A program made the translations under genes and the position numbers. From assembly GCF_001306145.1 (NCBI RefSeq), contig NZ_LGKO01000002.1:1-64000 (forward strand): DNA of 64,000 nt. The letters are read 5' to 3'. Shown here one piece after another: positions 1-64,000 of the stretch. The notes under the pieces were generated by a model. It saw nothing but the letters and a program-made list of their open reading frames with translations, ran no database searches and had not been told where the DNA came from. This DNA comes from Thermanaerothrix daxensis. GTDB lineage: Bacteria; Chloroflexota; Anaerolineae; Anaerolineales; Anaerolineaceae. Position 1 is the first letter of the stretch. Each line of letters begins with the position of its first letter.

Positions 1-312
1 GCTGGGCGTGGGGGCGGAGGCGGTGGGGAAACAGGTTCCTGGGGAGGAGGGGGTGGGGAGGGGGCGGATGCCAGCCGTGCGTTGATGATGCCTAGTGCTT
101 TGGCAATATTCACGCTGCGCGGAAGGTGTTTTTGGGCTTCGCGCAGGACGCGCAAGCGGGCAGCATCATCAGGCTGGGTATCGGCCAACCACAGCCAGGC
201 CGCCTCGTTGGTCGGTTCGGCCCGGACAATGTCTTCCAAAATTTCGCGCGCCGCCGTTTTGTGCCCGCTACGGGCCAGGTCAATAGCGCGGATCAGACGT
301 TCGGAGGGCATA
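1..312 (-). CDS. TPR-like protein, N-terminal part (partial)
   Basis: The reading frame starts at ATG 312 (MPSERLIRAIDLARSGHK) and runs off the left edge after 104 codons. The visible part is one helical hairpin pair of tetratricopeptide type (residues 3-45, with AREILEDIVRAEPTNEAAWLWLAD), then a helix ending near residue 78, then a proline-rich stretch of repeated P residues from about residue 83. Short TPR-plus-proline-linker N-termini are common in Chloroflexota membrane or regulatory proteins. The rest of the protein, and so its role, is outside the window. It lies upstream of nothing visible and just downstream of kbl, same strand, with a 41-base gap. Confidence 0.7.
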
Positions 313-353
313 ATGCTATTATAGCCCCGTTCATCCTTACCGGGAGTTCGTGC

Positions 354-1562
354 CTAGCCGGCGATGACCCCAAGGCGCTTGCCGACGCGGGCAAAGGCTT
401 CTAAACCGCGGTCGAGGTCCTCGCGGGTGTGAGCAGCGGAGAGCATCACACGAATGCGTGCCTTGCCCTTGGGCACGGTGGGATAACCAATGGCCATGGC
501 AAAAACGCCTTCGCTGAAAAGTTCGCGGCTGAATTGCTGAGCTAGCGGGGCTTCGCCCAGCATGATGGGGGTGATGGGGGTGACGCTCTGACCGGTGTCG
601 AAGCCCAGGCCGCGCATCTCGGCTTTGAAGTAGCGTGCGTTCTCCCAGAGGCGATCCACCAGTTCGGTGGATGCTTCCAGTACGTCAATGGCGGCGATGG
701 TTGCAGCCACATCGGCGGCGGGCACTGCCGAGGAGAAGAGGAAGGGGCGCCCACGCTGACGCAGCCATTCCACCACCAGGGAATTGCCGGCTACGGCGCC
801 GCCAACCACGCCAAATGCCTTAGAGAAGGTGCCGACCTCCACATCTACCTTGCCGTGCAGGCCAAAGTGATCCACAATGCCGCGTCCGCCGTGCCCCAAG
901 ACGCCTTCCCCGTGGGCGTCATCCACCATCAGCATCAGGTCGTACTTACTGCTGATGGCGTAAATCTGGTCCAGGGGGGCAATGTCGCCGTCCATGCTGA
1001 AGACCCCGTCGGTGACCACCAGCCCCCGGCGGTAGGTCCCCTGGGCTTCCAGAATTTTTTGTTCCAGGTCATTGGGGTCGCAGTGGGCGTAGCGAATAAT
1101 GCGTGCGCCAGAGAGGCGACAGCCATCAATGATGCTGGCGTGGTTGAGTTCATCCGAGAAGATGACATCCTCTTTGCCAACCAGGGCGGGGATGGCGGCC
1201 AGGTTGGCGCAGAAGCCCGATTGGAAAGTAACCGCGGCTTCAACATGTTTGAAGGTGGCCAGACGGCGCTCCAGTTCCAGGTGCAGGTCCAGCGTCCCGG
1301 CGATGGAGCGCACCGCAGCCGGGCCGACCCCGTAACGATCGAGCACCTCTCGCGCGGCGGCAACCAGGCGGGGGTGATTGGCCAGCCCCAGGTAGTTATT
1401 GGAGCAGAAGTTTAGCACGCGTCGGCCGTCCACCTCCAGCCAGGCTCCCTGCGCGGAGGAGATGGTGCGGATGGTGTTGTACAATCCGCTGGCTTTCAGG
1501 GCTTCCAGTTCGTCCTGAATCCAGGCCAGACGTTTGGAGACCTGTGCCTCTTGAGATGCCAT
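354..1562 (-). CDS. kbl: glycine C-acetyltransferase (2-amino-3-ketobutyrate CoA ligase)
   Basis: 402 residues, the normal length for the alpha-oxoamine synthase family of fold-type I PLP enzymes. Visible signatures: [14 protein letters not shown] (51-64), DELNHASI (137-144), DDAHGEG (214-220) and GTFSKAFG (244-251), where K248 should form the Schiff base with PLP. Glycine C-acetyltransferase makes glycine and acetyl-CoA from 2-amino-3-oxobutyrate in threonine breakdown. A GAGGTGA site sits 5 bases before ATG 1562. No threonine dehydrogenase gene is beside it, so a related role (5-aminolevulinate or 8-amino-7-oxononanoate synthesis) is not formally excluded, but the closest match by motif and length is Kbl. 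Confidence 0.88.
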
Positions 1563-1742
1563 GAATCACCTCGGAAAGAATCAAAGGGTTGGTCGGGGCG
1601 GAAGCCGGACACGCCTCCCACGGGCTGCCGACTTGCGCCGAACGGCTATGAATGATTATAGCAAGGATTGCGGAAACCGGGTTCACGGGGCGCCTTCCTG
1701 CGGGTCGGGGGCGGCGCCTTTTCAGTGCCTGAGCGTCTTCCC

Positions 1743-3380
1743 CTAGCCTTCCAGGTTGACTTCGGTCAGGTAGCCACTTTCGGCCAGGGCGCGGCGCAAG
1801 CGTTCAACCTGCCCCGGTCTGACCACAGCCAGGGTGGGCGCGAGGACTTCGGCCAGACAGCGGGCAGCCGGCCCACGGCGCAGTTCGGCTAGGATTTCGG
1901 GACGGCTGACGCGCAGGAGGATCACCCGCCGGATGTGGGCGGGGGTGCCCTGACTTTCCCAGCGCCGCAGGGCTTGCACGACTGCAGGTGGGATGGGGCC
2001 TGCCGCGTACTTCTGAAGCAGGCTCAGCAGGTGCTCTACCTTCAGCCCCTGCTGGCGCGCACGTTGCAGAGAGGTGGGGGTGAGGCGGTAATGGTGTCCC
2101 TGGGCATCTGGGGGCAACCACTCGCCAAAGCGCGCAATCTGGTAGCGCAACCAACGCGGGGTCAGCGGCGGCAGGGTCAGGCGGGCGTCGCTGTGAATTA
2201 CGAGGTGTCCGTTCTCCTCGGCCAGTCCCTGCGGCGGCTGTCCGGCGAGGAGGGCGCTGGCCCAGGCGGAGAAGCGGAAAGCGGTGATGGGCGCAGTAGC
2301 TTCGGGGGCTGCGGCGGCCAGGTCGAGCAGGCCCAGCCAGTGCAGTGGCCCGGTGAGGATGAAGCGTACCAGCGCGCCATCCACTTCTTCCCAGTGGGCA
2401 AAACCGCGCAGGAACTGCTCGCTCCCGGCGCGGCGGATGAACCACGAGTCATAATCCCCGGCGGGGCGCTGAAAATCGGGTTGGGTTTCGCGCACCGCGG
2501 TAATGAACCCTTCCAGCGACCACCAGGTGGGTTGTGCGGCAAGAGGGCCGAGCAGCGATAGCAAGGCCGTCCGCGCGCGTAGCGGGTCGTTTTCCCACTG
2601 ACCCTCAAACGCCAGGTGGGGCAGAAGGCGCAACTCGTTGAAGGTGCGGCTTCCTTGCCATGCCTGGAAAAGGACGAGCAGGGCCTCCCCGCGCGGGGCC
2701 TGCAAAAAGCGCTGTACCCCTTCTGGCAGAGGACGGGCGTGCTCATCCAACAGTCCGGCGCTCTGCAACAACGCCTGCAAAGCCGCTGTTGGAATATCGC
2801 CGAGTGCCTCTGGCAGGGGCAAGCCGCTGCGCAGGGCAGCCAGCAGGGTGCAGGCGTGATCCAGAATGGCATCGCTGGCCAAGCGGGGGTGCGCCGCTTC
2901 GGCAGGGGTGGCCGGGCGTACGTTCAGCGTGGGAGCAGGGGCCGGGGTGGTGTTCAGCCAGGCCAACCACTCATCGGGGATGTAAGCATACTCCTGGGGT
3001 TCGGCGGGGGGCAGATCCAGGAAAGCGCGTCCGATCAGGGCGCGGTACCACAGCATCTCAGCAGGTGAAACCGGATGAAGGTCGGGGCGCTCGCGCTCGC
3101 GCCGGGCGGCGCCCATCGGGCGGATATCGCCATAGCGCCGGCTGAAAGCCGCCCAGGGCAGACGGCCGCCGCGCTGGGCCAGGTCTTCCAGTGCCTGGCG
3201 AGCGGAAGCGGGCAGGCTTTCTACCATCTCCCAAAAAAGGGCCTCATCCTGTAGCGCGGCGATCAGACTCTGGAGGACGCTGCGTTTGTCCCCTTCCCCC
3301 GGGTCCACGCCCCACAGGCCGGCCACCAGATGCAGGAAGCCCAGATCGTGACCTTGTAGCGTTTGGTGTAAATCCGGCAT
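1743..3380 (-). CDS. helicase XPB/Ssl2 N-terminal-like protein
   Basis: 545 residues, no signal peptide and no membrane span. The C-terminal 50 residues (ILAELRRGPAARCLAEVLAP, then TLAVVRPGQVERLRRALAESGYL) have the form of the helicase-associated/XPB-N domain found in stand-alone bacterial proteins. An upstream YIPDEWLAWL segment (about residues 134-143) is also typical. No Walker A or DEAD/DEAH motor motif is present, so it is not itself a helicase. Such proteins are thought to bind DNA or partner a helicase; that role is inference. It lies 10 bases downstream of the lipid kinase gene on the same strand and may be co-transcribed with it. Confidence 0.65.
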   Translation of the reverse strand: MPDLHQTLQGHDLGFLHLVAGLWGVDPGEGDKRSVLQSLIAALQDEALFWEMVESLPASARQALEDLAQRGGRLPWAAFSRRYGDIRPMGAARRERERPDLHPVSPAEMLWYRALIGRAFLDLPPAEPQEYAYIPDEWLAWLNTTPAPAPTLNVRPATPAEAAHPRLASDAILDHACTLLAALRSGLPLPEALGDIPTAALQALLQSAGLLDEHARPLPEGVQRFLQAPRGEALLVLFQAWQGSRTFNELRLLPHLAFEGQWENDPLRARTALLSLLGPLAAQPTWWSLEGFITAVRETQPDFQRPAGDYDSWFIRRAGSEQFLRGFAHWEEVDGALVRFILTGPLHWLGLLDLAAAAPEATAPITAFRFSAWASALLAGQPPQGLAEENGHLVIHSDARLTLPPLTPRWLRYQIARFGEWLPPDAQGHHYRLTPTSLQRARQQGLKVEHLLSLLQKYAAGPIPPAVVQALRRWESQGTPAHIRRVILLRVSRPEILAELRRGPAARCLAEVLAPTLAVVRPGQVERLRRALAESGYLTEVNLEG

Positions 3381-3390
3381 GGCAGATGGA

Positions 3391-4311
3391 CTAGCGGGCG
3401 TGAATGAAACGAATCGCCCCAGGGATGGATTCTACACTCAAGCGGTGAATCGTGGAATCGAAGCCGGCATAGATCTCGCCATCGGTGTGGATGTAGAGAG
3501 GGCGGTCGGCTTCCAGAATCAGGTGGCAGAAGGCCCCGTGGCGCGTGTAGGGCAGGTGGGCGTGCCGACCGCGCATGAAAAAGGGCAGGGTGTAGAGCAT
3601 TTTGGGGCGCGAGATGGTGCGCACCCCGACGTAGTCAATCTGCCCATCGGTGGGGCTGCCCTGGGGCGCCATCCAGAACATCCCGCCCTGGCGCCGGCCG
3701 TTGCACAGGGTGAGCATGAGCAGGTCGTCTTCCCAAACCCGCCCATCTTCTTCCACCCGCAGGTGGTAAGGGTGGTGATTGAGCAAAATGGTTTGCAGTG
3801 CGGCCACCAGGTAGACCCCCAGGCCGCGCAAGAAGTCGCGCACCTGGCGGGTGCGGATATTGACCACGGCGTCAAAGCCGATGCCCAGGGTATTGGTCCA
3901 GTATTCGCTGTGGCCGCGGTCGTCGTAAATGCGGGCTACATCGGTGGGGCGGGGCGTGCCTTCCAGCGCCTGGCGCAGAGCCTCGGCAGGGCGCGGGCTG
4001 ATGCCCAGGCTGGCGGCAAAATCATTGCCCGAACCCACCGGCACGATCCCCAGCGCGGGGCGCTCTTCGGGCGGAAAGGCCATCAGGCCGTTGACCACCT
4101 CGTGCACGGTGCCATCACCACCCATGGCGATCAGGCGCTCGACCCCCTCGGCGGCGGCTTGCCGAGCCAGGTGGATGGCGTGCTGGTAGTAAGCGGTCTC
4201 ACACCATTCGGCGCCATAGTGATTGGTTGCCAGAGGGCGCAGGGCTGCTGCCAGGCGGGCGGCGCGCCCAAAATTGGCGTGGGGGTTGCAGATAACGCGC
4301 ACGGCAGGCAT
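3391..4311 (-). CDS. YegS/BmrU-type diacylglycerol/lipid kinase
   Basis: 306 residues, the usual length for the DAGK catalytic-domain family. The nucleotide-binding loop GGDGTVHEVVNG (64-75) and GSGNDFA (93-99) are intact. The C-terminal beta-sandwich ends IYAGFDSTIHRLSVESIPGAI. These enzymes phosphorylate diacylglycerol, sphingoid or polyprenol-type lipids at the membrane with ATP; the lipid cannot be told from sequence. ATG 4311 is preceded by CGGAGAAAT, spaced rather far at about 12 bases. The gene precedes the XPB-N-like gene. Confidence 0.85.
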   Translation of the reverse strand: MPAVRVICNPHANFGRAARLAAALRPLATNHYGAEWCETAYYQHAIHLARQAAAEGVERLIAMGGDGTVHEVVNGLMAFPPEERPALGIVPVGSGNDFAASLGISPRPAEALRQALEGTPRPTDVARIYDDRGHSEYWTNTLGIGFDAVVNIRTRQVRDFLRGLGVYLVAALQTILLNHHPYHLRVEEDGRVWEDDLLMLTLCNGRRQGGMFWMAPQGSPTDGQIDYVGVRTISRPKMLYTLPFFMRGRHAHLPYTRHGAFCHLILEADRPLYIHTDGEIYAGFDSTIHRLSVESIPGAIRFIHAR

Positions 4312-4529
4312 GATGGGATTATTTCTCCGTTATGGAATGGGGGGTTCTGCATATTATAACCCCACGTCGGTGGAGCGTTGCGCCGGCCACCGCCTGCCCC
4401 GAGGGCGCCGTGCCGGAGGAGCGCGCGGCGCAGTCTTCCCCGTTGTGGATGTATCCCTTCATTGTTGAGGCACCACCCCGGCGGGGTGAGTGCCGAGGTG
4501 GTGTGTGCATCGTTTGCAGTTAAATTTTT

Positions 4530-4895
4530 TTAGCCTTTGAGAAGCCGAAGGACGCGGTCAAAGGAGAGCAGGTAATGAAGGGCAATAATGACTCCGAAAA
4601 TCCAACTCAGCGTTATGGCACCTGAGCGGTAAAGTGCCCAGACCGAAAAGCCGAAAAATACCAGTTCAAGCCCAAGGCGTAACATACCCGGTATGGGAAC
4701 AGGCACCCTCCCGCTGGGGCGATCATTGGCGACTCCAAAAGTTACCCAAATGGCAGCAGCAATGACCGGAATGCCTAGGGCTAACACAAAGCGGAGGACA
4801 CCCCTGCCCTGATTCCAGCCCCAGACGCCCATGGCGATCAGTCCTGCCACCTCAAGTAAAAAACGAACTGCCAGGTTGATCGGGTTTGAAGCCAT
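4530..4895 (-). CDS. YrdB/DUF2568 family membrane protein
   Basis: 121 residues with four hydrophobic segments (about 8-25, 32-52, 70-87 and 92-112). The N-terminal NLAVRFLLEVAGLIAMGVWG and the central WVTFGVANDRPSGRVPVPIPG are characteristic of the YrdB/DUF2568 family. The function of that family is unknown. An AAGGAGCATTTA site lies directly before ATG 4895. The upstream gene is also a membrane protein on the same strand, about 110 bases away. Confidence 0.72.
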   Translation of the reverse strand: MASNPINLAVRFLLEVAGLIAMGVWGWNQGRGVLRFVLALGIPVIAAAIWVTFGVANDRPSGRVPVPIPGMLRLGLELVFFGFSVWALYRSGAITLSWIFGVIIALHYLLSFDRVLRLLKG

Positions 4896-5006
4896 TAAAT
4901 GCTCCTTGGTGAGGAAATATGGTTTCAGTACGCAAGGCCTGGCTTGCGTGCTTTGGGGTGACGTTGAGCGAAGGGGGCCTTTTCTATCCCGATCTCATTA
5001 TTTTTT

Positions 5007-5885
5007 CTAGCTCGTAGGTCGGGCGGGTTTGTAAACAATCGGCATCCCCACGGTGATGACCAGGGCGGGGAAGAACCCGATGAGGAGGGCCAGGGGCAAC
5101 GGCATGGGGGATAGAAAAAAGAACTGGTAGCCCAGGGGGACGAGGGTATCCACAGCCCAGAAGAGGAGGAAGACCTGCCACAAAGCCATTTTGTGCGCCA
5201 ACCACCTTTTGGAGACCCCGAAGATGAGGATGACGTTGACGACGAACGCCACCACAAACATCATTTGCGTTCTCCAATCGGAGGCAGCGGCTTCCATGTC
5301 TATCTGAATCCGCGCTATGGCGGCGCTCAGCAAACTGCCGGCGGCGTAGCCCATGTAGGCAAAACAGGCCACCACCACGGCTTTGAGCACCTCACTTACG
5401 CCGGTGCTCGGGCGCGGCGCAGGGGCCGGCTGGTAGCGCCTTTTTTCCCACCAGGTCAGGAGAAGCGAAAAAGCCAGGGTTTGCAACAGCATTTCGGGCA
5501 ATCCGATCAGATGGTACCAGAGGGGGAGTTTGGAGTAGATTAGGCCTTCCAGCGAAGAGGGGGCCGCCGCGGGTGTGCTCAGGATGCCAAACACGATGAA
5601 AATTCCCCACAGGATGAGCCACCCGCGTTTGTTTTCCAGGAGGGTGTTGCGGATGGGCCACAGCCCGATGGCGAAGAGCAGCCCGCGGATGGGTTGAAGG
5701 AGGGGGCCCAGGAGCGTGGCTGGGGAGTCAATGGGGCGCATAAACTCTCGAATGACGTCTTGCTGGAAAATGCTGCCGTAGTCAAAAAGGTTGGACATGA
5801 TCAGGCCGAACACGAAGTAGGTGACCGTCTGGATCAAGGCCGCCCGTCCCGCGAAACCAAGAAATTCTTTGAACGAGTTTTTCAT
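5007..5885 (-). CDS. polytopic membrane protein of unknown function
   Basis: I do not recognise a family. Starting at ATG 5885 (MKNSFKEFLGFAGRAAL) the protein has 292 residues and seven or eight hydrophobic segments separated by short charged loops; a proline-rich loop (YQPAPAPRPSTG) lies near the middle. The frame stays open upstream to a GTG at 5933, but that extension (VPLCSPGVIQIDESV) does not look like a mature N-terminus, so the ATG was chosen; neither start has a strong ribosome-binding site. A TATAAT box on the minus strand near 6065-6070 could serve as its promoter. The 282 bases between this start and the YbaK-type gene hold nothing else I can name. Confidence 0.7.
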   Translation of the reverse strand: MKNSFKEFLGFAGRAALIQTVTYFVFGLIMSNLFDYGSIFQQDVIREFMRPIDSPATLLGPLLQPIRGLLFAIGLWPIRNTLLENKRGWLILWGIFIVFGILSTPAAAPSSLEGLIYSKLPLWYHLIGLPEMLLQTLAFSLLLTWWEKRRYQPAPAPRPSTGVSEVLKAVVVACFAYMGYAAGSLLSAAIARIQIDMEAAASDWRTQMMFVVAFVVNVILIFGVSKRWLAHKMALWQVFLLFWAVDTLVPLGYQFFFLSPMPLPLALLIGFFPALVITVGMPIVYKPARPTS

Positions 5886-6167
5886 CACCGACTCATCTAT
5901 CTGAATGACCCCCGGGCTGCAAAGGGGCACCACCCTGCTTTGGGGCAGGCGTTCGGTCCCAGGGACGCGCTTGTACTGCCATCCGGTTGGACGGGATGGG
6001 CCGGAGCGGCGCTTAACGGCAAAAGTGGTTGCTCAATGGACGGGGGAGGATAGGTTTTCTATCCCAATTATACATCCGGACCCTGGTGAAAGTTTCTCCC
6101 CGTTAAACCTGCCACCACTTTTGTGATTGCCCGGTTGTCTGCCAGCCCAAGGGAGGGTGCCCTTTAT

Positions 6168-6662
6168 CTACGCCGTCACACGTATCACCCGGGCCTGGGT
6201 GATGCGTTGCAGGTCGGTGGGGGCGATGGGGAAGATGGCATTGGGCGTGCCGGCGGCGGCCCAAACGGTTGGGTACTGTAGCAAATCCTCATCCATGAAC
6301 GTGGGAAGCGGAGTGACGTGCCCCAGGGGCGGCACACCGCCGATGACGAACCCCGTTACTTCACGCACAAAATCCGCAGCGGCTTTTTCCAGCGGCTCGC
6401 CGATTTGAGCGGCGGCGAGGTTCAGGTCCACGCGGTTGGCGCCGCTGGTGAGGATGAGCACAGCCTGCCCACTGTGTTGGCCGCGAAACACCAGCGATTT
6501 GACAATCTGACCGACGGCACAGCCCACTGCCTGTGCGGCTTCTTGGGCGGTGCGGGTGGAGACGGATAACTCCTGTACCGCAAGGGTCAAGCCGTGCGCG
6601 TGCAAAGCCGCCTGAACGCGTTGGGCGGCAGGGCTGAGGGAGGTGGGGGAGGGTTCAGCCAT
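6168..6662 (-). CDS. YbaK/EbsC-type aminoacyl-tRNA deacylase
   Basis: 164 residues from ATG 6662. The YbaK/ProRS-associated editing domain fills the chain: AAQAVGCAVGQIVKSLVF holds the conserved lysine of the active site, followed by GANRVDLNLAAAQIG and the GFVIGGVPPLGH loop. These enzymes hydrolyse mischarged tRNAs in trans (Cys-tRNA-Pro or Ala-tRNA-Pro). The ATG overlaps the last 8 bases of rlmB, with GGCGAGGCG inside rlmB as the ribosome-binding site, so the two are translationally coupled. With cysS two genes upstream, a role in clearing cysteinylated tRNA is attractive but unproven. Confidence 0.85.
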   Translation of the reverse strand: MAEPSPTSLSPAAQRVQAALHAHGLTLAVQELSVSTRTAQEAAQAVGCAVGQIVKSLVFRGQHSGQAVLILTSGANRVDLNLAAAQIGEPLEKAAADFVREVTGFVIGGVPPLGHVTPLPTFMDEDLLQYPTVWAAAGTPNAIFPIAPTDLQRITQARVIRVTA

Positions 6663-7434
6663 TGGGCGCCTCGCCGAGTGGGGCCGAAGATGTGCCAGGG
6701 CGAGCCTGGCGGGCCAGCAAGCACAGGTAAAGCGCAATGGAACCGGCCGCCGCCGCGTTCAGCGAATCCACCTGACCGCGCATGGGCAGGCGCAGTAGAA
6801 AATCGCACTGGCGGCGCACCAGCGGGCGCATCCCCTCGCCTTCGCTGCCTACCACCAGCGCCAGCGGGGCATCCAGCGGCAGGGCTTGCGGGGGTTGGGC
6901 GTCGGGGGCCATATCCAGCCCCACGACCCACACACCGGCGCTTTTCAGGCGCTCCAGCGCCTGGGCCAGGTTGGCGCGGGCAATGTGCAGGTGTTCGCTG
7001 GCTCCGGCAGATGCGTGCACCACCGCCGGGGTCACTCCGACGCTGCGCGCCAGGGGCAAAATCACGCCGTGCGCTCCCACGGCTTCGGCGGTTCGCAGCA
7101 AGATGCCCAGATTCTGGGGGTTCTGGATCAAGTCCAGGACGAGCAAGAGCGGGGGTTCGCCGCGGCGGCGCGCCTCTTCGAGGAGGGTGGGCAAATCGCT
7201 GTAGGGGTACTCCCCCACCTGGAGGGCCACGCCCTGGGGGTTTTCACCCAACGAGTCCACTTGCGGCCGCGGGGTGGTTTCCACGGGGATACCCCCACTG
7301 CTGGCCAGGCGCACAATCTTGGCCAGGCGGCCCTTGACCTCCGCCCCCTGGGCCAGGCGCAGGCGGTAGATCGGGCGGCGGCGCGCGCGCAAGACTTCGT
7401 AAACGGGATTACGCCCGGTGATCCATTCGCGCAT
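6655..7434 (-). CDS. rlmB: 23S rRNA (guanosine-2'-O)-methyltransferase, TrmH/RlmB family
   Basis: 259 residues, SPOUT fold. The N-terminal substrate-binding domain starts GRNPVYEVLRARRRPIYRL (7-25). The knotted catalytic half has VLDLIQNPQNLGILLRTAEAVGAHGV (motif 1), LALVVGSEGEGMRPLVRR (motif 2) and LPMRGQVDSLNAAAAGSIALY (motif 3), all complete. RlmB methylates G2251 in the peptidyl-transferase P loop. It sits between cysS (16-base gap) and the YbaK-type gene (8-base overlap), an arrangement cysS-rlmB that is common in bacteria. Confidence 0.92.
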   Translation of the reverse strand: MREWITGRNPVYEVLRARRRPIYRLRLAQGAEVKGRLAKIVRLASSGGIPVETTPRPQVDSLGENPQGVALQVGEYPYSDLPTLLEEARRRGEPPLLLVLDLIQNPQNLGILLRTAEAVGAHGVILPLARSVGVTPAVVHASAGASEHLHIARANLAQALERLKSAGVWVVGLDMAPDAQPPQALPLDAPLALVVGSEGEGMRPLVRRQCDFLLRLPMRGQVDSLNAAAAGSIALYLCLLARQARPGTSSAPLGEAPNG

Positions 7435-7450
7435 GGCGGCGGGCCGGGGG

Positions 7451-8857
7451 TCAGGAAGTCTTCCAACGCCAGGTAGTGCCCTCGCGCGAATCTTCGAGGA
7501 TCACACCCAGTTCGGCCAGGCGGTCGCGAATGCGGTCGGAGAGCGCCCAAAGTTTCTGCTTACGCAGTTCGGTGCGCACCTCGACCAGCAGGTCAATGAA
7601 GGGCTCGGCGGCGCTGGGAGCGGCGGTGGGTTCGGCCAGGGTCAGGCCCAGGACGCCGGTGAGTTCGCGCAGGGTGGCTTGAGCGGGAGCAAGTTGTTCG
7701 TTGGTTGCTCCCTCACTGCGCGCCTGGTTGATGGCGCGCACCAGTTCAAAGAGCGCCGCCAGCGCGCCGGCGGTGTTGAAATCATCGTCCATGGCCTCGA
7801 TGAAGCCCTGGCGGGTGGCCTCGATCTGAGCCTGCAGCGCTTTCAGGGTGGCTTCGGGGGCACCGCCGGCATCCGGCAGGGCAGGGCGCAGCGCCGAGCG
7901 CAGGCGCTCCAGGGCGCGTTCGCTCTGCTGGACCACTTCTTCGGTGTAGACCAGCGGACTGCGGTAGTTGGAATTGAGCACCATCATGCGCAGGACATCT
8001 GCGGGGTGCTGGGCCAGGAATTCTTCAATGGTGATCAGGTTGCCCAGCGATTTGGACATTTTCTCGCCGCCCAGTTGTACCATGCCGTTGTGCACCCAGT
8101 AGCGCACAAAGGGTTTGCCGGTCAGGCTTTCGCTCTGGGCAATTTCGTTCTCGTGGTGCGGGAAGATCAGGTCGTTGCCGCCGCCGTGGATGTCTATCTG
8201 CTCGCCGAGGTGGTGCAGGTTCATCGCCGAGCATTCGATGTGCCAGCCGGGGCGGCCCATTCCCCAGGGGCTGGGCCAAGCCGGCTCGCCGGGTTTGGCG
8301 GCCTTCCACAGGGCGAAGTCCATGGGGTGCTCTTTGCGCTCATCCACCTCAATCCGCGCCCCGGCCTGCATCTCCTCCAGGCGCCGCCCGGAGAGTTTGC
8401 CGTAATCGGGATCGCTGGTCACGCGGAAGTACACATCCCCGTTTACCGCGTAAGCGTGCCCCTTCTCGATCAGCCCCTGGATCATGGCAATGATCTGCTC
8501 AATTTCCTGGGTGGCGCGGGGGTTGACCGTGGCGGGTTTGACATTGAGGGCTTGCAGGTTGCGGCGGTAATCTTCGATGTACCGCTCGGCCAGGCGAAAG
8601 GGGTCTTCGCCCAGTTCCTGGGCACGGCGGATGATTTTATCGTCCACGTCGGTGAAGTTCATGACGAATTTCACCTCGTAGCCACGGTACTCGAGGTAGC
8701 GGCGGATGATATCGAATACCAGCGCCGACATGGCATGCCCGATGTGGGCCTTATCGTAAACCGTGGGCCCGCACACGTACATGCGCACCTTGCCCGGTTC
8801 CAGGGTCTCGAACGGTTCTTTCTTGCGCGTGAGGGTGTTGTAAATGCGTAAAGCCAT
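7451..8857 (-). CDS. cysS: cysteinyl-tRNA synthetase
   Basis: 468 residues, class Ia synthetase. HIGH-type motif HIGH at 38-41, KMSKS at 265-269, and the zinc-site residues (C29, C208, and the HHENE segment at 233-237) are present, as is GWHIECSAM. It charges tRNA-Cys in the cytoplasm. GGAGATCCCC immediately precedes ATG 8857, fixing the start. It heads the cysS-rlmB-YbaK cluster and lies 24 bases after the PIN-TRAM gene, so the four genes may form one transcript. Confidence 0.96.
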
Positions 8858-8881
8858 GGGGATCTCCTGCGTGAAATGGGC

Positions 8882-9958
8882 TTACTCCAGGCGTGCGAAA
8901 ATCATCCGTCCAGCCGAGGTCTGGAGGACTTTGGTGACCACAACCGTCACCTGTTGGTTGATATAATCTTTTCCGTTTTCGACGACCACCATCGTCCCGT
9001 CATCCAGATATCCCACGCCCTGGCCGGGCTCCTTGCCCTCCTGGATGATGCGGATGGAGAGGGTTTCGCCGGGGAGCAGGGCGGATTTGACCGCGTTGGC
9101 CAGTTCGTTGACATTGAGGACGCGCACCCCTTGCAGTTCGGCCACCCGGTTGAGGTTGTAGTCGTTGGTGAGGATGGGGCAGCGCAACTGCCGCGCCAGG
9201 ATGACCAGTTTATCATCCACCTCACGCACGCCCTCGACATCAATGTCGGTGATGCGCACCGGCACGCCGCCGGGTTCCTTTTGCAGTTGGGCCAGCACTT
9301 CCAGGCCGCGCCGCCCGCGTTGCCGGCGCAGACTGTCGGAGGAGTCGGCGATGTACTGCAATTCGTTGAGCACAAAACGCGGGATGAGCAGCGTGCCGGG
9401 GATGAAACCGGTGCGGGCGATATCGGCGATGCGCCCATCAATGATGACGCTGGTATCCAGCAGGATGTTGCGGTTTTCGTACCAGGATTTGGGTGACTCG
9501 GCTTCGCGGGCTCCGCCTCTGGTAAAACCCGAGAAGAGATTGAAGAGATCGTGCTGACGCATGACGAAGACGGTCACGCCCAGGTAGCCGAAAACCAGGA
9601 CACCGATGAAGGGAAGGACTTCCCCCAAAGGGGAGGGCAGACGCGAGAGCGGAAAAGCCAGCAGCGCGGCAATGATCAAGCCGGCAATAAGTCCGAAAAG
9701 TGCGGCAAAGAGGGTTTGCGCCGAGACGCGGGTCAGGGTTGAACGAATGGCGCGCATGGGGCGCGTGGTGATGTAGGGGGTGAGGATAAGACCGACCAGG
9801 GCACCGACCATCCCAAGGGTGAGCGCATACTGCTCCACGGTGAAGGTGGTGGGTGTGGGATTGAGGTTGGCCAGTTGGCCGAGTTGGGTGCCCCAAATGA
9901 CACCCAGAATACAAAAGACAACCATGCCAATGAGACGAGCAATGAAATCGGCGCTCAT
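8882..9958 (-). CDS. membrane-anchored PIN-TRAM domain protein (YacL-like)
   Basis: 358 residues. Four membrane segments in the first 135 residues, then a PIN nuclease domain starting NILLDTSVIIDGRIADI (164-180) with acidic residues D169, D174 and E199 placed as in PIN active sites, and a C-terminal TRAM domain (about 295-350, GYLDDGTMVVVENG). The PilT/PIN-TRAM family is widespread in Gram-positives and Chloroflexota; its RNA substrate is unknown. AAAGGAGTCATC precedes ATG 9958. It probably heads the transcript that runs into cysS. Confidence 0.88.
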   Translation of the reverse strand: MSADFIARLIGMVVFCILGVIWGTQLGQLANLNPTPTTFTVEQYALTLGMVGALVGLILTPYITTRPMRAIRSTLTRVSAQTLFAALFGLIAGLIIAALLAFPLSRLPSPLGEVLPFIGVLVFGYLGVTVFVMRQHDLFNLFSGFTRGGAREAESPKSWYENRNILLDTSVIIDGRIADIARTGFIPGTLLIPRFVLNELQYIADSSDSLRRQRGRRGLEVLAQLQKEPGGVPVRITDIDVEGVREVDDKLVILARQLRCPILTNDYNLNRVAELQGVRVLNVNELANAVKSALLPGETLSIRIIQEGKEPGQGVGYLDDGTMVVVENGKDYINQQVTVVVTKVLQTSAGRMIFARLE

Positions 9959-10455
9959 GATGACTCCTTTCTAAATAACCTCGGTTGTTAAGGTGCGGGA
10001 TGAACGACCAGATGGAAAGATACAGAGGAATAATTCCGGAAGTAATTGAATCATAGCATGCCCGCGGGCCAAAGTCAATGACGCGCAGCAGGTTGAAAAC
10101 CGGGCCGGGGTGGCGATGAAAGGGAGGAGCCAGGCGCCTAAAAGGGTAAAACGGAGGTATTAGAGGGGTTTGGTTAGATATTAGGTGTAAGTTAATGTTT
10201 TAAGTTTGTTTGGCTTGACAAGTCGGGTTTTTTTATGCTAAATTAAGGCTGTCTTTACGCCGCTTTTACGCATTTTTTATGGAGGTCCTCGGGGGTGTGT
10301 AAAACGCAAAGCCAGCCATCAGCCTGTCAAATGTGAATCGGTGTGAGAAGAACCCCTTGCTCGGCGAGGGGTGTTTGGGTATTGGGTCGAAAAGGGCGCA
10401 TTGCCCTTAGGGCTATTCCAAACCATTTAGGGAGGTCATTAGAAGGAGGCTCAAT
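9959..10455 (+). other. intergenic region with promoter and structured 5' leader
   Basis: About 500 bases without a convincing gene. The left part is the upstream region of the PIN-TRAM gene. The right part holds the promoter of the beta-helix gene (10215-10244) and about 205 bases of untranslated leader. The leader contains an 8-bp hairpin with a 3-base loop (CCCCTTGC at 10353-10360 with GCGAGGGG at 10364-10371) and a 6-bp hairpin (AAGGGC 10392-10397 with GCCCTT 10403-10408). It could carry a regulatory RNA, but matches no class I can name. Confidence 0.6.
10215..10244 (+). promoter_or_regulatory. sigma-70 promoter of the beta-helix gene
   Basis: TTGACA (10215-10220, perfect consensus), an 18-base spacer, and TAAATT (10239-10244) preceded by TG one base upstream (extended -10). 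Transcription would start near 10251 and leave a leader of roughly 205 bases before ATG 10456. Confidence 0.75.
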
Positions 10456-13400
10456 ATGAAAGGAACTGGTTGGGTGCGTTTTCTTGTTTTGGTTGTTTTG
10501 CTGGCATCGCTGGTGCTGGGGGGAGGTCACATCTACCGGGTGCAGGCAGAGGGTGCGCCAGTTACGGTGGTTTTAGGGATTGACCGAGCCCAGTTGGCTA
10601 ACGCCAGTGCCGTGCAATTGTCAGACAGCCCGCTGGGAAAGGGGGCATGGTGGTTCAATAAAAGTGCCACCAAAATGGAATTGTACATAGATCCCACAAT
10701 GTCACCGTTTGATGATATCCTGGGATCATTCACAATTGATGACATTGCCAGCATTTCATACCAGACTAAAAAGCCCGGTGATGCGGGGTCTGTAGATTTC
10801 TACCTGGCTATTTACACCACGCCGGATGGGGAAGATGATACTACCGGTTGGTACGGTTACCGCCTAAATGCCGAGCCCTATCTCTCAAACAATTTGAACG
10901 CCCCTGCCAATAACTGGAATACCTGGAGCACTGACGAGGGGTCCAATCAATTGACGTTCTTCGACACCGCGAAGACGGGAGGATACGGCTTCTACGGTCA
11001 GCCGACTCTGCAGGATCTGCAAGCGGGGGCGATTAATTGGTCCTCCATCCCAAATTGTGCACCCTCCTGTGTGGATCAATCCATTGATTACGGTGCGGAG
11101 ACGGTCAAGTATATTTCCATACAAACCGGGAGCAGTTGGAGTAGCACCTTCGAGGGTTATCTGGATAACCTCTCAATCCGCTTGAAGGATGGCAAGAAGG
11201 TTACCATTGATTTTGAGGTCTTTTACGACCAAACCTGGGTAGATGACGATGCGGATGACCCATGGTACCTGGTTCCGAGTCACTTTAAGACCATTCAAAG
11301 TGCGATTGATGCAACTGCTCCGGGTGGGACGGTGTACGTGCACCCGGGGGAGTATCACGAGACGGCCACTAATCGAAAACTCTTCAATAACTCGGGCCCT
11401 TACCAATTTGGCCTCTTCATCGGGCAAGATAAAGCGGGCCTAAAGGTCATGGGCGTAGATGAGGACGGTAACCCCATTGCCGATTACGGGAATGTGGGGG
11501 CCCGCGTAACAACCTATGCCACTAACTCCTTTGGTTACTCCGGCATATTCGTAGAAGCAGACAATGTGACCTTACAGGGCCTGGAAATTAAGGACAACAT
11601 TGTCAACGACCAGGTTAGCAACAATAAGACCATTGAGGTCATAGGAGACAACTTTACCCTGCGCTACTGCCACATCAACGTTGGAGCAGGAGAGGAGGAC
11701 GGAGGCTCGGTTTACATTGGTGATTGGCGCTTTGACAAGAACACTTCCACCTCGCATATTCGTGGTTACACACTGGAATACAACTGGTTTGATCACGGCA
11801 CCAGTGTAGATATTGCCAACGGTGCGGGAATTTCGGGAGAGGTGTCACAGCGCCAGATCGTCCATAATAAGTTCACCAACGACTCGGATGACTACTGGCC
11901 CTTTATTTCATTCAACGGCTCGGGAACCGGTGTGCCTTGGTTCGTGTACTCCGTGGGCGGTGCTACCATCAAGGATAATAACTTCACTTACAATTACAAA
12001 GGAATCGGTCCTGGAGTGGCTCATATCCGTGCTCGCGGAACTTACGATAATTCGCAATTTGACTGGGCTTCTTACTGGCAGGATAACACTTTCAATCAGG
12101 CAGTGGTGGCCGGGAGCAATCCGCCTGCCGATCTAAGCACTTATAGTTATGTCTCGGGGTCCTATCAATTCGACAACGTGCGCCGAATCGGGGTTACCAT
12201 TCAGAACGAAGTGGAAAAGGCTACAAACGGCGATACCGTGCTGGTCAAGCCCGGCACTTACGAGGAGCAGGTAGTCATCAGCGGCAAGGACCTGACCTTG
12301 CAGGGGGCGGGGCAAACACCAGAGGACGTGGTGATTAAATCCCCAACCACGCTGACGGCTAAATTTACTACCCCCTCGGGGGATAACAAACCGGTTGTGC
12401 TGGTGCAGAGCAATGCCGATGTAACCCTGAGTAATCTCAAAGTGGACGGCGCCGGGAATGGTGGGAATAATTATCGCTTTGTCGGCATTGGCTTCTACAA
12501 CGCCGGCGGCACGGTCGAGGGGGTCACCATCACCGGCGTGCGTGATAATCCCTTATCGGGTAGCCAGCACGGATTGGGGCTCTATGCCTACAATGGGGAT
12601 GGGCAATCCCGCACGCTGACCGTGCGCAACGTCGCGGTGAGCGACTTCCAAAAGAACGGCATCACCGTGGTCGGCAGTGGCCTGGAGGTTACGATCGAAA
12701 ACAACGAGGTGACGGGCGCCGGCAGCACCGATAAGATTGCCCAGAACGGCATTCAGGTCTCCTCCGGGGCCGCCGGAACGGTGCGCAACAACACCATCAC
12801 CGGCATTGCCTACAGCGGCAAGGACTGGGTAGCCTCGGGCATTTTGGTTTACGGCGCTGGTAGCACCACGGTGGAAGGCAACACCCTGACGAACAGCCAG
12901 GCTAATATTTATGTAGTAGATTCCGGCGCCACCATCCGGGGCAACCGCATCGGTAACCCTGCCTGTGTGGGAGATGGGTGCTACGGGATCGTCGCCAGCG
13001 ATCCGCTGACGGCGCACCCCAGCCCGCTGGAGGAGGCGCTCACCACCCCCGCCCTCCCGAGCCGCAGCGGCACCTTCGCGAGCCTGAGTGCAACCAACCC
13101 ACTGGATGAGGTGACCGTCACCGCGAATGAAATCCGCGGAACCGCCTACACCCCGGGTGAGAGCGTGGGGTTGGGGATCTACGAGGGTTATGCGGATCGT
13201 GACCTGAGCGTCAGCGCCAGCCAGAACGTGATTTCGGGGTGGTCCCACGGGGTTTACGTGGGGACCTGTAGTGGGGACGGCTGTAAGAGTGGTCGCTTGC
13301 GCGCCCTGCTCCTCAACGAAAATGCCATCACCGAGAACGGCGTGGGCATGGTCACCGAACTCAGCCTGGGTCTCAATGCCGAACGCAACTGGTGGGGCTC

Positions 13401-14301
13401 GCCGCGCGGTCCGCAGGTGGCGAGCAACCCCGGTGGGGATGGGCAGTCCCTCCAGGGGAGCGGGATTGACTACGTGCCCTGGCTGTGCGATGGCACGGAC
13501 GCCCAGCCGGGTACAATCGGCTTCCAGCCCCTGAGCAATGCGGCTACCTGCACCAACATCGCCACTCGCCTGCGCTTCGTGGTGCAGCCGCCGGCCACGG
13601 CCTTCACCAACGAGCCGTTTGACCCACAGCCGGTGGTGCGGGTAGAAGATAACGCGGGCAACCTGGCGATTAATTATGATTTTCCCGTCCGCATCGAGCT
13701 GGCTGTTAACCCCCCAGCCGGCCATTTGGGCGGCACGCTCTCGGTGGTGCCGGACAATGGTCTGGCAACCTTTGCCAATCTCTTCCTTGACAAGGCCGGC
13801 GCGGGCTACCGTCTGATTGCAACCTCGACCTCGGGCGGCCTCTACCCGGCATGGAGTGAGTTCTTCTCCGTTGTAGACCCCAGCGCGGATCTGGCGGTGA
13901 GCCTGAGCGCCCCGGCCAGCGTGAACGCGGGCACGGACTTTGCCTACACCCTGATGGTGAGCAACGCCGGGCCCAAGCCCGCCAACGCTCTGACCCTCAC
14001 CCTGAGCCTGCCCACGGAGGTGGCTTACCGAAGCGCGAGCGGTAGTGGCTGGACCTGCTCGCACAGCGCCGGTACGGTTACCTGCACCTTGGGCAGCCTG
14101 GCCAAAGGCGCCCCCTCAACCCTGGTGGTGAACGTCACGGCGCCGGCTCAGGCGGGCGACCTGACGGCGAGCGCCAGCCTCCAGGCGGCGACCCCTCCGG
14201 ATACCAACCCGGCCAATAACAGCGCCAGCGCCTCCACCACGGTAGTGGTCCTGCCCCCGACCGGCGGTGTGCAGGTGTACCTGCCGCTGATCATGCGCTA
14301 A
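10456..14301 (+). CDS. large secreted right-handed beta-helix protein with DUF11 domain and Y-L-P-L-I tail
   Basis: 1281 residues. A signal peptide (residues 1-33, hydrophobic run LVLVVLLASLVLGGG, cut near VQA-EG) directs export. After a roughly 230-residue N-terminal domain there are two parallel beta-helix domains, each opening with the NosD/pectate-lyase-like cap: TIQSAIDATAPGGTVYVHPG (about 277) and TIQNEVEKATNGDTVLVKPG (about 578). A DUF11/CARDB-type beta-sandwich follows at 1144-1265, and the protein ends VQVYLPLIMR. No catalytic residues can be assigned; it may bind or cleave a polysaccharide. GC content and codon use rise sharply near position 12450. AGAAGGAGGC precedes the ATG. A cyclic-di-GMP-controlled sortase-like gene is convergent with it. 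Confidence 0.9.
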   Translation: MKGTGWVRFLVLVVLLASLVLGGGHIYRVQAEGAPVTVVLGIDRAQLANASAVQLSDSPLGKGAWWFNKSATKMELYIDPTMSPFDDILGSFTIDDIASISYQTKKPGDAGSVDFYLAIYTTPDGEDDTTGWYGYRLNAEPYLSNNLNAPANNWNTWSTDEGSNQLTFFDTAKTGGYGFYGQPTLQDLQAGAINWSSIPNCAPSCVDQSIDYGAETVKYISIQTGSSWSSTFEGYLDNLSIRLKDGKKVTIDFEVFYDQTWVDDDADDPWYLVPSHFKTIQSAIDATAPGGTVYVHPGEYHETATNRKLFNNSGPYQFGLFIGQDKAGLKVMGVDEDGNPIADYGNVGARVTTYATNSFGYSGIFVEADNVTLQGLEIKDNIVNDQVSNNKTIEVIGDNFTLRYCHINVGAGEEDGGSVYIGDWRFDKNTSTSHIRGYTLEYNWFDHGTSVDIANGAGISGEVSQRQIVHNKFTNDSDDYWPFISFNGSGTGVPWFVYSVGGATIKDNNFTYNYKGIGPGVAHIRARGTYDNSQFDWASYWQDNTFNQAVVAGSNPPADLSTYSYVSGSYQFDNVRRIGVTIQNEVEKATNGDTVLVKPGTYEEQVVISGKDLTLQGAGQTPEDVVIKSPTTLTAKFTTPSGDNKPVVLVQSNADVTLSNLKVDGAGNGGNNYRFVGIGFYNAGGTVEGVTITGVRDNPLSGSQHGLGLYAYNGDGQSRTLTVRNVAVSDFQKNGITVVGSGLEVTIENNEVTGAGSTDKIAQNGIQVSSGAAGTVRNNTITGIAYSGKDWVASGILVYGAGSTTVEGNTLTNSQANIYVVDSGATIRGNRIGNPACVGDGCYGIVASDPLTAHPSPLEEALTTPALPSRSGTFASLSATNPLDEVTVTANEIRGTAYTPGESVGLGIYEGYADRDLSVSASQNVISGWSHGVYVGTCSGDGCKSGRLRALLLNENAITENGVGMVTELSLGLNAERNWWGSPRGPQVASNPGGDGQSLQGSGIDYVPWLCDGTDAQPGTIGFQPLSNAATCTNIATRLRFVVQPPATAFTNEPFDPQPVVRVEDNAGNLAINYDFPVRIELAVNPPAGHLGGTLSVVPDNGLATFANLFLDKAGAGYRLIATSTSGGLYPAWSEFFSVVDPSADLAVSLSAPASVNAGTDFAYTLMVSNAGPKPANALTLTLSLPTEVAYRSASGSGWTCSHSAGTVTCTLGSLAKGAPSTLVVNVTAPAQAGDLTASASLQAATPPDTNPANNSASASTTVVVLPPTGGVQVYLPLIMR

Positions 14302-14327
14302 GCCCATCTTTTCCCCATCCCGCCTAA

Positions 14328-14363
14328 GCCCCGCCGCAGCCCCCGCGGCGGGGCACCCTTTTT
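14328..14363. terminator. terminator between beta-helix gene and sortase-like gene
   Basis: Perfect 10-bp stem (GCCCCGCCGC 14328-14337 with GCGGCGGGGC 14345-14354) followed by CTTTTT at 14358-14362. It serves the plus-strand gene; its end touches the stop codon of the convergent sortase-like gene. Confidence 0.85.
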
Positions 14364-15036
14364 AAGGCTCCGGCTCGGCGATGACGAAGAGCCGTCCCCA
14401 GGTGCTCAGCCCATCGCGGGCGATGCAGGTTTGCAGGGTCAGATGGGCCGGGCCCATGTAGTGGCGGGCAAACACCTCGGCGGCGGTGAGAACCTCGCCG
14501 GTGGCAAGGTCTTTGAAATCGCTGGTGGGGCTGTTGGGTTGCAGGGCCTGGTACTCGTAACGCCGGCTGACGCGGTAGGCGTGGCTGCGCCCATCGCCCT
14601 CGATGAGCCAAACCTGCGCTCCCTCTTTTAGGTCAAAGAAGCGGGCGCCGGCCAGCGTGTTGTGGGCCAGCAGACCGATCACCGGGGGGCGGGCCAGGCC
14701 GAACTGGGTGACGGTATCCGGCTGGGAGGTGATGTACGTGTAATTGTCGGCCGGCTGCTGGTCCACACGGTAAGCCAGTACGTTCTCCACGTACACCCCA
14801 CGCAGGACCCCGGCCTGACCATCGCTTACCTGGGCGATAAAAGCCTGCAAGGTGAGGACGGATTCGGCGTGTCCCCCGGTAGTGGGGATTTCATCGCTGT
14901 TGAGATTGAGGATGACGGGCAGGTAGAGGCGCTGCTCCCCGCCCTCCGCAGCGTGAGCAGTCAGCGGCCAGGCCACCACCAACCCGACTGCGAACACCCA
15001 TCCCGTTATTAACCACTGCGCGAGGCGCTTCATCAT
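14362..15036 (-). CDS. sortase-like cysteine transpeptidase, secreted
   Basis: 224 residues from ATG 15036, chosen because AGGAGGGAA lies just before it; six codons more are open upstream. Signal peptide/anchor at 1-30 (LITGWVFAVGLVVAWPLTAHA). Sortase signatures: histidine H125 in GLLAHNTLAG, the catalytic-cysteine motif TLQTC (200-204, T-L-x-T-C form) and arginine R215 in TWGRLFVIAEP. Right after the signal peptide is RLYLPVILN, resembling the YLPLI tail of the neighbouring secreted protein. A sortase would cut a sorting signal and link the product to an amine on the surface; no LPxTG protein is in the window. Its leader is a cyclic-di-GMP-I riboswitch. Confidence 0.82.
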   Translation of the reverse strand: MMKRLAQWLITGWVFAVGLVVAWPLTAHAAEGGEQRLYLPVILNLNSDEIPTTGGHAESVLTLQAFIAQVSDGQAGVLRGVYVENVLAYRVDQQPADNYTYITSQPDTVTQFGLARPPVIGLLAHNTLAGARFFDLKEGAQVWLIEGDGRSHAYRVSRRYEYQALQPNSPTSDFKDLATGEVLTAAEVFARHYMGPAHLTLQTCIARDGLSTWGRLFVIAEPEP

Positions 15037-15125
15037 TTCCCTCCTGGACGACAAGAGCGCCCCGCGGCGAACGGCACGGCAGTCCGGTCGGTTTCAGGCC
15101 GGCCTGGCGCGGGCACAAAAAACCG

Positions 15126-15230
15126 CTCGTTTTCGGCAGCCTGGCAATCATAGGCCTGCGTTGGATGCAGACCCTTAGACCCATGGCTTTGCGTCGCCGG
15201 CTTTCGCCGGGTTTGCCCTTGTCGAACGAG
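15126..15230 (-). ncRNA. cyclic-di-GMP-I (GEMM-I) riboswitch
   Basis: Read on the minus strand, the conserved core of the GEMM-I aptamer is intact: GGGCAAACC, a GAAA tetraloop closed by CCGGC/GCCGG, GACGCAAAGCC, a GGGTCTAA segment, a variable arm closed by TGCG/CGCA, and GCCAGGCTGCCG. The outer helix P1 is formed by CTCGTT (15230-15225) and AACGAG (15131-15126). A run of six U (15122-15117) follows P1 directly, and AAAAC/GUUUU can pair across AACGAG as a weak alternative stem, so a P1/terminator switch is possible. The sortase-like ATG is about 80 bases downstream. Intracellular c-di-GMP should therefore set sortase expression. Confidence 0.94.
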
Positions 15231-15390
15231 TCGTTACGACGTTATACGTTTGTAGGGGCGACCCGGTTAATTCGGGAGATTAGCCGGGAAACCCTCTATT
15301 TGCACTATAGGCTGTGCAAGGCGATTCTGAAGGGGAATTTTTGTAATCGGCCTTTACACTTTTGTAAGGCAGGTCGGTTTCTAAGGCGGC
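15231..15390 (-). promoter_or_regulatory. promoter region of the riboswitch-sortase transcript
   Basis: No gene is visible here. On the minus strand TATAAC (15246-15241) lies 18 bases after TTAACC and would start transcription right at the riboswitch. A second box, TATAGT, lies further upstream near 15306-15311. Both -35 elements are poor, so the exact promoter is uncertain. Confidence 0.35.
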
Positions 15391-15801
15391 CTAGGCTTCC
15401 GGGGGTAGTGGTGTGGAGGATTGTGCCTGGCACGCCCGGCACAGCCCGAAGAGGATCAGGTGGTTGGTTTGCAGGCGGAAGGCGTAGGTATTCTCGATGG
15501 CGGCGAAGAAGGGCCCTACCTGAGAGTGGTCAATGGTTAATACCTGCCCGCACCCCGTGCAGACCAGGTGGTGGTGGAGGGGCTGGCCGACGCGTTCGTA
15601 GAGGGTGACCCCCTTGCCCATGTCTGAAACCGAGACCAGACCCTGCTGGGTCAGGCGCTCCAGGGCGCGGTACACCGTGGAGGGGGCGATGGCCGGCAGA
15701 CGGGCTTTGAGGCGTTCGTAGATCTCCAGCGCGCTCAAGTGGCTGTCTCCCTCACCTGCGAGCACATCTAAAATGGCCAGTTGCACTGAGGATTGTCGCA
15801 T
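15391..15801 (-). CDS. Fur-family metalloregulator, probable nickel/cobalt-uptake repressor
   Basis: 136 residues, normal for Fur/Zur/PerR/Nur proteins. The winged helix occupies 5-70 (APSTVYRALERLTQQGLVS is the recognition region). HHHLVCTGCG (76-85) gives the histidine cluster and the first Cys pair (C81, C84); C121-x2-C124 is the second structural zinc pair. It is divergent from a nickel/cobalt ECF importer, so sensing of nickel or cobalt (Nur-like) is the likeliest job; zinc or iron sensing cannot be excluded from sequence. A short inverted repeat lies directly before its start codon and may be used for autoregulation. Confidence 0.85.
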   Translation of the reverse strand: MRQSSVQLAILDVLAGEGDSHLSALEIYERLKARLPAIAPSTVYRALERLTQQGLVSVSDMGKGVTLYERVGQPLHHHLVCTGCGQVLTIDHSQVGPFFAAIENTYAFRLQTNHLILFGLCRACQAQSSTPLPPEA

Positions 15802-15802
15802 C

Positions 15803-15818
15803 AGGATTATTTTATCCT
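15803..15818. promoter_or_regulatory. inverted repeat before the Fur-family gene
   Basis: AGGAT (15803-15807), six A/T bases, ATCCT (15814-15818): a perfect A/T-rich dyad that ends two bases before the start codon of the Fur-family gene. It could be an autoregulatory operator. It overlaps the place where the ribosome-binding site must be (AGGAT on the minus strand). Confidence 0.4.
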
Positions 15819-15885
15819 AAGTTACCCACGGCAATCTCAAAAGGAAGCGTGCAGGATGTCATTTGAGTTTTGTCATTAATTGCAT

Positions 15886-15914
15886 TTGCAAATTTTTGCA
15901 TTATTTTTTATACT
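15886..15914 (+). promoter_or_regulatory. nickel/cobalt importer promoter overlapping a Nur-like dyad
   Basis: TTGCAA (15886-15891), 17-base spacer, TATACT (15909-15914) make a fair sigma-70 promoter. The -35 lies inside a perfect dyad TGCAAA-TT-TTTGCA (15887-15900), with a further TGCA at 15881-15884. Nur, the nickel Fur-family repressor of actinomycetes, is reported to bind TGCaa-N5-ttGCA; here the spacing is one base shorter. Binding would block the -35 element. Confidence 0.55.
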
Positions 15915-15931
15915 CGAAAGAGCGTTCGGAA

Positions 15932-15998
15932 TGCCCCCTCACGCCGGGCTTTTTCCCTGACCGGCGAAGGAAGCGCTCCCTCATGAGGATAAGGGGCA
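15932..15998 (+). promoter_or_regulatory. possible structured leader of the nickel/cobalt importer operon
   Basis: A three-way-junction-like arrangement: outer stem TGCCCC (15932-15937) with GGGGCA (15993-15998), arm 1 GCCGG (15943-15947) with CCGGC (15961-15965), arm 2 the self-complementary CCTCATGAGG (15979-15988). It sits in the untranslated leader between the promoter and ATG 16047. No cobalamin box is present and I could not match it to the NiCo riboswitch from memory. Confidence 0.35.
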
Positions 15999-16046
15999 CC
16001 GAATGCATACCATAAAGCCATTATTTTTCCCCTGGAGGTATCTCCC

Positions 16047-16997
16047 ATGCTTCCTCTCATTCTTGCCATGCATATCCCGGATGGCTTCTTATCCCTGCCG
16101 GTGGTGCTGGGGTGCTGGTTGCTGGCCGGCGTTGCCATTGCCTGGGCCCTGCGCGCGCAGGATGGGGATCTGGCGGCGCAGCGCCTGCCGCTGATTGGCG
16201 TCATGGCGGCGGCCATTTTTGCCGCCCAGATGCTCAATTTCCCCATTGCCGGCGGCACCTCCGGTCATCTGCTGGGGGCGGCTCTGGCCACCCTGGTGCT
16301 GGGGCCCCGGTCGGCCATGCTGGTGATGACCACGGTGGTGGGGGTACAGGCGCTCTTCTTCCAGGATGGGGGCTTGCTGGCGCTGGGCGCCAACCTGCTT
16401 AATATGGCCGTGATCGGGGTGTGGGTCACCTATGCGGTGCAGCGCCTGCTGAACCGCTTGCTGGGACGCTTTGCCTGGGGTCACAGGATCGGCGAATTTG
16501 CCGCCGCTTGGGCCTCCATCTTCACCGCAGCGCTGGCGTGCGGGTTGGAACTGGCGCTCTCGGGTGCCTCGCCAGCGGGGCTGGTGATCCCGGCCATGGG
16601 TGGAGTACATGCCCTGATCGGGCTGGTTGAGGGTGGTATCACCGTGGGGGCGCTGGCATTTTTAAGGGCGGCCCGTCCGGCGCTGGTGCAACCGGCACCG
16701 TTTTCTGCGGCCGAGCGAGGCGGGGTGATGATTGGGGGCGTGCTGATCACCCTGGTGTTGGTCATCGCGGCACCGCTGGCTTCCACTGCGCCGGATGGCC
16801 TGGAGCGCGTAGCCGAGGACCTGGGCTTTCTGGAGCGTGCCGCCCAGCCGCTTTACCATCTCTTGCCCGATTACACCGTGCCGGGGCTGGGCGAAGGGGC
16901 GCTGAGCACCATCGTGGCCGGCCTGATTGGGGCGCTGGTGGTGCTGGGGCTGGTCTGGGGGCTGCTGGCCGCACGCGTGCACCGGGCGAAGATGTGA
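16047..16997 (+). CDS. nikMN: ECF nickel/cobalt transporter CbiM-NikN fusion (substrate-specific component)
   Basis: 316 residues. MHIPDGFLS (8-16) is the invariant metal-binding N-terminus of CbiM/NikM; in this family it must become the N-terminus, so the first seven residues (MLPLILA) are probably removed, as with the short signal peptides of some CbiM proteins. The upstream ATG 16047 was kept because CCTGGAGG precedes it. NFPIAGGTSGHLLGAALA is the second CbiM signature. The C-terminal part (about 225-316, STAPDGLERVAEDLGF) is the PDGLE/NikN domain fused to NikM. The fusion binds Ni2+ or Co2+ outside and hands it to the NikQ/NikO engine encoded next. Confidence 0.92.
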   Translation: MLPLILAMHIPDGFLSLPVVLGCWLLAGVAIAWALRAQDGDLAAQRLPLIGVMAAAIFAAQMLNFPIAGGTSGHLLGAALATLVLGPRSAMLVMTTVVGVQALFFQDGGLLALGANLLNMAVIGVWVTYAVQRLLNRLLGRFAWGHRIGEFAAAWASIFTAALACGLELALSGASPAGLVIPAMGGVHALIGLVEGGITVGALAFLRAARPALVQPAPFSAAERGGVMIGGVLITLVLVIAAPLASTAPDGLERVAEDLGFLERAAQPLYHLLPDYTVPGLGEGALSTIVAGLIGALVVLGLVWGLLAARVHRAKM

Positions 16998-17006
16998 GCT
17001 CCACCG

Positions 17007-17780
17007 ATGCAGCGATTATCTCCTCCTACCCCTTCACGCCTGCGCGAGGTGGACGCTCGCCTCAAAGTGCTCCTGGGGCTGGCAACCCTGCTCGGCCTAG
17101 CGCTGACCCCGTCGGGGCGCTGGGGCGCTTTAGGGGGGTATGCGGTGTTGCTTCTGCTCATCTGGCGCTGGGGCGCTCCCAATCTACCGCTCCTGCGTGC
17201 CCTTGTCTGGTTTTCGCCACTGGTGCTGGCGGTGCTGCCCTGGCTGTGGCTCACGCCCGGTGATGCCTGGCTGAGCCTGGGTGGGAGCAATTGGCATCTG
17301 GTGATCACCCGGGAGGGGGTGATGCGCTCGGCCGGCCTGATTCTGCGCCTGGTGCTCTCGGGCACCGTGGCGGTGCTTCTCGTCCACACAACCCCCTGGA
17401 CGGCCCTGTTGGGGGCGTTGCGTAACCTGGGGGTGCCCCAACCGCTGGTGACCACGGCCGGGCTGGCATTGCGCTACCTGAGCAATCTGGGGGAGATGGC
17501 GCAGGCCCTGCTACGGGCGCGGACGGCGCGTTCGACAGAGTTGCCCGGGCGGCGTGCGGGTGGGAGTCTGGCCTGGCGCGCACGGACCACCGGCGGCATG
17601 GCGGGCAACCTGATCCTGCGCGCTCTTGACCGCAGTGAGCGCATCTACGGGGCCATGCTGGCGCGCGGGTTTGATGGCCGCTTGCGCTCCCTACCTGCGC
17701 CGGCACTTGGCTGGCCTGCCCGGCTGGCGGGATTTGGGCTGGGACTTTTGATCCTTCTGCTCGGGCAGATACTCCCCTGA
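17007..17780 (+). CDS. cbiQ: ECF nickel/cobalt transporter transmembrane T component (CbiQ/NikQ)
   Basis: 257 residues with four to five membrane helices. The cytoplasmic coupling signatures ARTARSTELPG (about 171-181) and AMLARGFDG (about 215-223, A-R-G form) are those that dock on the ATPase. It starts nine bases after nikMN and ends 14 bases before the ATPase gene, so the three are one operon. The start has no strong ribosome-binding site and probably depends on coupling to nikMN. Confidence 0.93.
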   Translation: MQRLSPPTPSRLREVDARLKVLLGLATLLGLALTPSGRWGALGGYAVLLLLIWRWGAPNLPLLRALVWFSPLVLAVLPWLWLTPGDAWLSLGGSNWHLVITREGVMRSAGLILRLVLSGTVAVLLVHTTPWTALLGALRNLGVPQPLVTTAGLALRYLSNLGEMAQALLRARTARSTELPGRRAGGSLAWRARTTGGMAGNLILRALDRSERIYGAMLARGFDGRLRSLPAPALGWPARLAGFGLGLLILLLGQILP

Positions 17781-17794
17781 AAAGGTGCCCCCCC

Positions 17795-18502
17795 ATGCTT
17801 TCCCCCGCCGTTGAGATCCTTCACCTTTCCTACACCTACCCCACCGGTCAGGTGGCTTTGCGGGATATTTGCCTGCGCATCCCGGTGGGTGAACACGTGG
17901 CGCTGGTCGGGCCAAACGGCGCCGGCAAATCAACCTTGCTTCTGCACCTGAACGGGCTCCTGACCGGGCAGGGGGAGGTGCGCATTTTCGGCGTCCCCCT
18001 CTCGCCCGCCACCGTGCGCCAGATTCGCAGCCAGGTGGGGCTGGTGTTTCAATCTCCTGACGATCAGTTGTTCTGCCCAACCGTCTTTGAGGATGTCGCC
18101 TATGCGCCAATTTATGCCGGTTTGTCGCCAGCAGAGGTAGAAGCACGGGTGCGGGCAGCGCTGGCGGTTGTGGGCATGAGCGCCCATGCCGAGCGCTCTC
18201 CATTTCACCTCAGCCTGGGCGAGCAGAAGCGCGTGGCACTGGCTACCGTGTTGGTGATGCAGCCGGCCATTCTGGCGTTGGATGAACCCACTGCCGGCCT
18301 GGATCCGCGGGGACGACGCGAGTTGATGGCGCTGTTAAGAACCCTACCCCAGACCCTGCTCCTGGCGACGCACGATTTGGACCTGGTGCGCCTGATTTGC
18401 CCGCGCACGGTGGTGCTGGAGAGGGGCGAAATTGTGGCCGATGGTCCCACCGAGCACGTGCTGAGTGACCCGGCGTTTCTGGAAGCGCACGGGCTGGCTT
18501 AG
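17795..18502 (+). CDS. cbiO: ECF nickel/cobalt transporter ATPase (CbiO/NikO)
   Basis: 235 residues. Walker A GPNGAGKST (39-47), Q-loop in LVFQSPDDQLF, ABC signature LSLGEQKRVALA, Walker B ILALDEPTAGLD and the switch histidine in LLATHDLDL are complete. It drives import by the NikMN-NikQ complex. Its TAG stop overlaps, on opposite strands, the TAA stop of the convergent dppA gene, so no terminator separates the two. Confidence 0.95.
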   Translation: MLSPAVEILHLSYTYPTGQVALRDICLRIPVGEHVALVGPNGAGKSTLLLHLNGLLTGQGEVRIFGVPLSPATVRQIRSQVGLVFQSPDDQLFCPTVFEDVAYAPIYAGLSPAEVEARVRAALAVVGMSAHAERSPFHLSLGEQKRVALATVLVMQPAILALDEPTAGLDPRGRRELMALLRTLPQTLLLATHDLDLVRLICPRTVVLERGEIVADGPTEHVLSDPAFLEAHGLA

Positions 18503-19323
18503 CGCACGGCCAGGGCGACGGCCGCGCGGAAACCCCGATAGGCGCTGAGGGCATCCGGTGCTGTGAAGGCGATGGTACGCCCGTCCACGCGCTCTGCGCC
18601 GGGCAGCAGCATGGCGCCATCTGCCATTTGGGAGGCCATGAACTCCACCTGCACCCGCAGTGGGGTTTCCAGGCGCAGTGGGCGCGGCCCTTGGCCTTCG
18701 CGGAAGCGCCGCACAGCCCGTTCCGCGCTCCGGGCAATGCGAGCCTGGGCCTCGGCCAGTGGTAGGCATTCGGCAGCCCAGCGCCCCACCGCCTGTTTGA
18801 CCTGGGCGGTTTCCACCTCAGGCACCCATTCGCGCGCTTCGGCACACACGGCCTGATCCCCGGAGACCATCAGCACCGGGACGCCGAAGTGCCCGCATAC
18901 CGCGGCATTAAAGCCAAACTCCCCGCACAGGCGGCCATTCAGCCACAGGTTGGTCACACGCGTGCTGGACCAGGTATGGTCGAGAATGGCATTCGGCGTG
19001 CCCGCACGCGCATGGTAGCCGATGAAAAGTGCTGCTTCCACGCCGCTTTCAACCCCCTGCACCATGGAAAGCGGCGCCGGAGTGCCGGCGGCCAGGTAGG
19101 CCCGGGGGTCCAGGGTTTCGATGAGCAGGTTGCTGCTATCCCAGTGCCCATCGGCAACGATGAAAGCGGTGGCACCGGCCTCGGCGGCGCCCCGAATGGC
19201 AGCATTGACATCCTCGGTCATGATCTTGCGGAAACGCTGGTACTCGGCATGGTCGGGGTTGACTTGATTCCAGTTCACCACCCCGGAGATGCCTTCCATA
19301 TCTACGGCAATGAGCAATTTCAT
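18499..19323 (-). CDS. dppA: M55-family D-aminopeptidase (DppA-like)
   Basis: 274 residues. The zinc-ligand pattern of family M55 is visible: DMEGISG (8-14, D8 and E10), DGHWDSSN near 58-65, GYHARAG (102-108) and the HTWSS segment. M55 enzymes are cytoplasmic decameric D-aminopeptidases that trim D-amino-acid peptides, often from cell-wall turnover. GGGAGGAAC lies before ATG 19323. No dpp or opp importer is beside it, so the peptide source is unknown. Confidence 0.88.
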   Translation of the reverse strand: MKLLIAVDMEGISGVVNWNQVNPDHAEYQRFRKIMTEDVNAAIRGAAEAGATAFIVADGHWDSSNLLIETLDPRAYLAAGTPAPLSMVQGVESGVEAALFIGYHARAGTPNAILDHTWSSTRVTNLWLNGRLCGEFGFNAAVCGHFGVPVLMVSGDQAVCAEAREWVPEVETAQVKQAVGRWAAECLPLAEAQARIARSAERAVRRFREGQGPRPLRLETPLRVQVEFMASQMADGAMLLPGAERVDGRTIAFTAPDALSAYRGFRAAVALAVR

Positions 19324-19606
19324 GGGGTTGTTCCTCCCGTTTCAGTATGTAAAGAGGGTCAAAGCATGGAAGAAGAGGGCAAGAGGACGAACGAAAACGG
19401 GTTAGCGAAACCAGCATAAGAAACTTGCGTGAGGATGGGCTCGGGCACGAGATGTTGCAGAGCGGTTCAATCTTACTCCAGAACGGGACGCAGAGCAAGC
19501 CCGGGGAACGCGAGTAAATCGGAGTAAAATTCTCGATGAAAAGGTGTGACAAATTCCATCCTGCGGCTGTGAATCATGTATAATCGGGGCAAGGAGAGAA
19601 TGAGCG

Positions 19607-20566
19607 ATGCCGAACGAAGCAACTCGTCAACGCGTTGATCCTCAAGTGATGGATACCACGCCGCGCCGCCGCCCGGAATGGATTCGCGTGCGTGCCCCGA
19701 GCGGCGAGACGTACGAATGGCTGCAAAAATTGATGCGCCAGAAGGCGCTGCACACGGTCTGCGAAGAGGCTGCCTGCCCCAATATGGGGGAGTGCTGGGG
19801 GGCAGGAACGGCCACGTTTTTAATGATGGGCGATATCTGCACCCGCACCTGCGGTTTTTGTGATATCAAGCGCGGCCGACCTAACGCGCTGGATTGGTTG
19901 GAGCCGGAACGCGTGGCGCAGGCGGTTAAGGCGATGAACCTGCAGCACGCGGTTATTACCAGTGTCAACCGCGATGATCGCCGCGATGGGGGCGCGCCCA
20001 TTTTTGCCATGGTCATCCGCCGCATCCGCGAGATTCATCCGGGGTGCTCCATTGAGGTGCTCATCCCCGATTTCAAAGGCAGCGCTGAAGCCCTGCGCAT
20101 CGTCATGGAAGCACGGCCCGAAATTCTCAACCACAATGTTGAGACGGTGCCGCGGTTGTTCAAAATCGTTCAGCCGCAGGACCGCTACGAGTGGGCACGC
20201 GCCACCCTTTCCAACGCTAAAGCCATGGACCCGGAGGTGCTGACCAAGTCCGGTATCATGGTGGGCTTGGGAGAGACCATGGACGAGGTTAAGGCGGTGA
20301 TGGAAGACCTGCGTTCCTGGGGGGTGGATATCCTGACCATCGGGCAGTATCTCCAACCCAGTCGGCACCATTTGCCCATTGCGCGTTACTACACCCCGGA
20401 GGAATTTGCCGAACTAAAGGCCTTTGGGCTTTCGATTGGGTTTAAGTGGGTGGAAAGCGGGCCCCTGGTGCGCTCGTCGTACCACGCCGCCGAACAGGTC
20501 CGCGCACTGAGCATCGTTCATCGTAAGTTGTACGGTACCGCGATGACACAGGCGGCAACGGTATAA
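19607..20566 (+). CDS. lipA: lipoyl synthase
   Basis: 319 residues, radical SAM. The auxiliary cluster cysteines C52, C57 and C63 ([13 protein letters not shown]) and the radical-SAM triad C78, C82, C85 (CTRTCGFC) are present, and RSSYHAAE near the C-terminus supplies the serine ligand of the family. It inserts sulfur at C6 and C8 of the octanoyl group on lipoyl domains, such as that of the E2 encoded at 50984. AAGGAGAGAATGAGCG precedes the ATG; a TATAAT box is at 19579-19584. lipB is not in the window. Confidence 0.95.
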
Positions 20567-20600
20567 AAAGGGAGCGTTGCCTCGGGTTGAGGGTCAGGAG

Positions 20601-21980
20601 ATGCCGCTTGCCATCTGGTGGATTCGCCGCGACCTGCGCCTGAGCGATAACCCCGCCCTCGCAACCGCGCTACGCGAAGGGTATGCCCCACTGCCGCTCT
20701 TCATCCTTGACCCTCGCCTGCTCCGGAACCGCTTTACCGCCCCAATGCGCCTGGGGTTTCTCATGGCGGGCTTGCGTGCGCTGGAGGCGGATCTGCGGGC
20801 ACGGGGCGCCTACCTGCTGGTGCGTCGAGGGGACCCCGGCGAGGTTTTACATCAGGTGCTGGCCGAAAGCGGTGCCGAGCGCATTTTCGCCGAGGAGGAT
20901 TACACCCCCTATGCCCGAGAGCGGGATGCCCGGGTGGCACGCGCTTTGCCCTTGCAGTGTGTTCTTGGGTTGACCGTGCATCACCCCTCGAATGTGATTA
21001 AGGCGGAGGGTGAACCTTATACCGTTTTCACCCCCTTCAGCAAAGCCTGGAAGGCCCTTCCGTTGCCTCGACCGCTGGGCGAGGTGCCTGCCCGCTGGCC
21101 TACCCTGCCCCGCCTGCCGGGAGAGTCCCTACCCGTGCTTCCCCCGCCCGCTTTGTTTCCTGCCGGCGAGGCTGAGGCACGCCGTCGTTGGCGCGCTTTT
21201 CTGGAGGATAGCATTTGTGATTATGCCAGGGCACGCAACCGCCTGGACCTAGAGGGTACTTCGCGCCTTTCCCCGTATCTGCGCTTCGGGATGCTCTCGG
21301 TACGTCAGGTGGTGCATGAGGCGCTGGAGTGGGCCTTAGAGCATCCGACCGCACGGCACGGCGTAGAGGCCTTTGTCAATGAGATTATCTGGCGCGAGTT
21401 TTATCAGGCCATCCTCTACCATTTTCCCCACGTCACCCGTGAGGCGTTTCGCCCTCAGTTTCGCCATCTGCCCTGGCGCGAAGCACCGGAGGATCTGGGC
21501 GCCTGGCAAGCCGGGCGTACGGGCTACCCCATCGTGGATGCGTGCATGCGCCAGTTACAGGCCACCGGCTGGATGCACAATCGTGGGCGAATGATAGCGG
21601 CTTCGTTCCTGGTCAAAGACCTGCTAATCAACTGGCAGGCGGGAGAACGCTGGTTCATGCAGCACCTTGTGGATGGCGATGTGGCTGCCAATAACGGCGG
21701 TTGGCAGTGGACGGCGGGGGTGGGCACGGATGCTGCCCCTTATTTCCGCATCTTCAACCCCGTCCTGCAAGGCCGCAAGTTTGACCCGGAGGGACGCTTC
21801 ATCCGCCGGTGGCTGCCGGAACTGGCTCGCGTGCCCGCTGCTTATGTGCATGCACCTTGGACGATGCCGCCCGATTTGCAGGCACGGTTGGGGGTGCAGG
21901 TGGGGCAAGATTACCCTCTGCCCATCGTGGATCATGCGCTGGCCAGGGCGCGCGCTTTGAGCGTTTATCGTCAAGGATAA
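20601..21980 (+). CDS. phr: deoxyribodipyrimidine photolyase (class I)
   Basis: 459 residues from ATG 20601 (MPLAIWWIRRDLRLSDNPAL), which is where photolyases normally begin; a TTG eight codons earlier is open but less likely. The N-terminal antenna-binding Rossmann domain is followed by the FAD-binding helical domain, with RLSPYLRFGMLSVRQV, NEIIWREFYQAILYHFP, ATGWMHNRGRMIAASFLVKDLLINW and WQWTAGVGTDAAPYFRIFNP all matching the CPD-photolyase core. It repairs UV dimers with light. It follows lipA by 34 bases on the same strand and may share its transcript. Confidence 0.93.
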   Translation: MPLAIWWIRRDLRLSDNPALATALREGYAPLPLFILDPRLLRNRFTAPMRLGFLMAGLRALEADLRARGAYLLVRRGDPGEVLHQVLAESGAERIFAEEDYTPYARERDARVARALPLQCVLGLTVHHPSNVIKAEGEPYTVFTPFSKAWKALPLPRPLGEVPARWPTLPRLPGESLPVLPPPALFPAGEAEARRRWRAFLEDSICDYARARNRLDLEGTSRLSPYLRFGMLSVRQVVHEALEWALEHPTARHGVEAFVNEIIWREFYQAILYHFPHVTREAFRPQFRHLPWREAPEDLGAWQAGRTGYPIVDACMRQLQATGWMHNRGRMIAASFLVKDLLINWQAGERWFMQHLVDGDVAANNGGWQWTAGVGTDAAPYFRIFNPVLQGRKFDPEGRFIRRWLPELARVPAAYVHAPWTMPPDLQARLGVQVGQDYPLPIVDHALARARALSVYRQG

Positions 21981-21991
21981 CTTGCAAGGTT

Positions 21992-22909
21992 TTACTTGCG
22001 CCCGCGTAAACTGGAACCGATTACCACTGCCAGCCCCAGCGCACTGATGATCAGCAATCCCCAGCCCAGGTTGTGGCGCTGATCGGGATCATTGAGCACA
22101 CTCGCAGGCAACCATGGGCGGGGGGTAGGCGTTGGCGTGAGAGTGGGAGTACGGGTTGGGGTGGGTGAGAGGGTAGGGGTGAAGGAGGGGCGTACAATGA
22201 GGTCCTGCCCGGCCCAGAGGATGGGGGTTGGTGCCAAGCGGTTGAGGGCAATCAAATCCGCGATTTTGACGCCGTAGGCAATGGCAATGCTCCATGCGGA
22301 TTGGCCGGGCTGGACTTTATGGATCATCGAGCCATCAGCCTGGGGAGTCACGGTCTGGACCGGGATGATGATCTGGGGTGTGCTCGCACCGGTGGCGCCC
22401 GTGGCCGGTGCGCGCGGTGTGTAACCGCTGGCGGCACCGGCAAAGTAGGCTGCGTGCAAGACGTAGTAGGTGCGTCCATCACTGGCTTGCACCACCCCCG
22501 CTCCTACGTGCACGTAATTGGCGTTGGTCATGGGCAGCATGTGGGAGGCATCTGCCCAGTCCTGGTAGACTACTTGCTCCGCCGTGCGGTTGTAACCGCA
22601 GGAGATGTTTTCGGTGGCAAAGACGGTGGCGCCGCCGCCATAGCCGGCGGCTGCCACCCGCCCGCTGACATTGCCGATGTGGGCGCAAATGCCGCTGCTT
22701 GCCATGGTCTCTGCGGTCGCCTGGGCGGTGGCCATGAGGATGGGGTCCACGATCAGGGCAGGCAGCCCGTTGGCAGTGCGTATCTGATTGACCAGGTCTA
22801 TGATCGCCTGGGCACTACCGGCCTGCGCCTGTACCTGAGGAGCAGAAGCCAACCAGCCCAACAGGAGCAGGCCGGGGATGAGGAAGCGGAGAATTGCGTG
22901 CCGCATCAT
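21992..22909 (-). CDS. secreted CAP (SCP/PR1-like) and LysM protein with C-terminal membrane anchor
   Basis: 305 residues: signal peptide (1-28, ending QVQAQA), CAP domain (about 33-165, with HIGNVSGRV, GENIS-like TENISCGYN, and HVGAGVVQA), LysM repeat (about 195-242, HKVQPGQSAWSIAIAYGVKI), a Pro-Thr linker (245-270, repeated TPT units) and a C-terminal transmembrane helix (283-300) followed by SLRGRK. It should be held on the outside of the membrane with LysM contacting glycan. A TATAAT box (minus strand, 22922-22917) ends only eight bases before ATG 22909, so the mRNA may be leaderless. Confidence 0.88.
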   Translation of the reverse strand: MMRHAILRFLIPGLLLLGWLASAPQVQAQAGSAQAIIDLVNQIRTANGLPALIVDPILMATAQATAETMASSGICAHIGNVSGRVAAAGYGGGATVFATENISCGYNRTAEQVVYQDWADASHMLPMTNANYVHVGAGVVQASDGRTYYVLHAAYFAGAASGYTPRAPATGATGASTPQIIIPVQTVTPQADGSMIHKVQPGQSAWSIAIAYGVKIADLIALNRLAPTPILWAGQDLIVRPSFTPTLSPTPTRTPTLTPTPTPRPWLPASVLNDPDQRHNLGWGLLIISALGLAVVIGSSLRGRK

Positions 22910-23024
22910 GCCTGATGATTATAAACGAACTGCCGGGGTTTTTATGGCAAATGGCCAACCCCGGCAGTGGGTTTTTAATCTTTTTAATCAGAGAGCCCAA
23001 GTCGTTTGGGCAGAAGTCCGTGGC

Positions 23025-23444
23025 TCAGGAGAAAGCGCGGTCGCTGCCTCCATGCCCCATGGTCTCGGCAATGAAGAGAAAATCTGTGGCGGATATCATG
23101 CCAATCACGTTGCCATGTTCGTCAACGACCGGAAGATGGTGAATGCGCTTTTCCATCATCAACCTGGCGCAGTCCTGCACGGTGGCGTCCTTTGGCACGG
23201 TGATGAGGGGAGTAGTCATGATCTCACGCACTTTAAGTTCGGAGGGGTTGCGCCCGTGGGCCACGATTTTATCGCAAATGTCAATGGAGGTCACAATGCC
23301 ATATTCGGGGTTGGTTTCGGTCTTTCGGACGATCAGGCTGTTGACGTAACGGCGGCGCATCAATTTGAGGGCTTCGGTGACGGTCACCTCCGGATCCACA
23401 AAGACAACCAGATCGTTCATCCAATCACGGACGGTGTTCTGCAT
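23025..23444 (-). CDS. CBS-domain pair protein
   Basis: 139 residues consisting of two CBS motifs: residues 8-65 (VFVDPEVTVTEALKLMRRR, then SLIVRKTETNPEYGIVTSID) and 74-130 (TTPLITVPKDATVQDCARLM, then LPVVDEHGNVIGMISATD). Stand-alone CBS pairs bind adenosine nucleotides and act as energy-state sensors; the partner is unknown. AAGGAGAGGAG precedes ATG 23444, and TATACT on the minus strand near 23499-23494 is a likely -10. Confidence 0.9.
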   Translation of the reverse strand: MQNTVRDWMNDLVVFVDPEVTVTEALKLMRRRYVNSLIVRKTETNPEYGIVTSIDICDKIVAHGRNPSELKVREIMTTPLITVPKDATVQDCARLMMEKRIHHLPVVDEHGNVIGMISATDFLFIAETMGHGGSDRAFS

Positions 23445-23646
23445 GGTAACTCCTCTCCTTGGGGTGATTCAGGGTGACCCTGTGGGTCAAAATGAGTATA
23501 GCATAGGCGAGCCGGGAGCGCAAAGCGCCGACGGCGGAGAAACTTTTGCATGTGCTGGGGGAACGGTAGGCGATTTATTGCCACCCAGCCTGCCCTTAGC
23601 CCCGGAAAGCGCATGGCGGATAGGTTCGACACAGTCGGTAGGGCTA

Positions 23647-23675
23647 TTGGTGGTAGGGGCGTCAGCGGCTATAAT
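23647..23675 (+). promoter_or_regulatory. promoter of the NfeD-family gene
   Basis: TTGGTG (23647-23652), a 17-base spacer and TATAAT (23670-23675). ATG 23699 is 23 bases downstream, with AAAGGAG between them. Confidence 0.65.
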
Positions 23676-23698
23676 TGAGATACGGAAAGGAGCAGGCA

Positions 23699-25030
23699 AT
23701 GCGCCGATTCTGGCTTGTACTGGCTTTATGGGTGGTGGGTTGGATGGGGTTGGTGGTGATGCCCACGGCGCCGGTGGCGGCCCAACCTTCTGGGGAGCAG
23801 CCCCTGGTCCTGGTGTTGACCGCTGAAGGCCCCCTAACTCCGGTATTGGTGGGCTACATTGAGCGCGGTGTGGAGACGGCGCAGCGCGAGGGGGCAGAAT
23901 TGCTGGTGCTGCAATTAAATACCCCCGGTGGCAGTATTGACCTGATGAATCGCATCATCCAGATCATTCGGGGCAGCCCGGTGCCGGTGGTGGTTTACGT
24001 GGCTCCGCGCGGTGCAATGGCCGGTAGTGCCGGCACCTTGATTACTCTGGCCGGGCATGCCAGCGCCATGGCTCCCGAAACGGCAATTGGCGCGGCCAGC
24101 CCGGTGGGTGCTCAGGGGGAGGAACTGGGCGAGACCCTGGCCACCAAAGAAAAGGAAATCCTGCGTGCTACGGCGCGTTCGCTAGCCGAGCGCCGCCCTG
24201 CCGAGGCCATTGCCCTGGCGGAGGATACGATTGAAAAAGCGCGTGCGGCATCTGCCTCAGAAGCCCTACGGGTGGGGCTGGTAGATTTCATCGCCACCGA
24301 CCTGAACGACCTGCTACGCCAGTTGGATGGTTATACCGTGACCGTTCTGGATTCCCCGCGTACGCTGCGCACTCAGAATGCGGTGGTGCGCCCGCTTGGT
24401 CTGACGCTGGTGGAGCAAGCGCTGCAATTGCTCACCAATCCCAACATTGTCTTTCTGCTGCTGACCATTGGGGTGCAGGCCATCTTGATTGAGCTTTCGA
24501 ATCCCGGTGGGTGGGTGGCCGGGTTTATTGGTGTGGTCTGCCTGGCGCTGGCGATTTACGGCCTAGGGTTGCTGCCGGTCAATTTGTTTGGGTTGCTCTT
24601 CATCATCATGGCGTTTGTACTATTCGTGCTGGAAGTCAAGGTGGGGTTCTCCGGTGCGCTGACGATAGCCGGCGTGGCGTCTTTCATTGCCGGAGCGTTG
24701 ATTCTATTCAATTCGGTGCGTCTGCCCGGCTTTCCCCGCATTTCCATCCCTCTGGTGGTGGGAACGGCAATCATTGTGGCAGTTTCTTTCCTCACCATTG
24801 TAGGCTTTGCCCTGCGCGCCTTGCGCCTGCCGCCTGGCATGGGCAAGGAAACTCTGGTGGGCAAGCACGGTGTGGTGCGCGAGCCTCTCGACCCGGTGGG
24901 TAATATCCAGCTGGAGGGCGAGTTGTGGACGGCGGAGGTGGTGGAGGGCGAAGCGCCGGTGCCGGTGGGGGCGCGGGTGGAGGTAGTCGGCGTTGAGGGC
25001 CTGCGCCTCAAGGTGCGCCGCGTGCGTTGA
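23699..25030 (+). CDS. nfeD: NfeD-family membrane serine protease
   Basis: 443 residues from ATG 23699, chosen because AAAGGAG lies six bases before it. Signal peptide (1-30), then a ClpP/SppA-like protease domain (about 36-220) with LNTPGGSIDLMNRIIQ and APRGAMAGSAGTLITLAGH, whose serine in AGSAG is the likely nucleophile; then five membrane helices (about 240-385) and a C-terminal OB-fold (about 390-443, LVGKHGVVREPLDPVGNIQL). This is the full-length NfeD-1b architecture. These proteases are usually paired with a stomatin-like protein; none is adjacent here. Confidence 0.9.
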   Translation: MRRFWLVLALWVVGWMGLVVMPTAPVAAQPSGEQPLVLVLTAEGPLTPVLVGYIERGVETAQREGAELLVLQLNTPGGSIDLMNRIIQIIRGSPVPVVVYVAPRGAMAGSAGTLITLAGHASAMAPETAIGAASPVGAQGEELGETLATKEKEILRATARSLAERRPAEAIALAEDTIEKARAASASEALRVGLVDFIATDLNDLLRQLDGYTVTVLDSPRTLRTQNAVVRPLGLTLVEQALQLLTNPNIVFLLLTIGVQAILIELSNPGGWVAGFIGVVCLALAIYGLGLLPVNLFGLLFIIMAFVLFVLEVKVGFSGALTIAGVASFIAGALILFNSVRLPGFPRISIPLVVGTAIIVAVSFLTIVGFALRALRLPPGMGKETLVGKHGVVREPLDPVGNIQLEGELWTAEVVEGEAPVPVGARVEVVGVEGLRLKVRRVR

Positions 25031-25220
25031 GGTTTTGAGGACGCCTTTTCGCCAGAAGGCCCTTCCCCTGAAATTGGGGAAACCATGAGCCGTATTTTTT
25101 CCATAAGCACGAGCAAGGGGCTGGCTCACTATGGGCTTCTCGATGTGCTTTGTGTGGGGGCGGGAATGGGGGTGCCCATTTTTGCATTTTGTTGGGGGCG
25201 CGGTGGGATGATACCTCGCC

Positions 25221-25382
25221 ATGCGCATCACTCACCGCTTCTTCGATCTTCAATCGGTTCTAAGGCGAGTCATGGCGGGTCTCTTCGTGCTCCGAAACCG
25301 GGGAGCCAATTGGATCCTTCCGGGATGGCTTGGGTTGATCGGGGGCTTTTTCCTGCTGAATTGGGGACTCCGGCGCAGGTAA
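25221..25382 (+). CDS. possible 53-residue membrane protein
   Basis: ATG 25221 to TAA 25382. The product has a basic amphipathic N-terminus (RFFDLQSVLRRVMAG), one clear hydrophobic segment (WILPGWLGLIGGFFLLNWGL, residues 30-49) and ends RRR, as real single-span proteins do. No strong ribosome-binding site precedes it. It fills the gap between nfeD and the DUF4332 gene. I do not recognise it; it could be chance. Confidence 0.35.
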   Translation: MRITHRFFDLQSVLRRVMAGLFVLRNRGANWILPGWLGLIGGFFLLNWGLRRR

Positions 25383-25424
25383 ACCGGCTTTTACCCCTGT
25401 TTGAATATATCAAATCGGATTGAC

Positions 25425-25452
25425 TTGCTTTCTTTTAGGGCTTCACTATAAT
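25425..25452 (+). promoter_or_regulatory. promoter of the DUF4332 gene
   Basis: TTGCTT (25425-25430), 16-base spacer, consensus TATAAT (25447-25452), about 70 bases before ATG 25528. Confidence 0.6.
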
Positions 25453-25527
25453 GAAAATAAGCCCCTGGATGACAGGCAGGGGGGCCTAAACCAGGAATCG
25501 CCCTTTTCAGGGGCAAAGGAGGATAAG

Positions 25528-25932
25528 ATGGCAAAATTAATTTATGTCGAGGGCATCGGGGAAGCCTATGCCCGCAAATTGGAAGCCATAGGCATTGACA
25601 CCACGGACAAACTGCTCAAGGCCGGTTCAACGCCAAAAGGGCGCAAAGAACTGGCCGAAAAAGCGGGCATTTCGGAGAAGTTGATCCTGGAATGGGTCAA
25701 TCACCTGGACCTGTTTCGCATAAAGGGGATCGGTTCGGAATACGCCGATTTGCTGGAAGAGGCCGGGGTGGATAGTGTGCCCGAACTGGCCCAGCGCAAT
25801 CCCGAGAATCTGTTCAATAAATTGATTGAAGTGAATAAAGAGAAGAAATTGGTGCGTCGGTTGCCCACCCTCTCACAGGTGGAAGACTGGGTGGCCCAGG
25901 CCAAGCAATTGCCGCGGGTGATAGAGTATTAG
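25528..25932 (+). CDS. DUF4332 helix-hairpin-helix protein
   Basis: 134 residues. AAAGGAGGATAAG directly before ATG 25528 fixes the start. Two helix-hairpin-helix units: VEGIGEAYARKLEAIGIDTTDKLL (6-29) and IKGIGSEYADLLEEAGVDSV (about 66-85), joined by GRKELAEKAGISEKLI. DUF4332 proteins resemble the non-specific DNA-binding HhH domains of DNA ligases and topoisomerases; their cellular job is unknown. It is followed by a long hairpin (25949-25986). Confidence 0.88.
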   Translation: MAKLIYVEGIGEAYARKLEAIGIDTTDKLLKAGSTPKGRKELAEKAGISEKLILEWVNHLDLFRIKGIGSEYADLLEEAGVDSVPELAQRNPENLFNKLIEVNKEKKLVRRLPTLSQVEDWVAQAKQLPRVIEY

Positions 25933-25948
25933 GAGGGGTCTGTGGATA

Positions 25949-25990
25949 AAAGCCGGGTTCTGCTCCCTGGGAGTAGTCCCGGCTTTCCTA
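25949..25990 (+). terminator. terminator-like hairpin after the DUF4332 gene
   Basis: AAAGCCGGG (25949-25957) pairs perfectly with CCCGGCTTT (25978-25986), and CTCCC/GGGAG pair inside the loop. The following T-run is short (CTTTCCT), so termination may be weak. The region beyond it is also structured. Confidence 0.5.
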
Positions 25991-26123
25991 TGGGCTTGAG
26001 GGACGCCTGATCCTGCAAAAAAGCATTGAGCGGTGGCGCGCATTGTTTGCCTTGAGGGATATCGAAGGCAACCCTGCGGAGGTCTGTTGCTACGAAAGCC
26101 CATAAAAGCCCGGCGCAGAGATA

Positions 26124-26152
26124 TTGACGATTCTTTGACTTCTTGCTATACT
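26124..26152 (+). promoter_or_regulatory. promoter of tRNA-Gly
   Basis: TTGACG (26124-26129), 17-base spacer, TATACT (26147-26152), with the tRNA beginning 18 bases after the -10. Confidence 0.78.
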
Positions 26153-26170
26153 TTGAAGCGCAGCAGGATT

Positions 26171-26243
<73 letters not shown>

Positions 26244-26246
26244 CTG

Positions 26247-26270
26247 GCCCCCAAAAGGGGGCTTTTTGTT
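26247..26270 (+). terminator. rho-independent terminator of tRNA-Gly
   Basis: GCCCCC-AAAA-GGGGGC followed by TTTTTG, three bases after the tRNA end. The next gene starts at 26293. Confidence 0.92.
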
Positions 26271-26292
26271 TCCTGACTTGTGGAGGTGAGCC

Positions 26293-27291
26293 ATGCAAGC
26301 CTGGCAAGTGGTCCGGCCCGCTCCAATTGAAACCCACCCCCTGGTAATTGCAGAAATTGCAACGCCCCAACCCGGTCCCGGACAGGTGCTGTTGCGGGTG
26401 CGTGTCTGTGGTGTGTGCCACACCGATCTGCACATTGCCGAAGGCGATCTCGTCCCCCCGGCTTATCCGGTGATCCCAGGGCATCAGGTGGTAGCCGAGG
26501 TGGTGGCACGAGGAGAGGGAGTTGAGGGGGTGCAGGTGGGTCAGCGTGTTGGGGTGCCCTGGCTGCATTGGGCCTGTGGCGAATGCGATTTTTGCCGTCG
26601 GGGGGAGGAAAATCTGTGCCCCTCGGCACGCTTCACCGGCCTACAGGTAGGGGGCGGCTTTGCCGAATGGATGGTGGCTGAAGCAGCATTCGTACTTCCA
26701 CTGCCCGACGTGCTCAGTGACGTGGAAGCCGCGCCGCTCCTCTGCGCCGGAATCATCGGCTACCGGTCGCTGCGCAAGGCAGAGGTCCAGCCCGGCGAGC
26801 GCTTGGGGCTATTTGGTTTTGGGGCCAGCGCGCATCTGGTGTTGCAAGTGGCCCGTCATTGGGGGTGTGAGGTTTACGTCTTCACCCGCTCAGAGGCCCA
26901 CCGCCGGCATGCCCTGGAATTGGGAGCGGCCTGGGCGGGTGGGGCCGGGGAGACGCCTCCACACCCGCTGGATCGTGCCATCACCTTTGCCCCGGTGGGT
27001 GAGATTGTCCCCCTGGCCCTGGCGAAACTGCGCCCGGGCGGCACTCTGGCGATCAATGCCGTGCATCTGACACCCATCCCGCGCCTGGATTATCCGTTGA
27101 TCTACGGCGAGCGCACCTTGCGTAGTGTGGCCAATGCCACCCGTCAGGATGGCGTGGAATTCCTGCGCCTGGCTGCGGAGATTCCCATTCGCCCGGCGGT
27201 GACCCTTTACCCATTTGAGGCGCTTAATCAGGCACTGGATGACCTGAAACACAGCCGTTTCAACGGCCAGGCTGTGCTCCAGGTGGGGTGA
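26293..27291 (+). CDS. zinc-dependent alcohol dehydrogenase (MDR family)
   Basis: 332 residues. Catalytic-zinc residues in VCGVCHTDLHIAEGD (C37 region) and GHQVVAEV; structural-zinc lobe CGECDFCRRGEENLC (about 95-109) with four cysteines; the NAD(P)-binding loop is GLFGFGASAHLVLQVA. This is the AdhP-like branch that oxidises or reduces primary alcohols and aldehydes in the cytoplasm. The GTGGAGGTGAGCC before the ATG is a good ribosome-binding site. The cofactor loop reads GFGASA rather than GxGxxG with the usual spacing, worth noting but still compatible with NAD(P). Confidence 0.9.
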   Translation: MQAWQVVRPAPIETHPLVIAEIATPQPGPGQVLLRVRVCGVCHTDLHIAEGDLVPPAYPVIPGHQVVAEVVARGEGVEGVQVGQRVGVPWLHWACGECDFCRRGEENLCPSARFTGLQVGGGFAEWMVAEAAFVLPLPDVLSDVEAAPLLCAGIIGYRSLRKAEVQPGERLGLFGFGASAHLVLQVARHWGCEVYVFTRSEAHRRHALELGAAWAGGAGETPPHPLDRAITFAPVGEIVPLALAKLRPGGTLAINAVHLTPIPRLDYPLIYGERTLRSVANATRQDGVEFLRLAAEIPIRPAVTLYPFEALNQALDDLKHSRFNGQAVLQVG

Positions 27292-27299
27292 GAATGCTT

Positions 27300-29483
27300 T
27301 CAGGGCTCGTCCGTGGGCATCGTCAGGCCAAGTGGGCGCATGCCGTTGATGGCCACCAGCAGTGAGACACCCATGTCGGCCAGCACGGCCATCCACAGCG
27401 TGGCCTGTCCCAGGGCGGCTAGCAGGACGAAGGCTAACTTGGTGACCAGGCTGAAAGCCACATTCTGACGTACCAGGCGGTAGGTGAGATCGGCCAGGCG
27501 AAAGAGAAACGGCAGGGGCTTGAGGGTGTCGTTCATCAGGACCACGTCGGCGGTTTCCATGGCCTGAGCACTGTGTGCACCCCCAACGGCGATCCCTACC
27601 TGAGCCGCGGCCAGGGCGGGGGTATCGTTGACGCCATCCCCGACCATGGCCACCGCGCCGTAGCGCTGGCGCAATTCGCGCAGTGCCTGCAATTTCTCTG
27701 CGGGGAGCAGCGGCGCGTGCACCTCGCCTATCCCCAGAGCGTGTGCAATCGTCCGGGCGGCGGCAGGCTGATCGCCGCTTAGCAGAGCAGTATGCCGTCC
27801 ATGGCGCTGCAGCCAGGCAACCGTGGCGCGGCTTTCGGGGCGAGGGCGGTCCATGAAGGTTAGATAACCGCGCACCTGACCGTCGAATTGGAGGAGCACG
27901 GCTGTATGGCCGTGGGCTTCCAGCGTGCGGACCTCCTGGCAAAGCGTTTCGGGATGAGGATGGGCCTCATCAAACCAGCGATGGTTGCCCAGAAGCGCCT
28001 CATGGCCGTTGAAGCGGGCTTTCAGCCCCAGACCTGGCAGTAGTGTGACCGCCTGCGCGGGTGGATGCTGCCTTTCTAGACCGCGTTCCACTGCGGCCTG
28101 CAATACTGCACGTGCCAGGGGGTGGCGACTCTCACGTTCCATGGCTTCTGCCAATGCCAGTAGATCGTCACAGCGGTCGCACCGCTCGCCTCCCCGGCAG
28201 TCCACCGCGCGCACCCGGGTGAGGTGCGGCGAGCCCAGGGTGAGCGTCCCGGTTTTATCAAAAGCGACCACCCGGACCTGGTGCAGGGCTTCCAGGTGGC
28301 GGCCTCCCTTGATGAGAATGCCACGCCGGGCGGCAGCCGTGAGGGCGCTGAAGTAGGTGATGGGGGTGCTCATGACCAGGGCGCATGGGCAGGCGATGAC
28401 CAGTAGAGCCAGACCGCGGTAAAGCCAGCCGCGCCCACCTTCTGGGGGATTGAGAAAGGGCTGTCTAAAGAACAGGGGGGGCAGGGTAGCGATGAGCACG
28501 GCCAAGATCACCACAGCGGGAGTGTAATAGCGTGCGAACCGGTCCACAAAGCGCTGGAAGGGCGGACGTTGCGCCTGGGCTTCCATGACGCCCGCCAGGA
28601 TGCGCTGCAAGGCGCTCTCGTGGGCAGGGCGAATGACCTCAATTTCCAGGCTGCCCCGTCCATTGATGCTGCCGGCGAAGACCTCGTCGCCCGGGTGTTT
28701 TTCTACCGGCAGGCTCTCCCCGGTAATTGGCGCCTGGTTGACCTCGCTGTTCCCCGCGCGTACGCGCCCATCTACGGGGATGCGGTCATCTGGGCGGATG
28801 CGCACGCGGTCTCCCACTCGCAGACTGGTGACCGGAACGCGCTCCTCGCCTTCAGGAGTGAGGCGGAGGGCCTCTTCGGGTAGCAGGGAGCGCAGGCTGT
28901 CGAGGGTACGCCGGGTGCGCTCGGTGGTGTAGCCCTCCAGGGCCTCAGCCAACGCAAAGAGGACCACCAGGGTGGCCGCTTCGGTCATTTCCCCAATGAC
29001 CACCGCCCCAACAGCCGCCAGGGTCATCAGGGCGTTGATGCCGAGTTCACGGCTGTAAAGCCATCCCATCAAGGCATGACGGGCCAGCGGATAGCCGGCC
29101 AGGAGCAGTGCCGCCGCCTGGAACCATAAGGATAGCGGGCGCAGTGTGGGCCAGAGCAGCAAGGCGAGCCCGATGATCAGCAGGAGTGCCCCCCAGAGCG
29201 TCAGACGTGTTTCAGGGGTGACAAGAAGGTAACCCAAAAAGCCACCTGACCGTTTAGGACGTGCGGCTTGTGGAGATGGGGCCATTTCAAGCCGATAACC
29301 CAAGGCGCTCACCCGCCGCTCCACTTCCGAGGTGGGGATGGTTTCTCCTTCCAGGGAGAGCCATCCACTGGCAAAATCTACCTGCACCCGATGCAGGCCG
29401 GGTAGATCATAAAGAGCATGTTCAACCTCACGAGCGCAATCAGCGCAATCTAAGCCGTAAAGACGATAGCGATGTTCAGGCAT
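27300..29483 (-). CDS. cadA: heavy-metal-translocating P1B-type ATPase (Cd/Zn/Pb exporter type)
   Basis: 727 residues from ATG 29483, with GAGGAG eight bases upstream. N-terminal HMA domain with GLDCADC, the form typical of ZntA/CadA rather than copper pumps; membrane CPC motif in ACPCALVMSTP (about 366-368); phosphorylation DKTGT (about 406); SRHPLA (HP motif); GDGVNDTPAL; and a last helix ending with the AxMGxS-like ADMGVSLLVAINGMRPL. The N-domain carries an additional C-x5-C-x2-C cluster (DCRGGERCDRCDD). It exports Zn2+, Cd2+ or Pb2+. It overlaps by 8 bases the upstream ArsR/SmtB regulator, forming a cadC-cadA operon. Confidence 0.93.
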   Translation of the reverse strand: MPEHRYRLYGLDCADCAREVEHALYDLPGLHRVQVDFASGWLSLEGETIPTSEVERRVSALGYRLEMAPSPQAARPKRSGGFLGYLLVTPETRLTLWGALLLIIGLALLLWPTLRPLSLWFQAAALLLAGYPLARHALMGWLYSRELGINALMTLAAVGAVVIGEMTEAATLVVLFALAEALEGYTTERTRRTLDSLRSLLPEEALRLTPEGEERVPVTSLRVGDRVRIRPDDRIPVDGRVRAGNSEVNQAPITGESLPVEKHPGDEVFAGSINGRGSLEIEVIRPAHESALQRILAGVMEAQAQRPPFQRFVDRFARYYTPAVVILAVLIATLPPLFFRQPFLNPPEGGRGWLYRGLALLVIACPCALVMSTPITYFSALTAAARRGILIKGGRHLEALHQVRVVAFDKTGTLTLGSPHLTRVRAVDCRGGERCDRCDDLLALAEAMERESRHPLARAVLQAAVERGLERQHPPAQAVTLLPGLGLKARFNGHEALLGNHRWFDEAHPHPETLCQEVRTLEAHGHTAVLLQFDGQVRGYLTFMDRPRPESRATVAWLQRHGRHTALLSGDQPAAARTIAHALGIGEVHAPLLPAEKLQALRELRQRYGAVAMVGDGVNDTPALAAAQVGIAVGGAHSAQAMETADVVLMNDTLKPLPFLFRLADLTYRLVRQNVAFSLVTKLAFVLLAALGQATLWMAVLADMGVSLLVAINGMRPLGLTMPTDEP

Positions 29484-29880
29484 GTGGGCGCTCCTCAGCA
29501 ATGGATGGGGAGGGGGTTTGGTGGCGAATGTGCTCCAGGCCGCGTTCAAGCAGATCGCGGATGTGTTCGTCATCCAGGGCGTAGAACACGGTGCGCCCTT
29601 CTTTGCGGTAGCGTACCAGGTGCAGGGCGCGCAGGAGGCGCAACTGGTGTGAGACGGCGCTCTGACTCATCCCCAGGACCGCCGCCAGATCGTGAACGCA
29701 CAGCTCGGCCTCGGCCAGTGCCGCCAACAGGCGCACGCGGCTGGGATCGCTCAAGGCGGCGAAGACCTCAGCCAGGCGGGTGGCCGTCAGCCCATCCAGC
29801 AAACTAGCCTGCACCTGGCGCACCAACGATTCGTGGATTTGATTATCTTCACAGTGGGGAGAAACCCCATTTTTTCCCAT
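29476..29880 (-). CDS. cadC: ArsR/SmtB-family metal-responsive repressor (CadC/ZiaR-like)
   Basis: 134 residues from ATG 29880 (AAGAGGAAAGC upstream); the frame is open another 43 codons but without a good start. Winged helix at about 45-105: FAALSDPSRVRLLAALAEAELCVHDLAAVLG then MSQSAVSHQLRLLRALHLV. The ELCVHDL segment keeps one cysteine and replaces the second cysteine of the CadC alpha-3 site (ELCVCDL) by histidine; an N-terminal cysteine is in SPHCEDN; and the alpha-5 site DDEHIRDLLERGLEHI has D/H ligands. It should repress its own operon until Zn, Cd or Pb binds. Confidence 0.9.
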   Translation of the reverse strand: MGKNGVSPHCEDNQIHESLVRQVQASLLDGLTATRLAEVFAALSDPSRVRLLAALAEAELCVHDLAAVLGMSQSAVSHQLRLLRALHLVRYRKEGRTVFYALDDEHIRDLLERGLEHIRHQTPSPSIAEERPHA

Positions 29881-29904
29881 GCTTTCCTCTTGTAGATACA
29901 ATGA

Positions 29905-29928
29905 ATACATGAACAATTCTTCATATAT
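29905..29928. promoter_or_regulatory. ArsR/SmtB operator of the cadC-cadA operon
   Basis: ATACATGAA-CAATTC-TTCATATAT: an imperfect dyad around TGAA-N6-TTCA (29910-29923), the core found at SmtB/CzrA/ZiaR operators. It lies 25 to 48 bases upstream of the cadC start and within the likely promoter, so repressor binding would block transcription. Confidence 0.65.
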
Positions 29929-29940
29929 TATAGGCAGAGA

Positions 29941-30260
29941 AAGGCCCCTGTCAAGGGGTAATCTGATTCTTGAACCGACGTCGGGACCTTGGGAATAAAC
30001 GAGCCTCAAAGCCGGAAACTTTAGTCTGCTAAACTGGCGGGAGGTTCCTCGGGCCTAAGTTGAGGTGTGAATGGCACCGCCTAAAATCGGGCTGTTCGCA
30101 CAGGGCATGAAGTGGTTCAAGAGGTCCCGGAAGGACCGATTAGTCCCGACCAAAGCGGGTGCTGAGGAACCGCGCTGCTCAAAAATTCCTGGCTGGTTTT
30201 TCACTTCTCTGCGCGCCAACCGGAAAGCCGCAGATCGAAGCCCAGACCGCGTACCTGTTA
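29941..30260. other. unassigned structured intergenic region upstream of mntA
   Basis: About 320 bases between the metal operon and the toxin-antitoxin pair. Perfect short hairpins are frequent: TTTAG-TCTG-CTAAA near 30023-30036, GAGG-TTC-CTC near 30041-30050, GGTCC-CGGAA-GGACC near 30123-30137. A 64-codon frame on the plus strand (from 30071) and an 85-codon frame on the minus strand (to 30055) exist, but neither has a convincing start signal or recognisable domain. It could be a small RNA, a decayed element or a repeat with copies elsewhere. Confidence 0.35.
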
Positions 30261-30273
30261 TATAATTATGCAT

Positions 30274-30687
30274 ATGCTCTACAAACAACAACTTGCCGAT
30301 TTGTGCAGGCAATTTTCTATAGAGATTTTATATGCCTTTGGTAGCCGTGGACGCGAGGCAGGCAGATTTGTATTGGAAAACCAACCGATGTTGACCAGCG
30401 ACAGCGATCTGGATATTGGTGTGTTGCCCGCCCGCTCACTCAGCGCCCGCGAGAAAGCCGAACTAACCCTTTTGCTGGAGGATTTCTTCGGGGTCAACCG
30501 CGTTGATCTGATCGTCCTGCCCGAAGCCGATCCCTTTTTGGCGGCCAATATCGTTCGCGGGGAGCGTCTGTATGAGCGCGATGTCTACCTGGCCGATGAA
30601 TATGAGCTGTTCGTTTTACGACGGGCGGGGGACTTAATTCCACTGGAACGTGAACGCTTGGCCTTGATCGAGGAACGGCTTAAATGA
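30274..30687 (+). CDS. mntA: MntA-type nucleotidyltransferase antitoxin (type VII toxin-antitoxin)
   Basis: 137 residues from ATG 30274; a second ATG two codons earlier (30268) is possible. TATAAT (30261-30266) ends only seven bases before ATG 30274, so the mRNA is probably leaderless, which is why this start was preferred. The minimal nucleotidyltransferase signature is LYAFGSRGREAG...SDSDLDIGVL (G23-S24, then D45 and D47). MNT antitoxins AMPylate the HEPN partner to silence it. Its TGA overlaps the ATG of the HEPN gene (ATGA), the normal arrangement of the pair. Confidence 0.9.
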   Translation: MLYKQQLADLCRQFSIEILYAFGSRGREAGRFVLENQPMLTSDSDLDIGVLPARSLSAREKAELTLLLEDFFGVNRVDLIVLPEADPFLAANIVRGERLYERDVYLADEYELFVLRRAGDLIPLERERLALIEERLK

Positions 30688-31142
30688 GGCCTGGTAAAGT
30701 CTCTCGTCGAATTGTCCTTGATCGTCTTGCCATGGTGGAGCAATTGCTGGCCCGGATCCGGGCTTTGCCGTTGGAGAATCGCGAAACCTTTTTCTCTGAT
30801 GAGCGCAATCTTGATGCACTCGAATCTTGCTTGCGCCGCGCGTTGGAAGCCTTGTTGGATGTGGGGCGGTACATCCTTGCCAAAGGCTTCGCGATTGGCG
30901 TGACAGAATACAAGCAAATTGCGGTTGAATTACAGCGTGTGGGTGTTCTATCCGCCGAAGAGGGGCAAATCTTGCGCATAATGGCGGGATACCGCAACCG
31001 CATGGTGCATTTCTACCATGAGATTGGGCAAGAGGAACTCTATCAAATTGCCCAGGAGAATCTGGGGGATTTTCATCGCATCATTGCGGCTTACGGGCGC
31101 TGGATGGATGAACACCCACAAGCCTTGCACGATGACCTGTGA
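30684..31142 (+). CDS. hepT: HepT-type HEPN toxin (DUF86)
   Basis: 152 residues, all-helical. The HEPN RNase motif R-N-x3-H-x-Y is intact at 104-111 (RNRMVHFY), so the toxin should be active. The family cleaves RNA, including the 3' end of tRNA, when not modified by its MNT partner on the tyrosine of that motif. It starts inside the stop codon of mntA. A loose hairpin with a T-run (31158-31225) follows. Confidence 0.92.
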   Translation: MRPGKVSRRIVLDRLAMVEQLLARIRALPLENRETFFSDERNLDALESCLRRALEALLDVGRYILAKGFAIGVTEYKQIAVELQRVGVLSAEEGQILRIMAGYRNRMVHFYHEIGQEELYQIAQENLGDFHRIIAAYGRWMDEHPQALHDDL

Positions 31143-31157
31143 TCCTCTTGCTCAAGC

Positions 31158-31225
31158 GTTAACAGCCGCCCTCACCGGGTGAGTGGAAACGGGGCTTTTC
31201 CGCGGCCTGGCTGTCTTTTCTTAGG
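31158..31225 (+). terminator. possible terminator after hepT
   Basis: ACAGCC pairs with GGCTGT across a long loop that itself contains CTCAC-CGG-GTGAG; TCTTTTCTT follows. Weak but well placed. Confidence 0.4.
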
Positions 31226-31366
31226 CTCGCCCTCCTCCCCAACGTTCATCCCTGCATTTTGAGTAATACGCCGGCGGGCAAAATTGAGGGGAATCTTGCG
31301 GGGGTAAATGCGCTACAATGGCGATGGGCGGGTTGTTTGGACAGGTTATCCGGGGAGGCATGGGCG

Positions 31367-31837
31367 ATGGAAGCGACGTTAACTTTTGAACTGGCAAAGG
31401 ATGAGCAAATTGACGAATTCCTGGAACTGATGCGCCAGGAGGCTGCCGACTACGTGCATCCGACATTGGAGAAACTGGGCTGGTCGTGGGAAGAATTTAC
31501 CCAACGAGCCCGAGGGGTGGGTTGGGTATATTGCATCTACCGTGCGGGGAAAAAAGTCGGTGCGTACTGGATCGAAGAGCGCGAGCGGGTGGTGCACCTG
31601 CACGGCATTGTGGTGGCCCCTGCCTACCAGGGGCAGGGCATCGGCACCCAAGCGTTGAAGCATTTGATGGCACAATATCGGGGTCGGGTGGAGGCCATTG
31701 AACTGGGGGTGCATGAATCCAATCGGCGCGCCAAAGCGCTCTACGAACGGCTGGGCTTTCGCACGGTCAGGGTCCTCCCCGAGGTAGGCTTTTACATCAT
31801 GCAGTGCCCACTGGAGGCCACGCCTGCGCCGGATTAG
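31367..31837 (+). CDS. GNAT-family N-acetyltransferase
   Basis: 156 residues from ATG 31367, preceded by GGGGAGG at a normal distance; the frame is open a further 36 codons upstream without a good start. The acetyl-CoA-binding motif A is LHGIVVAPAYQGQGIGTQALKHL (with Q-G-x-G-I-G, about 82-88), followed by NRRAKALYERLGFRTVR (motif B). The substrate cannot be told. Its stop overlaps by four bases the stop of the convergent membrane-protein gene. Confidence 0.88.
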   Translation: MEATLTFELAKDEQIDEFLELMRQEAADYVHPTLEKLGWSWEEFTQRARGVGWVYCIYRAGKKVGAYWIEERERVVHLHGIVVAPAYQGQGIGTQALKHLMAQYRGRVEAIELGVHESNRRAKALYERLGFRTVRVLPEVGFYIMQCPLEATPAPD

Positions 31838-33513
31838 GGGGTGTGAGTGGGTGGGTGGGCTTTAAGAACGAAAGGGCACCATTTCCGTCTTTGTGATGCC
31901 ACCCAATCGCCCCAGACAAGTAAGGTCAGCCATCCCATCAGGCGCAACTGGACGCCGATTTGGGTGGCATGACGCTCAATCTCGAGCGGATTCCCATGCC
32001 AGGTGATGAGCATCAAGGGGTAGAGACTGACCAGAAGCACAGACACGACCCACCCGAGCGCTCGGAGATTTTTCCCGGTCCAATACCCCACCAGGCTTGC
32101 CAGGCTTAGTCCAATGAAGATGAGCAGAACCGTCATCTGGCGGGGATAGAGGATTCGGTCAATCAGTAAGAGGCGCTGGGGCAAGGCATCCAAGGGGCGG
32201 CGATATTCCCGATTATCGCCATTGAGCAGGTGGAAGGCCTGTTGCAAGGGTTCGATCAGGGTGGGTAGAGGACGCGAAAGCAGGTAAGCCAGATAGGTGG
32301 CACGCCCTTTTTGTTCAACCCAATCGCGAACAGATTGGAGTGCGGGCTCAGTGAACATGGCTTTTTGGTAATCACGTTGGGAAAGGGATTGAATCTCTAA
32401 GAAGCGAGGGGTAAGCGGAAGGCCAGCGTTAACAAAAAACGCGCGTGCACTAGGGTTGGGTATAATGCGGACTTTGAGATTGTCGTAAATGTGAATTTGC
32501 CAACGGTTGCCGTGAATGAGTGTGAAATTTTGGAATGCGAATAGTGCCAGTATGAACAGGGTTAACCCGATAAGAGGCCAGCGTAGGTGTAAAGTGACTC
32601 TTTTCAACATTGTCAATGCTGCGAGGGCTGCCGCCCCAATTAGCAAGAAGTAAAGGTTGGTATCGCGGGTGAAACTGTAGAGCCCCATCAACACCGCAAT
32701 CACCAGGGTCAGTCCTGCTGTGGCCCCATGAGGTGGGCGTTGTAGAGATTCGAGGAGTAGCAAAAGCCCTAGCCAGCCAGCCAATGTTAACGCCAGGAGC
32801 GAAAGCGAAAGCGATTCGGAGAGGAGGAGGAAATCCCACAGGCTGACTTCCAGGCTGAGGCTAAAGCAAAGGATCAAGCCGAATCCAACCAGACGCACCC
32901 AACGGTTGCGTAATGCCATGGCGACAACGCTGGCGAGTATGCTCCAGGCAACGACCGAAAACCAGCGCTGCACCAGGGCCACTCGGGCCATAATGCCGGC
33001 ATCTCCGTAGTTTGCAGTGTTGACCCCCAACATCTTGTAGAAGAGCGGTAGGGTAAAGGAGCGATCAGCGATCCAGAACGCAGAAGAGGTCAGAGGCTTT
33101 TCGGCTACGGCTACGTAGGAATAGGTGTCATAAAATGCCCGGGGTGAATCACTCCACCCGTAGGTTTTTTTCAGAGCGAGAAAAGCCCCCCAGCATCCCA
33201 AATAAGCCAGCCCAAGGCAGAGGGAATCTAATATGCGGAAGGCGGCGCTATGGTGATAAGCATGGACTTCTTCAGCCGGGACGTGCCACAGAGAGATCCA
33301 GGTCCGTTGGAGCGGTGAGTAGGTCAACAGGAACGCCAGAAGTGCCAGTACCAATCCCCCGCCTCCTAAGGCTTTCCAGTTTGTGAAGGGGAGGATGTCC
33401 ACTCCCGGCAAGTTTTCCAGGATTACTAAACTAATCAGCCCCAGTCCCAGTAAAAAGATCAGATGAGGCCCCATGAGGGTAAGGTGGTGGCGCATTGAAG
33501 GAGAGCGGCTCAT
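31834..33513 (-). CDS. large polytopic membrane protein, possibly a GT-C-type glycosyltransferase
   Basis: 559 residues from ATG 33513 (MSRSPSMRHHLTLMG); a TTG 19 codons upstream is also open, and no start has a clear ribosome-binding site. About eleven hydrophobic segments: one near residues 14-32, a cluster from 40 to 330, a soluble region at about 340-440 (HIYDNLKVRIIPNPSARAFF), and a final set at 470-550. The overall pattern resembles dolichol- or polyprenyl-phosphate sugar transferases, but the usual first-loop D/E pair is not clear, so I name no function. It ends convergent with the GNAT gene. Confidence 0.7.
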   Translation of the reverse strand: MSRSPSMRHHLTLMGPHLIFLLGLGLISLVILENLPGVDILPFTNWKALGGGGLVLALLAFLLTYSPLQRTWISLWHVPAEEVHAYHHSAAFRILDSLCLGLAYLGCWGAFLALKKTYGWSDSPRAFYDTYSYVAVAEKPLTSSAFWIADRSFTLPLFYKMLGVNTANYGDAGIMARVALVQRWFSVVAWSILASVVAMALRNRWVRLVGFGLILCFSLSLEVSLWDFLLLSESLSLSLLALTLAGWLGLLLLLESLQRPPHGATAGLTLVIAVLMGLYSFTRDTNLYFLLIGAAALAALTMLKRVTLHLRWPLIGLTLFILALFAFQNFTLIHGNRWQIHIYDNLKVRIIPNPSARAFFVNAGLPLTPRFLEIQSLSQRDYQKAMFTEPALQSVRDWVEQKGRATYLAYLLSRPLPTLIEPLQQAFHLLNGDNREYRRPLDALPQRLLLIDRILYPRQMTVLLIFIGLSLASLVGYWTGKNLRALGWVVSVLLVSLYPLMLITWHGNPLEIERHATQIGVQLRLMGWLTLLVWGDWVASQRRKWCPFVLKAHPPTHTP

Positions 33514-33598
33514 ACGATGATTCCAGGCGTGCTTTGGCCCGACCTGCGTATACCGGGCATTTGGCTCCAATTGTAATGCACTCTGGAGGCAGGGGAGG

Positions 33599-34927
33599 CT
33601 ATTCGTATTTTAGTGCGTTGACCGGTACCAAAGTGGCGGCACGCAGGGCGGGGTAAAGGCCCGAGATCAGTCCAATGAGGGTGGCGAAGGCCAGGGCAAA
33701 GAGCGGAAGCCACAGGGGGGTGAAAGTGGCCGTTGTCGGCGGCGGTCCTCCCTGGCTCTGGCTCGCCAGGTAGGTAATGGCCACCACGTTCAGCATGGCG
33801 CTGCCCAGCCACCCGATGAGGACGCCCCCCAGCCCACCCAGGAAGCCGATTCCCGCGGCCTCACCCAGGAAGATGCTCAGCACATCACGGTTGGTGGCGC
33901 CCAGTGCCTTCATCAATCCGATTTCGCGGGTGCGTTCCAGGATGGCCATGGTCATGGTGTTGGCAATGCCGATGGCGGCCACCAGCAGGGCAATGGCGCC
34001 CACGCCACCGAAGATTAACTGCAAGACCAGGTAGAAGTTGTTAATCCCCTGGACGAAGGATTGGGGGGTGGAGGCCATGTACCCCATGGCATTGATCTGA
34101 TCGGCCAGTTCCAGCACGCGATCGGGGTCGCGGGCACGGACGATCAGCATGTTGTACCCCTCCCGGTTGCGGTTGATGCGCTGTCCGCGTGCCCACTCTT
34201 CCCAGGCGGTTGCCTCGTCCATGCGCACAAAGAGGGCGCCATCGGCTTCACTGCGGCTCTCGGCCAGAATGCCCACGATGCGCAGATTGACCGTTTTGGT
34301 GACCATCTGACCGTCTTGGGTCCACTTTTGCAAGACCAGGCGCACTTGTTGGTTGAGCAGATCCGGTTGGGGAGGGGGTTCCTGGCCGGGGCGCTGGCGG
34401 GGGTCATAGAACTGGCGCGCCGCCCAACTGCCGATGATGGCTGTGCCGCGTTCAAGGCGAGTGGTGCCCGCTTCAAGGGGGTAATCGAAGATGGCCAGGT
34501 CATCCGTGTCTACCGCCAGCAGAGAGGGGTAATTTTCCAGGCGACCCACTTTGAGCACAGCACTGACGCCCACCCAGTTGCGAGGGATGGCATACTCCAC
34601 CCCTTCCAACGCGCGGATCTCCTCGATAGCAGCCGGGGTCAGCAATTTTTGCCCGCTTGGGCTACTACTACCGATGGCACCCGGCCCAATGGCTACCGCA
34701 ACAGGGCCACCCTCGCCACCGCCATAGTTAGGGTAAACTTCAATGCGGCGTAGATCACTGATGCCCCACAACTGACTGGTGGCGTTGCGTTGTAATCCCA
34801 GGCCCAGTGAGACCAACAAAATCACAGCGGCGGTCCCAATGATGACCCCCAGGGTGGTCAGGGCTACACGCCCTTTGCGCCGTCCCAGATTGTAAAGTAC
34901 CAGATTGAGTAGATCGCCAAAGCGCAT
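33599..34927 (-). CDS. MacB/FtsX-type ABC transporter permease
   Basis: 442 residues. Type VII ABC permease layout: first helix at about 20-42 (VALTTLGVIIGTAAVILLVSL), a large extracytoplasmic MacB-PCD domain (about 45-300), then three helices (about 305-430) with NTMTMAILERTREIGLMKALGAT, the conserved coupling region. Such permeases do not move substrate through the membrane but transmit force to the outside (as in MacB, FtsEX, LolCDE). AAGGAAT precedes ATG 34927. It is the last gene of a four-gene operon with an ATPase, a NEW3 protein and a YIP1 protein. Confidence 0.92.
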   Translation of the reverse strand: MRFGDLLNLVLYNLGRRKGRVALTTLGVIIGTAAVILLVSLGLGLQRNATSQLWGISDLRRIEVYPNYGGGEGGPVAVAIGPGAIGSSSPSGQKLLTPAAIEEIRALEGVEYAIPRNWVGVSAVLKVGRLENYPSLLAVDTDDLAIFDYPLEAGTTRLERGTAIIGSWAARQFYDPRQRPGQEPPPQPDLLNQQVRLVLQKWTQDGQMVTKTVNLRIVGILAESRSEADGALFVRMDEATAWEEWARGQRINRNREGYNMLIVRARDPDRVLELADQINAMGYMASTPQSFVQGINNFYLVLQLIFGGVGAIALLVAAIGIANTMTMAILERTREIGLMKALGATNRDVLSIFLGEAAGIGFLGGLGGVLIGWLGSAMLNVVAITYLASQSQGGPPPTTATFTPLWLPLFALAFATLIGLISGLYPALRAATLVPVNALKYE

Positions 34928-34966
34928 GGTTTTTTATTCCTTATCCCACACTGCGCGCTAATTTAT

Positions 34967-36745
34967 TTATCCCTTACCACCGGGCCTGGCAGGTAGCGGT
35001 ACGGGCATCTCTTCTGGCGGCATTTCCGGAACCATGGGTGTGGGCTGTGGGCGCCCGCTGCCCAGGCCAAGCAGCCCCTTAATGAAGCGCCACACGATAT
35101 CCCAAAAAGTTTCCGGAGCTGAGGGTTCAGCCGGTAAGCCCCCTTCCCCGGGGAACATTGGCGTTTCCATCACCGGGGCTTCCATCACTTCGATGGGCAG
35201 GCTCTGGGTGATGGTGCGGGGTTGGTTGAAATCATCGGTGTAGGTGATTGTGACAATGATGTCCTGGGGACCAGGCTGGAAGGGGGTGAAGTTAACGTCC
35301 AGAGTGAAGTAACCGCCTGGCTCCAGGGCGCCCACCAGAGAAACGTTGTTGCTCAGGTCGGCGTTTTCGGCACTTACTTTCATATTGCCCAGCACAGCCG
35401 ATTTGCGCCCCAGGTTGGTGACCTGCAGAGGCAGCACGGTGGGCATACCTGCCTGGAACGGGCCCGGATCGCGGTAGAAACCCACCTCAATCTGAGGCAG
35501 TGAGTACACCAACAACGTGATCACCTGGTCATTGACCTGGCGGTTACCCTTTTCATCGTCGTAAACGAAGGAGATTTTGAAGGGATAGGCGCCGGGGTTG
35601 GCGTTGACGTTGACGATCAGTTGCACGGTGGTCTTGAGCGTTTGTCCCAGCGGCACATCCCCCAGATAGACAATGTTGGAACTACCTAACGGGGCAAAAG
35701 TTGAGAGGTCACTCCCGCTGGCGGAGATTCCCCCTGGCCCGGGCGTCCCGCTTTGATCACTGCTGGGGGTGCCGCCCCCCAGGATCATGGCTACGTTGCG
35801 CGCATTGCTGCTGCCCAGGTTTTGAATTTCCAGATCCAACGCGAAGGTGGAACCCGGTTGTAAGGGGTCTACACTGCTCTGGTAGCCCATCACTACCAGT
35901 TGAGGGCGACTGATGGCCGTCGGGGTGGCGGTTGGTCGAGCCGGTCCTGAAGCATAATAAGGGGGTTTGAGGTCAATGGTGATGGTGAGTGTGGTGGTGT
36001 ACGCTGTGCTTGCCGGGTCATTGTAAGTCACGTTCACGGTAAGGGTGGCCAGAGTGCCGCTCAGGGTGGGGCTGGCAAGAAAGCGCTGAACCACATCCTG
36101 ACGCTCGTTCGGGGCCAGACCGCTCAACGTGCGCATGCCGCCCGTGTTAAGAGGCAAAAAGCCCTCTCCGCTAAAGGTGAAGATGATATCTCTCGCAGCG
36201 CCCAGGCCCACGTTGGCCATGCGCAGGCGCAGCCCGAATTCCTGTCCGGGCGTGACTGGACCGCCTTCTTCAATGCCGTAAGATTCCATGACCACCAGAG
36301 GGCGCCCGCTAGGCGGGTAGGTTGGAGTGGGCGGAACCACGGCCTGGGTGGTCAAGGCAACGCTTGCCAGGCCGGTTGCGGTGGTGGCATCCAGAAACTG
36401 GACCGTGGTGACTTCGGTAGCGCCGTTGGTGGCGGTAGCCGGCACGGCTACGGCGACGATAACGTCCTTCTGCCCCCCGATCGGGAGGGTGAAGGTGAGA
36501 GGGTCGGTAGTAACTGCCCAGGTGTTCAGCCCCTGGGTGACCACTTTCAGGTTCAGGTCGGTACCCCCTGTGTTAACAACCGTCAGGGTGTAAAAGACCA
36601 CACTGCCGGTGGGGCCGCTTTTCTGCGTGGCATCGGGGGTAATGGTGAGGGGGCTGGACTGGGCAAAAATTGGGTAGGATGGTATCAACAGCATCAGGCT
36701 CAGGGCCAGTATCAGCCAGGGAGAGGATGAGAACAAACGCTTCAT
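34967..36745 (-). CDS. secreted NEW3/CARDB repeat protein of an ABC operon
   Basis: 592 residues. Signal peptide (1-28, ending PIFAQS); then at least three beta-sandwich modules of NEW3/CARDB/DUF11 type (about 30-125, 145-255, 275-410 and 415-525), each with an NxG-x-x-A-R-[ND]-like line (for example NVGLGAARDIIFTF, NLGSSNARNVAMIL). A hydrophobic stretch (WDIVWRFIKGLLGLG, about 547-561) and a proline-rich tail end the chain. Its ATG overlaps the ATPase stop (ATGA). It probably works outside the membrane with the FtsX-type permease, perhaps as a cell-surface or cargo-binding partner; that is inference from the operon. Confidence 0.85.
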   Translation of the reverse strand: MKRLFSSSPWLILALSLMLLIPSYPIFAQSSPLTITPDATQKSGPTGSVVFYTLTVVNTGGTDLNLKVVTQGLNTWAVTTDPLTFTLPIGGQKDVIVAVAVPATATNGATEVTTVQFLDATTATGLASVALTTQAVVPPTPTYPPSGRPLVVMESYGIEEGGPVTPGQEFGLRLRMANVGLGAARDIIFTFSGEGFLPLNTGGMRTLSGLAPNERQDVVQRFLASPTLSGTLATLTVNVTYNDPASTAYTTTLTITIDLKPPYYASGPARPTATPTAISRPQLVVMGYQSSVDPLQPGSTFALDLEIQNLGSSNARNVAMILGGGTPSSDQSGTPGPGGISASGSDLSTFAPLGSSNIVYLGDVPLGQTLKTTVQLIVNVNANPGAYPFKISFVYDDEKGNRQVNDQVITLLVYSLPQIEVGFYRDPGPFQAGMPTVLPLQVTNLGRKSAVLGNMKVSAENADLSNNVSLVGALEPGGYFTLDVNFTPFQPGPQDIIVTITYTDDFNQPRTITQSLPIEVMEAPVMETPMFPGEGGLPAEPSAPETFWDIVWRFIKGLLGLGSGRPQPTPMVPEMPPEEMPVPLPARPGGKG

Positions 36746-37482
36746 GTGGCAGGTCCTCCTTGAGCAAGCGCGGCGAAGTTGGCCGCGGCTTCGTAATCTT
36801 CGCGCGTCACCACCCGCCCGTCCAGTAGGTAGACCAGGTGGGTGGCAAAGCGGTGCATGCGCGTATCGTGGGTGACCACAATAATGGTGTGGCCGGCACG
36901 GTGTAGTTCAGAGAGCAACTGCATGATGCTGTAGCCACTGGCCGTATCCAGGTTGCCGGTGGGTTCGTCGGCCAAGATGATGCGCGGTGAATGTGCCAGA
37001 GCGCGGGCGATGGCGACGCGCTGCTGCTGCCCGCCGGAGAGTTCGGTGGGACGATGATGGGCGCGATTTTCCAGGCCAACCTGGCGCAGGAGATGCAGCG
37101 CCATCTGACGGCGACGCGCTGGCGGTACCCCGGAGAAGCGCAGGGGAAAGGCCACGTTTTCCAGCGCTGTCATGGAGGAAACCAGGTTGAAAGCCTGGAA
37201 GATGAAGCCAACCATTTTACGCCGGTATTCGGCCAGCTGGTTCTCATCCAGCGTTTCCAGGCGCTGTCCGTTAACCTGGATGCTGCCTGCAGTTGGCCGA
37301 TCCAGCCCGCCGACCAGGTGGAGCAGGGTGGATTTGCCCGAGCCGGAAGGCCCCATGATCACGGTGAAACTGCCTGCCGGGATGTCCAGGTCTACCCCGG
37401 CCAGTGCCTGTACCGCCTGCTGTTTCCCCATTGGATAGACTTTGCGCAAACCGCGAATGGCGATCAGGATGGATTCGCTCAT
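36742..37482 (-). CDS. MacB/LolD-type ABC transporter ATPase
   Basis: 246 residues from ATG 37482; a frame extension into the upstream gene exists but lacks a start signal. Walker [13 protein letters not shown]-loop FIFQAFNLV, signature [15 protein letters not shown], Walker [13 protein letters not shown] and switch histidine VVTHD: complete, and of the MacB/LolD/FtsE type by the TGNLD ending. It powers the FtsX-type permease two genes on. The NEW3 gene begins inside its stop codon. Confidence 0.94.
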
Positions 37483-37495
37483 ATCCGTGGCCCGG

Positions 37496-38284
37496 CTAGA
37501 AAAAGAACGGACGTGTGACAAACAAATTACTCAAGCGGGCGGAAAAGTAGCCCGGCAGGGCCTGCAAGCCCAGGGTGAGGATCACCGCCAGCAGGGTGAG
37601 CAGCCGGGCTTTGGAGCGCTGGATCCCGGCAAAAAGGGGCGTCCCGATCAGCAAAAGGCCCACCATCCACAACCAGTACAGGTCTACCTGGGCCAGAAGT
37701 GCGCGCCCGTACAGAACCAGGCCGGTAGCATCGGCGGGAAGAAAGCCGGAGAGTCCGGGGGCATTAATCGGTTGGCGGGTGATGAGGAGGGCGATTCCCT
37801 GGACCAGGAAGCGCAGAGCCAGGGGGAGACTGCACCAGGCCACCAGATTGAACGTAGTGATGCCATTGCCGCGGCTCCCACCCAGGGTCAGTGCCAGGTG
37901 GAGCAGGCTGCTCAGGATCAGCCAGGGCAGCCATACACCGGCCAGGTTGGCCAGTCCCGGAAACACAATCACGAAAAGGGGGTTAGCGCGTTGCTGTTGG
38001 GCTTGAAAATATTGCTGTTGCTGCTCCTGGGGCCAGTATTGAAAATCTGGCGGTAGTTCGGAAACCACCTGAGCCTGTTGCTGGCGCGCCGGTGCGCTGG
38101 CCAGGGTCAGGAAGAGTGCCAGCAGGGTGAGGACCACCATGGGGGTGATCCACGTGGCGTTTTCTTGCTCGCGAAGGTTTTGCAGGGTGCGGCGCGGACG
38201 GAGGAAGAGGGCGGGGATCCATTCAAAGCGCCAGCGTCGGCGTGTCGCTTCAGGCGAAGGGGGGAGGGTTTCGATTTCACTCAT
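37496..38284 (-). CDS. YIP1-family membrane protein
   Basis: 262 residues from ATG 38284, with GAGGAGACTCT directly before it. A cytoplasmic N-terminus is followed by five or six helices; the first segment ITPMVVLTLLALFLTLASA and the loop LPLALRFLVQGIALLI fit the Yip1/DUF1282 family. The N-terminal loop has an odd Gln-rich stretch (QYWPQEQQQQYFQAQQQ). YIP1 proteins are often next to ABC permeases in Chloroflexota and Firmicutes; function unknown. It heads the four-gene operon. Confidence 0.8.
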   Translation of the reverse strand: MSEIETLPPSPEATRRRWRFEWIPALFLRPRRTLQNLREQENATWITPMVVLTLLALFLTLASAPARQQQAQVVSELPPDFQYWPQEQQQQYFQAQQQRANPLFVIVFPGLANLAGVWLPWLILSSLLHLALTLGGSRGNGITTFNLVAWCSLPLALRFLVQGIALLITRQPINAPGLSGFLPADATGLVLYGRALLAQVDLYWLWMVGLLLIGTPLFAGIQRSKARLLTLLAVILTLGLQALPGYFSARLSNLFVTRPFFF

Positions 38285-38336
38285 AGAGTCTCCTCTGGTC
38301 GAGAGGTGGGGGAAGAGTTTCTGGCCGATCACCTAT

Positions 38337-38364
38337 TTTATATAACGCACACCCCCGCTTGAAA
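38337..38364 (-). promoter_or_regulatory. promoter of the YIP1-ABC-NEW3-permease operon
   Basis: Minus strand TTTCAA (38364-38359), 16-base spacer, TATAAA (38342-38337), about 50 bases before ATG 38284. Confidence 0.5.
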
Positions 38365-38446
38365 GTTCCCGTTTCGTGAGCTGAACTCTATTTTACCCTG
38401 GTGGGGAAAATTTCAACACACTCCCTCATAAAGTAAAAATGGAATG

Positions 38447-38466
38447 GCCGAGCGTGTAGGCTCGGC
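38447..38466 (-). terminator. terminator of the sigma/anti-sigma operon
   Basis: Perfect 7-bp stem GCCGAGC/GCTCGGC around a six-base loop, followed on the minus strand by CATTCCATTTTTAC. The T-run begins some bases after the stem, so strength is uncertain. Confidence 0.55.
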
Positions 38467-38497
38467 TACGTTAGAGAAGGAGTTTAGGGTAAACCCT

Positions 38498-39220
38498 CTA
38501 AGGTGACGGCAGAGTTAATTCGAATTCAAACGGCCCAATGGGTGGGGGCGCAGAGATGGGGTTGAGTATCTGCAAGCCATTATTAGAGGGGGGTGTGCTA
38601 TTTTCGGATGGGATCAGGGAAACAAGCGATCTTTTTGCATACACCGAGAAGTGGAGACTGGTGGGAACCCGTCTGCATGTATTCTTGAAAATAGCCAGGT
38701 AGGCCGTTTCGTTGGAGGAAGAACGCAGATTGAGGAAATCCGATTCTCCTACAAAGCCATAGGTTCCTTCCCAGGTGTAGCATGAAGTGCCTTTCAACTG
38801 CTCACGATAGGGCTCATAACGTTCCTCCTGTGGGCTGTGCAAAAGGTATCCGATGAGCACATACTTCTCATCAGCGTAGACCCATTTCACGCTCAGGTCA
38901 ACTCCTTCCCATTTCTGTTTTAAGTCAAGCTGTACCCCGCGACTGACATCAATGGTGCTTAACCGATCATCGGATTGGAAAACCCGGGTAATGAAGGGAA
39001 CGGCAGCCTGGACCTTGGGGTTAGAGACGGCAAAAGCCAGCAAACCGAAGATTATCACAACAATCCCAATCCAGCCCCAACGAACGAGAAATTTGGACAT
39101 TTGCCGAGATGGGGTTTCATTTTCAAGCCGCTTGCTGAGCCTGGGCCACAGGTCCACAGGTTTAGAAACCCTTTGAGAGGCTAATTTGTGAAGCGCTTTT
39201 TGTAAGGATTGATCGTTCAT
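38498..39220 (-). CDS. probable anti-sigma factor, single-span (DUF4179-like)
   Basis: 240 residues from ATG 39220 (AAAGGAGA upstream). A cytoplasmic N-terminus of about 43 residues, one membrane helix (about 46-67, WGWIGIVVIIFGLLAFAVS), and an extracytoplasmic domain of about 170 residues beginning NPKVQAAVPFITRVFQ, the form of DUF4179/RsgI-like anti-sigma proteins. It starts 30 bases after the ECF sigma gene and so is probably its antagonist, releasing sigma upon an external signal. No zinc-binding ZAS motif (HxxxCxxC) is visible. Confidence 0.7.
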   Translation of the reverse strand: MNDQSLQKALHKLASQRVSKPVDLWPRLSKRLENETPSRQMSKFLVRWGWIGIVVIIFGLLAFAVSNPKVQAAVPFITRVFQSDDRLSTIDVSRGVQLDLKQKWEGVDLSVKWVYADEKYVLIGYLLHSPQEERYEPYREQLKGTSCYTWEGTYGFVGESDFLNLRSSSNETAYLAIFKNTCRRVPTSLHFSVYAKRSLVSLIPSENSTPPSNNGLQILNPISAPPPIGPFEFELTLPSP

Positions 39221-39250
39221 ACTCAAATCTCCTTTCTGTCTTTCCAGTTT

Positions 39251-39811
39251 TTATTCGGGGTTGATTTCCTCTCGTTGTAAAAATTGGCGTAGGCGTTTGC
39301 GTGCAATATGAAGCCGCCACTTGAGGGTGCCCAGGGCAATTCCCCAATGTGAGGCAATTTCCGCTTCGCTTAAGTTCAGGTAATAGCGTTGCACAAGTGC
39401 AGTTCGCTGCTCTGGGGTGAGCGCGCCGAGGGCTTGCCACAAGGCATTGAGCAACTCTGTGTATTCGAGGGACTCTTCAGGCCGCTTAAATTCGGGGGGA
39501 TTGTGTACCCGCCTTTCTTCATTACTTTCATCCTCCAAGGAGCAATAGCGTTTACGGTTGTGGGCCGCTCGCCGAGACATGTTGAGGACAATTTTCATGA
39601 ACCAAGGCTCAAAAGCGCGCTGAGCGTTAAATTGGTGGATGCACCGATAGACCTGTAGAAAGGCTTCTTCAACAATGTCTTCGGCCAGGTTTACATCCCG
39701 CACGATCAAATACGCGCTGCGGATGGCCTTGGTCTGGTATTGCCTTACTAAGTACTCCAACCCGCTGATATCTCCTTGCTTCAAGCGTTGGATGGCTTCA
39801 TTTTCTTCCAT
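39251..39811 (-). CDS. ECF-type RNA polymerase sigma factor
   Basis: 186 residues from ATG 39811 (GAGGAGTTTG before it). Region 2 at about 15-80 (LEYLVRQYQTKAIRSAYLIV, DIVEEAFLQVYR, FEPWFMKIVLN) and region 4 at about 120-175 (LTPEQRTALVQRYYLNLSEAEIA, LGTLKWRLHIARKRLRQFL) flank a short linker; regions 1 and 3 are absent, as expected for the ECF group. The downstream gene is a probable membrane anti-sigma. The upstream region carries an AT-rich box (TATATTACTT) after a G-run, possibly its own promoter. Confidence 0.93.
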   Translation of the reverse strand: MEENEAIQRLKQGDISGLEYLVRQYQTKAIRSAYLIVRDVNLAEDIVEEAFLQVYRCIHQFNAQRAFEPWFMKIVLNMSRRAAHNRKRYCSLEDESNEERRVHNPPEFKRPEESLEYTELLNALWQALGALTPEQRTALVQRYYLNLSEAEIASHWGIALGTLKWRLHIARKRLRQFLQREEINPE

Positions 39812-39893
39812 CAAACTCCTCGGTCAGGCTTTCTGTATTTCTATAAGTAATATACATTCTCCCCCCAAAAGGTTGGGTTGGCCTTCAAATCAG

Positions 39894-39923
39894 AAAAAGG
39901 GCTATCGGATTTGCCGATAGCCC
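39894..39923 (-). terminator. rho-independent terminator of the second ECF transporter operon
   Basis: Perfect 10-bp stem GGGCTATCGG/CCGATAGCCC with a five-base loop, followed on the minus strand by TTTTT. It ends the transcript that passes through the two EcfA genes. Confidence 0.92.
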
Positions 39924-39950
39924 TGGCACACAGAAAAATTCTCAGAGTGA

Positions 39951-40793
39951 TCAGGCGCCGATCAGACGCTGAAACTGCTCAAGCATCTGTTCCACGGTCA
40001 GCGTGCCGGGATCGAAGCCCAGGTGTTGGCAGCGTTGGGCCAGTTGGGTAATTTGAGGCGGTTCAAGATGGGTTTGAGCCAGCACCTCGTGCTGCTTGAA
40101 GACCTCGGCGGTTGGACCATCGGCCAGGACGCGCCCCAGCCCCATGACCACCACGCGGCGGGCATAATGCGCCACAATGGGCATATCATGGGTGATGATA
40201 ATGATGGTATGGCCGTGGTTTTCATTGAGGTCCTTGAGGAATTCCATGATCTCGAACGACTGACGGGCATCCTGGCCGGTGGTGGGTTCATCCACAATGA
40301 TCACCTTGGGGCGCAATGCCAGGATGGAGGCAATGGCCACGCGTTGGCGCAATCCTTTGGAGAGGAAGAAGGGATGAGACTCAAAGTAAGCCTCGGGTAA
40401 ACCCACCACTCGTGCGGCTTCGATGACGCGTTCTTTGACCTCGTCCTCGGGCAGTAAAATGTTGCGCGGGCCGTAGGCAATTTCATCCCAGCAGGTGCTG
40501 TTGAAGAGCTGATGATCGGGGTTTTGAAACACATACCCCACCCGTTTGACCATCTGGACAATGGGGGTGGTTTTGGAGTTTAAGCCATCTACGATGACAT
40601 CTCCCTGAGTAGGTTTTAACAAACCGTTCAGACACTTAGAGAGCGTCGTTTTTCCCGATCCATTTTGCCCGATCAGAGCTAAAAATTCTCCCTCGTGAAT
40701 CTCCAGGTTGACATCGGTGAGCGCACGTGTGCCATCGGGGTAATCGTAGGTGAGGTGAACAACGCGAATGTAAGGTTGAGTTGTTTCCATCAT
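39951..40793 (-). CDS. ecfA: ECF transporter ATPase (EcfA-type), second copy in operon
   Basis: 280 residues. Walker A GQNGSGKTTLSK, Q-loop YVFQNPDHQLF, signature LSKGLRQRVAIAS (a variant of LSGGQ with K-G-L), Walker B VIIVDEPTTGQD and switch histidine IITHD. The variant signature is typical of one of the two ATPases in EcfAA' heterodimers. It follows the other ATPase by six bases. C-terminal residues after 240 form the dimerisation extension seen in EcfA proteins. Confidence 0.93.
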   Translation of the reverse strand: MMETTQPYIRVVHLTYDYPDGTRALTDVNLEIHEGEFLALIGQNGSGKTTLSKCLNGLLKPTQGDVIVDGLNSKTTPIVQMVKRVGYVFQNPDHQLFNSTCWDEIAYGPRNILLPEDEVKERVIEAARVVGLPEAYFESHPFFLSKGLRQRVAIASILALRPKVIIVDEPTTGQDARQSFEIMEFLKDLNENHGHTIIIITHDMPIVAHYARRVVVMGLGRVLADGPTAEVFKQHEVLAQTHLEPPQITQLAQRCQHLGFDPGTLTVEQMLEQFQRLIGA

Positions 40794-40799
40794 CGCCTG

Positions 40800-41675
40800 T
40801 TACGATCCTTGATAAGTGGAATGGCGAGGCATCAAAACGTGTTCCAGCCTCTCAGCAGCCTCGTCCAGGGTGAGCGGAAGATCGCCGTTGTACCACTGCC
40901 TTTGGACAAGGCGGTAAAAGAATTGCATGGCTTCCGGTGGGTAGATGCCCTTCTCGAGCAGGAGAGCAATTTGTTGAAAGAAGGTCCGCGTCGGTCCTTG
41001 TAGAGCCACCTGGCCTTCGGAGAGCAAAATCATGCGGTCCGCCAGGGGGATCAGGTTTTCCAGGCTGTGCTCGATGACGATGACGGTGTTGTTCTGTTCG
41101 CGCTTAAGGCGGCCCAAGACCTCAAAAATGCGCTTGCGACTGACGGGATCGAGCATTGAAGTGGGTTCATCCAGCACCATGATCTTGGGCATCATCGCCA
41201 GTACCGCCGCCAGAGCCACGCGCTGCTTCTGGCCGCCGGAGATTTCATAAGGCGGTTTGGGAAGAAGGGATTTGAGCGCTGTGAGTTCGGTTACCCATTC
41301 CAGGCGCTCCCGGATCTCGGGAATGCTCAGACCGAGGTTTTCCAGCCCAAACACCAGTTCATCCTCTACCGTCATGGCAGTGAATTGGGCCTCGGGATCT
41401 GAGAACACCACGCCAACCTGGCGTTGTAATTCCCCGCGCGGGTAGGCTTCCACTTCTTTGCCCATCACTTTGACCGTGCCTTGCTTGACCCCGTGGTATT
41501 GGCCGGGAATCAAGCCGTCCAGGGAAAGCGCCAGGGTGGTCTTGCCGGCTCCGTTAGGGCCGATGATACCGACAAACTCTCCTTCGTAGATGTCTAGATT
41601 GATGCCGTTTAATGCGGGGTTCTCAGTATTCAGATATTGCCAGGAGTAATCACGGATTTCAATGATCGCTGACAC
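40800..41675 (-). CDS. ecfA: ECF transporter ATPase (EcfA-type), first copy in operon
   Basis: 291 residues from GTG 41675, chosen because GAGGGAGGCCATT lies directly before it; the frame extends 48 codons further, but that part lies over the end of ecfT and reads as non-homologous. Walker A GPNGAGKTTLA, Q-loop VVFSDPEAQFT, signature ISGGQKQRVALA, Walker B IMVLDEPTSMLD, switch IVIEHS. In VVFSDPEAQFT the phenylalanine-glutamine pair usual in EcfA Q-loops (FQxPxxQ) is replaced by FSDPEAQ, so one Q-loop glutamine is missing, which may matter for coupling. Confidence 0.9.
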   Translation of the reverse strand: MSAIIEIRDYSWQYLNTENPALNGINLDIYEGEFVGIIGPNGAGKTTLALSLDGLIPGQYHGVKQGTVKVMGKEVEAYPRGELQRQVGVVFSDPEAQFTAMTVEDELVFGLENLGLSIPEIRERLEWVTELTALKSLLPKPPYEISGGQKQRVALAAVLAMMPKIMVLDEPTSMLDPVSRKRIFEVLGRLKREQNNTVIVIEHSLENLIPLADRMILLSEGQVALQGPTRTFFQQIALLLEKGIYPPEAMQFFYRLVQRQWYNGDLPLTLDEAAERLEHVLMPRHSTYQGS

Positions 41676-41691
41676 AATGGCCTCCCTCAAT

Positions 41692-42552
41692 TCACACCAG
41701 GACGGAGTATAACCAGCGAATAAACCAGGAATCATCCAGCCCAAAATAATTAAACCCATAGCGGGCAACCAACAGGGCAATGAAGGCCAGAGTGATAATG
41801 GCCGTGAAGACAAAGTCATGGGGTTTGAACGTATAGTGGGTCAGGATGTAATCGGCGCGTTTGACCCGACTGGCTTCGCCGGTGAAGGCATAGCCGCGTG
41901 CGACCAGGGCATTGGTGAATTCTTCCGAGCGACGCAGCGAAAGCGCGAAGAGCGGGATCATGTACATAATGTACTTGCGAATTTTGTACGTCAGCGGCTT
42001 GCCGGTGGTATCGAAGCCGCGCGCTTGTTCGGCCTGGCGCACAATTTGGAAGTCTTCCAGCACCATGCCGGCAGCGCGCAGGGCCATGGCAAAGACGTAG
42101 GTGACCACGAAGGGCAAACGAATCGTGCGCATGGCCACAATAATGTCGCGCTCGCGGGAGGTGCTGAGGAAAAACACCATGGTCGCGATCATGGGCAGGA
42201 TGCGAAAATAGACCACCAGGGCATCCCGAATGCGTTCCCAGTAGATGGGAAGCCCAAACAAGTTGAAAACCACCTGAAACTCGGGGTGGCGTCCTCCCAG
42301 AATGGTGTAAGAGATCAAAATAATGCTTCCCATGGAGATCGCTACCGGGATGTAGATGCGCACGATGCGGATATCTACCCGGCTGATGACCATCAGTCCC
42401 AGGATGATCACCAGCAGGAGGAAATTCCACTCCGGTGCGGCCACAAACATGGGAAACAAACTAACAATGAGGAGGAAATACAACTTGACAAAGGGGTGGA
42501 CTGCGTAAATGGGGGATTCTTTGGGCACATAGCCCAGCATGGTTTTGTTCAT
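41692..42552 (-). CDS. ecfT: ECF transporter transmembrane component (EcfT)
   Basis: 286 residues with five to six helices. The cytoplasmic coupling motifs are present: RQAEQARGFDT (A-R-G form, about 171-181) and TNALVARGYAF (A-R-G form, about 218-228). It links the S component to the two EcfA ATPases. GAGAAGGCCAT precedes ATG 42552. It follows the S-component gene by about 98 bases. Confidence 0.9.
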   Translation of the reverse strand: MNKTMLGYVPKESPIYAVHPFVKLYFLLIVSLFPMFVAAPEWNFLLLVIILGLMVISRVDIRIVRIYIPVAISMGSIILISYTILGGRHPEFQVVFNLFGLPIYWERIRDALVVYFRILPMIATMVFFLSTSRERDIIVAMRTIRLPFVVTYVFAMALRAAGMVLEDFQIVRQAEQARGFDTTGKPLTYKIRKYIMYMIPLFALSLRRSEEFTNALVARGYAFTGEASRVKRADYILTHYTFKPHDFVFTAIITLAFIALLVARYGFNYFGLDDSWFIRWLYSVLV

Positions 42553-42650
42553 ATGGCCTTCTCGCTATGAGAGTTAATCCATCTTATTTGCCCAATAAGC
42601 TGGATGGGGCAAAAATTGCCCCATCCAGCAAGCGCTACTGAGACGGTCAA

Positions 42651-43208
42651 CTAAGCCCACCATCGCTTCACAAACGCAGGGGTGCGAATGACCACGGGAG
42701 AGAGCGCTTTGAGCAAGATAAAGTTGAAGACAATGCCCGCGATCATGTTGCCGCCAAACCAACCCCACACAAACAGGGGCAGCGATTCGGTGGTCAGCAG
42801 GCCAAAGCCGCGCAGAACGACCAGCGGAGACCACAAGGCGCCAAAGGCATTGGCTACCAGCATCGAAAGGAAGAGGATGAGGTAGTCGCGGCCGCTCTTC
42901 AAGCGCGGATCTGCCTTAAAGCGGCGGAAGGCCCAAGCAGGGAGGAAAGCCTGGACGGCATTAGCAGGTACGTACCCCAACGAAACGTAAAAGGGGGTGC
43001 CTGCAATGGCGTTGGAGAAGAAGGGGAAGATGGCGCCCGCCAGCACGCCCCAGCCGCCGAACCAGATTCCTCCGACCTGCTGCACGGCGATGCCGGTCCA
43101 GAAGAAATTGACGCCAAAGCCCAATGGGAAGGAAATGCTACCAAAAGCGCCTACCACGAAGCCAATGCCGATCAGCAGGGCCAAAATGACGATATGGATG
43201 ACGCCCAC
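42651..43208 (-). CDS. ECF transporter substrate-specific (S) component, substrate unknown
   Basis: 185 residues with five or six helices (for example IVILALLIGIGFVVGAFGSI, GVLAGAIFPFFSNAIAG), the size and place expected for the S component of the operon. The best ribosome-binding site and ATG in the region (43275) are in another frame; here the start is taken as GTG 43208, with GGTGAG nine bases upstream, but the frame is open to 43253 and reads plausibly (LSKSGLVQPGERRS), so the true N-terminus may be longer. I do not recognise the substrate group. Confidence 0.75.
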   Translation of the reverse strand: MGVIHIVILALLIGIGFVVGAFGSISFPLGFGVNFFWTGIAVQQVGGIWFGGWGVLAGAIFPFFSNAIAGTPFYVSLGYVPANAVQAFLPAWAFRRFKADPRLKSGRDYLILFLSMLVANAFGALWSPLVVLRGFGLLTTESLPLFVWGWFGGNMIAGIVFNFILLKALSPVVIRTPAFVKRWWA

Positions 43209-43218
43209 CGAACGGCGC

Positions 43219-43275
43219 TCACCGGGCTGAACAAGTCCAGATTTGCTCAGCGGTCAGATCTTTAGATGTAGCCAT
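43219..43275 (-). CDS. 18-codon leader ORF or frameshifted N-terminus of the S component
   Basis: ATG 43275 with a strong CGGAGG site reads MATSKDLTAEQIWTCSAR and stops at TGA 43219, 10 bases before GTG 43208 of the S component, in a different frame. Either it is a coupling/leader peptide whose stop lies on the next ribosome-binding site, or a single-base slip (real, programmed or a sequence error) has cut the S component's N-terminus. Between 43253 and 43219 both frames are open, so one indel there would fuse them. Confidence 0.45.
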   Translation of the reverse strand: MATSKDLTAEQIWTCSAR

Positions 43276-43495
43276 GGGAAACCTCCGTTCAGGGTATGAA
43301 GATCATGAAGATACAGCCAAAGGGGGATGGTGCGATGAGGGCAGAAACGGTGAGATATGGACCAAAATTAAAAGGTTAAATGGGGCTTTCTAGATGAGCC
43401 TATCGGAGCGTTGCACCACCTCCTCCGGGGTTGAGAATGTATGAAGAGATGTAAGGATAAACGCCCCCTAAGCAAAGTGGGACTTTCCAACGCTT

Positions 43496-43524
43496 ATTAT
43501 AACAACCTCAACTTTCTTGTTCAA
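43496..43524 (-). promoter_or_regulatory. promoter of the second ECF transporter operon
   Basis: Minus strand TTGAAC (43524-43519), 17-base spacer, TATAAT (43501-43496). It leaves a leader of about 215 bases before the first start codon. Confidence 0.72.
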
Positions 43525-43599
43525 GTGATAATTGTCAGATATCTGAGGTGTGGTTAGAGGGATTGGGACTTTTATCCCGTACTTTCAAGACTAAAAGAT

Positions 43600-43628
43600 T
43601 TGCTTTCCTTCCTGGCGGGTTATATAAT
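43600..43628 (+). promoter_or_regulatory. promoter of the 76-residue gene
   Basis: TTGCTT (43600-43605), 17-base spacer, TATAAT (43623-43628). Confidence 0.72.
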
Positions 43629-43681
43629 GAGGATGTAAAACCTCTTCTTATAAACCAGATGAGTCCTGTTGAGAGGTAGCG

Positions 43682-43912
43682 ATGGCGGAACGGCGTTGGG
43701 AAGTCCTAAAGGTGAAGTTTTGCGAACGGGCCGGGTGCGAGGTGGCGTTAGAGGCGCAGGTGGTTTATCCGGCGGAAGTGTTGCCCGATCAGCCACCACG
43801 CTTGATCTCGAAGCGCTGTTCGCGCGGGCTGGAGTGTAACTTCTGGGAGCATATGACCTGCGTGTGGGCGGGCACCAACCCGGTGTACGACCCGTTTGAA
43901 GAGTCGCGCTAG
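43682..43912 (+). CDS. small Cys-rich protein, 76 residues, unknown
   Basis: MAERRWEVLKVKFCERAGCE..., with cysteines at 14, 19, 46, 52 and 60 in the pattern C-x4-C ... C-x5-C-x7-C, which could hold a zinc or iron-sulfur centre. It has its own sigma-70 promoter 55 bases upstream and GAGAGGTAGCG before the ATG. No domain is recognised. Start, promoter and length are all orderly, so I consider it a real gene. The next gene is the Rad52-like one, same strand. Confidence 0.7.
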   Translation: MAERRWEVLKVKFCERAGCEVALEAQVVYPAEVLPDQPPRLISKRCSRGLECNFWEHMTCVWAGTNPVYDPFEESR

Positions 43913-44081
43913 AAAAGCGGTGCCCCTATCCCAATACCCCCCTGATAAGGGGGATTCTCCCGAAACCCCGGTTTCAGGTGATTCGGCGGTTTTTTGCTGG
44001 CTTGTCGGGCGGTTTCTGTGCTATGCTATCATTAGATCAGCGTAGGAGATTCCGTCAGGGATTGCCTAAACGGAGGTTCAT

Positions 44082-44771
44082 ATGCCCAAGACGTTCGAAC
44101 AGATCCTGAGCGAATTAGCGGTGCCGTTCCACAGCACCTCTGTTGAATGGAAACCCCAGGCCATCAGTGCGGATAAGAAGCGCGCGCTGGCCGCTGCCTA
44201 TGTGGATATGCGCGATTACGAAGACCGCCTGGATAAGGTCTTCCCGCAGTGGACCTCGTCGGTGCAGTTTGTGATGACGGAGAAGAAGGTGGCGGCGATT
44301 GTCTCGCTGACCATTGCCGGGATCACGCGGGTCAATGTAGGCGAGGCCTCATTGGAAGATGAGAATGCTTTCACTTCGGCCTATGCTCAGGGCTTCAAGC
44401 GCGTCTGCTCAGACTTTGGCCTGGGGCGCTATCTCTACCGCTTGCCCCAGGTATGGTGCGACTACGATGAAAAGAAGCACGCCGTTATCGGAGTCCCCGA
44501 GTTGCCGGAGTGGGCACGTCACCCGGAGGAGGGGACGGCGCCCGAAGCCGCTGCCGAAGGGGCGCCGCCGTCCCCGCCTGAAGAGGTTCTCTCACCCCGT
44601 GAGCAGGTCATCCCCTTTGGGCGCTACAAGGGCAAGCGCCTGGGCGAAGTGGACCGGAACTGGTTGGAATGGCTGGCGCACAAGTTTGAGCCGCGCTCGC
44701 CGGCGGAGGAACGCCTGAAAGAAGCCGCGCGCGAGATCCTGGCGGGCGAAAAACCTGCGGAGGGGGCATAA
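44082..44771 (+). CDS. Rad52-family DNA-annealing protein with DUF3820 C-terminus
   Basis: 229 residues. Residues 25-150 match the bacterial/phage Rad52/Sak-like fold: ALAAAYVDMRDYEDRLDKVFP, VQFVMTEKKVAAIVSLTIAGITR, NVGEASLEDENAFTSAYAQGFKRVCSDFGLGRYLYRLPQVWCDYD. Then an Ala/Pro-rich linker (about 155-180), then IPFGRYKGKRLGEVDRNWLEWLAHKF (DUF3820, about 185-211), a module also seen at the end of exonucleases. The family anneals single-stranded DNA. No phage genes surround it, so it appears to be a chromosomal repair gene. ACGGAGGTTCAT precedes ATG 44082. Confidence 0.82.
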   Translation: MPKTFEQILSELAVPFHSTSVEWKPQAISADKKRALAAAYVDMRDYEDRLDKVFPQWTSSVQFVMTEKKVAAIVSLTIAGITRVNVGEASLEDENAFTSAYAQGFKRVCSDFGLGRYLYRLPQVWCDYDEKKHAVIGVPELPEWARHPEEGTAPEAAAEGAPPSPPEEVLSPREQVIPFGRYKGKRLGEVDRNWLEWLAHKFEPRSPAEERLKEAAREILAGEKPAEGA

Positions 44772-44785
44772 ACGCCCGAGGCGGG

Positions 44786-45571
44786 CTAATCCAGAAAGCG
44801 CGAACGATCCAGCAACTCGCGCAGGTGCTCTTCATCCGCCTGCGATGCAGTCGCGGATGAGGCGGAGCGGGTGACCTGCTGACGTTCGGCTTGCTCGGCG
44901 GCTTCTAAATCCATCTGGGCGGCGCGGCGCATCACGCTCCAGCCCCCACAGGCCTCACAGCGATCCAGGCGGTACGGTCCTGCGTGGATGGACCACCAGT
45001 GCAGGGGGGTGGCACGGCCGCAACGGGGGCAGATGGCGCCACCCAGCAAGCCGTAGTGACGCGGCGCGCCCAGGGGCAGGGCTTGCCCTGGCTTGCGACC
45101 CAGTGCCAGCATCTGGAGACCGACCCCAATCAGCATGACCACCAGCACACCCCCCAGCAGGGGTACTACGATGCGTAGCATGGCCTGGCGCTCAACCTCG
45201 GCGCTAACAAATTCAATGCGGTGTGGAAGTGTCTGGAGTACGCGCCCATCGGTGGTCGTCACTTCGGCGCTCAGTTCATGCCATCCCAGGGGGTAGTTGC
45301 CAGTGTTGAAGCGAAAACGAAACGGAGGCGCGGTGAGGGTTGCCAGGGGCTGTCCATCCATGAGAAAAGTGACCTGGCTGACCCCGGTCTCGGGTATCAG
45401 GCTGAGGGTAAAATCGCCGCGAATCTGGCTGCCTCCGCCATATCCGAAATTGCGCCGCAGTCCCAGCCGGTAGCCTTCGACGGAAGGTGTGGGGGTGGCT
45501 GCCAGCGCACTTATGATCAGCCCTGCGCTCAGGATTAACCCTGTGAGTATGGCTTGAACGCGTTGAGACAT
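44786..45571 (-). CDS. Ig-like/TM/zinc-ribbon membrane protein of the CPBP-ABC operon
   Basis: 261 residues from ATG 45571 (AAAGGAGG upstream). Signal peptide (1-26), Ig-like domain (about 45-130, QVTFLMDGQPLATLTAPPFRF), one membrane helix (about 133-160, MLRIVVPLLGGVLVVMLIGVG), then a cytoplasmic zinc ribbon with CPRCGR (C178-x2-C) and CEACGG. I do not know its function. It is the last gene of a leftward operon, 13 bases after the ABC permease. The C-terminus is charged (EEHLRELLDRSRF). Confidence 0.78.
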   Translation of the reverse strand: MSQRVQAILTGLILSAGLIISALAATPTPSVEGYRLGLRRNFGYGGGSQIRGDFTLSLIPETGVSQVTFLMDGQPLATLTAPPFRFRFNTGNYPLGWHELSAEVTTTDGRVLQTLPHRIEFVSAEVERQAMLRIVVPLLGGVLVVMLIGVGLQMLALGRKPGQALPLGAPRHYGLLGGAICPRCGRATPLHWWSIHAGPYRLDRCEACGGWSVMRRAAQMDLEAAEQAERQQVTRSASSATASQADEEHLRELLDRSRFLD

Positions 45572-45584
45572 GGGAAAACCTCCT

Positions 45585-46373
45585 TTAGCGCCAGCGGGTG
45601 AGAATGGTTTCGCGCTGGAACAGACGGGCACCCAGGTAGATCAGCGCAATATCCACCAGGATCAGGATGGCAATCATCCCCAGCATGAGGGTGGGGTTGA
45701 GGATGATGATGCCGATGATCTGGGCGAAGAAAAGAGCCAGCAGGGGAACGATCAGCACGGCAGAGAGTTGCTCGGCCACCCGGGGATCGTTAACCCGTGA
45801 GGAGACGATGACCGCAAAATTGACCGCCGCCACCGCGATCAGCGGCCCAACCACAAAAATGCCCAACAACCAGGTGGTACCCAGGGCGTGGGCCCGCGCT
45901 GCCTCCCCCGTCCCTACCAGCGGCAGCCCGAGCAGGAAAATACCGAAGAAGAGCCAGGTGACCCCAATGGCGGGGATGACGGCGGCCAGCGCTTTGCCCG
46001 CCAGCAGGGTTTCGGTGGTAATGGGGGTTGCCAGCAATGGCTCCAGGCTGCGGGTGGTCTTCTCACCGACGATGCTGTAGGCCGCGATGGTGATGGGAAT
46101 GATCAGGGGCATCATCATGTAGAGGAGCATGAATTGATCAATCAGGTAAATCTGCAAGCAATCCCGCGCCGGCAGGCTACCGCAGGCCAGCAGGAAGGCC
46201 TCGGGCACATCCGCGGCATCGGCGCCCTCCGCAACGCTTCCGCTGATGAAGTGCAGGCTGATCAGCGGAAGGGCGGTCAACAGCAAGGGCAGGACCACGA
46301 GGGTGAAGAACACAATTTTGTTCTTAAAGACCTCTGACCATTCTTTATCAATGATGGTGATCAGGTGCTGCAT
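45585..46373 (-). CDS. ABC-2-type transporter permease (NatB-like)
   Basis: 262 residues, six helices. MQHLITIIDKEWSEVFKNKIVFFTLVVLP is the ABC-2 N-terminus, and EKTTRSLEPLLATPITTETLL the conserved cytoplasmic loop. It pairs with the ATPase two bases upstream. The substrate is unknown; sodium, antibiotic or peptide export are all possible for the group. CGGAGCATAACC precedes ATG 46373. Confidence 0.9.
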   Translation of the reverse strand: MQHLITIIDKEWSEVFKNKIVFFTLVVLPLLLTALPLISLHFISGSVAEGADAADVPEAFLLACGSLPARDCLQIYLIDQFMLLYMMMPLIIPITIAAYSIVGEKTTRSLEPLLATPITTETLLAGKALAAVIPAIGVTWLFFGIFLLGLPLVGTGEAARAHALGTTWLLGIFVVGPLIAVAAVNFAVIVSSRVNDPRVAEQLSAVLIVPLLALFFAQIIGIIILNPTLMLGMIAILILVDIALIYLGARLFQRETILTRWR

Positions 46374-46375
46374 GG

Positions 46376-47314
46376 TTATGCTCCGTGTTGTCCTTGAATC
46401 GTGCGCAGGTAGACATCTTCCAGGGTGTGGCGCAGTTCACCCACAAATTGGATCTCGGCACCGGCTTCGACCAGGCGGCGCACCAGTAAGGGGTTTTGCC
46501 CCTCAGGATCGGACAACCCCACTACCAGGCGGTTTTCAAAGGCGCTCACCTCTTCGACAAAGGGGAAGGTGCGCAGAAGGTCCACAAATTGGGGTTGGAC
46601 GTGACGCAGGTGAAAGACCACCTTGCGTCCGAAAAGGCGCTTGCGCAAGTTTTCCGGCGTGTCCACGGCGATCAGGCGGGTTTTGAAAATGGCCACGCGC
46701 TGGCACAGGCGCTCGGCTTCATCCAGGTTGTGCGTGCAAAGGATGATGGTGCGTCCTTCCGATTCAAGTTCTTCAATGAAATCGCGTACCAGTTTGGCGG
46801 CTTCCGGATCCAGCCCGCTGGTGGGCTCATCCAGGAAAAGCACGCGCGGCTCATGGAGCAGGGCGCGGGCGATGGCCAGTTTCTGGCGCATGCCTTTGGA
46901 GAAACTCCCCACCGGGTCAAAACGGCGCTCCCACAACCCCAGCATGCGCAGGTATTTTTCCACCTGACCCTTGACATCGTGCACGTTATAAAGACGGGCG
47001 TAAATAGTGAGGTTTTTCTCGGCGCTGAGGGCTTCGTACATGCCCGGCGCTTCGGTCAGCAGGCCCACGGCCTGGCGAATGTGGCGATCATCTCGCCCCA
47101 CCTTCCAGGGACCAATGTAGGCTTCTCCTGAGGTTGGAGCGATCAGGGTGGTCAACATGCGAACGGTGGTGGTTTTGCCGGCGCCGTTGGGCCCCAGCAG
47201 GCCGAAGACCTCACCCTCGTTGATCTCCAGGGTGAGGTTCTCCACGGCCACAATGGGTGGCTGTTTGCGATGAGCGTTAAAAACCTTGGTCAGATTCTCG
47301 GTGGTGATCTTCAT
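46376..47314 (-). CDS. ABC transporter ATPase (NatA-like)
   Basis: 312 residues from ATG 47314 (GAGAGTCACC before it; starts inside the upstream regulator gene). Walker A GPNGAGKTTT, Q-loop LLTEAPGM, signature FSKGMRQKLAIA (variant of LSGGQ), Walker B VLFLDEPTSGLD, switch CTHNLDE. The C-terminal extension (about 225-312) is the drug/Na+-exporter type. It works with the permease two bases on. Confidence 0.93.
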   Translation of the reverse strand: MKITTENLTKVFNAHRKQPPIVAVENLTLEINEGEVFGLLGPNGAGKTTTVRMLTTLIAPTSGEAYIGPWKVGRDDRHIRQAVGLLTEAPGMYEALSAEKNLTIYARLYNVHDVKGQVEKYLRMLGLWERRFDPVGSFSKGMRQKLAIARALLHEPRVLFLDEPTSGLDPEAAKLVRDFIEELESEGRTIILCTHNLDEAERLCQRVAIFKTRLIAVDTPENLRKRLFGRKVVFHLRHVQPQFVDLLRTFPFVEEVSAFENRLVVGLSDPEGQNPLLVRRLVEAGAEIQFVGELRHTLEDVYLRTIQGQHGA

Positions 47315-47894
47315 GGTGACTCTCTTCTCTGCGGGTTTCAGCATTTTGGGCGAATGCGGTAAATTCGACCGGCATCAGGATGGCGGCAAACAGGCGGGGC
47401 GTGCGCTCCGGTGCGGGTGCTTTTTCCAGGAAGGGGAGCAGAGCCTGATTGAGCGCACGGGCAAAAGCCCGGAATTCATCCTCGCTCAAAAACAGCACGT
47501 ACTTATGATACCCCACCCCGTCGGCGCGCAGGTTGGGTGTGGGGCGTGCGGCGAGGTAGCGCGCGTAGTCGGCGAGCAGACTGCTCAGGAAAGTGCTGAA
47601 AAATTCCAAATGCTCCTCGCGGCTGAGACGGTTCAAGGTGGCTTCGTCCAGACTCAAGTGCTCTGTAACCAGGGCATAAATCTTTTCTACGGTACCGCGT
47701 ACCGCATATTGCGAAGCCACTTTCACCAATCCGCCCTGCACCAGGCGGTGCAGATGGCGGTACAGCGTGGCCCGTGAGACCTGCGGGATGGCAGTGTGCA
47801 AATCGTCCACGCTACGCTCACCTTTCGCCAGTTCCAGGATCAGGCGCAAGCGCACCGGGTGCAGAACCAGTTCCAAACGATCACGCCATTCCAT
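47277..47894 (-). CDS. winged-helix transcriptional regulator of the CPBP-ABC operon
   Basis: 205 residues. An ArsR-like winged helix at about 8-75 (LHPVRLRLILELAKGERSVDDLH, then QVSRATLYRHLHRLVQGGLVKV) is followed by an effector part (about 80-185) with no recognisable fold and a His-rich, charged tail. It overlaps the CPBP gene by 14 bases upstream and the ATPase by 38 bases downstream, so expression is coupled; it likely represses or activates this operon. Confidence 0.82.
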   Translation of the reverse strand: MEWRDRLELVLHPVRLRLILELAKGERSVDDLHTAIPQVSRATLYRHLHRLVQGGLVKVASQYAVRGTVEKIYALVTEHLSLDEATLNRLSREEHLEFFSTFLSSLLADYARYLAARPTPNLRADGVGYHKYVLFLSEDEFRAFARALNQALLPFLEKAPAPERTPRLFAAILMPVEFTAFAQNAETRREESHHEDHHRESDQGF

Positions 47895-48792
47895 CTTCGG
47901 GCCAACGTGCTACGAAGAAGAGATACACGGCGATGAGCAACCAACCGGCTGAGCCGATCAGTGCAACCGGTAAGGGCCCCAAAATGGGGTTGGGCTGACC
48001 CCGCACGGCCAGGATGGCGGTGCCGCTGATGCCGTTGATCACCGCGTGCGCAATCACGGCCGGCCACACACTGCGGCCGCGTAGGGTGATCCAGGTAAAG
48101 AACACGCCCAGCAGGACGCAAGCCCAGGTCATGGTCAGGATGCCGAGCCAGGGGAACCCGGGATAATCCAGGCCGTAGTTATGCCCCATGGCGATGACCG
48201 GCGCGTGCCATACTCCCCAGATTAAACCGCTGATCAGGGCCGCTCTGCGCGCGCCCAGGGGAAGCAGTTTTTGCACCAGGTAGGCTCGCCAGCCGAATTC
48301 CTCGCCGAAGGTGAACAGGCTGTTGATGACCGTGGCGATCACCATTCCCTGCAGGGTCATCAGTAAAACCACCAGCCAGGGATTGAGGGTAGCCAGGGGA
48401 CCGCTACCGGCCAGCAGGACCCGTAGTTGGAGCAAGTCGGGGTCGAAGTACTTTGGGAAGAGCGCGAAGAAGATTGCGGCTCCGACCACGGTGGCTACGA
48501 GGGGGGTGAACCAGGCCAGCAGCCAGATGCGCCAATGCTGGCGAAAGTGGGGGCGCAGCCAAAGGTCCTGCCAGCCTTCACGGGTGATCAGACGGGTGAG
48601 CAGGTGGGCCAAGGCAGGGGCCCACATGTAGCCAACGGCAATAAGCACAAAGGCCAGGCTGAGCCCACCGGGGATCGGGGGGCTGTTGGCAATGCCGCCG
48701 GTGAGCGCCACCACGCCACCAACCGCCCAGGCCAGGCCGAAGGCGAAGAGAACGAAAATCAATGTGCGCCGACGATCGAATGCGGGGTTCAT
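47881..48792 (-). CDS. CPBP-family intramembrane metalloprotease
   Basis: 303 residues from ATG 48792, fixed by AAAGGAGGTTTC. Eight helices. The glutamate motif EEFGWRAYLV (E-E-x3-R) and the downstream histidines (IWGVWHAPVIAMGH and ITLRGRSVWPAVIAHAVIN) form the CPBP/Abi catalytic site. Bacterial members are linked to bacteriocin immunity and processing. It heads an operon with a regulator and an ABC-2 exporter, which fits a self-protection or peptide-export role, though no bacteriocin gene is visible. Confidence 0.9.
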   Translation of the reverse strand: MNPAFDRRRTLIFVLFAFGLAWAVGGVVALTGGIANSPPIPGGLSLAFVLIAVGYMWAPALAHLLTRLITREGWQDLWLRPHFRQHWRIWLLAWFTPLVATVVGAAIFFALFPKYFDPDLLQLRVLLAGSGPLATLNPWLVVLLMTLQGMVIATVINSLFTFGEEFGWRAYLVQKLLPLGARRAALISGLIWGVWHAPVIAMGHNYGLDYPGFPWLGILTMTWACVLLGVFFTWITLRGRSVWPAVIAHAVINGISGTAILAVRGQPNPILGPLPVALIGSAGWLLIAVYLFFVARWPEDGMA

Positions 48793-48818
48793 GAAACCTC
48801 CTTTTATGATCATTGGTG

Positions 48819-48847
48819 ATTATATTATCAAAAATGAAAACAATCAA
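48819..48847 (-). promoter_or_regulatory. promoter of the CPBP-ABC operon
   Basis: Minus strand TTGATT (48847-48842), 17-base spacer, TATAAT (48824-48819). The ATG is 27 bases downstream. Confidence 0.75.
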
Positions 48848-48939
48848 GAAGTTGAAAAAGAAACGCGCTGTTCCCTGCGCCTTGAGCAACGCGTTACCTG
48901 AGCGCACCGGTGGGGTTTTAGGCTAGGGAAGGCGGTGTT

Positions 48940-48960
48940 TATAGTACACTATTTGTAGTG
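48940..48960 (+). promoter_or_regulatory. -10 box and inverted repeat before the 2-oxo-acid dehydrogenase operon
   Basis: TATAGT (48940-48945) is a fair -10 with only a poor -35 (TTTAGG, 17 bases upstream). It is followed at once by CACTA-TTTG-TAGTG (48947-48960), a perfect 5-bp dyad at the expected transcription start, which could be a repressor site. Confidence 0.45.
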
Positions 48961-49009
48961 AGACACTCCACTTTTTGAAGTTGGATCGCATCAAAGGAGG
49001 CCGCGAATC

Positions 49010-49993
49010 ATGCATTTGTCGGAACCCAAGCAGGTTGAGATGTTCTGGATGATGTTGCTGGCGCGCCGGCTGGATGAGCGGGCGTGGGTGCTCCATCGCC
49101 AGGGAAAGATTGCGTTTCATATTTCCGGCATTGGGCAGGAGGCCGCACAAGTGGGTGCGGCCTTTGCTTTGCGCAGGGGGGAAGATTGGGTGGTGCCTTA
49201 CTACCGCGACCTGGCGCTGATGCTTTGTCTGGGCTACACCCCACGCGAGTTCATGCTCAGCCTGATGGGGAAACGGGAAGACCCCAGTTCGGGCGGGCGG
49301 CAAATGCCCAGTCATTGGAGCCTGCGCCGCGTCAATGTGGTCAGCCACTCGGCTCCGGTGGCCACCCAAACACCGCATGCGGTGGGGGTGGCGCTGGCCA
49401 TTAAGCTGCGCCGTGAGGACAAGGTGGTGCTCACCACCATTGGCGAGGGCGCCACCTCGCAGGGCGAGTGGTACGAAGCGGTCAACTGGGCAGCCGTTCA
49501 CCGTCTCCCGGTGGTCTTTATGGTGGAAAATAACGGCTATGCCATCTCCGAGCCGGTTGAGAAGCAGATGGCGGTGGAGGGGGCTGCGGCCCGGGCTTGC
49601 GGCTTGGGCCTGGAGGGAGTGGCGGTGGATGGCACGGACGCGCTGGCGGTCTATGCTGCCGTAGCCCGGTCGGTAGAAAAGGCGCGCTCCGGCGAGGGCC
49701 CCACGCTGATTGAGGCGCGCATGTATCGCCTGACGCCCCATTCATCGGATGATGATGATCGGACGTACCGCACCCGGGAAGAGGTAGAAGCGGCCAAGCG
49801 TCGCGATCCCCTGCTGCGGATGCGTCAACATTTGGAAGCCCAGGGTTGGCTCACCCCCGAAGGCCTGGAGCGCATGGAGGCCGAGGCCAAAGCCCTGGTG
49901 GAAGATGCAGTGGACTACGCCACCCGTGCCCCCTATCCGGCACCTGAGGAGGCTGCCTACCCCGTCTTTTCTGCGGAGGTGCGCCGTGGCTGA
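49010..49993 (+). CDS. pdhA: 2-oxo-acid dehydrogenase E1 component, alpha subunit
   Basis: 327 residues; AAAGGAGGCCGCGAATC precedes ATG 49010. The ThDP-binding motif starts GEGATSQGEW and ends VENNGYAIS (G-E-G ... N-N form). FHISGIGQEAAQVGAAFAL and HSSDDDDRTYR are typical of branched-chain and acetoin/pyruvate E1-alpha subunits. With E1-beta it decarboxylates the 2-oxo acid and reductively acylates the lipoyl group of E2. Pyruvate or branched-chain substrates cannot be separated by sequence alone. It ends 8 bases inside E1-beta. Confidence 0.92.
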   Translation: MHLSEPKQVEMFWMMLLARRLDERAWVLHRQGKIAFHISGIGQEAAQVGAAFALRRGEDWVVPYYRDLALMLCLGYTPREFMLSLMGKREDPSSGGRQMPSHWSLRRVNVVSHSAPVATQTPHAVGVALAIKLRREDKVVLTTIGEGATSQGEWYEAVNWAAVHRLPVVFMVENNGYAISEPVEKQMAVEGAAARACGLGLEGVAVDGTDALAVYAAVARSVEKARSGEGPTLIEARMYRLTPHSSDDDDRTYRTREEVEAAKRRDPLLRMRQHLEAQGWLTPEGLERMEAEAKALVEDAVDYATRAPYPAPEEAAYPVFSAEVRRG

Positions 49994-50969
49994 GATGACT
50001 CTGGTGGAAGCCATCCGACGGGCAATGGACGAGGAGATGGCGCGGGATGAGCGTGTCTTCATCGTAGGAGAGGATGTGGGGAAGCGGGGCGGCGTTTTTC
50101 GCGCCACGTTGGGCCTGTATGAGAAGTATGGTCCGGAGCGGGTCGTTGACTCCCCTCTGGCCGAGGCCTCCATTGTGGGGGTGGGAATCGGCGCCGCGTT
50201 GTATGGCCTGCGCCCGATTTGTGAGATCCAGTTTGCCGATTTTATTTTCCCCGCTTTCAACCAGATTGTGAGCGAGGCAGCGCGGATGTGCTATCGCTCC
50301 AACGGTGAGTGGACGGTGCCCCTGGTCATTCGCGCGCCGTACGGCGGGGGAATCGGGGGCGGGCTGTATCATTCGCAGAGCGTGGAGGCGTTCTTCGCCC
50401 ATGTGCCGGGGCTCAAAGTGGTCATTCCCTCCAACCCTTACGATGCCAAGGGACTGCTCAAAGCCGCCGTGCGCGATCCTGATCCGGTGCTCTTCCTGGA
50501 ACCCAAGAAGGGTTACCGCCTGCTGCGCGGCGAGGTGCCGGAGGAGGATTATGTCGTCCCAATTGGCCCGGCACACATTTCGCGCCCCGGTCGGGATATC
50601 AGCCTGTTCACCTACGGGATGATGCATTACTACGCTCTGCAGGCCGCCGAGATGGTGGCTGCCGAGGGCATCGAGGTTGAAGTGGTTGATCTGCGCACGC
50701 TAGCGCCGGTGGATCGCACCACCATCCTGGAGTCGGTGCGCAGGACTGGTAAGGCGCTCATTGTGCATGAAGATAACCTGACCGGTGGTTACGGCGCGGA
50801 GGTAGCGGCGACCATTGCCGAAGGCGCGTTTGAGTTCCTGGATGCACCGGTGCGCCGCCTGTGCGGGCCGGATGTGCCCGGCGTGCCTTTCAGTCATCCG
50901 TTACAAGATTGGTTCATGCCCAACGCGCAGAAGATTGCCGATGCCCTGCGCGCGCTGGCGGCCTACTAA
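49986..50969 (+). CDS. pdhB: 2-oxo-acid dehydrogenase E1 component, beta subunit
   Basis: 327 residues from GTG 49986, chosen for GGAGGTG five bases upstream and for the family N-terminus MAEMTLVEAIRRAMDEEMARD; an ATG three codons later is the alternative. Signatures GEDVGKRGGVFRATLGLYEKYG, GIGAALYGLRPICEIQFADF and RAPYGGGIGGGLYHSQS are intact. It forms the alpha2beta2 E1 tetramer with the preceding product and overlaps its gene by 8 bases. Confidence 0.94.
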   Translation: MAEMTLVEAIRRAMDEEMARDERVFIVGEDVGKRGGVFRATLGLYEKYGPERVVDSPLAEASIVGVGIGAALYGLRPICEIQFADFIFPAFNQIVSEAARMCYRSNGEWTVPLVIRAPYGGGIGGGLYHSQSVEAFFAHVPGLKVVIPSNPYDAKGLLKAAVRDPDPVLFLEPKKGYRLLRGEVPEEDYVVPIGPAHISRPGRDISLFTYGMMHYYALQAAEMVAAEGIEVEVVDLRTLAPVDRTTILESVRRTGKALIVHEDNLTGGYGAEVAATIAEGAFEFLDAPVRRLCGPDVPGVPFSHPLQDWFMPNAQKIADALRALAAY

Positions 50970-50983
50970 GGAGGACGACAGAT

Positions 50984-52294
50984 ATGGCAACTCAAGTGAT
51001 CATGCCGCAATTGGGAGAATCGGTGGTGGAAGGCACCGTCCTGCGCTGGTTGAAGCAGGTTGGCGAGCCGGTAAACGAACTTGAACCCCTCCTGGAGGTG
51101 AGCACGGATAAGGTGGATACCGAGATCCCCAGCCCGGCCAGCGGGGTGGTGATGCAAATTCTGGTGCCCGCGGGGCAAACTGTGCGTGCCGGCACCACCC
51201 TGGCCTGGATTGGGGAGCCCGGTGAGGCACCACCCACTGAGAATTCGATGGAGAAGCAAGGTGCTGCTTCGGTTGTGCCTGGCGGAGCAGCGCCGGCAGT
51301 TTCTGCGACCTTGTCCGAAGGCACCGCTGCCCTCGCCCCTGGGCGCGACCGTGACCTGGGGTTCATCTCGCCGGTTGTGGCGCGCCTGGCACGGGAGCAC
51401 AACCTTGACCTGCGGGAGGTGACGGGCACTGGAGAAGGAGGGCGCATTACGAAAAAAGACGTGCTGCGCTATTTGGAAGCGCGCAAAACCGCCGCTGAAC
51501 CGGCCCTGGCACCCTGGGAGACGCCAGGAGAAGGCGATCTCTTCCGCCCGACCGAAATGCTGACCTCCACCGAAGTGCCTTCGGCGTCACCCACCGCCCA
51601 GCCACCGACTGAGGGGCGCCTGCTCCCCCTGACCCCTATGCGTCAGAAGATTGCTGAGCGTCTGACCCACAGCGTGCGCACCATTCCGCATGTTACGACG
51701 ATCATGGAAGCCGATCTCAAGCGAGTGGTGGCTCATTACACGGCGCACAAACCCCTCTTTGCGCGCGAGGGGGTCAATCTCACCTATACGGCCTACTTTG
51801 CGCTGGCTGCTGTGGCGGCGCTGCGTACTCACCCGCTGCTCAACGCCTCCTGGACGGAAGAGGGCATACGCATTCATGAATCCATCAACCTGGGGATCGC
51901 GGTCTCTCTGGGTGAGGAGGGTCTGGTCGTGCCGGTAATTCGCCAGGCAGATGGGCTTTCGCTGCTTGGCATGGCACGGGCAATCAACGACCTGACGGCG
52001 CGGGCGCGGGGACGGCGTCTCTCGCCGGAGGATGTGCAGGGTGGCACCTTTACCCTGACCAATCATGGGGTGGGAGGCTCTCTGTTTGCCACGCCGATCA
52101 TCCTGCCGCCGCAGTGTGCCATCCTGGGGGTGGGTAAGATCACTCCACGTCCGGTGGTGGTGGAAGACGCCATTGCCATTCGCCCGATGGTTTATCTTTC
52201 CCTCACTTTTGATCACCGTATCCTGGATGGCGCGGCTGCGGATGCTTTCCTGGGTACGATTGTGCAAACTTTGCAGATCTGGCCGGAGGTCTGA
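50984..52294 (+). CDS. pdhC: dihydrolipoamide acyltransferase (E2)
   Basis: 436 residues; AAGGAGGACGACAGAT before ATG 50984. One lipoyl domain (1-78, lysine in EVSTDKVDTEI), a flexible Ala/Pro-rich linker, a peripheral-subunit-binding domain (about 125-160, SPVVARLAREHNLDL), a second linker, and the catalytic domain (about 205-436) with the active-site motif DHRILDG (about 406-412). It carries the acyl group to CoA. The lipoyl cofactor is made by lipA (19607). Confidence 0.94.
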   Translation: MATQVIMPQLGESVVEGTVLRWLKQVGEPVNELEPLLEVSTDKVDTEIPSPASGVVMQILVPAGQTVRAGTTLAWIGEPGEAPPTENSMEKQGAASVVPGGAAPAVSATLSEGTAALAPGRDRDLGFISPVVARLAREHNLDLREVTGTGEGGRITKKDVLRYLEARKTAAEPALAPWETPGEGDLFRPTEMLTSTEVPSASPTAQPPTEGRLLPLTPMRQKIAERLTHSVRTIPHVTTIMEADLKRVVAHYTAHKPLFAREGVNLTYTAYFALAAVAALRTHPLLNASWTEEGIRIHESINLGIAVSLGEEGLVVPVIRQADGLSLLGMARAINDLTARARGRRLSPEDVQGGTFTLTNHGVGGSLFATPIILPPQCAILGVGKITPRPVVVEDAIAIRPMVYLSLTFDHRILDGAAADAFLGTIVQTLQIWPEV

Positions 52295-52396
52295 GACGCT
52301 TGCAGGTATAATTAGCACGATTGAGCCTGCGCTTTTCTTCACCTTCTGAGGGGTGGAGGGAGAGCGGCGAGACCATCCTGCGGAAAGGGAGTGATT

Positions 52397-53794
52397 ATGA
52401 GCGACTACGATGTCATTGTCCTGGGCGCCGGTCCAGGTGGCTACGTGTGTGCAATTCGCGCCGCCCAATTGGGGCTGAAGACGGCAATTGTGGACAAGCA
52501 ATGGCTGGGTGGGGTCTGCCTGAACGTGGGATGCATCCCCTCCAAAGCCTTGCTCAAAAACGCTGAAGTGGCCCACACCCTGCGCGAACGGGGTAAGGAA
52601 TTCGGTTTCTCGTTTGAAAACCTCCGGCTGGATTACAGCGTGGCGGTTAAGCGTTCGCGCCAGGTCTCGGATCGTTTGACGCGCGGTGTAGCCTTTCTGA
52701 TGAAGAAAAACAACATTGCCGTGTACATGGGGACGGGGCGCCTGACCGCGCGGGATACGGTGCGGGTCACCGACAAGGACGGCAAAGAAACCGACCTGAA
52801 GGCCAGGCACATTGTGATTGCGACCGGAGCAAGCGTGGCCGTTCCCGCTGGCTGGCCGGTGGATGGCGAGAAGGTGGTTACCTACCTGGAAGCCATTTTG
52901 CAGGAAAAGTGCCCCTCCTCGGCCGTCATCATCGGGGCTGGCGCGATTGGGGTGGAGTTCGCCACCATTTGGAGCGCCTACGGCAGTCAGGTTACGATTG
53001 TGGAGATGCTGCCGCGGCTACTGCCTCTTGAGGACGAAGAGGTCAGCGCCGAACTCAAAAAGGCCTTTGAAAAACGTGGCATCCGCTGTCTGACCGGGCA
53101 TAAAGTGGAAGCCGTGGAAACCACCCCGAACGGCGCGCGGGTGACCGTCTCCACCGATGGGCAGACCCAGGTGCTGGAAGCCGAGCAGGCGCTGGTGGCG
53201 ATTGGTTTTCGCCCCAATTCGAAAGGGCTGGGCCTTGAAGAGGTGGGAGTGCGCCTGGATGCGCGCGGGTTTGTGGAAGTTGACGAACGCATGGCTACCA
53301 GCGTCCCCGGCATCTGGGCCATTGGCGATGTAACCGGGAAACTGATGCTGGCGCATGTGGCTTCGGCGCAGGGGATCGTGTGCGCAGAGGCCATTGCCGG
53401 GGTTGAGACGGTCTCCTTGGATTACCGCATGATGCCCCGTGCCACTTACTGTCAGCCGCAGGTGGCTTCGTTTGGGCTGACCGAGGCCCAGGCGCGCGCC
53501 GAAGGGTACGAGGTCAAGGTAGGACGCTTCCCCTTCCAGGCCAATGGTAAGGCGCTGGGGCTGGGAGAATCGGGCGGTTTTGTCAAGATCATCACCGATG
53601 CAAAGTACGGTGAGATCCTGGGGGCGCACATGATCGGCCCGGAGGTGACGGAACTCCTGCCCGAACTGACCCTGGCGCAGCGCATGGAATTGACGCCGGC
53701 AGAGATTGCGCGTAACGTTCACGCTCACCCAACGCTGAGCGAGGTGATCATGGAAGCCGCCCACGTGGCGGAAGGGCACGCCATTCACATTTAA
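52397..53794 (+). CDS. lpdA: dihydrolipoamide dehydrogenase (E3)
   Basis: 465 residues from ATG 52397 (AAAGGGAGTGATT before it). FAD-binding VLGAGPGGYVCAIRAAQLG, the redox disulfide GGVCLNVGCIPSK (C-x4-C), the NAD-binding VIIGAGAIGVEFATIW, and the C-terminal HAHPTLSE with the catalytic histidine-glutamate. It re-oxidises dihydrolipoyl-E2 with NAD+. It lies 102 bases after E2; a terminator follows at 53828. Confidence 0.96.
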   Translation: MSDYDVIVLGAGPGGYVCAIRAAQLGLKTAIVDKQWLGGVCLNVGCIPSKALLKNAEVAHTLRERGKEFGFSFENLRLDYSVAVKRSRQVSDRLTRGVAFLMKKNNIAVYMGTGRLTARDTVRVTDKDGKETDLKARHIVIATGASVAVPAGWPVDGEKVVTYLEAILQEKCPSSAVIIGAGAIGVEFATIWSAYGSQVTIVEMLPRLLPLEDEEVSAELKKAFEKRGIRCLTGHKVEAVETTPNGARVTVSTDGQTQVLEAEQALVAIGFRPNSKGLGLEEVGVRLDARGFVEVDERMATSVPGIWAIGDVTGKLMLAHVASAQGIVCAEAIAGVETVSLDYRMMPRATYCQPQVASFGLTEAQARAEGYEVKVGRFPFQANGKALGLGESGGFVKIITDAKYGEILGAHMIGPEVTELLPELTLAQRMELTPAEIARNVHAHPTLSEVIMEAAHVAEGHAIHI

Positions 53795-53827
53795 CGTGCT
53801 GGCCAGGCGGCCAAGTACAAACTCTGG

Positions 53828-53864
53828 AGCGGGGGTTGGAGTCGGCAAGGCCCCCGCTATTTTC
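53828..53864 (+). terminator. terminator of the 2-oxo-acid dehydrogenase operon
   Basis: AGCGGGGG (53828-53835) with CCCCCGCT (53851-53858), a 15-base loop, then ATTTTC. Confidence 0.82.
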
Positions 53865-53890
53865 TTGCTAACCGGAAAGCGAGTTTAACC

Positions 53891-54307
53891 ATGGAATTAC
53901 TGACATCATCCCAGTTTAAGCAACGGTTTACAGCCCTGGTGCTCAGCGCCAGGGATTGGCCGCGCCGACCGCAGGATCACCACGTCCTGCTAATCAGCGC
54001 TGTGGTGGGACTGGATCCCGAACGTTCCTATACCGAGGCGGAAATAAATCAACATTTGCAGCGCTGGTGCCTGCACTTTGGGCAGAATCTGCCCATTGAC
54101 CATGTGAGCCTGCGGCGCTATCTCATTGACGCGGGGTATCTGCAGCGCGACAGCGCCGGTCAAACGTACCGACGGGCGCATGGGCCGCTCAGTCAGCCGT
54201 TTGATCCTGAGATTGAGACGCTGGATCTGGAAGATTTGATCTTCCAGGCGCAACAGGAGCGCGAAGCGCGGCGACGTGAGCACACAGGTGGAGCGGGTTC
54301 GCGCTGA
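53891..54307 (+). CDS. DUF2087 domain protein
   Basis: 138 residues. Residues 25-95 match DUF2087: RSYTEAEINQHLQRWCLHFGQNL, then HVSLRRYLIDAGYLQRDSAGQTYRR. DUF2087 often follows an ArsR-type HTH; here it stands alone with an N-terminal SSQFKQRFTALVL. A nucleic-acid-binding role is likely but unproven. It is an isolated gene between the dehydrogenase operon and the tRNA cluster. Confidence 0.8.
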   Translation: MELLTSSQFKQRFTALVLSARDWPRRPQDHHVLLISAVVGLDPERSYTEAEINQHLQRWCLHFGQNLPIDHVSLRRYLIDAGYLQRDSAGQTYRRAHGPLSQPFDPEIETLDLEDLIFQAQQEREARRREHTGGAGSR

Positions 54308-54323
54308 ATCCAGGCGTTAAATC

Positions 54324-54418
54324 CTTGACGTTTTAGGGGTGTTCTGATAAACTCTGCCCGCACAAAGGACAAGCCTTTGGCGGGCTATCTTGTCATGGCC
54401 TTTGGGCTTTGGTATAAT
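54324..54418 (+). promoter_or_regulatory. tandem promoters of the tRNA-tuf operon
   Basis: P1: TTGACG (54324-54329), 17-base spacer, TAAACT (54347-54352). P2: TTGTCA (54390-54395), 17-base spacer, TATAAT (54413-54418), about 36 bases before tRNA-Thr. P2 is the stronger; two promoters are common for such operons. Confidence 0.7.
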
Positions 54419-54453
54419 AAAAACCGCCAGGCTGAAACTTAACAATTGAATGC

Positions 54454-54526
54454 GCCGACGTAGCTCAACCGGCAGAGCAACCGCCTTGTAAGTGGTAGGT
54501 TATGGGTTCAAGTCCCATCGTCGGCT
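54454..54526 (+). tRNA. tRNA-Thr (TGT)
   Basis: Acceptor GCCGACG/CGTCGGC, discriminator T; anticodon loop CTTGTAA gives TGT; T-loop TTCAAGT. CCA is not encoded. First gene of the tRNA-tuf cluster. Confidence 0.97.
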
Positions 54527-54602
54527 CAGTTGTGGGCTGGCAGGTGGGGTTGGAGGCTTCCCAACCTCGCCTGCGAGCCGGCAACGGCTCACCTTAACAT
54601 GT

Positions 54603-54686
54603 GGGCGGTTACCCAAGTGGCCAAAGGGGACTGACTGTAAATCAGTTGGCGTCACGCCTTCGGAGGTTCGAATCCTTCACCGCCCA
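54603..54686 (+). tRNA. tRNA-Tyr (GTA)
   Basis: Acceptor GGGCGGT/ACCGCCC, discriminator A; anticodon GTA in CTGTAAA; a long variable arm typical of tRNA-Tyr. 84 bases. Confidence 0.97.
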
Positions 54687-54735
54687 CCTGCTCGCAAGCG
54701 CGCCAGCGCAAGGCGGGTTATTTGGAGAACGGCAA

Positions 54736-54808
54736 GCCCTCATAGCTCAGACGGTAGAGCACGCCCTTGGTAAGGGCGGGGTCATGGGTTCAAGTCCCAT
54801 TGAGGGCT
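54736..54808 (+). tRNA. tRNA-Thr (GGT)
   Basis: Acceptor GCCCTCA/TGAGGGC, discriminator T; anticodon GGT in TTGGTAA. Last tRNA before tuf. The tRNA-Gly that stands between tyrU and thrT in many bacteria is absent here. Confidence 0.97.
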
Positions 54809-54878
54809 CTTTTTGCCGATAGTCTCCGTAACCTTCTTTTGAGATCAAAAAAGAAGAGAGGAGTCAAGGAGAAACGAC

Positions 54879-56081
<1,203 letters not shown>

Positions 56082-56124
56082 GGTAAACGAATGTGCCCGT
56101 GAGGGCTGAACGAGGTGAGAGAGT

Positions 56125-56295
56125 ATGGCTTCTAAGAAGAAGGACATTCGCCTGGTGATCACGCTGGCGTGCACTGATTGCAAAGAACGCAACTACACGA
56201 CCGAAAAGAATCGCCGCAACGATCCTGGGCGTCTTGAGATCAAGAAATACTGTCCGCGCTGTCGTAAGCACACCTTGCACCGCGAGACAAAATAG
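56125..56295 (+). CDS. rpmG: 50S ribosomal protein L33
   Basis: 56 residues, [20 protein letters not shown]..., with the zinc-binding pairs CTDC (16-19) and CPRC (43-46), so the zinc-binding form of L33. GAGGTGAGAGAGT precedes the ATG. It lies between tuf and tRNA-Trp, as in many Gram-positive and Chloroflexota genomes. Confidence 0.95.
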
Positions 56296-56351
56296 CAGGA
56301 TTCAGGCACGTTACAACTCAATTTTTGAGTTATAATAATGTAACGCAATGC

Positions 56352-56425
56352 AGGCCAGTAGCTCAATTTGGCAGAGCGCCTGTCTCCAAAACAGGAGGTT
56401 GTGGGTTCGAGTCCTGCCTGGCCTG
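56352..56425 (+). tRNA. tRNA-Trp (CCA)
   Basis: Acceptor AGGCCAG/CTGGCCT, discriminator G; anticodon CCA in CTCCAAA. An inverted repeat AACTCAA-TTT-TTGAGTT and a TATAAT box (56331-56336) just upstream suggest an additional promoter or processing site. Confidence 0.96.
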
Positions 56426-56488
56426 CCTCAATGAAGGGGACGCCGTCGGTGAGGTGACGGCGTCTGCCCTGAAAACAAGGAGTATGTC

Positions 56489-56827
56489 GTGGCTGAGAAA
56501 ACGGTGAAGTCCAAGCCCAATACGAAACCCAAGGCTGCAGCCCAACCTGCGGTGGCTGAGAAACCGAAGGCGGTTGAGAAGGCGCGGGTCGCCGAAAAGC
56601 CTAAAGCCGCTGAAAAAGCCAAGTCGCCAGAGAAGAGCAAACAGCCCAATGCGTTGGTGCGCTGGTGGCGCGAGACCATGGGCGAATTGCGCAAGGTGAC
56701 CTGGCCAACTCCGGAGGAGGCCTGGCGCTTGACCAAGATTGTCCTGGTGGTCATGTTCGGAATGAGCGTAGTACTGGGGTTGTTGGACTTCCTGTTCTCC
56801 TGGCTGATTCGTTTGATTCTGAGTTGA
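56489..56827 (+). CDS. secE: preprotein translocase subunit SecE
   Basis: 112 residues from GTG 56489 (AAGGAGTATGTC upstream). A Lys/Ala/Pro-rich N-terminal extension (residues 1-50, repeated AEKPK) precedes the SecE core NALVRWWRETMGELRKVTWPTPEEAWRLT and one membrane helix (about 88-111). SecE clamps SecY in the translocase. The N-terminal extension is longer than the minimal 60-residue SecE. Confidence 0.93.
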   Translation: MAEKTVKSKPNTKPKAAAQPAVAEKPKAVEKARVAEKPKAAEKAKSPEKSKQPNALVRWWRETMGELRKVTWPTPEEAWRLTKIVLVVMFGMSVVLGLLDFLFSWLIRLILS

Positions 56828-56856
56828 ACGATTGGATTTGAGCGGGCATATAGGTG

Positions 56857-57540
56857 ATGATGGTGTCGGAAGCCGAGACGACTGAGAAGAAGCGAAAATC
56901 TTCGCGACGGAAAGCCCAGGAGGTTGTGCCTGAGGCGACTTCTGACCTTTCTGCGAAGATGGAAGGTGGCGGTGCGTCCGCAACAGAGGGCTATGAACCT
57001 CTGGAGCAGACCAACAAAGAGCGCGCCTGGTACGTGATTCACTGCTACTCGGGCTACGAAAATAAGGTGCGCCACAACCTCGAGCAGCGCATTGAAACCA
57101 TGGGGATGAAAGACAAGATTTTTGAGGTCATCGTCCCCACCCAGGAAGAGATTGAGGTGAAGGACGGCAAGCGGCGGGTAGTCGAGCGCCATGTCTTTCC
57201 GGGATACGTCCTGGTCAATATGATCCTGGATGATGAATCCTGGTTTGTGGTGCGCAATACGCCCGGTGTGACCGGGTTTGTGGGGATGGGCAATCAGCCT
57301 ACCCCCCTGCGGCCCGAAGAGGTGGCGCAGATCCTCAAGCGGATGGAGGCTGAGGCGCCGCGGGTCAAGGTCACCTTTAAGGTGGGAGAACGGGTGCGCA
57401 TCATTGATGGGCCGTTCAATGATTTCCGCGGCACGGTGGCTGAGATTGACCAGGAGCGCAACAAAGTGCGCGTGATGGTGAATTTCTTCGGCCGTGAGAC
57501 GCCGGTGGAACTGGACTTTTTGCAGGTGGAGAAAGCGTAA
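56857..57540 (+). CDS. nusG: transcription termination/antitermination protein NusG
   Basis: About 227 residues. An N-terminal extension of about 45 charged residues, the NGN domain (about 47-160, AWYVIHCYSGYENKVRHNLEQRI and VFPGYVLVNMILDDESWFVVRNTPGVTGFVG) and the KOW domain (about 175-225, FKVGERVRIIDGPFNDFRGTVAEID). It couples RNA polymerase to Rho or the ribosome. GTG 56854, ATG 56857 and ATG 56860 are all possible starts; the middle one is given. Confidence 0.94.
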   Translation: MMVSEAETTEKKRKSSRRKAQEVVPEATSDLSAKMEGGGASATEGYEPLEQTNKERAWYVIHCYSGYENKVRHNLEQRIETMGMKDKIFEVIVPTQEEIEVKDGKRRVVERHVFPGYVLVNMILDDESWFVVRNTPGVTGFVGMGNQPTPLRPEEVAQILKRMEAEAPRVKVTFKVGERVRIIDGPFNDFRGTVAEIDQERNKVRVMVNFFGRETPVELDFLQVEKA

Positions 57541-57542
57541 AC

Positions 57543-57564
57543 AACGGGCGCCAGCCCGTTTTTA
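57543..57564 (+). terminator. terminator/attenuator between nusG and rplK
   Basis: AACGGGC-GCCA-GCCCGTT followed by TTTAG: a compact 7-bp stem with five Ts in a row. It sits immediately before the L1-box-like site, so it may partially terminate or act as an attenuator. Confidence 0.72.
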
Positions 57565-57602
57565 GTGGGAGGGTGATCCCTCAAACACCCGCTAAAACCA
57601 CG
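57565..57602 (+). promoter_or_regulatory. L1-box-like mRNA site upstream of rplK
   Basis: GTGG pairs with CCAC (57598-57601) and GAGGG with CCCTC inside, leaving an asymmetric loop: the two-helix arrangement bound by ribosomal protein L1 in rRNA and in the rplKA mRNA. The rplK ribosome-binding site follows at once. A second copy lies before rplA. Confidence 0.6.
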
Positions 57603-57619
57603 AAAGGAGTAAGGTAAAA

Positions 57620-58045
57620 GTGGCGAAGAAACTAAAAGCAGTGGTACGGTTGCAGTTGGTGGCGGGTAAAGCCAATCCGGCCCCGCCGGTCGGGCCTGCC
57701 CTGGCCGGGCATGGCATTAACATTATGGCGTTCTGCAAAGAATACAATGCTCGCACGCAGAACCGCGCGGGAGAGGTGATCCCGGCCGAGATTAGTATCT
57801 ACTCGGATGGGTCGTTCACCTTTGTTCTGAAATCGCCGCCCGCTTCGGTGTTGCTGAAGAAGGCTGCCGGGATCGAGAAGGGCTCTGCGGCTCCGAATCG
57901 GCAGAAGGTGGGCAAGGTAACCCGGGCTCAGATCCGCGAAATTGCGGAGATCAAGATGAAGGACATGAACGCCGTTGATCTGGAAGATGCCATGCGCCAG
58001 ATCGAGGGTACGGCCCGTAATATGGGCATTGTTGTCGTTGACTAA
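57620..58045 (+). CDS. rplK: 50S ribosomal protein L11
   Basis: 141 residues from GTG 57620 (GAAAGGAGTAAGG upstream). [23 protein letters not shown] and [18 protein letters not shown] mark the N-terminal domain; RNMGIVV ends the C-terminal RNA-binding domain. L11 binds the GTPase-associated centre of 23S rRNA. Confidence 0.97.
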
Positions 58046-58051
58046 TCTTAG

Positions 58052-58081
58052 GTGGGAGGGCGTTTCGCCCGTCAGAACCAC
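58052..58081 (+). promoter_or_regulatory. L1-box-like mRNA site upstream of rplA
   Basis: GTGG (58052-58055) with CCAC (58078-58081), internal GGGC/GCCC. Same arrangement and same flanking GGGAGGG...ACCACGA as the site before rplK, so L1 could repress its own message here too. Confidence 0.55.
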
Positions 58082-58092
58082 GAGGAGAGACT

Positions 58093-58812
58093 ATGGCAAA
58101 ACACGGAAAGAAATACCTGGCTGCAAAAGCAAAAGTGGATGCTGGTCGCGCCTACTCACCGGAAGAGGCGTTGAAACTGGCAAAAGAAACCTCGATTACC
58201 AATTTTGACGGTACGGTGGAAGTGCACCTGCGCATGGGGCTGGATCCACGCCAGGCCGATCAGCAGGTGCGCGATGTGGTGGTGCTCCCGCATGGCCTGG
58301 GTAAGACCGTGCGTGTGCTGGTTTTCGCCCAGGGCGAAGCCGCGAGTATTGCCCAGCAGGCCGGCGCTGACTATGTGGCCGACAGCGATGAGTGGATCAC
58401 CAAGATCCAAAACGGCTGGACGGACTTTGATGTGGCAATTGCGACGCCGGACATGATGAGCAAAGTGGGGCGCTTGGGGCGCGTACTCGGCCCGCGCGGT
58501 TTGATGCCGAACCCCAAAGCCGGCACGGTGGTGCCTGCCGACGACCTCCCGCGCGTCATTCGTGAGGCAAAGGCGGGGCGCGTGGAGTTCCGCATGGATA
58601 AGACCGCCAACATTCATGTGCCGATTGGCAAGGTTTCGTTCGATGTGGATAAACTTTACGCCAACATGGCCGCACTGATGGACGCAATCAAAAAAGCCAA
58701 GCCCGCGGCGGCCAAAGGCACCTATATCAAGCGTGTGACGGTGACAACCACCATGGGGCCTGGCATCCGGGTGGACCCGGTGCAGGCGCAATCTATGGTC
58801 GTCAAGGAGTGA
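58093..58812 (+). CDS. rplA: 50S ribosomal protein L1
   Basis: 239 residues. [28 protein letters not shown] is the normal N-terminus; [16 protein letters not shown] and the [22 protein letters not shown] segment contact rRNA. L1 forms the L1 stalk and represses translation of rplK-rplA by binding mRNA. Confidence 0.97.
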
Positions 58813-58854
58813 GGTTAAGGCATAGGAACGAGCGGATCGTTCGTCCTGTGATTA

Positions 58855-59008
58855 ACAATTGAAATTGTGCTTCACCGTAGAAAGCAGGTGCCCCTCCTGG
58901 GGCTTAATATCCCGCCGAGGTGGAGACCGGAAGTGTGTGAAAGCGGCTACCTTTGAGGTAGTTTCCAGGTCTTTGCCCGGCGCCCTGCAGGCAAAGACCT
59001 TTATTTTT
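58855..59008 (+). ncRNA. L10 ribosomal-protein leader with attenuator
   Basis: The leader contains CCGTAGAAAGCAGGTGCCCC...GGGGCTTAATATCCCGCCGAGGT, the kink-turn region bound by the L10-(L12)4 complex in other bacteria, and ends in a strong hairpin (AGGTCTTTGCC 58967-58977 with GGCAAAGACCT 58990-59000) followed by TTATTTTT. L10 excess would favour termination. The L10 ribosome-binding site is 13 bases on. Confidence 0.85.
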
Positions 59009-59029
59009 GTGGAAAGGAGGTGACATTCA

Positions 59030-59563
59030 TTGGCCTTTACAAGGAAAGAAAAGACCCAAATGGTGGCGCGCTACGTCGAATGGATCAAGGCCAGCCAGGC
59101 AATGATCGTGCTTTCGTTCACCAAGATGAACATGAAAGAGATTGATGCCTTGCGGGCTAAGGTGCGTGAGGCGGGCGGCGAGCTGCACGTGGTCAAGAAC
59201 ACACTGGTCAAACTGGCGCTCCAGGAAGTGGGCTACCCGACCGATGGGCTGTTCGAGGGCTCATCGCTGGTGGGCTTTGCCTTCCAGGATGCCCCGGCCC
59301 TGGCCAAGGTGCTGAACGAGGCTGTGCGCAACTCGGAAATTTATGCGCTCAAGGGTGGGTACTTGGGCCCGCGGCGCATCACCGCCGAACAGGTCAAAGC
59401 CCTGGCCGATCTACCGCCGTTGCCGGTCATGCGAGCACAGTTGCTGGGCGTTATCACCGCGCCTGCCGCACGTCTGGTTCGCACGCTGGCCGAACCGGCG
59501 CGCGCCCTGGCTTCTGTGGTCAAGGCCTACTCCGAGAAGGAAGCCCAGCCCACAGCCGCTTAA
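59030..59563 (+). CDS. rplJ: 50S ribosomal protein L10
   Basis: 177 residues from TTG 59030, fixed by AAAGGAGGTGACATTCA. FTRKEKTQMVARYVEWIKASQAMIVL is the N-terminal rRNA-binding part, followed by KVREAGGELHVVKNTLVKLAL; the C-terminal helix (VRTLAEPARALASVVKAYSEK) anchors L7/L12 dimers. Confidence 0.96.
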   Translation: MAFTRKEKTQMVARYVEWIKASQAMIVLSFTKMNMKEIDALRAKVREAGGELHVVKNTLVKLALQEVGYPTDGLFEGSSLVGFAFQDAPALAKVLNEAVRNSEIYALKGGYLGPRRITAEQVKALADLPPLPVMRAQLLGVITAPAARLVRTLAEPARALASVVKAYSEKEAQPTAA

Positions 59564-59705
59564 GTGTGTCGTTCAATCCGGGCGAGCGGCGGTACTTCAA
59601 CCGCCCAAGGGCCTGGCATGTCGTGTGTGAGTTTACAAACTAACCTGATCACGTTTTAGGGTGAAAAATCTTAAAACAACTAGAAACTAAAGGAGATGTA
59701 TAACC

Positions 59706-60092
59706 ATGGCTGATCTGGAAAAACTGGTCGAAGAACTGAGCCAACTGACGGTTTTGGAAGCGGCCGAACTGGTCAAGAAACTTGAGGAGAAGTGGGGCGT
59801 CTCGGCGGCGGCGCCGGTCGCAGCAGTGGCTGCCATGCCCGCCGCAGGTGCGGCTGCAGCGGCTGAGCCGGTCGAGGAAAAGACCGAATTTGATGTGGTG
59901 ATCAAGGATGCCGGCCCCAAGAAGATCGAGACCATCAAGGTCATCCGCCAGCTGACCAACCTGGGTCTGGTTGAGGCCAAGCAGATGGCCGAGACCGCGG
60001 GCGCCAAGGTGCTCACCGGCGTGAGCAAAGAGGTGGCGCAGGACGCCAAGGCCAAACTCGAGGCCGCTGGCGCTGTGGTCGAGATCGTCTAA
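59706..60092 (+). CDS. rplL: 50S ribosomal protein L7/L12
   Basis: 128 residues. N-terminal dimer domain [30 protein letters not shown], Ala-rich hinge (about 34-57), C-terminal factor-binding domain [23 protein letters not shown]...[33 protein letters not shown] precedes the ATG. It binds elongation factors. Confidence 0.97.
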
Positions 60093-60120
60093 GCCGATCC
60101 CACGATTTCCCGGAATCAAA

Positions 60121-60160
60121 AAGCGGGCTACCTGGGTTCAGGAAAAGCCCGCTTTTGTGT
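60121..60160 (+). terminator. terminator after rplL
   Basis: AAAGCGGGCT (60121-60130) with AGCCCGCTTT (60147-60156), 16-base loop, then TGTGTTTT. Confidence 0.85.
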
Positions 60161-60174
60161 TTTAAGATCTGCCC

Positions 60175-61473
60175 TCAGGCGGCCAGATCGCTTAATATGA
60201 GGCGGGCCGCTTGTCGGGCAATTTGTACGGCAAAATTGGTGCCCCGGTCCCAGGGATATACCTGGCTCATGCTGGCAAAGTACAATCCGCGCAGGGGAGT
60301 GCGGATGGCCGGGATGTTGCGGCTGTGGTTGAGCAGGGGGATGGGTTGTGCGTAGGGGGTGCGGAAGAGCCAGGATTGGCGCACCCAGTCGGGTGAGAAA
60401 TTAGGGTTAAAGCGGGTGAGGCTGGGGAGAAAGCGTGCCAGGAGTTCCTCATGGCTGAGGCGGAAGTACTCGTGATCGGGATCAAGGTAATCGCCGCAGT
60501 AAACGATGTGATCGCCTCCGAAATGCTCCGGTGAGACGAAGTTGGTGTGTTCCACAAGCGCCAGGAAGGGAAAACCGGCGCTCTTGGGCAAGTTGAACCA
60601 GTAGTAGCCCTCCTCGGAGAGACGGTGGCGTAGTGCCAGAACCAGTGCAACTGCGCCCATGCTCTTCAGGCGCAGCAGGCCGTCCAGGTAGTTGGCGGGC
60701 AAATCCGGAGCAAGGCGAGCCAGGATGGAGGGACCTACCGTGACCAGACAAGCGGCGAAATCCTCGTGCCCGCCGCCGGGCAGTTCCAGGGTTAGCCCTC
60801 CTGCGGGGTTGGGGCGGATGTGCTCAACCGGGGTGTTCAGGCGCACGGCCACGCCTTGGCGTTGCAGATGAGCGGCAAAGGCGTCGGCAAAAGCCTGGAA
60901 GCCTCCTTCGAAGGTGCCCAGACGCGTCGTGCGGGCTTTGAGGCGTGCCCAGAACCAGGCCATGTTCACTTCGGCGTAGTGAGGACCGAACTTACCCACC
61001 AGCAATGGCTCGTAGAGAATGCTGTAAAGGCGTGCCCCGTAGTACTTGCGCAGCCAGGCATCGGCGGTGTATCGCTCCAGGGGCTGCCAGGGCGCCAGGT
61101 AGCGCAGGTAAGCCGTCACAAGACCAAAGCGGGCCTTATCCAGGAGGGTAAAGCCGGGAAAAAGTAGGGCGGCCAGGGGCGAATCAAGCGGATAGAAACG
61201 CCCATTGTAGTAGACCACAGTCTTGGGGCGGGGAAAGATGACCTTATCCTGCCACCCCAGTTCGCGAATCAGGCCCAACATGTCGCGGTCGCTTTGGAAC
61301 CAGTGGTGGTAAAAACGCTCGACCGACCAGGACCAATGCGGGGCTTTGAAACCCGCCGAAAGCCCCCCCACGTAGTCCGCGGCCTCGAAGATAGTCACCT
61401 CGTGACCGGCTTTGCGCAGGTCATAGGCTGCGGCCAATCCACCAAAACCCGCTCCGATGATCGCAATCTTCAT
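60175..61473 (-). CDS. FAD-dependent oxidoreductase of the protoporphyrinogen-oxidase/phytoene-desaturase group
   Basis: 432 residues. Dinucleotide-binding motif IAIIGAGFGGLAAAYDLRKAGHEVTIFE (3-30), then GGLSAGFKAPHWSWSVERFYHHWFQSD and a C-terminal FAD motif LRGLYFASMSQVYPWDRGTNFAVQIARQAA. The group oxidises polyisoprenoids, porphyrinogens or amines; the WSVERFYHHWFQSD form is seen in members linked to lipid or sugar metabolism in Chloroflexota, but the substrate is not known. It precedes an LPG-synthase-like gene read in the same direction (29-base gap upstream). Confidence 0.85.
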   Translation of the reverse strand: MKIAIIGAGFGGLAAAYDLRKAGHEVTIFEAADYVGGLSAGFKAPHWSWSVERFYHHWFQSDRDMLGLIRELGWQDKVIFPRPKTVVYYNGRFYPLDSPLAALLFPGFTLLDKARFGLVTAYLRYLAPWQPLERYTADAWLRKYYGARLYSILYEPLLVGKFGPHYAEVNMAWFWARLKARTTRLGTFEGGFQAFADAFAAHLQRQGVAVRLNTPVEHIRPNPAGGLTLELPGGGHEDFAACLVTVGPSILARLAPDLPANYLDGLLRLKSMGAVALVLALRHRLSEEGYYWFNLPKSAGFPFLALVEHTNFVSPEHFGGDHIVYCGDYLDPDHEYFRLSHEELLARFLPSLTRFNPNFSPDWVRQSWLFRTPYAQPIPLLNHSRNIPAIRTPLRGLYFASMSQVYPWDRGTNFAVQIARQAARLILSDLAA

Positions 61474-61502
61474 GCAAAATTCCTCGTCTGGATGGGATGG
61501 TT

Positions 61503-62537
61503 TCAGACGGTTACCTGACGCTCACCGCGCATTTGCTCCACTTCTTTACCCCAACGCAGCGGTTGCCGCAGGTAGTAGTAAAACCCCAATGCAGTGATCG
61601 GCAGCCATAATGCGGCATGCAGCACCAGGGTGTAGCCAGCCGCAATTTCTCCCGGAACGCCGTAGGCGACAAGCAAGGCAATACCCGGCGCATCGAACGT
61701 ACCCACATACCCCGGCGCCGAGGGGAGCGTTGTTGCCAGATTGACAATGCCGTTCATCAGCATCAGGGCAAAGAAAGAGACTTCAAACGAAAAAGCGTGC
61801 ATGACAAACCAGTATTTGCCGGTTTCCAACAGCCAGATGATCACCGTGGTGATGAAGATCATCAGGGCTTCCAGCGGCGAACGCAGGGCCTCCAGCCCGC
61901 TGAGGAAGCGCAGGGCCAGATCAAGCACACGTGCACGCAGACGCAGGGGGAGCAGGTGGTTGACCAGCCAGGTGATCAGCCGTTCGGCGGGTTTGGGAAA
62001 CATGGCCGCCAGCAAAAATGCCAGCAACGCCCCTACGAAAATGGTGGTTCCCCAAAGCGCTACGTCTCGGATGCTCAGCGCGCCGATCACCCCCGAGCCG
62101 TGTGTGAGGCGCGCCAGTTCGGGCAGGTTAAGGAAAACGAAAGCCAGCATGACCACCCCGTCGTAGATGCGTTCAACGATGATGGTGGCCAGGGAAGCAG
62201 AGATGGGAACACCCTCACGCTGCTTGAGCACCGCGGCCCGCAAAACCTCACCGGCACGGGCGGGGTAGATATTGTTGCCCATGTAGCCAATGGCAACGAT
62301 GGGGAACATGACGCGTGTGGAGATGGGCTTGAGCGGGCGCAAGAGGTAGTGCCAGCGCCAGGCACGCACCCACACGCCGAGAAAGTACACTGCCACACCG
62401 GGCAAGATCCAAATGTAAGCGGCTTGTTTGACCGTCTGCCACACCAGGGGCAGGTGGAGGTTGCGCAGCGCCAGGGTTAAAAAGACCAGGCTGATCACCA
62501 GCCCGAGCCAGAACTGCCAGCGTTTGAGGATGTTCAT
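61503..62537 (-). CDS. lysylphosphatidylglycerol-synthase-type transmembrane protein (UPF0104)
   Basis: 344 residues with about eight helices. GYMGNNIYPARAGEVLRAAVLKQREGV is the conserved block (N-x-x-P-A-R-x-G-E) and SAPGYVGTFDAPGIALL the C-terminal one (P-G-x-x-G-x-F-D/E). This is the flippase-like half of MprF without the transferase domain. It may flip lipids. It is in tandem with the oxidoreductase gene, suggesting membrane-lipid modification; that link is inference. Confidence 0.85.
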   Translation of the reverse strand: MNILKRWQFWLGLVISLVFLTLALRNLHLPLVWQTVKQAAYIWILPGVAVYFLGVWVRAWRWHYLLRPLKPISTRVMFPIVAIGYMGNNIYPARAGEVLRAAVLKQREGVPISASLATIIVERIYDGVVMLAFVFLNLPELARLTHGSGVIGALSIRDVALWGTTIFVGALLAFLLAAMFPKPAERLITWLVNHLLPLRLRARVLDLALRFLSGLEALRSPLEALMIFITTVIIWLLETGKYWFVMHAFSFEVSFFALMLMNGIVNLATTLPSAPGYVGTFDAPGIALLVAYGVPGEIAAGYTLVLHAALWLPITALGFYYYLRQPLRWGKEVEQMRGERQVTV

Positions 62538-62590
62538 GCCGTGGCTTGTTCCGAATCAGTGAGATAAGATGAGCGGCGCGGCAAATCGGC

Positions 62591-62728
62591 CTAAAACTGC
62601 ACAACGGCGGTGATGATCATTGCCAGGATGATCATCACCGCAAGCGCGGCAAAGACGTATTGCTGGATTCGCAGACGCCGCTGTTCGGCCTCTTTACGCG
62701 AAAGTTTCGGGCGTGATTTGGATGCCAT
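62591..62728 (-). CDS. 45-residue single-span membrane protein
   Basis: ATG 62728 (GGAGGTTAACTG before it) to TAG 62591. A basic N-terminus MASKSRPKLSRKEAEQRRLR and one helix YVFAALAVMIILAMIITAVVQ. Start signal and design are those of a real gene; I do not recognise a family. It is 53 bases upstream of the LPG-synthase-type gene and may be co-transcribed. Confidence 0.72.
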   Translation of the reverse strand: MASKSRPKLSRKEAEQRRLRIQQYVFAALAVMIILAMIITAVVQF

Positions 62729-62799
62729 CAGTTAACCTCCAACGGGACTGATTCTACCCCAAAATGATCCCGCGCGGGCAAATGAAGGGGCGGGGCATG

Positions 62800-62823
62800 A
62801 AAAGACCCGGGTGTGCCCGGGTC
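62800..62823 (-). terminator. terminator after the FmdB-type gene
   Basis: GACCCGGG-CACA-CCCGGGTC followed on the minus strand by TTTTC. Confidence 0.88.
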
Positions 62824-62860
62824 CGGATGAAGCAGAGATGAGTAAGGGTCGGTCGCGAGG

Positions 62861-63145
62861 TCAATCGTTGGTGTTGCTGGCGCTGCCGGTTTTGCCGCTT
62901 TCTGCCGTGCTTTCGGACGCCTTGCTCTCGCTGTGGTGAGAGGTGGAACGGCTTGCCCCTGAGGGCGAACGATGATCGGTGGCGTAAAACCCCGAACCCT
63001 TGAAGATGATGCCCACCGGGGCATACACTTTGTGGAGAGACTTCTTCCCGCACTCGGGGCACCAGCTCAGAGGCGGATCGGAAAAGCGTTGATTGCGTTC
63101 GAACTGAACACCGCAGTTTTCACACCGATAGGTATAGACCGGCAT
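62861..63145 (-). CDS. FmdB-family zinc-ribbon protein
   Basis: 94 residues: MPVYTYRCENCGVQFERNQRFSD with C8-x2-C11 and CPEC (29-32), then GIIFKGSGFYATDHR, all standard for FmdB, and a Ser-rich tail of about 35 residues. FmdB was first seen as a regulator of formamidase genes; its general function is unknown. GAGGTGAGCG precedes ATG 63145. Confidence 0.9.
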   Translation of the reverse strand: MPVYTYRCENCGVQFERNQRFSDPPLSWCPECGKKSLHKVYAPVGIIFKGSGFYATDHRSPSGASRSTSHHSESKASESTAESGKTGSASNTND

Positions 63146-63181
63146 ACGCTCACCTCCTTAAAAAAGCCAGTCAAAAAGACC

Positions 63182-63225
63182 CTGACACAGGCATAAATTG
63201 TAAGACGTTTGTGTCAGATTGACAA
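63182..63225 (-). promoter_or_regulatory. promoter of the FmdB-type gene with a flanking inverted repeat
   Basis: Minus strand TTGTCA (63225-63220), 17-base spacer, TACAAT (63202-63197). An exact 8-bp inverted repeat, CTGACACA (63182-63189) and TGTGTCAG (63210-63217), brackets the -10 box with 20 bases between arms: a likely repressor site. Confidence 0.7.
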
Positions 63226-63473
63226 GGTTTTTAACGTTTCAATCCCCTTACAATATAGACACAATGCCTCTGCTTTTTGCACTTACTTCTAAAAAGCATC
63301 CTGGCTGGTATCTGCGGCAAGAGGATGCCTTCACGCCCCCGTGAAGCCGTTCTAGTGGGGCTATAATTTTGGTTGGAAAGGCGCACTAATACCGCAGAGT
63401 CATCCCTGGAGAGCTGGCCTTCTTCTTACCTTCCTTTTTGCGCCCGGCTCGGATCTAAAAGGAGGTGTGGGCG
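63226..63473 (+). other. upstream region of the SnoaL-like gene
   Basis: Part of a 328-base stretch without a gene (63146-63473). It holds TTCACG-CCCC-CGTGAA (a perfect 6-bp hairpin near 63333-63348) and TATAAT (63361-63366) without a clear -35. I see no other gene here. Confidence 0.4.
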
Positions 63474-63848
63474 ATGAGAATGGCTCGTGTGGAGGCGGCC
63501 ACCCGTTTGGTCCTGGCTTTCAACGAGGCTTTCAACCGGCATGATGTGGATGCCATGATGGCCTTGATGAGCGAGGATGTGGTGTTTGAAAATACCAGCC
63601 CGGCACCGGATGGGAGCGTGTACCACGGCAAGGAAGCCGTGACCCGCTTCTGGGAGGAGTTCTTCCGTCAATCGCCGCAGGCACACATTGAAATTGAAGA
63701 GATTTTTGGAATGGGCTTTCGGTGTGTGATGCGCTGGCGCTATACCTGGGTGGATGCGAGTGGGGCAGCGGGACACGTTCGTGGCGTAGACATTTTCCGT
63801 ATCAAGGAAGGACGCATTTGCGAAAAGCTTTCTTACGTGAAGGGTTAG
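63474..63848 (+). CDS. SnoaL/NTF2-like protein
   Basis: 124 residues from ATG 63474 (AAAAGGAGG upstream). [10 protein letters not shown]-type start ([28 protein letters not shown]), [16 protein letters not shown], and [10 protein letters not shown]...[18 protein letters not shown]: the nuclear-transport-factor-2 fold. Members are ketosteroid-isomerase-like enzymes or binders; no substrate can be named. Its stop overlaps the stop of the convergent GGDEF gene. Confidence 0.85.
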
Positions 63849-64000
63849 GGGGCTTCCCACTCCACCCGATTGCGCCCGTTGTGTTTGGCGCGATACAGCG
63901 CCAGGTCGGCGCGCTTAATCAGGCTATCAGGGGTGTCCTGCTCGCGGCTCAGGGTCACTCCAAACGAAGCCGTTACCGGGATGCCCTGGTTGAAATCAAA
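63845..64000 (-). CDS. GGDEF-domain protein, C-terminal end (partial)
   Basis: 51 codons before the stop are visible, entering from the right edge: [13 protein letters not shown]...[23 protein letters not shown]. This is the C-terminal third of a diguanylate cyclase domain; the GG(D/E)EF loop itself is outside. Such an enzyme would make the c-di-GMP sensed by the riboswitch at 15126, though many cyclases may exist in the genome. Confidence 0.88.

Follow-up and report, generated by a model that had tools for sequence, protein, structure and literature searches.

A c-di-GMP-I riboswitch before a divergent sortase gene of Thermanaerothrix daxensis and its relatives in Anaerolineae: a predicted translational OFF switch

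The window analysed here, a 64-kb stretch of Thermanaerothrix daxensis DNA, carries a minus-strand sortase gene preceded by a structured leader and, convergent with it, a plus-strand gene for a large adhesin-like protein. The features of the locus are as follows.

10456..14301, plus strand: gene for a convergent secreted adhesin-like protein of 1281 aa with beta-helix and DUF11 regions, ending LPPTG-GVQV-YLPLIMR; candidate substrate
14251..14301, plus strand: C-terminal end of the adhesin, with LPPTG (14251-14265), a YLP box (14272-14298) and no membrane helix after them
14362..15036, minus strand: sortase gene, 224 aa from 15036; the ATG at 15033 is better spaced and would give 223 aa
15012..15075, minus strand: start-codon hairpin, predicted as the OFF state with ligand bound; its loop holds the Shine-Dalgarno AGGAG and its 3' arm the AUG
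15040..15045, minus strand: Shine-Dalgarno AGGAGG, read from the sequence
15049..15058, minus strand: anti-aptamer element GCUCUUGUCG; its alternatives are a helix with the aptamer 5' strand and a place in the start-codon hairpin
15117..15122, minus strand: T6 run 3' of P1, read from the sequence; not at that place in most relatives
15132..15227, minus strand: c-di-GMP-I (GEMM-I) aptamer, RF01051 at 79.6 bits, or 88 bits with the relatives' model
15215..15224, minus strand: aptamer 5' strand CGACAAGGGC, forming a 10-bp helix with the anti-aptamer element that none of 200 shuffles equalled
15225..15230, minus strand: P1 5' strand CUCGUU, read directly from the sequence, with its partner AACGAG at 15126-15131 (6 bp)
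15304..15331, minus strand: sigma-70-like promoter candidate, TTCAGA and TATAGT spaced by 16 nt; it precedes the aptamer by about 77 nt

The product of the sortase gene matches the NCBIfam model NF053836 (sortase_YLP) at 251 bits against a cut-off of 125 (E 7.5e-75), scores 18.1 bits with Pfam Sortase PF04203, below the cut-off of 26.6, and has no match among PDB sequences by profile search. The catalytic His, Cys and Arg (H124, C203 and R214) are invariant across 62 homologues. Sortases are the top structural match of its AlphaFold2 model (mean pLDDT 86.9; VIA Z 13.1 and rmsd 2.4 over 118 residues with sortase C1, 3re9), and the best Foldseek matches are likewise sortases. Because the sortase_YLP match is strong and the Pfam match weak, the catalytic residues are invariant, and the predicted structure resembles solved sortases, the product is classified from sequence and model as a divergent sortase, which bears out the preliminary description of a 224-residue sortase-like gene. 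Behind the signal peptide, its N-terminus carries RLYLPVILN (a YLP box) and EIPTTG. A Fur-family gene (15391-15801) lies upstream on the same strand, and the genome also contains a second sortase_YLP gene and a second GEMM-I site, located apart from each other.

An Rfam scan of the whole 64 kb places RF01051 at 15227..15132 on the minus strand, covering the full model (positions 1-87) with 79.6 bits, far over the gathering score of 35 (E 5e-14), and this is the sole c-di-GMP-I match in the window; a covariance model built from 28 relatives gives it 88 bits. The same window contains a ribosomal protein L10 leader (RF00557, 57.3 bits) at 58857-59014. The GEMM-I core elements and the 6-bp P1 with T6 behind it, from which the riboswitch had originally been proposed, are all present, including the GAAA tetraloop, the conserved junction GACGCAAAGCC, and, by alignment, G at position G20 and A at position A47 in Vc2 numbering. 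The leader carries a single aptamer, and a search of 9700-15400 with the local model and filters off found no second GEMM-I near the sortase gene (next best 6.1 bits). About 95 nt separate the aptamer from the Shine-Dalgarno sequence, and the promoter candidate, a consensus match only, is the one site found against 0.2 expected. The end of a diguanylate cyclase gene, mentioned earlier as lying in the same window, does exist as a GGDEF domain straddling the window end (63866-64315, minus strand), but it is 49 kb away and unlinked to the locus. The genome encodes nine GGDEF domains, making c-di-GMP plausible as the signal.

The association of this aptamer with sortases extends well beyond one genome. 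Among 151 related genomes, RF01051 occurs in 67 and sortase_YLP in 71, and GEMM-I stands upstream on the same strand of 25 of the 103 sortase_YLP genes with readable surroundings, in tandem in 12 of these 25; the same 25 represent the sortase-linked part of 127 listed GEMM-I loci. A further 80 loci, all from Chloroflexota, were found by sortase sequence alone, with a query built from riboswitch-linked members that biases the sample to that subfamily and with some genomes shared with the first sample; 60 of them have GEMM-I upstream, mostly in tandem (46 of 59 relatives). On the sortase tree the riboswitch label clusters, requiring 6 changes against 22.5 after shuffling (0 of 500 as low). Riboswitch-linked sortases occur in three genome families (f1, f12 and f14), flanking genes differ between clades, and cultured carriers include Bellilinea caldifistulae, Leptolinea tardivitalis and Leptolinea sp. 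HRD-7; a same-genus genome (G001, 88% complete) lacks this sortase copy. The proposed search for RF01051 near sortases in other Anaerolineae has thus returned many cases, and these comparisons support a c-di-GMP riboswitch before a sortase as a conserved arrangement across Anaerolineae. Its retention over the whole class indicates that the pairing of aptamer and sortase is under selection.

GEMM-I aptamers also precede genes of other kinds. The second GEMM-I of this genome stands before an S8-like protease, and sequence reading places aptamers before S8-like secreted proteases at L222, L223, L244, L274, L292 and L296, the genome's second site included. At L231, L242, L254, L256, L266 and L282, GEMM-I immediately precedes proteins with an EAL-like FQGY segment at their end, a possible c-di-GMP feedback on its own breakdown.

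Comparison of the leaders revealed a conserved element between aptamer and gene. The motif GCYYUURUC, or a one-wobble variant, lies just 5' of the Shine-Dalgarno sequence in 16 of 25 leaders. It is complementary, with or without wobble pairs, to the aptamer 5' strand GAYAARRGC, and the two can form an anti-aptamer helix of 9-12 bp in these 16. The element keeps a steady place near the start, and its distance from the aptamer ranges from 36 to 169 nt. Over 15 distinct but related sequences, 100% of the cells of the helix pair, a percentage that is partly by construction given an alignment anchored on the complement, and register-slid controls reach at most 49%; covariation scores 0.305, compared with 0.190 after shuffling (0 of 500 as high). 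Three pairs have changed on both sides, and these double changes are the stronger part of the covariation evidence.

The same element sits in the 5' arm of a start-codon hairpin whose 3' arm contains the AUG and the first codons. In the window, the region from -45 to +25 folds with an MFE of -31.7 kcal/mol and leaves the AUG unpaired with a probability of 0.03. This hairpin is specific to riboswitch genes, the mean z being 2.94 in the 25 and 0.02 in the 78 sortase genes that lack the aptamer (p 1e-8), and the difference was repeated in further loci (2.92 in 45 with against -0.36 in 8 without, p 4e-6). The computed probability of an unpaired AUG in the window is 0.87 with the anti-aptamer element on the aptamer and 0.03 with the element released, and over 16 loci the corresponding values are 0.63 and 0.26 (p 0.0008). 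Thermodynamic folding of the ligand-free leader gives the anti-aptamer helix a probability of 0.87 in the window and near 0 in several relatives.

The sequence shows an aptamer, a sortase gene, the conserved link between the two, and alternative helices that covary. Together they make it quite probable that the c-di-GMP-I riboswitch governs translation of the sortase, which would be secreted or membrane-bound, and OFF is the most likely direction. In the absence of c-di-GMP, the element at 15049-15058 would pair with the aptamer 5' strand, holding the aptamer open and leaving the start codon free. Because that strand is needed in the ligand-bound fold, binding of c-di-GMP would close the aptamer and free the element, and the hairpin would then bury the AUG so that no sortase is made. 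Sortase production would accordingly be expected at low c-di-GMP. The earlier proposal of a sortase under c-di-GMP control gave no direction; its link between aptamer and gene stands and is conserved, and the platform points to repression at high c-di-GMP.

The Shine-Dalgarno sequence behaves differently from the start codon, its accessibility being 0.53 in the ligand-free state against 0.80 with the downstream part folded alone. The OFF reading rests on the AUG, and this opposite trend is its main reservation. It is also what would be expected if c-di-GMP turned the sortase on, the long helix between element and aptamer just 5' of the Shine-Dalgarno sequence blocking the ribosome until the ligand removes it, and GEMM-I aptamers are known as both ON and OFF switches (PMC9262584). 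However, the freed element forms the riboswitch-gene-specific start hairpin that buries the AUG, and the distal aptamers of tandem relatives have an OFF-type antiterminator and terminator, so that activation by the ligand seems unlikely.

The anti-aptamer helix was also considered as a universal platform and rejected, as at the threshold used the complement is missing from 9 of the first 25 loci and from 32 of the 45 added later. Many loci whose complement falls below threshold keep the start hairpin, and a second type of platform, UCUGGAUGCU/GGCAUCCAGA around the start codon, occurs among the loci added later.

Most relatives are predicted to have a second level of control. Between the tandem aptamers, an intrinsic terminator is found in 46 of 47 loci against 6.7 expected by shuffling, and a helix between its 5' arm and the 3' strand of the aptamer is possible, whose two sides have changed together in GCCAGGCC/GGCCUGGC, GCCAAGCC/GGCUUGGC and GCCAGACC/GGUCUGGC. 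Because of this possible pairing, the distal aptamer is probably an OFF switch too. The distal terminator and the proximal start hairpin are predicted to form a coherent pair acting on transcription and then on translation, the upstream aptamer contributing a ligand-favoured terminator and thereby shut-off at two levels. The window has the proximal kind of switch only.

A transcriptional OFF mechanism in the window itself, in which the ligand stabilises P1 and P1 with the U6 run (15117-15122) acts as an intrinsic terminator, is improbable. The U6 run does begin three bases behind the 6-bp P1, and in some distal aptamers of relatives (L108, L130 and L132) a T run directly follows P1. However, the terminator scan detects none in the window leader on the sortase strand, P1 with its 6 bp around a domain of 96 nt would make a poor terminator, and in the closest relatives (L160, L164, L176 and L181) no T run stands at that place. 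The T6 run described earlier is therefore present, at 15122-15117, but is not the likely switch, as most relatives lack a T run there.

Four sortase-linked relatives (L114, L123, L132 and L139) have an A at the Vc2 G20 ligand contact, a reported cGAMP-type change that would suit an aptamer sensing 3',3'-cGAMP, or one surviving as a relic, with the sortase outside c-di-GMP control. For the window such a reading is very unlikely, as its aptamer has G at that position and reaches 79.6 bits, and the linkage, the covarying platform and the start hairpin are kept across divergent genomes. An A at the same position is seen in 11 more aptamers among 81 that are not linked to sortases.

Several parts of this system have known counterparts. 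The window aptamer resembles Rfam RF01051 in sequence and in fold over the full model, as well as in its leader position, whereas its target, a sortase, and an anti-aptamer element that is conserved and doubles as part of a start-codon hairpin set it apart. In the class I riboswitches Cd1 and Cdi-1 of Clostridioides difficile, an antiterminator uses an aptamer strand and the ligand favours the terminator, giving an OFF switch (PMC9262584, PMC6200980), and the distal aptamers of the tandem relatives follow the same OFF logic. A terminator of the Cd1 type is present between the tandem aptamers of relatives, and the terminator scan found none downstream of the aptamer in the window leader on the sortase strand. 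In C. difficile, c-di-GMP controls sortase substrates through class II (ON) riboswitches and ZmpI, a protease cleaving them, through class I (OFF) (PMC9262584, PMC6200980), whereas the target in the window is the sortase itself and the predicted action is translational. Tandem c-di-GMP-I riboswitches have been described as 347 doublets (PMC9481103) and as a triple (PMC4759541). Most relatives share this two-aptamer arrangement, with the difference that their distal aptamer ends in a terminator and their proximal one in a start-codon hairpin; the window aptamer is single. Sortases are unmentioned in the main text of the 2022 tandem survey, and a literature search of openly accessible main texts found no c-di-GMP riboswitch on a sortase and no description of a GEMM-I regulon in Anaerolineae. 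GEMM-I aptamers, their tandem arrangement and OFF platforms are thus already known, and the sortase as a predicted target is the part that appears new.

The convergent adhesin-like protein is a candidate substrate of the sortase. Its YLP box (14272-14298) matches NF050076, the YLP-box putative sorting motif, at 16.2 bits against a cut-off of 15, just as the enzyme matches NF053836, and convergent proteins with such ends occupy the same place in G058, G116 and G150. The adhesin homologues in G116 and G150 have their own GEMM-I; for the adhesin in the window, a search with the relatives' model and filters off found no riboswitch of its own. Across the 151 genomes, however, the sortase tracks a different motif, L-IPVTG, which occurs in 81% of genomes with the sortase and 40% of those without (p 1.8e-7). 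The YLP box was considered as a family-wide partner of the sortase and rejected, since its counts, obtained with the NCBIfam motif model after DNA patterns had matched either too much or too little, do not follow the presence of the sortase (89% of genomes with it against 85% without, p 0.13). Proteins with IPVTG, a membrane helix and a basic tail adjoin the sortase in several genomes. A canonical sorting signal, C-terminal LIPVTG followed by a hydrophobic stretch and a basic tail, was seen in Anaerolineae at L035, L042, L062, L121, L131, L143, L146, L148, L159, L170 and L220, in some cases beside the sortase.

The N-terminus of the sortase shows a related pattern. In many sortase_YLP proteins (loci L096-L193), the LPxTG-like IPVTG lies just behind the N-terminal hydrophobic segment, and the window's clade has a YLP box there instead (14911-14925 in the window), so the sortase seems to bear its own substrate motif. 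Genomes whose sortase has an N-terminal YLP box (the window's, G004, G068, G116, G150 and G058) contain 5-33 YLP-box matches against a median of 3, a comparison of only six genomes, five from one clade (p 0.0004). In other secreted proteins of the genome (G000:C4:2378-2407, L201 and L216), a YLPLV or YLPII box stands right behind the signal peptide and not at the C-terminus. We tentatively consider that the c-di-GMP-repressed sortase may form a surface-coat switch, in which its own N-terminal motif (the YLP box for L118 and the window's clade, IPVTG for many other sortases) would mark the substrate class or serve self-processing, and adhesin processing would proceed at low c-di-GMP and stop at high c-di-GMP; this is a possibility and not the expected outcome.

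Collectively, these analyses place a sortase among the predicted targets of c-di-GMP in Anaerolineae, among whose members are filamentous bacteria living in wastewater sludge, in hot springs and in the subsurface. The second messenger is known to control adhesins and the proteases that release adhesins, and through the riboswitch it would directly control an enzyme handling sorting-motif proteins, making it reasonable to regard the biofilm signal as tied to surface protein processing. The cultured carriers Bellilinea caldifistulae and Leptolinea tardivitalis make the system testable. The predicted repression at high signal runs counter to the simple idea that a biofilm signal means more anchoring.
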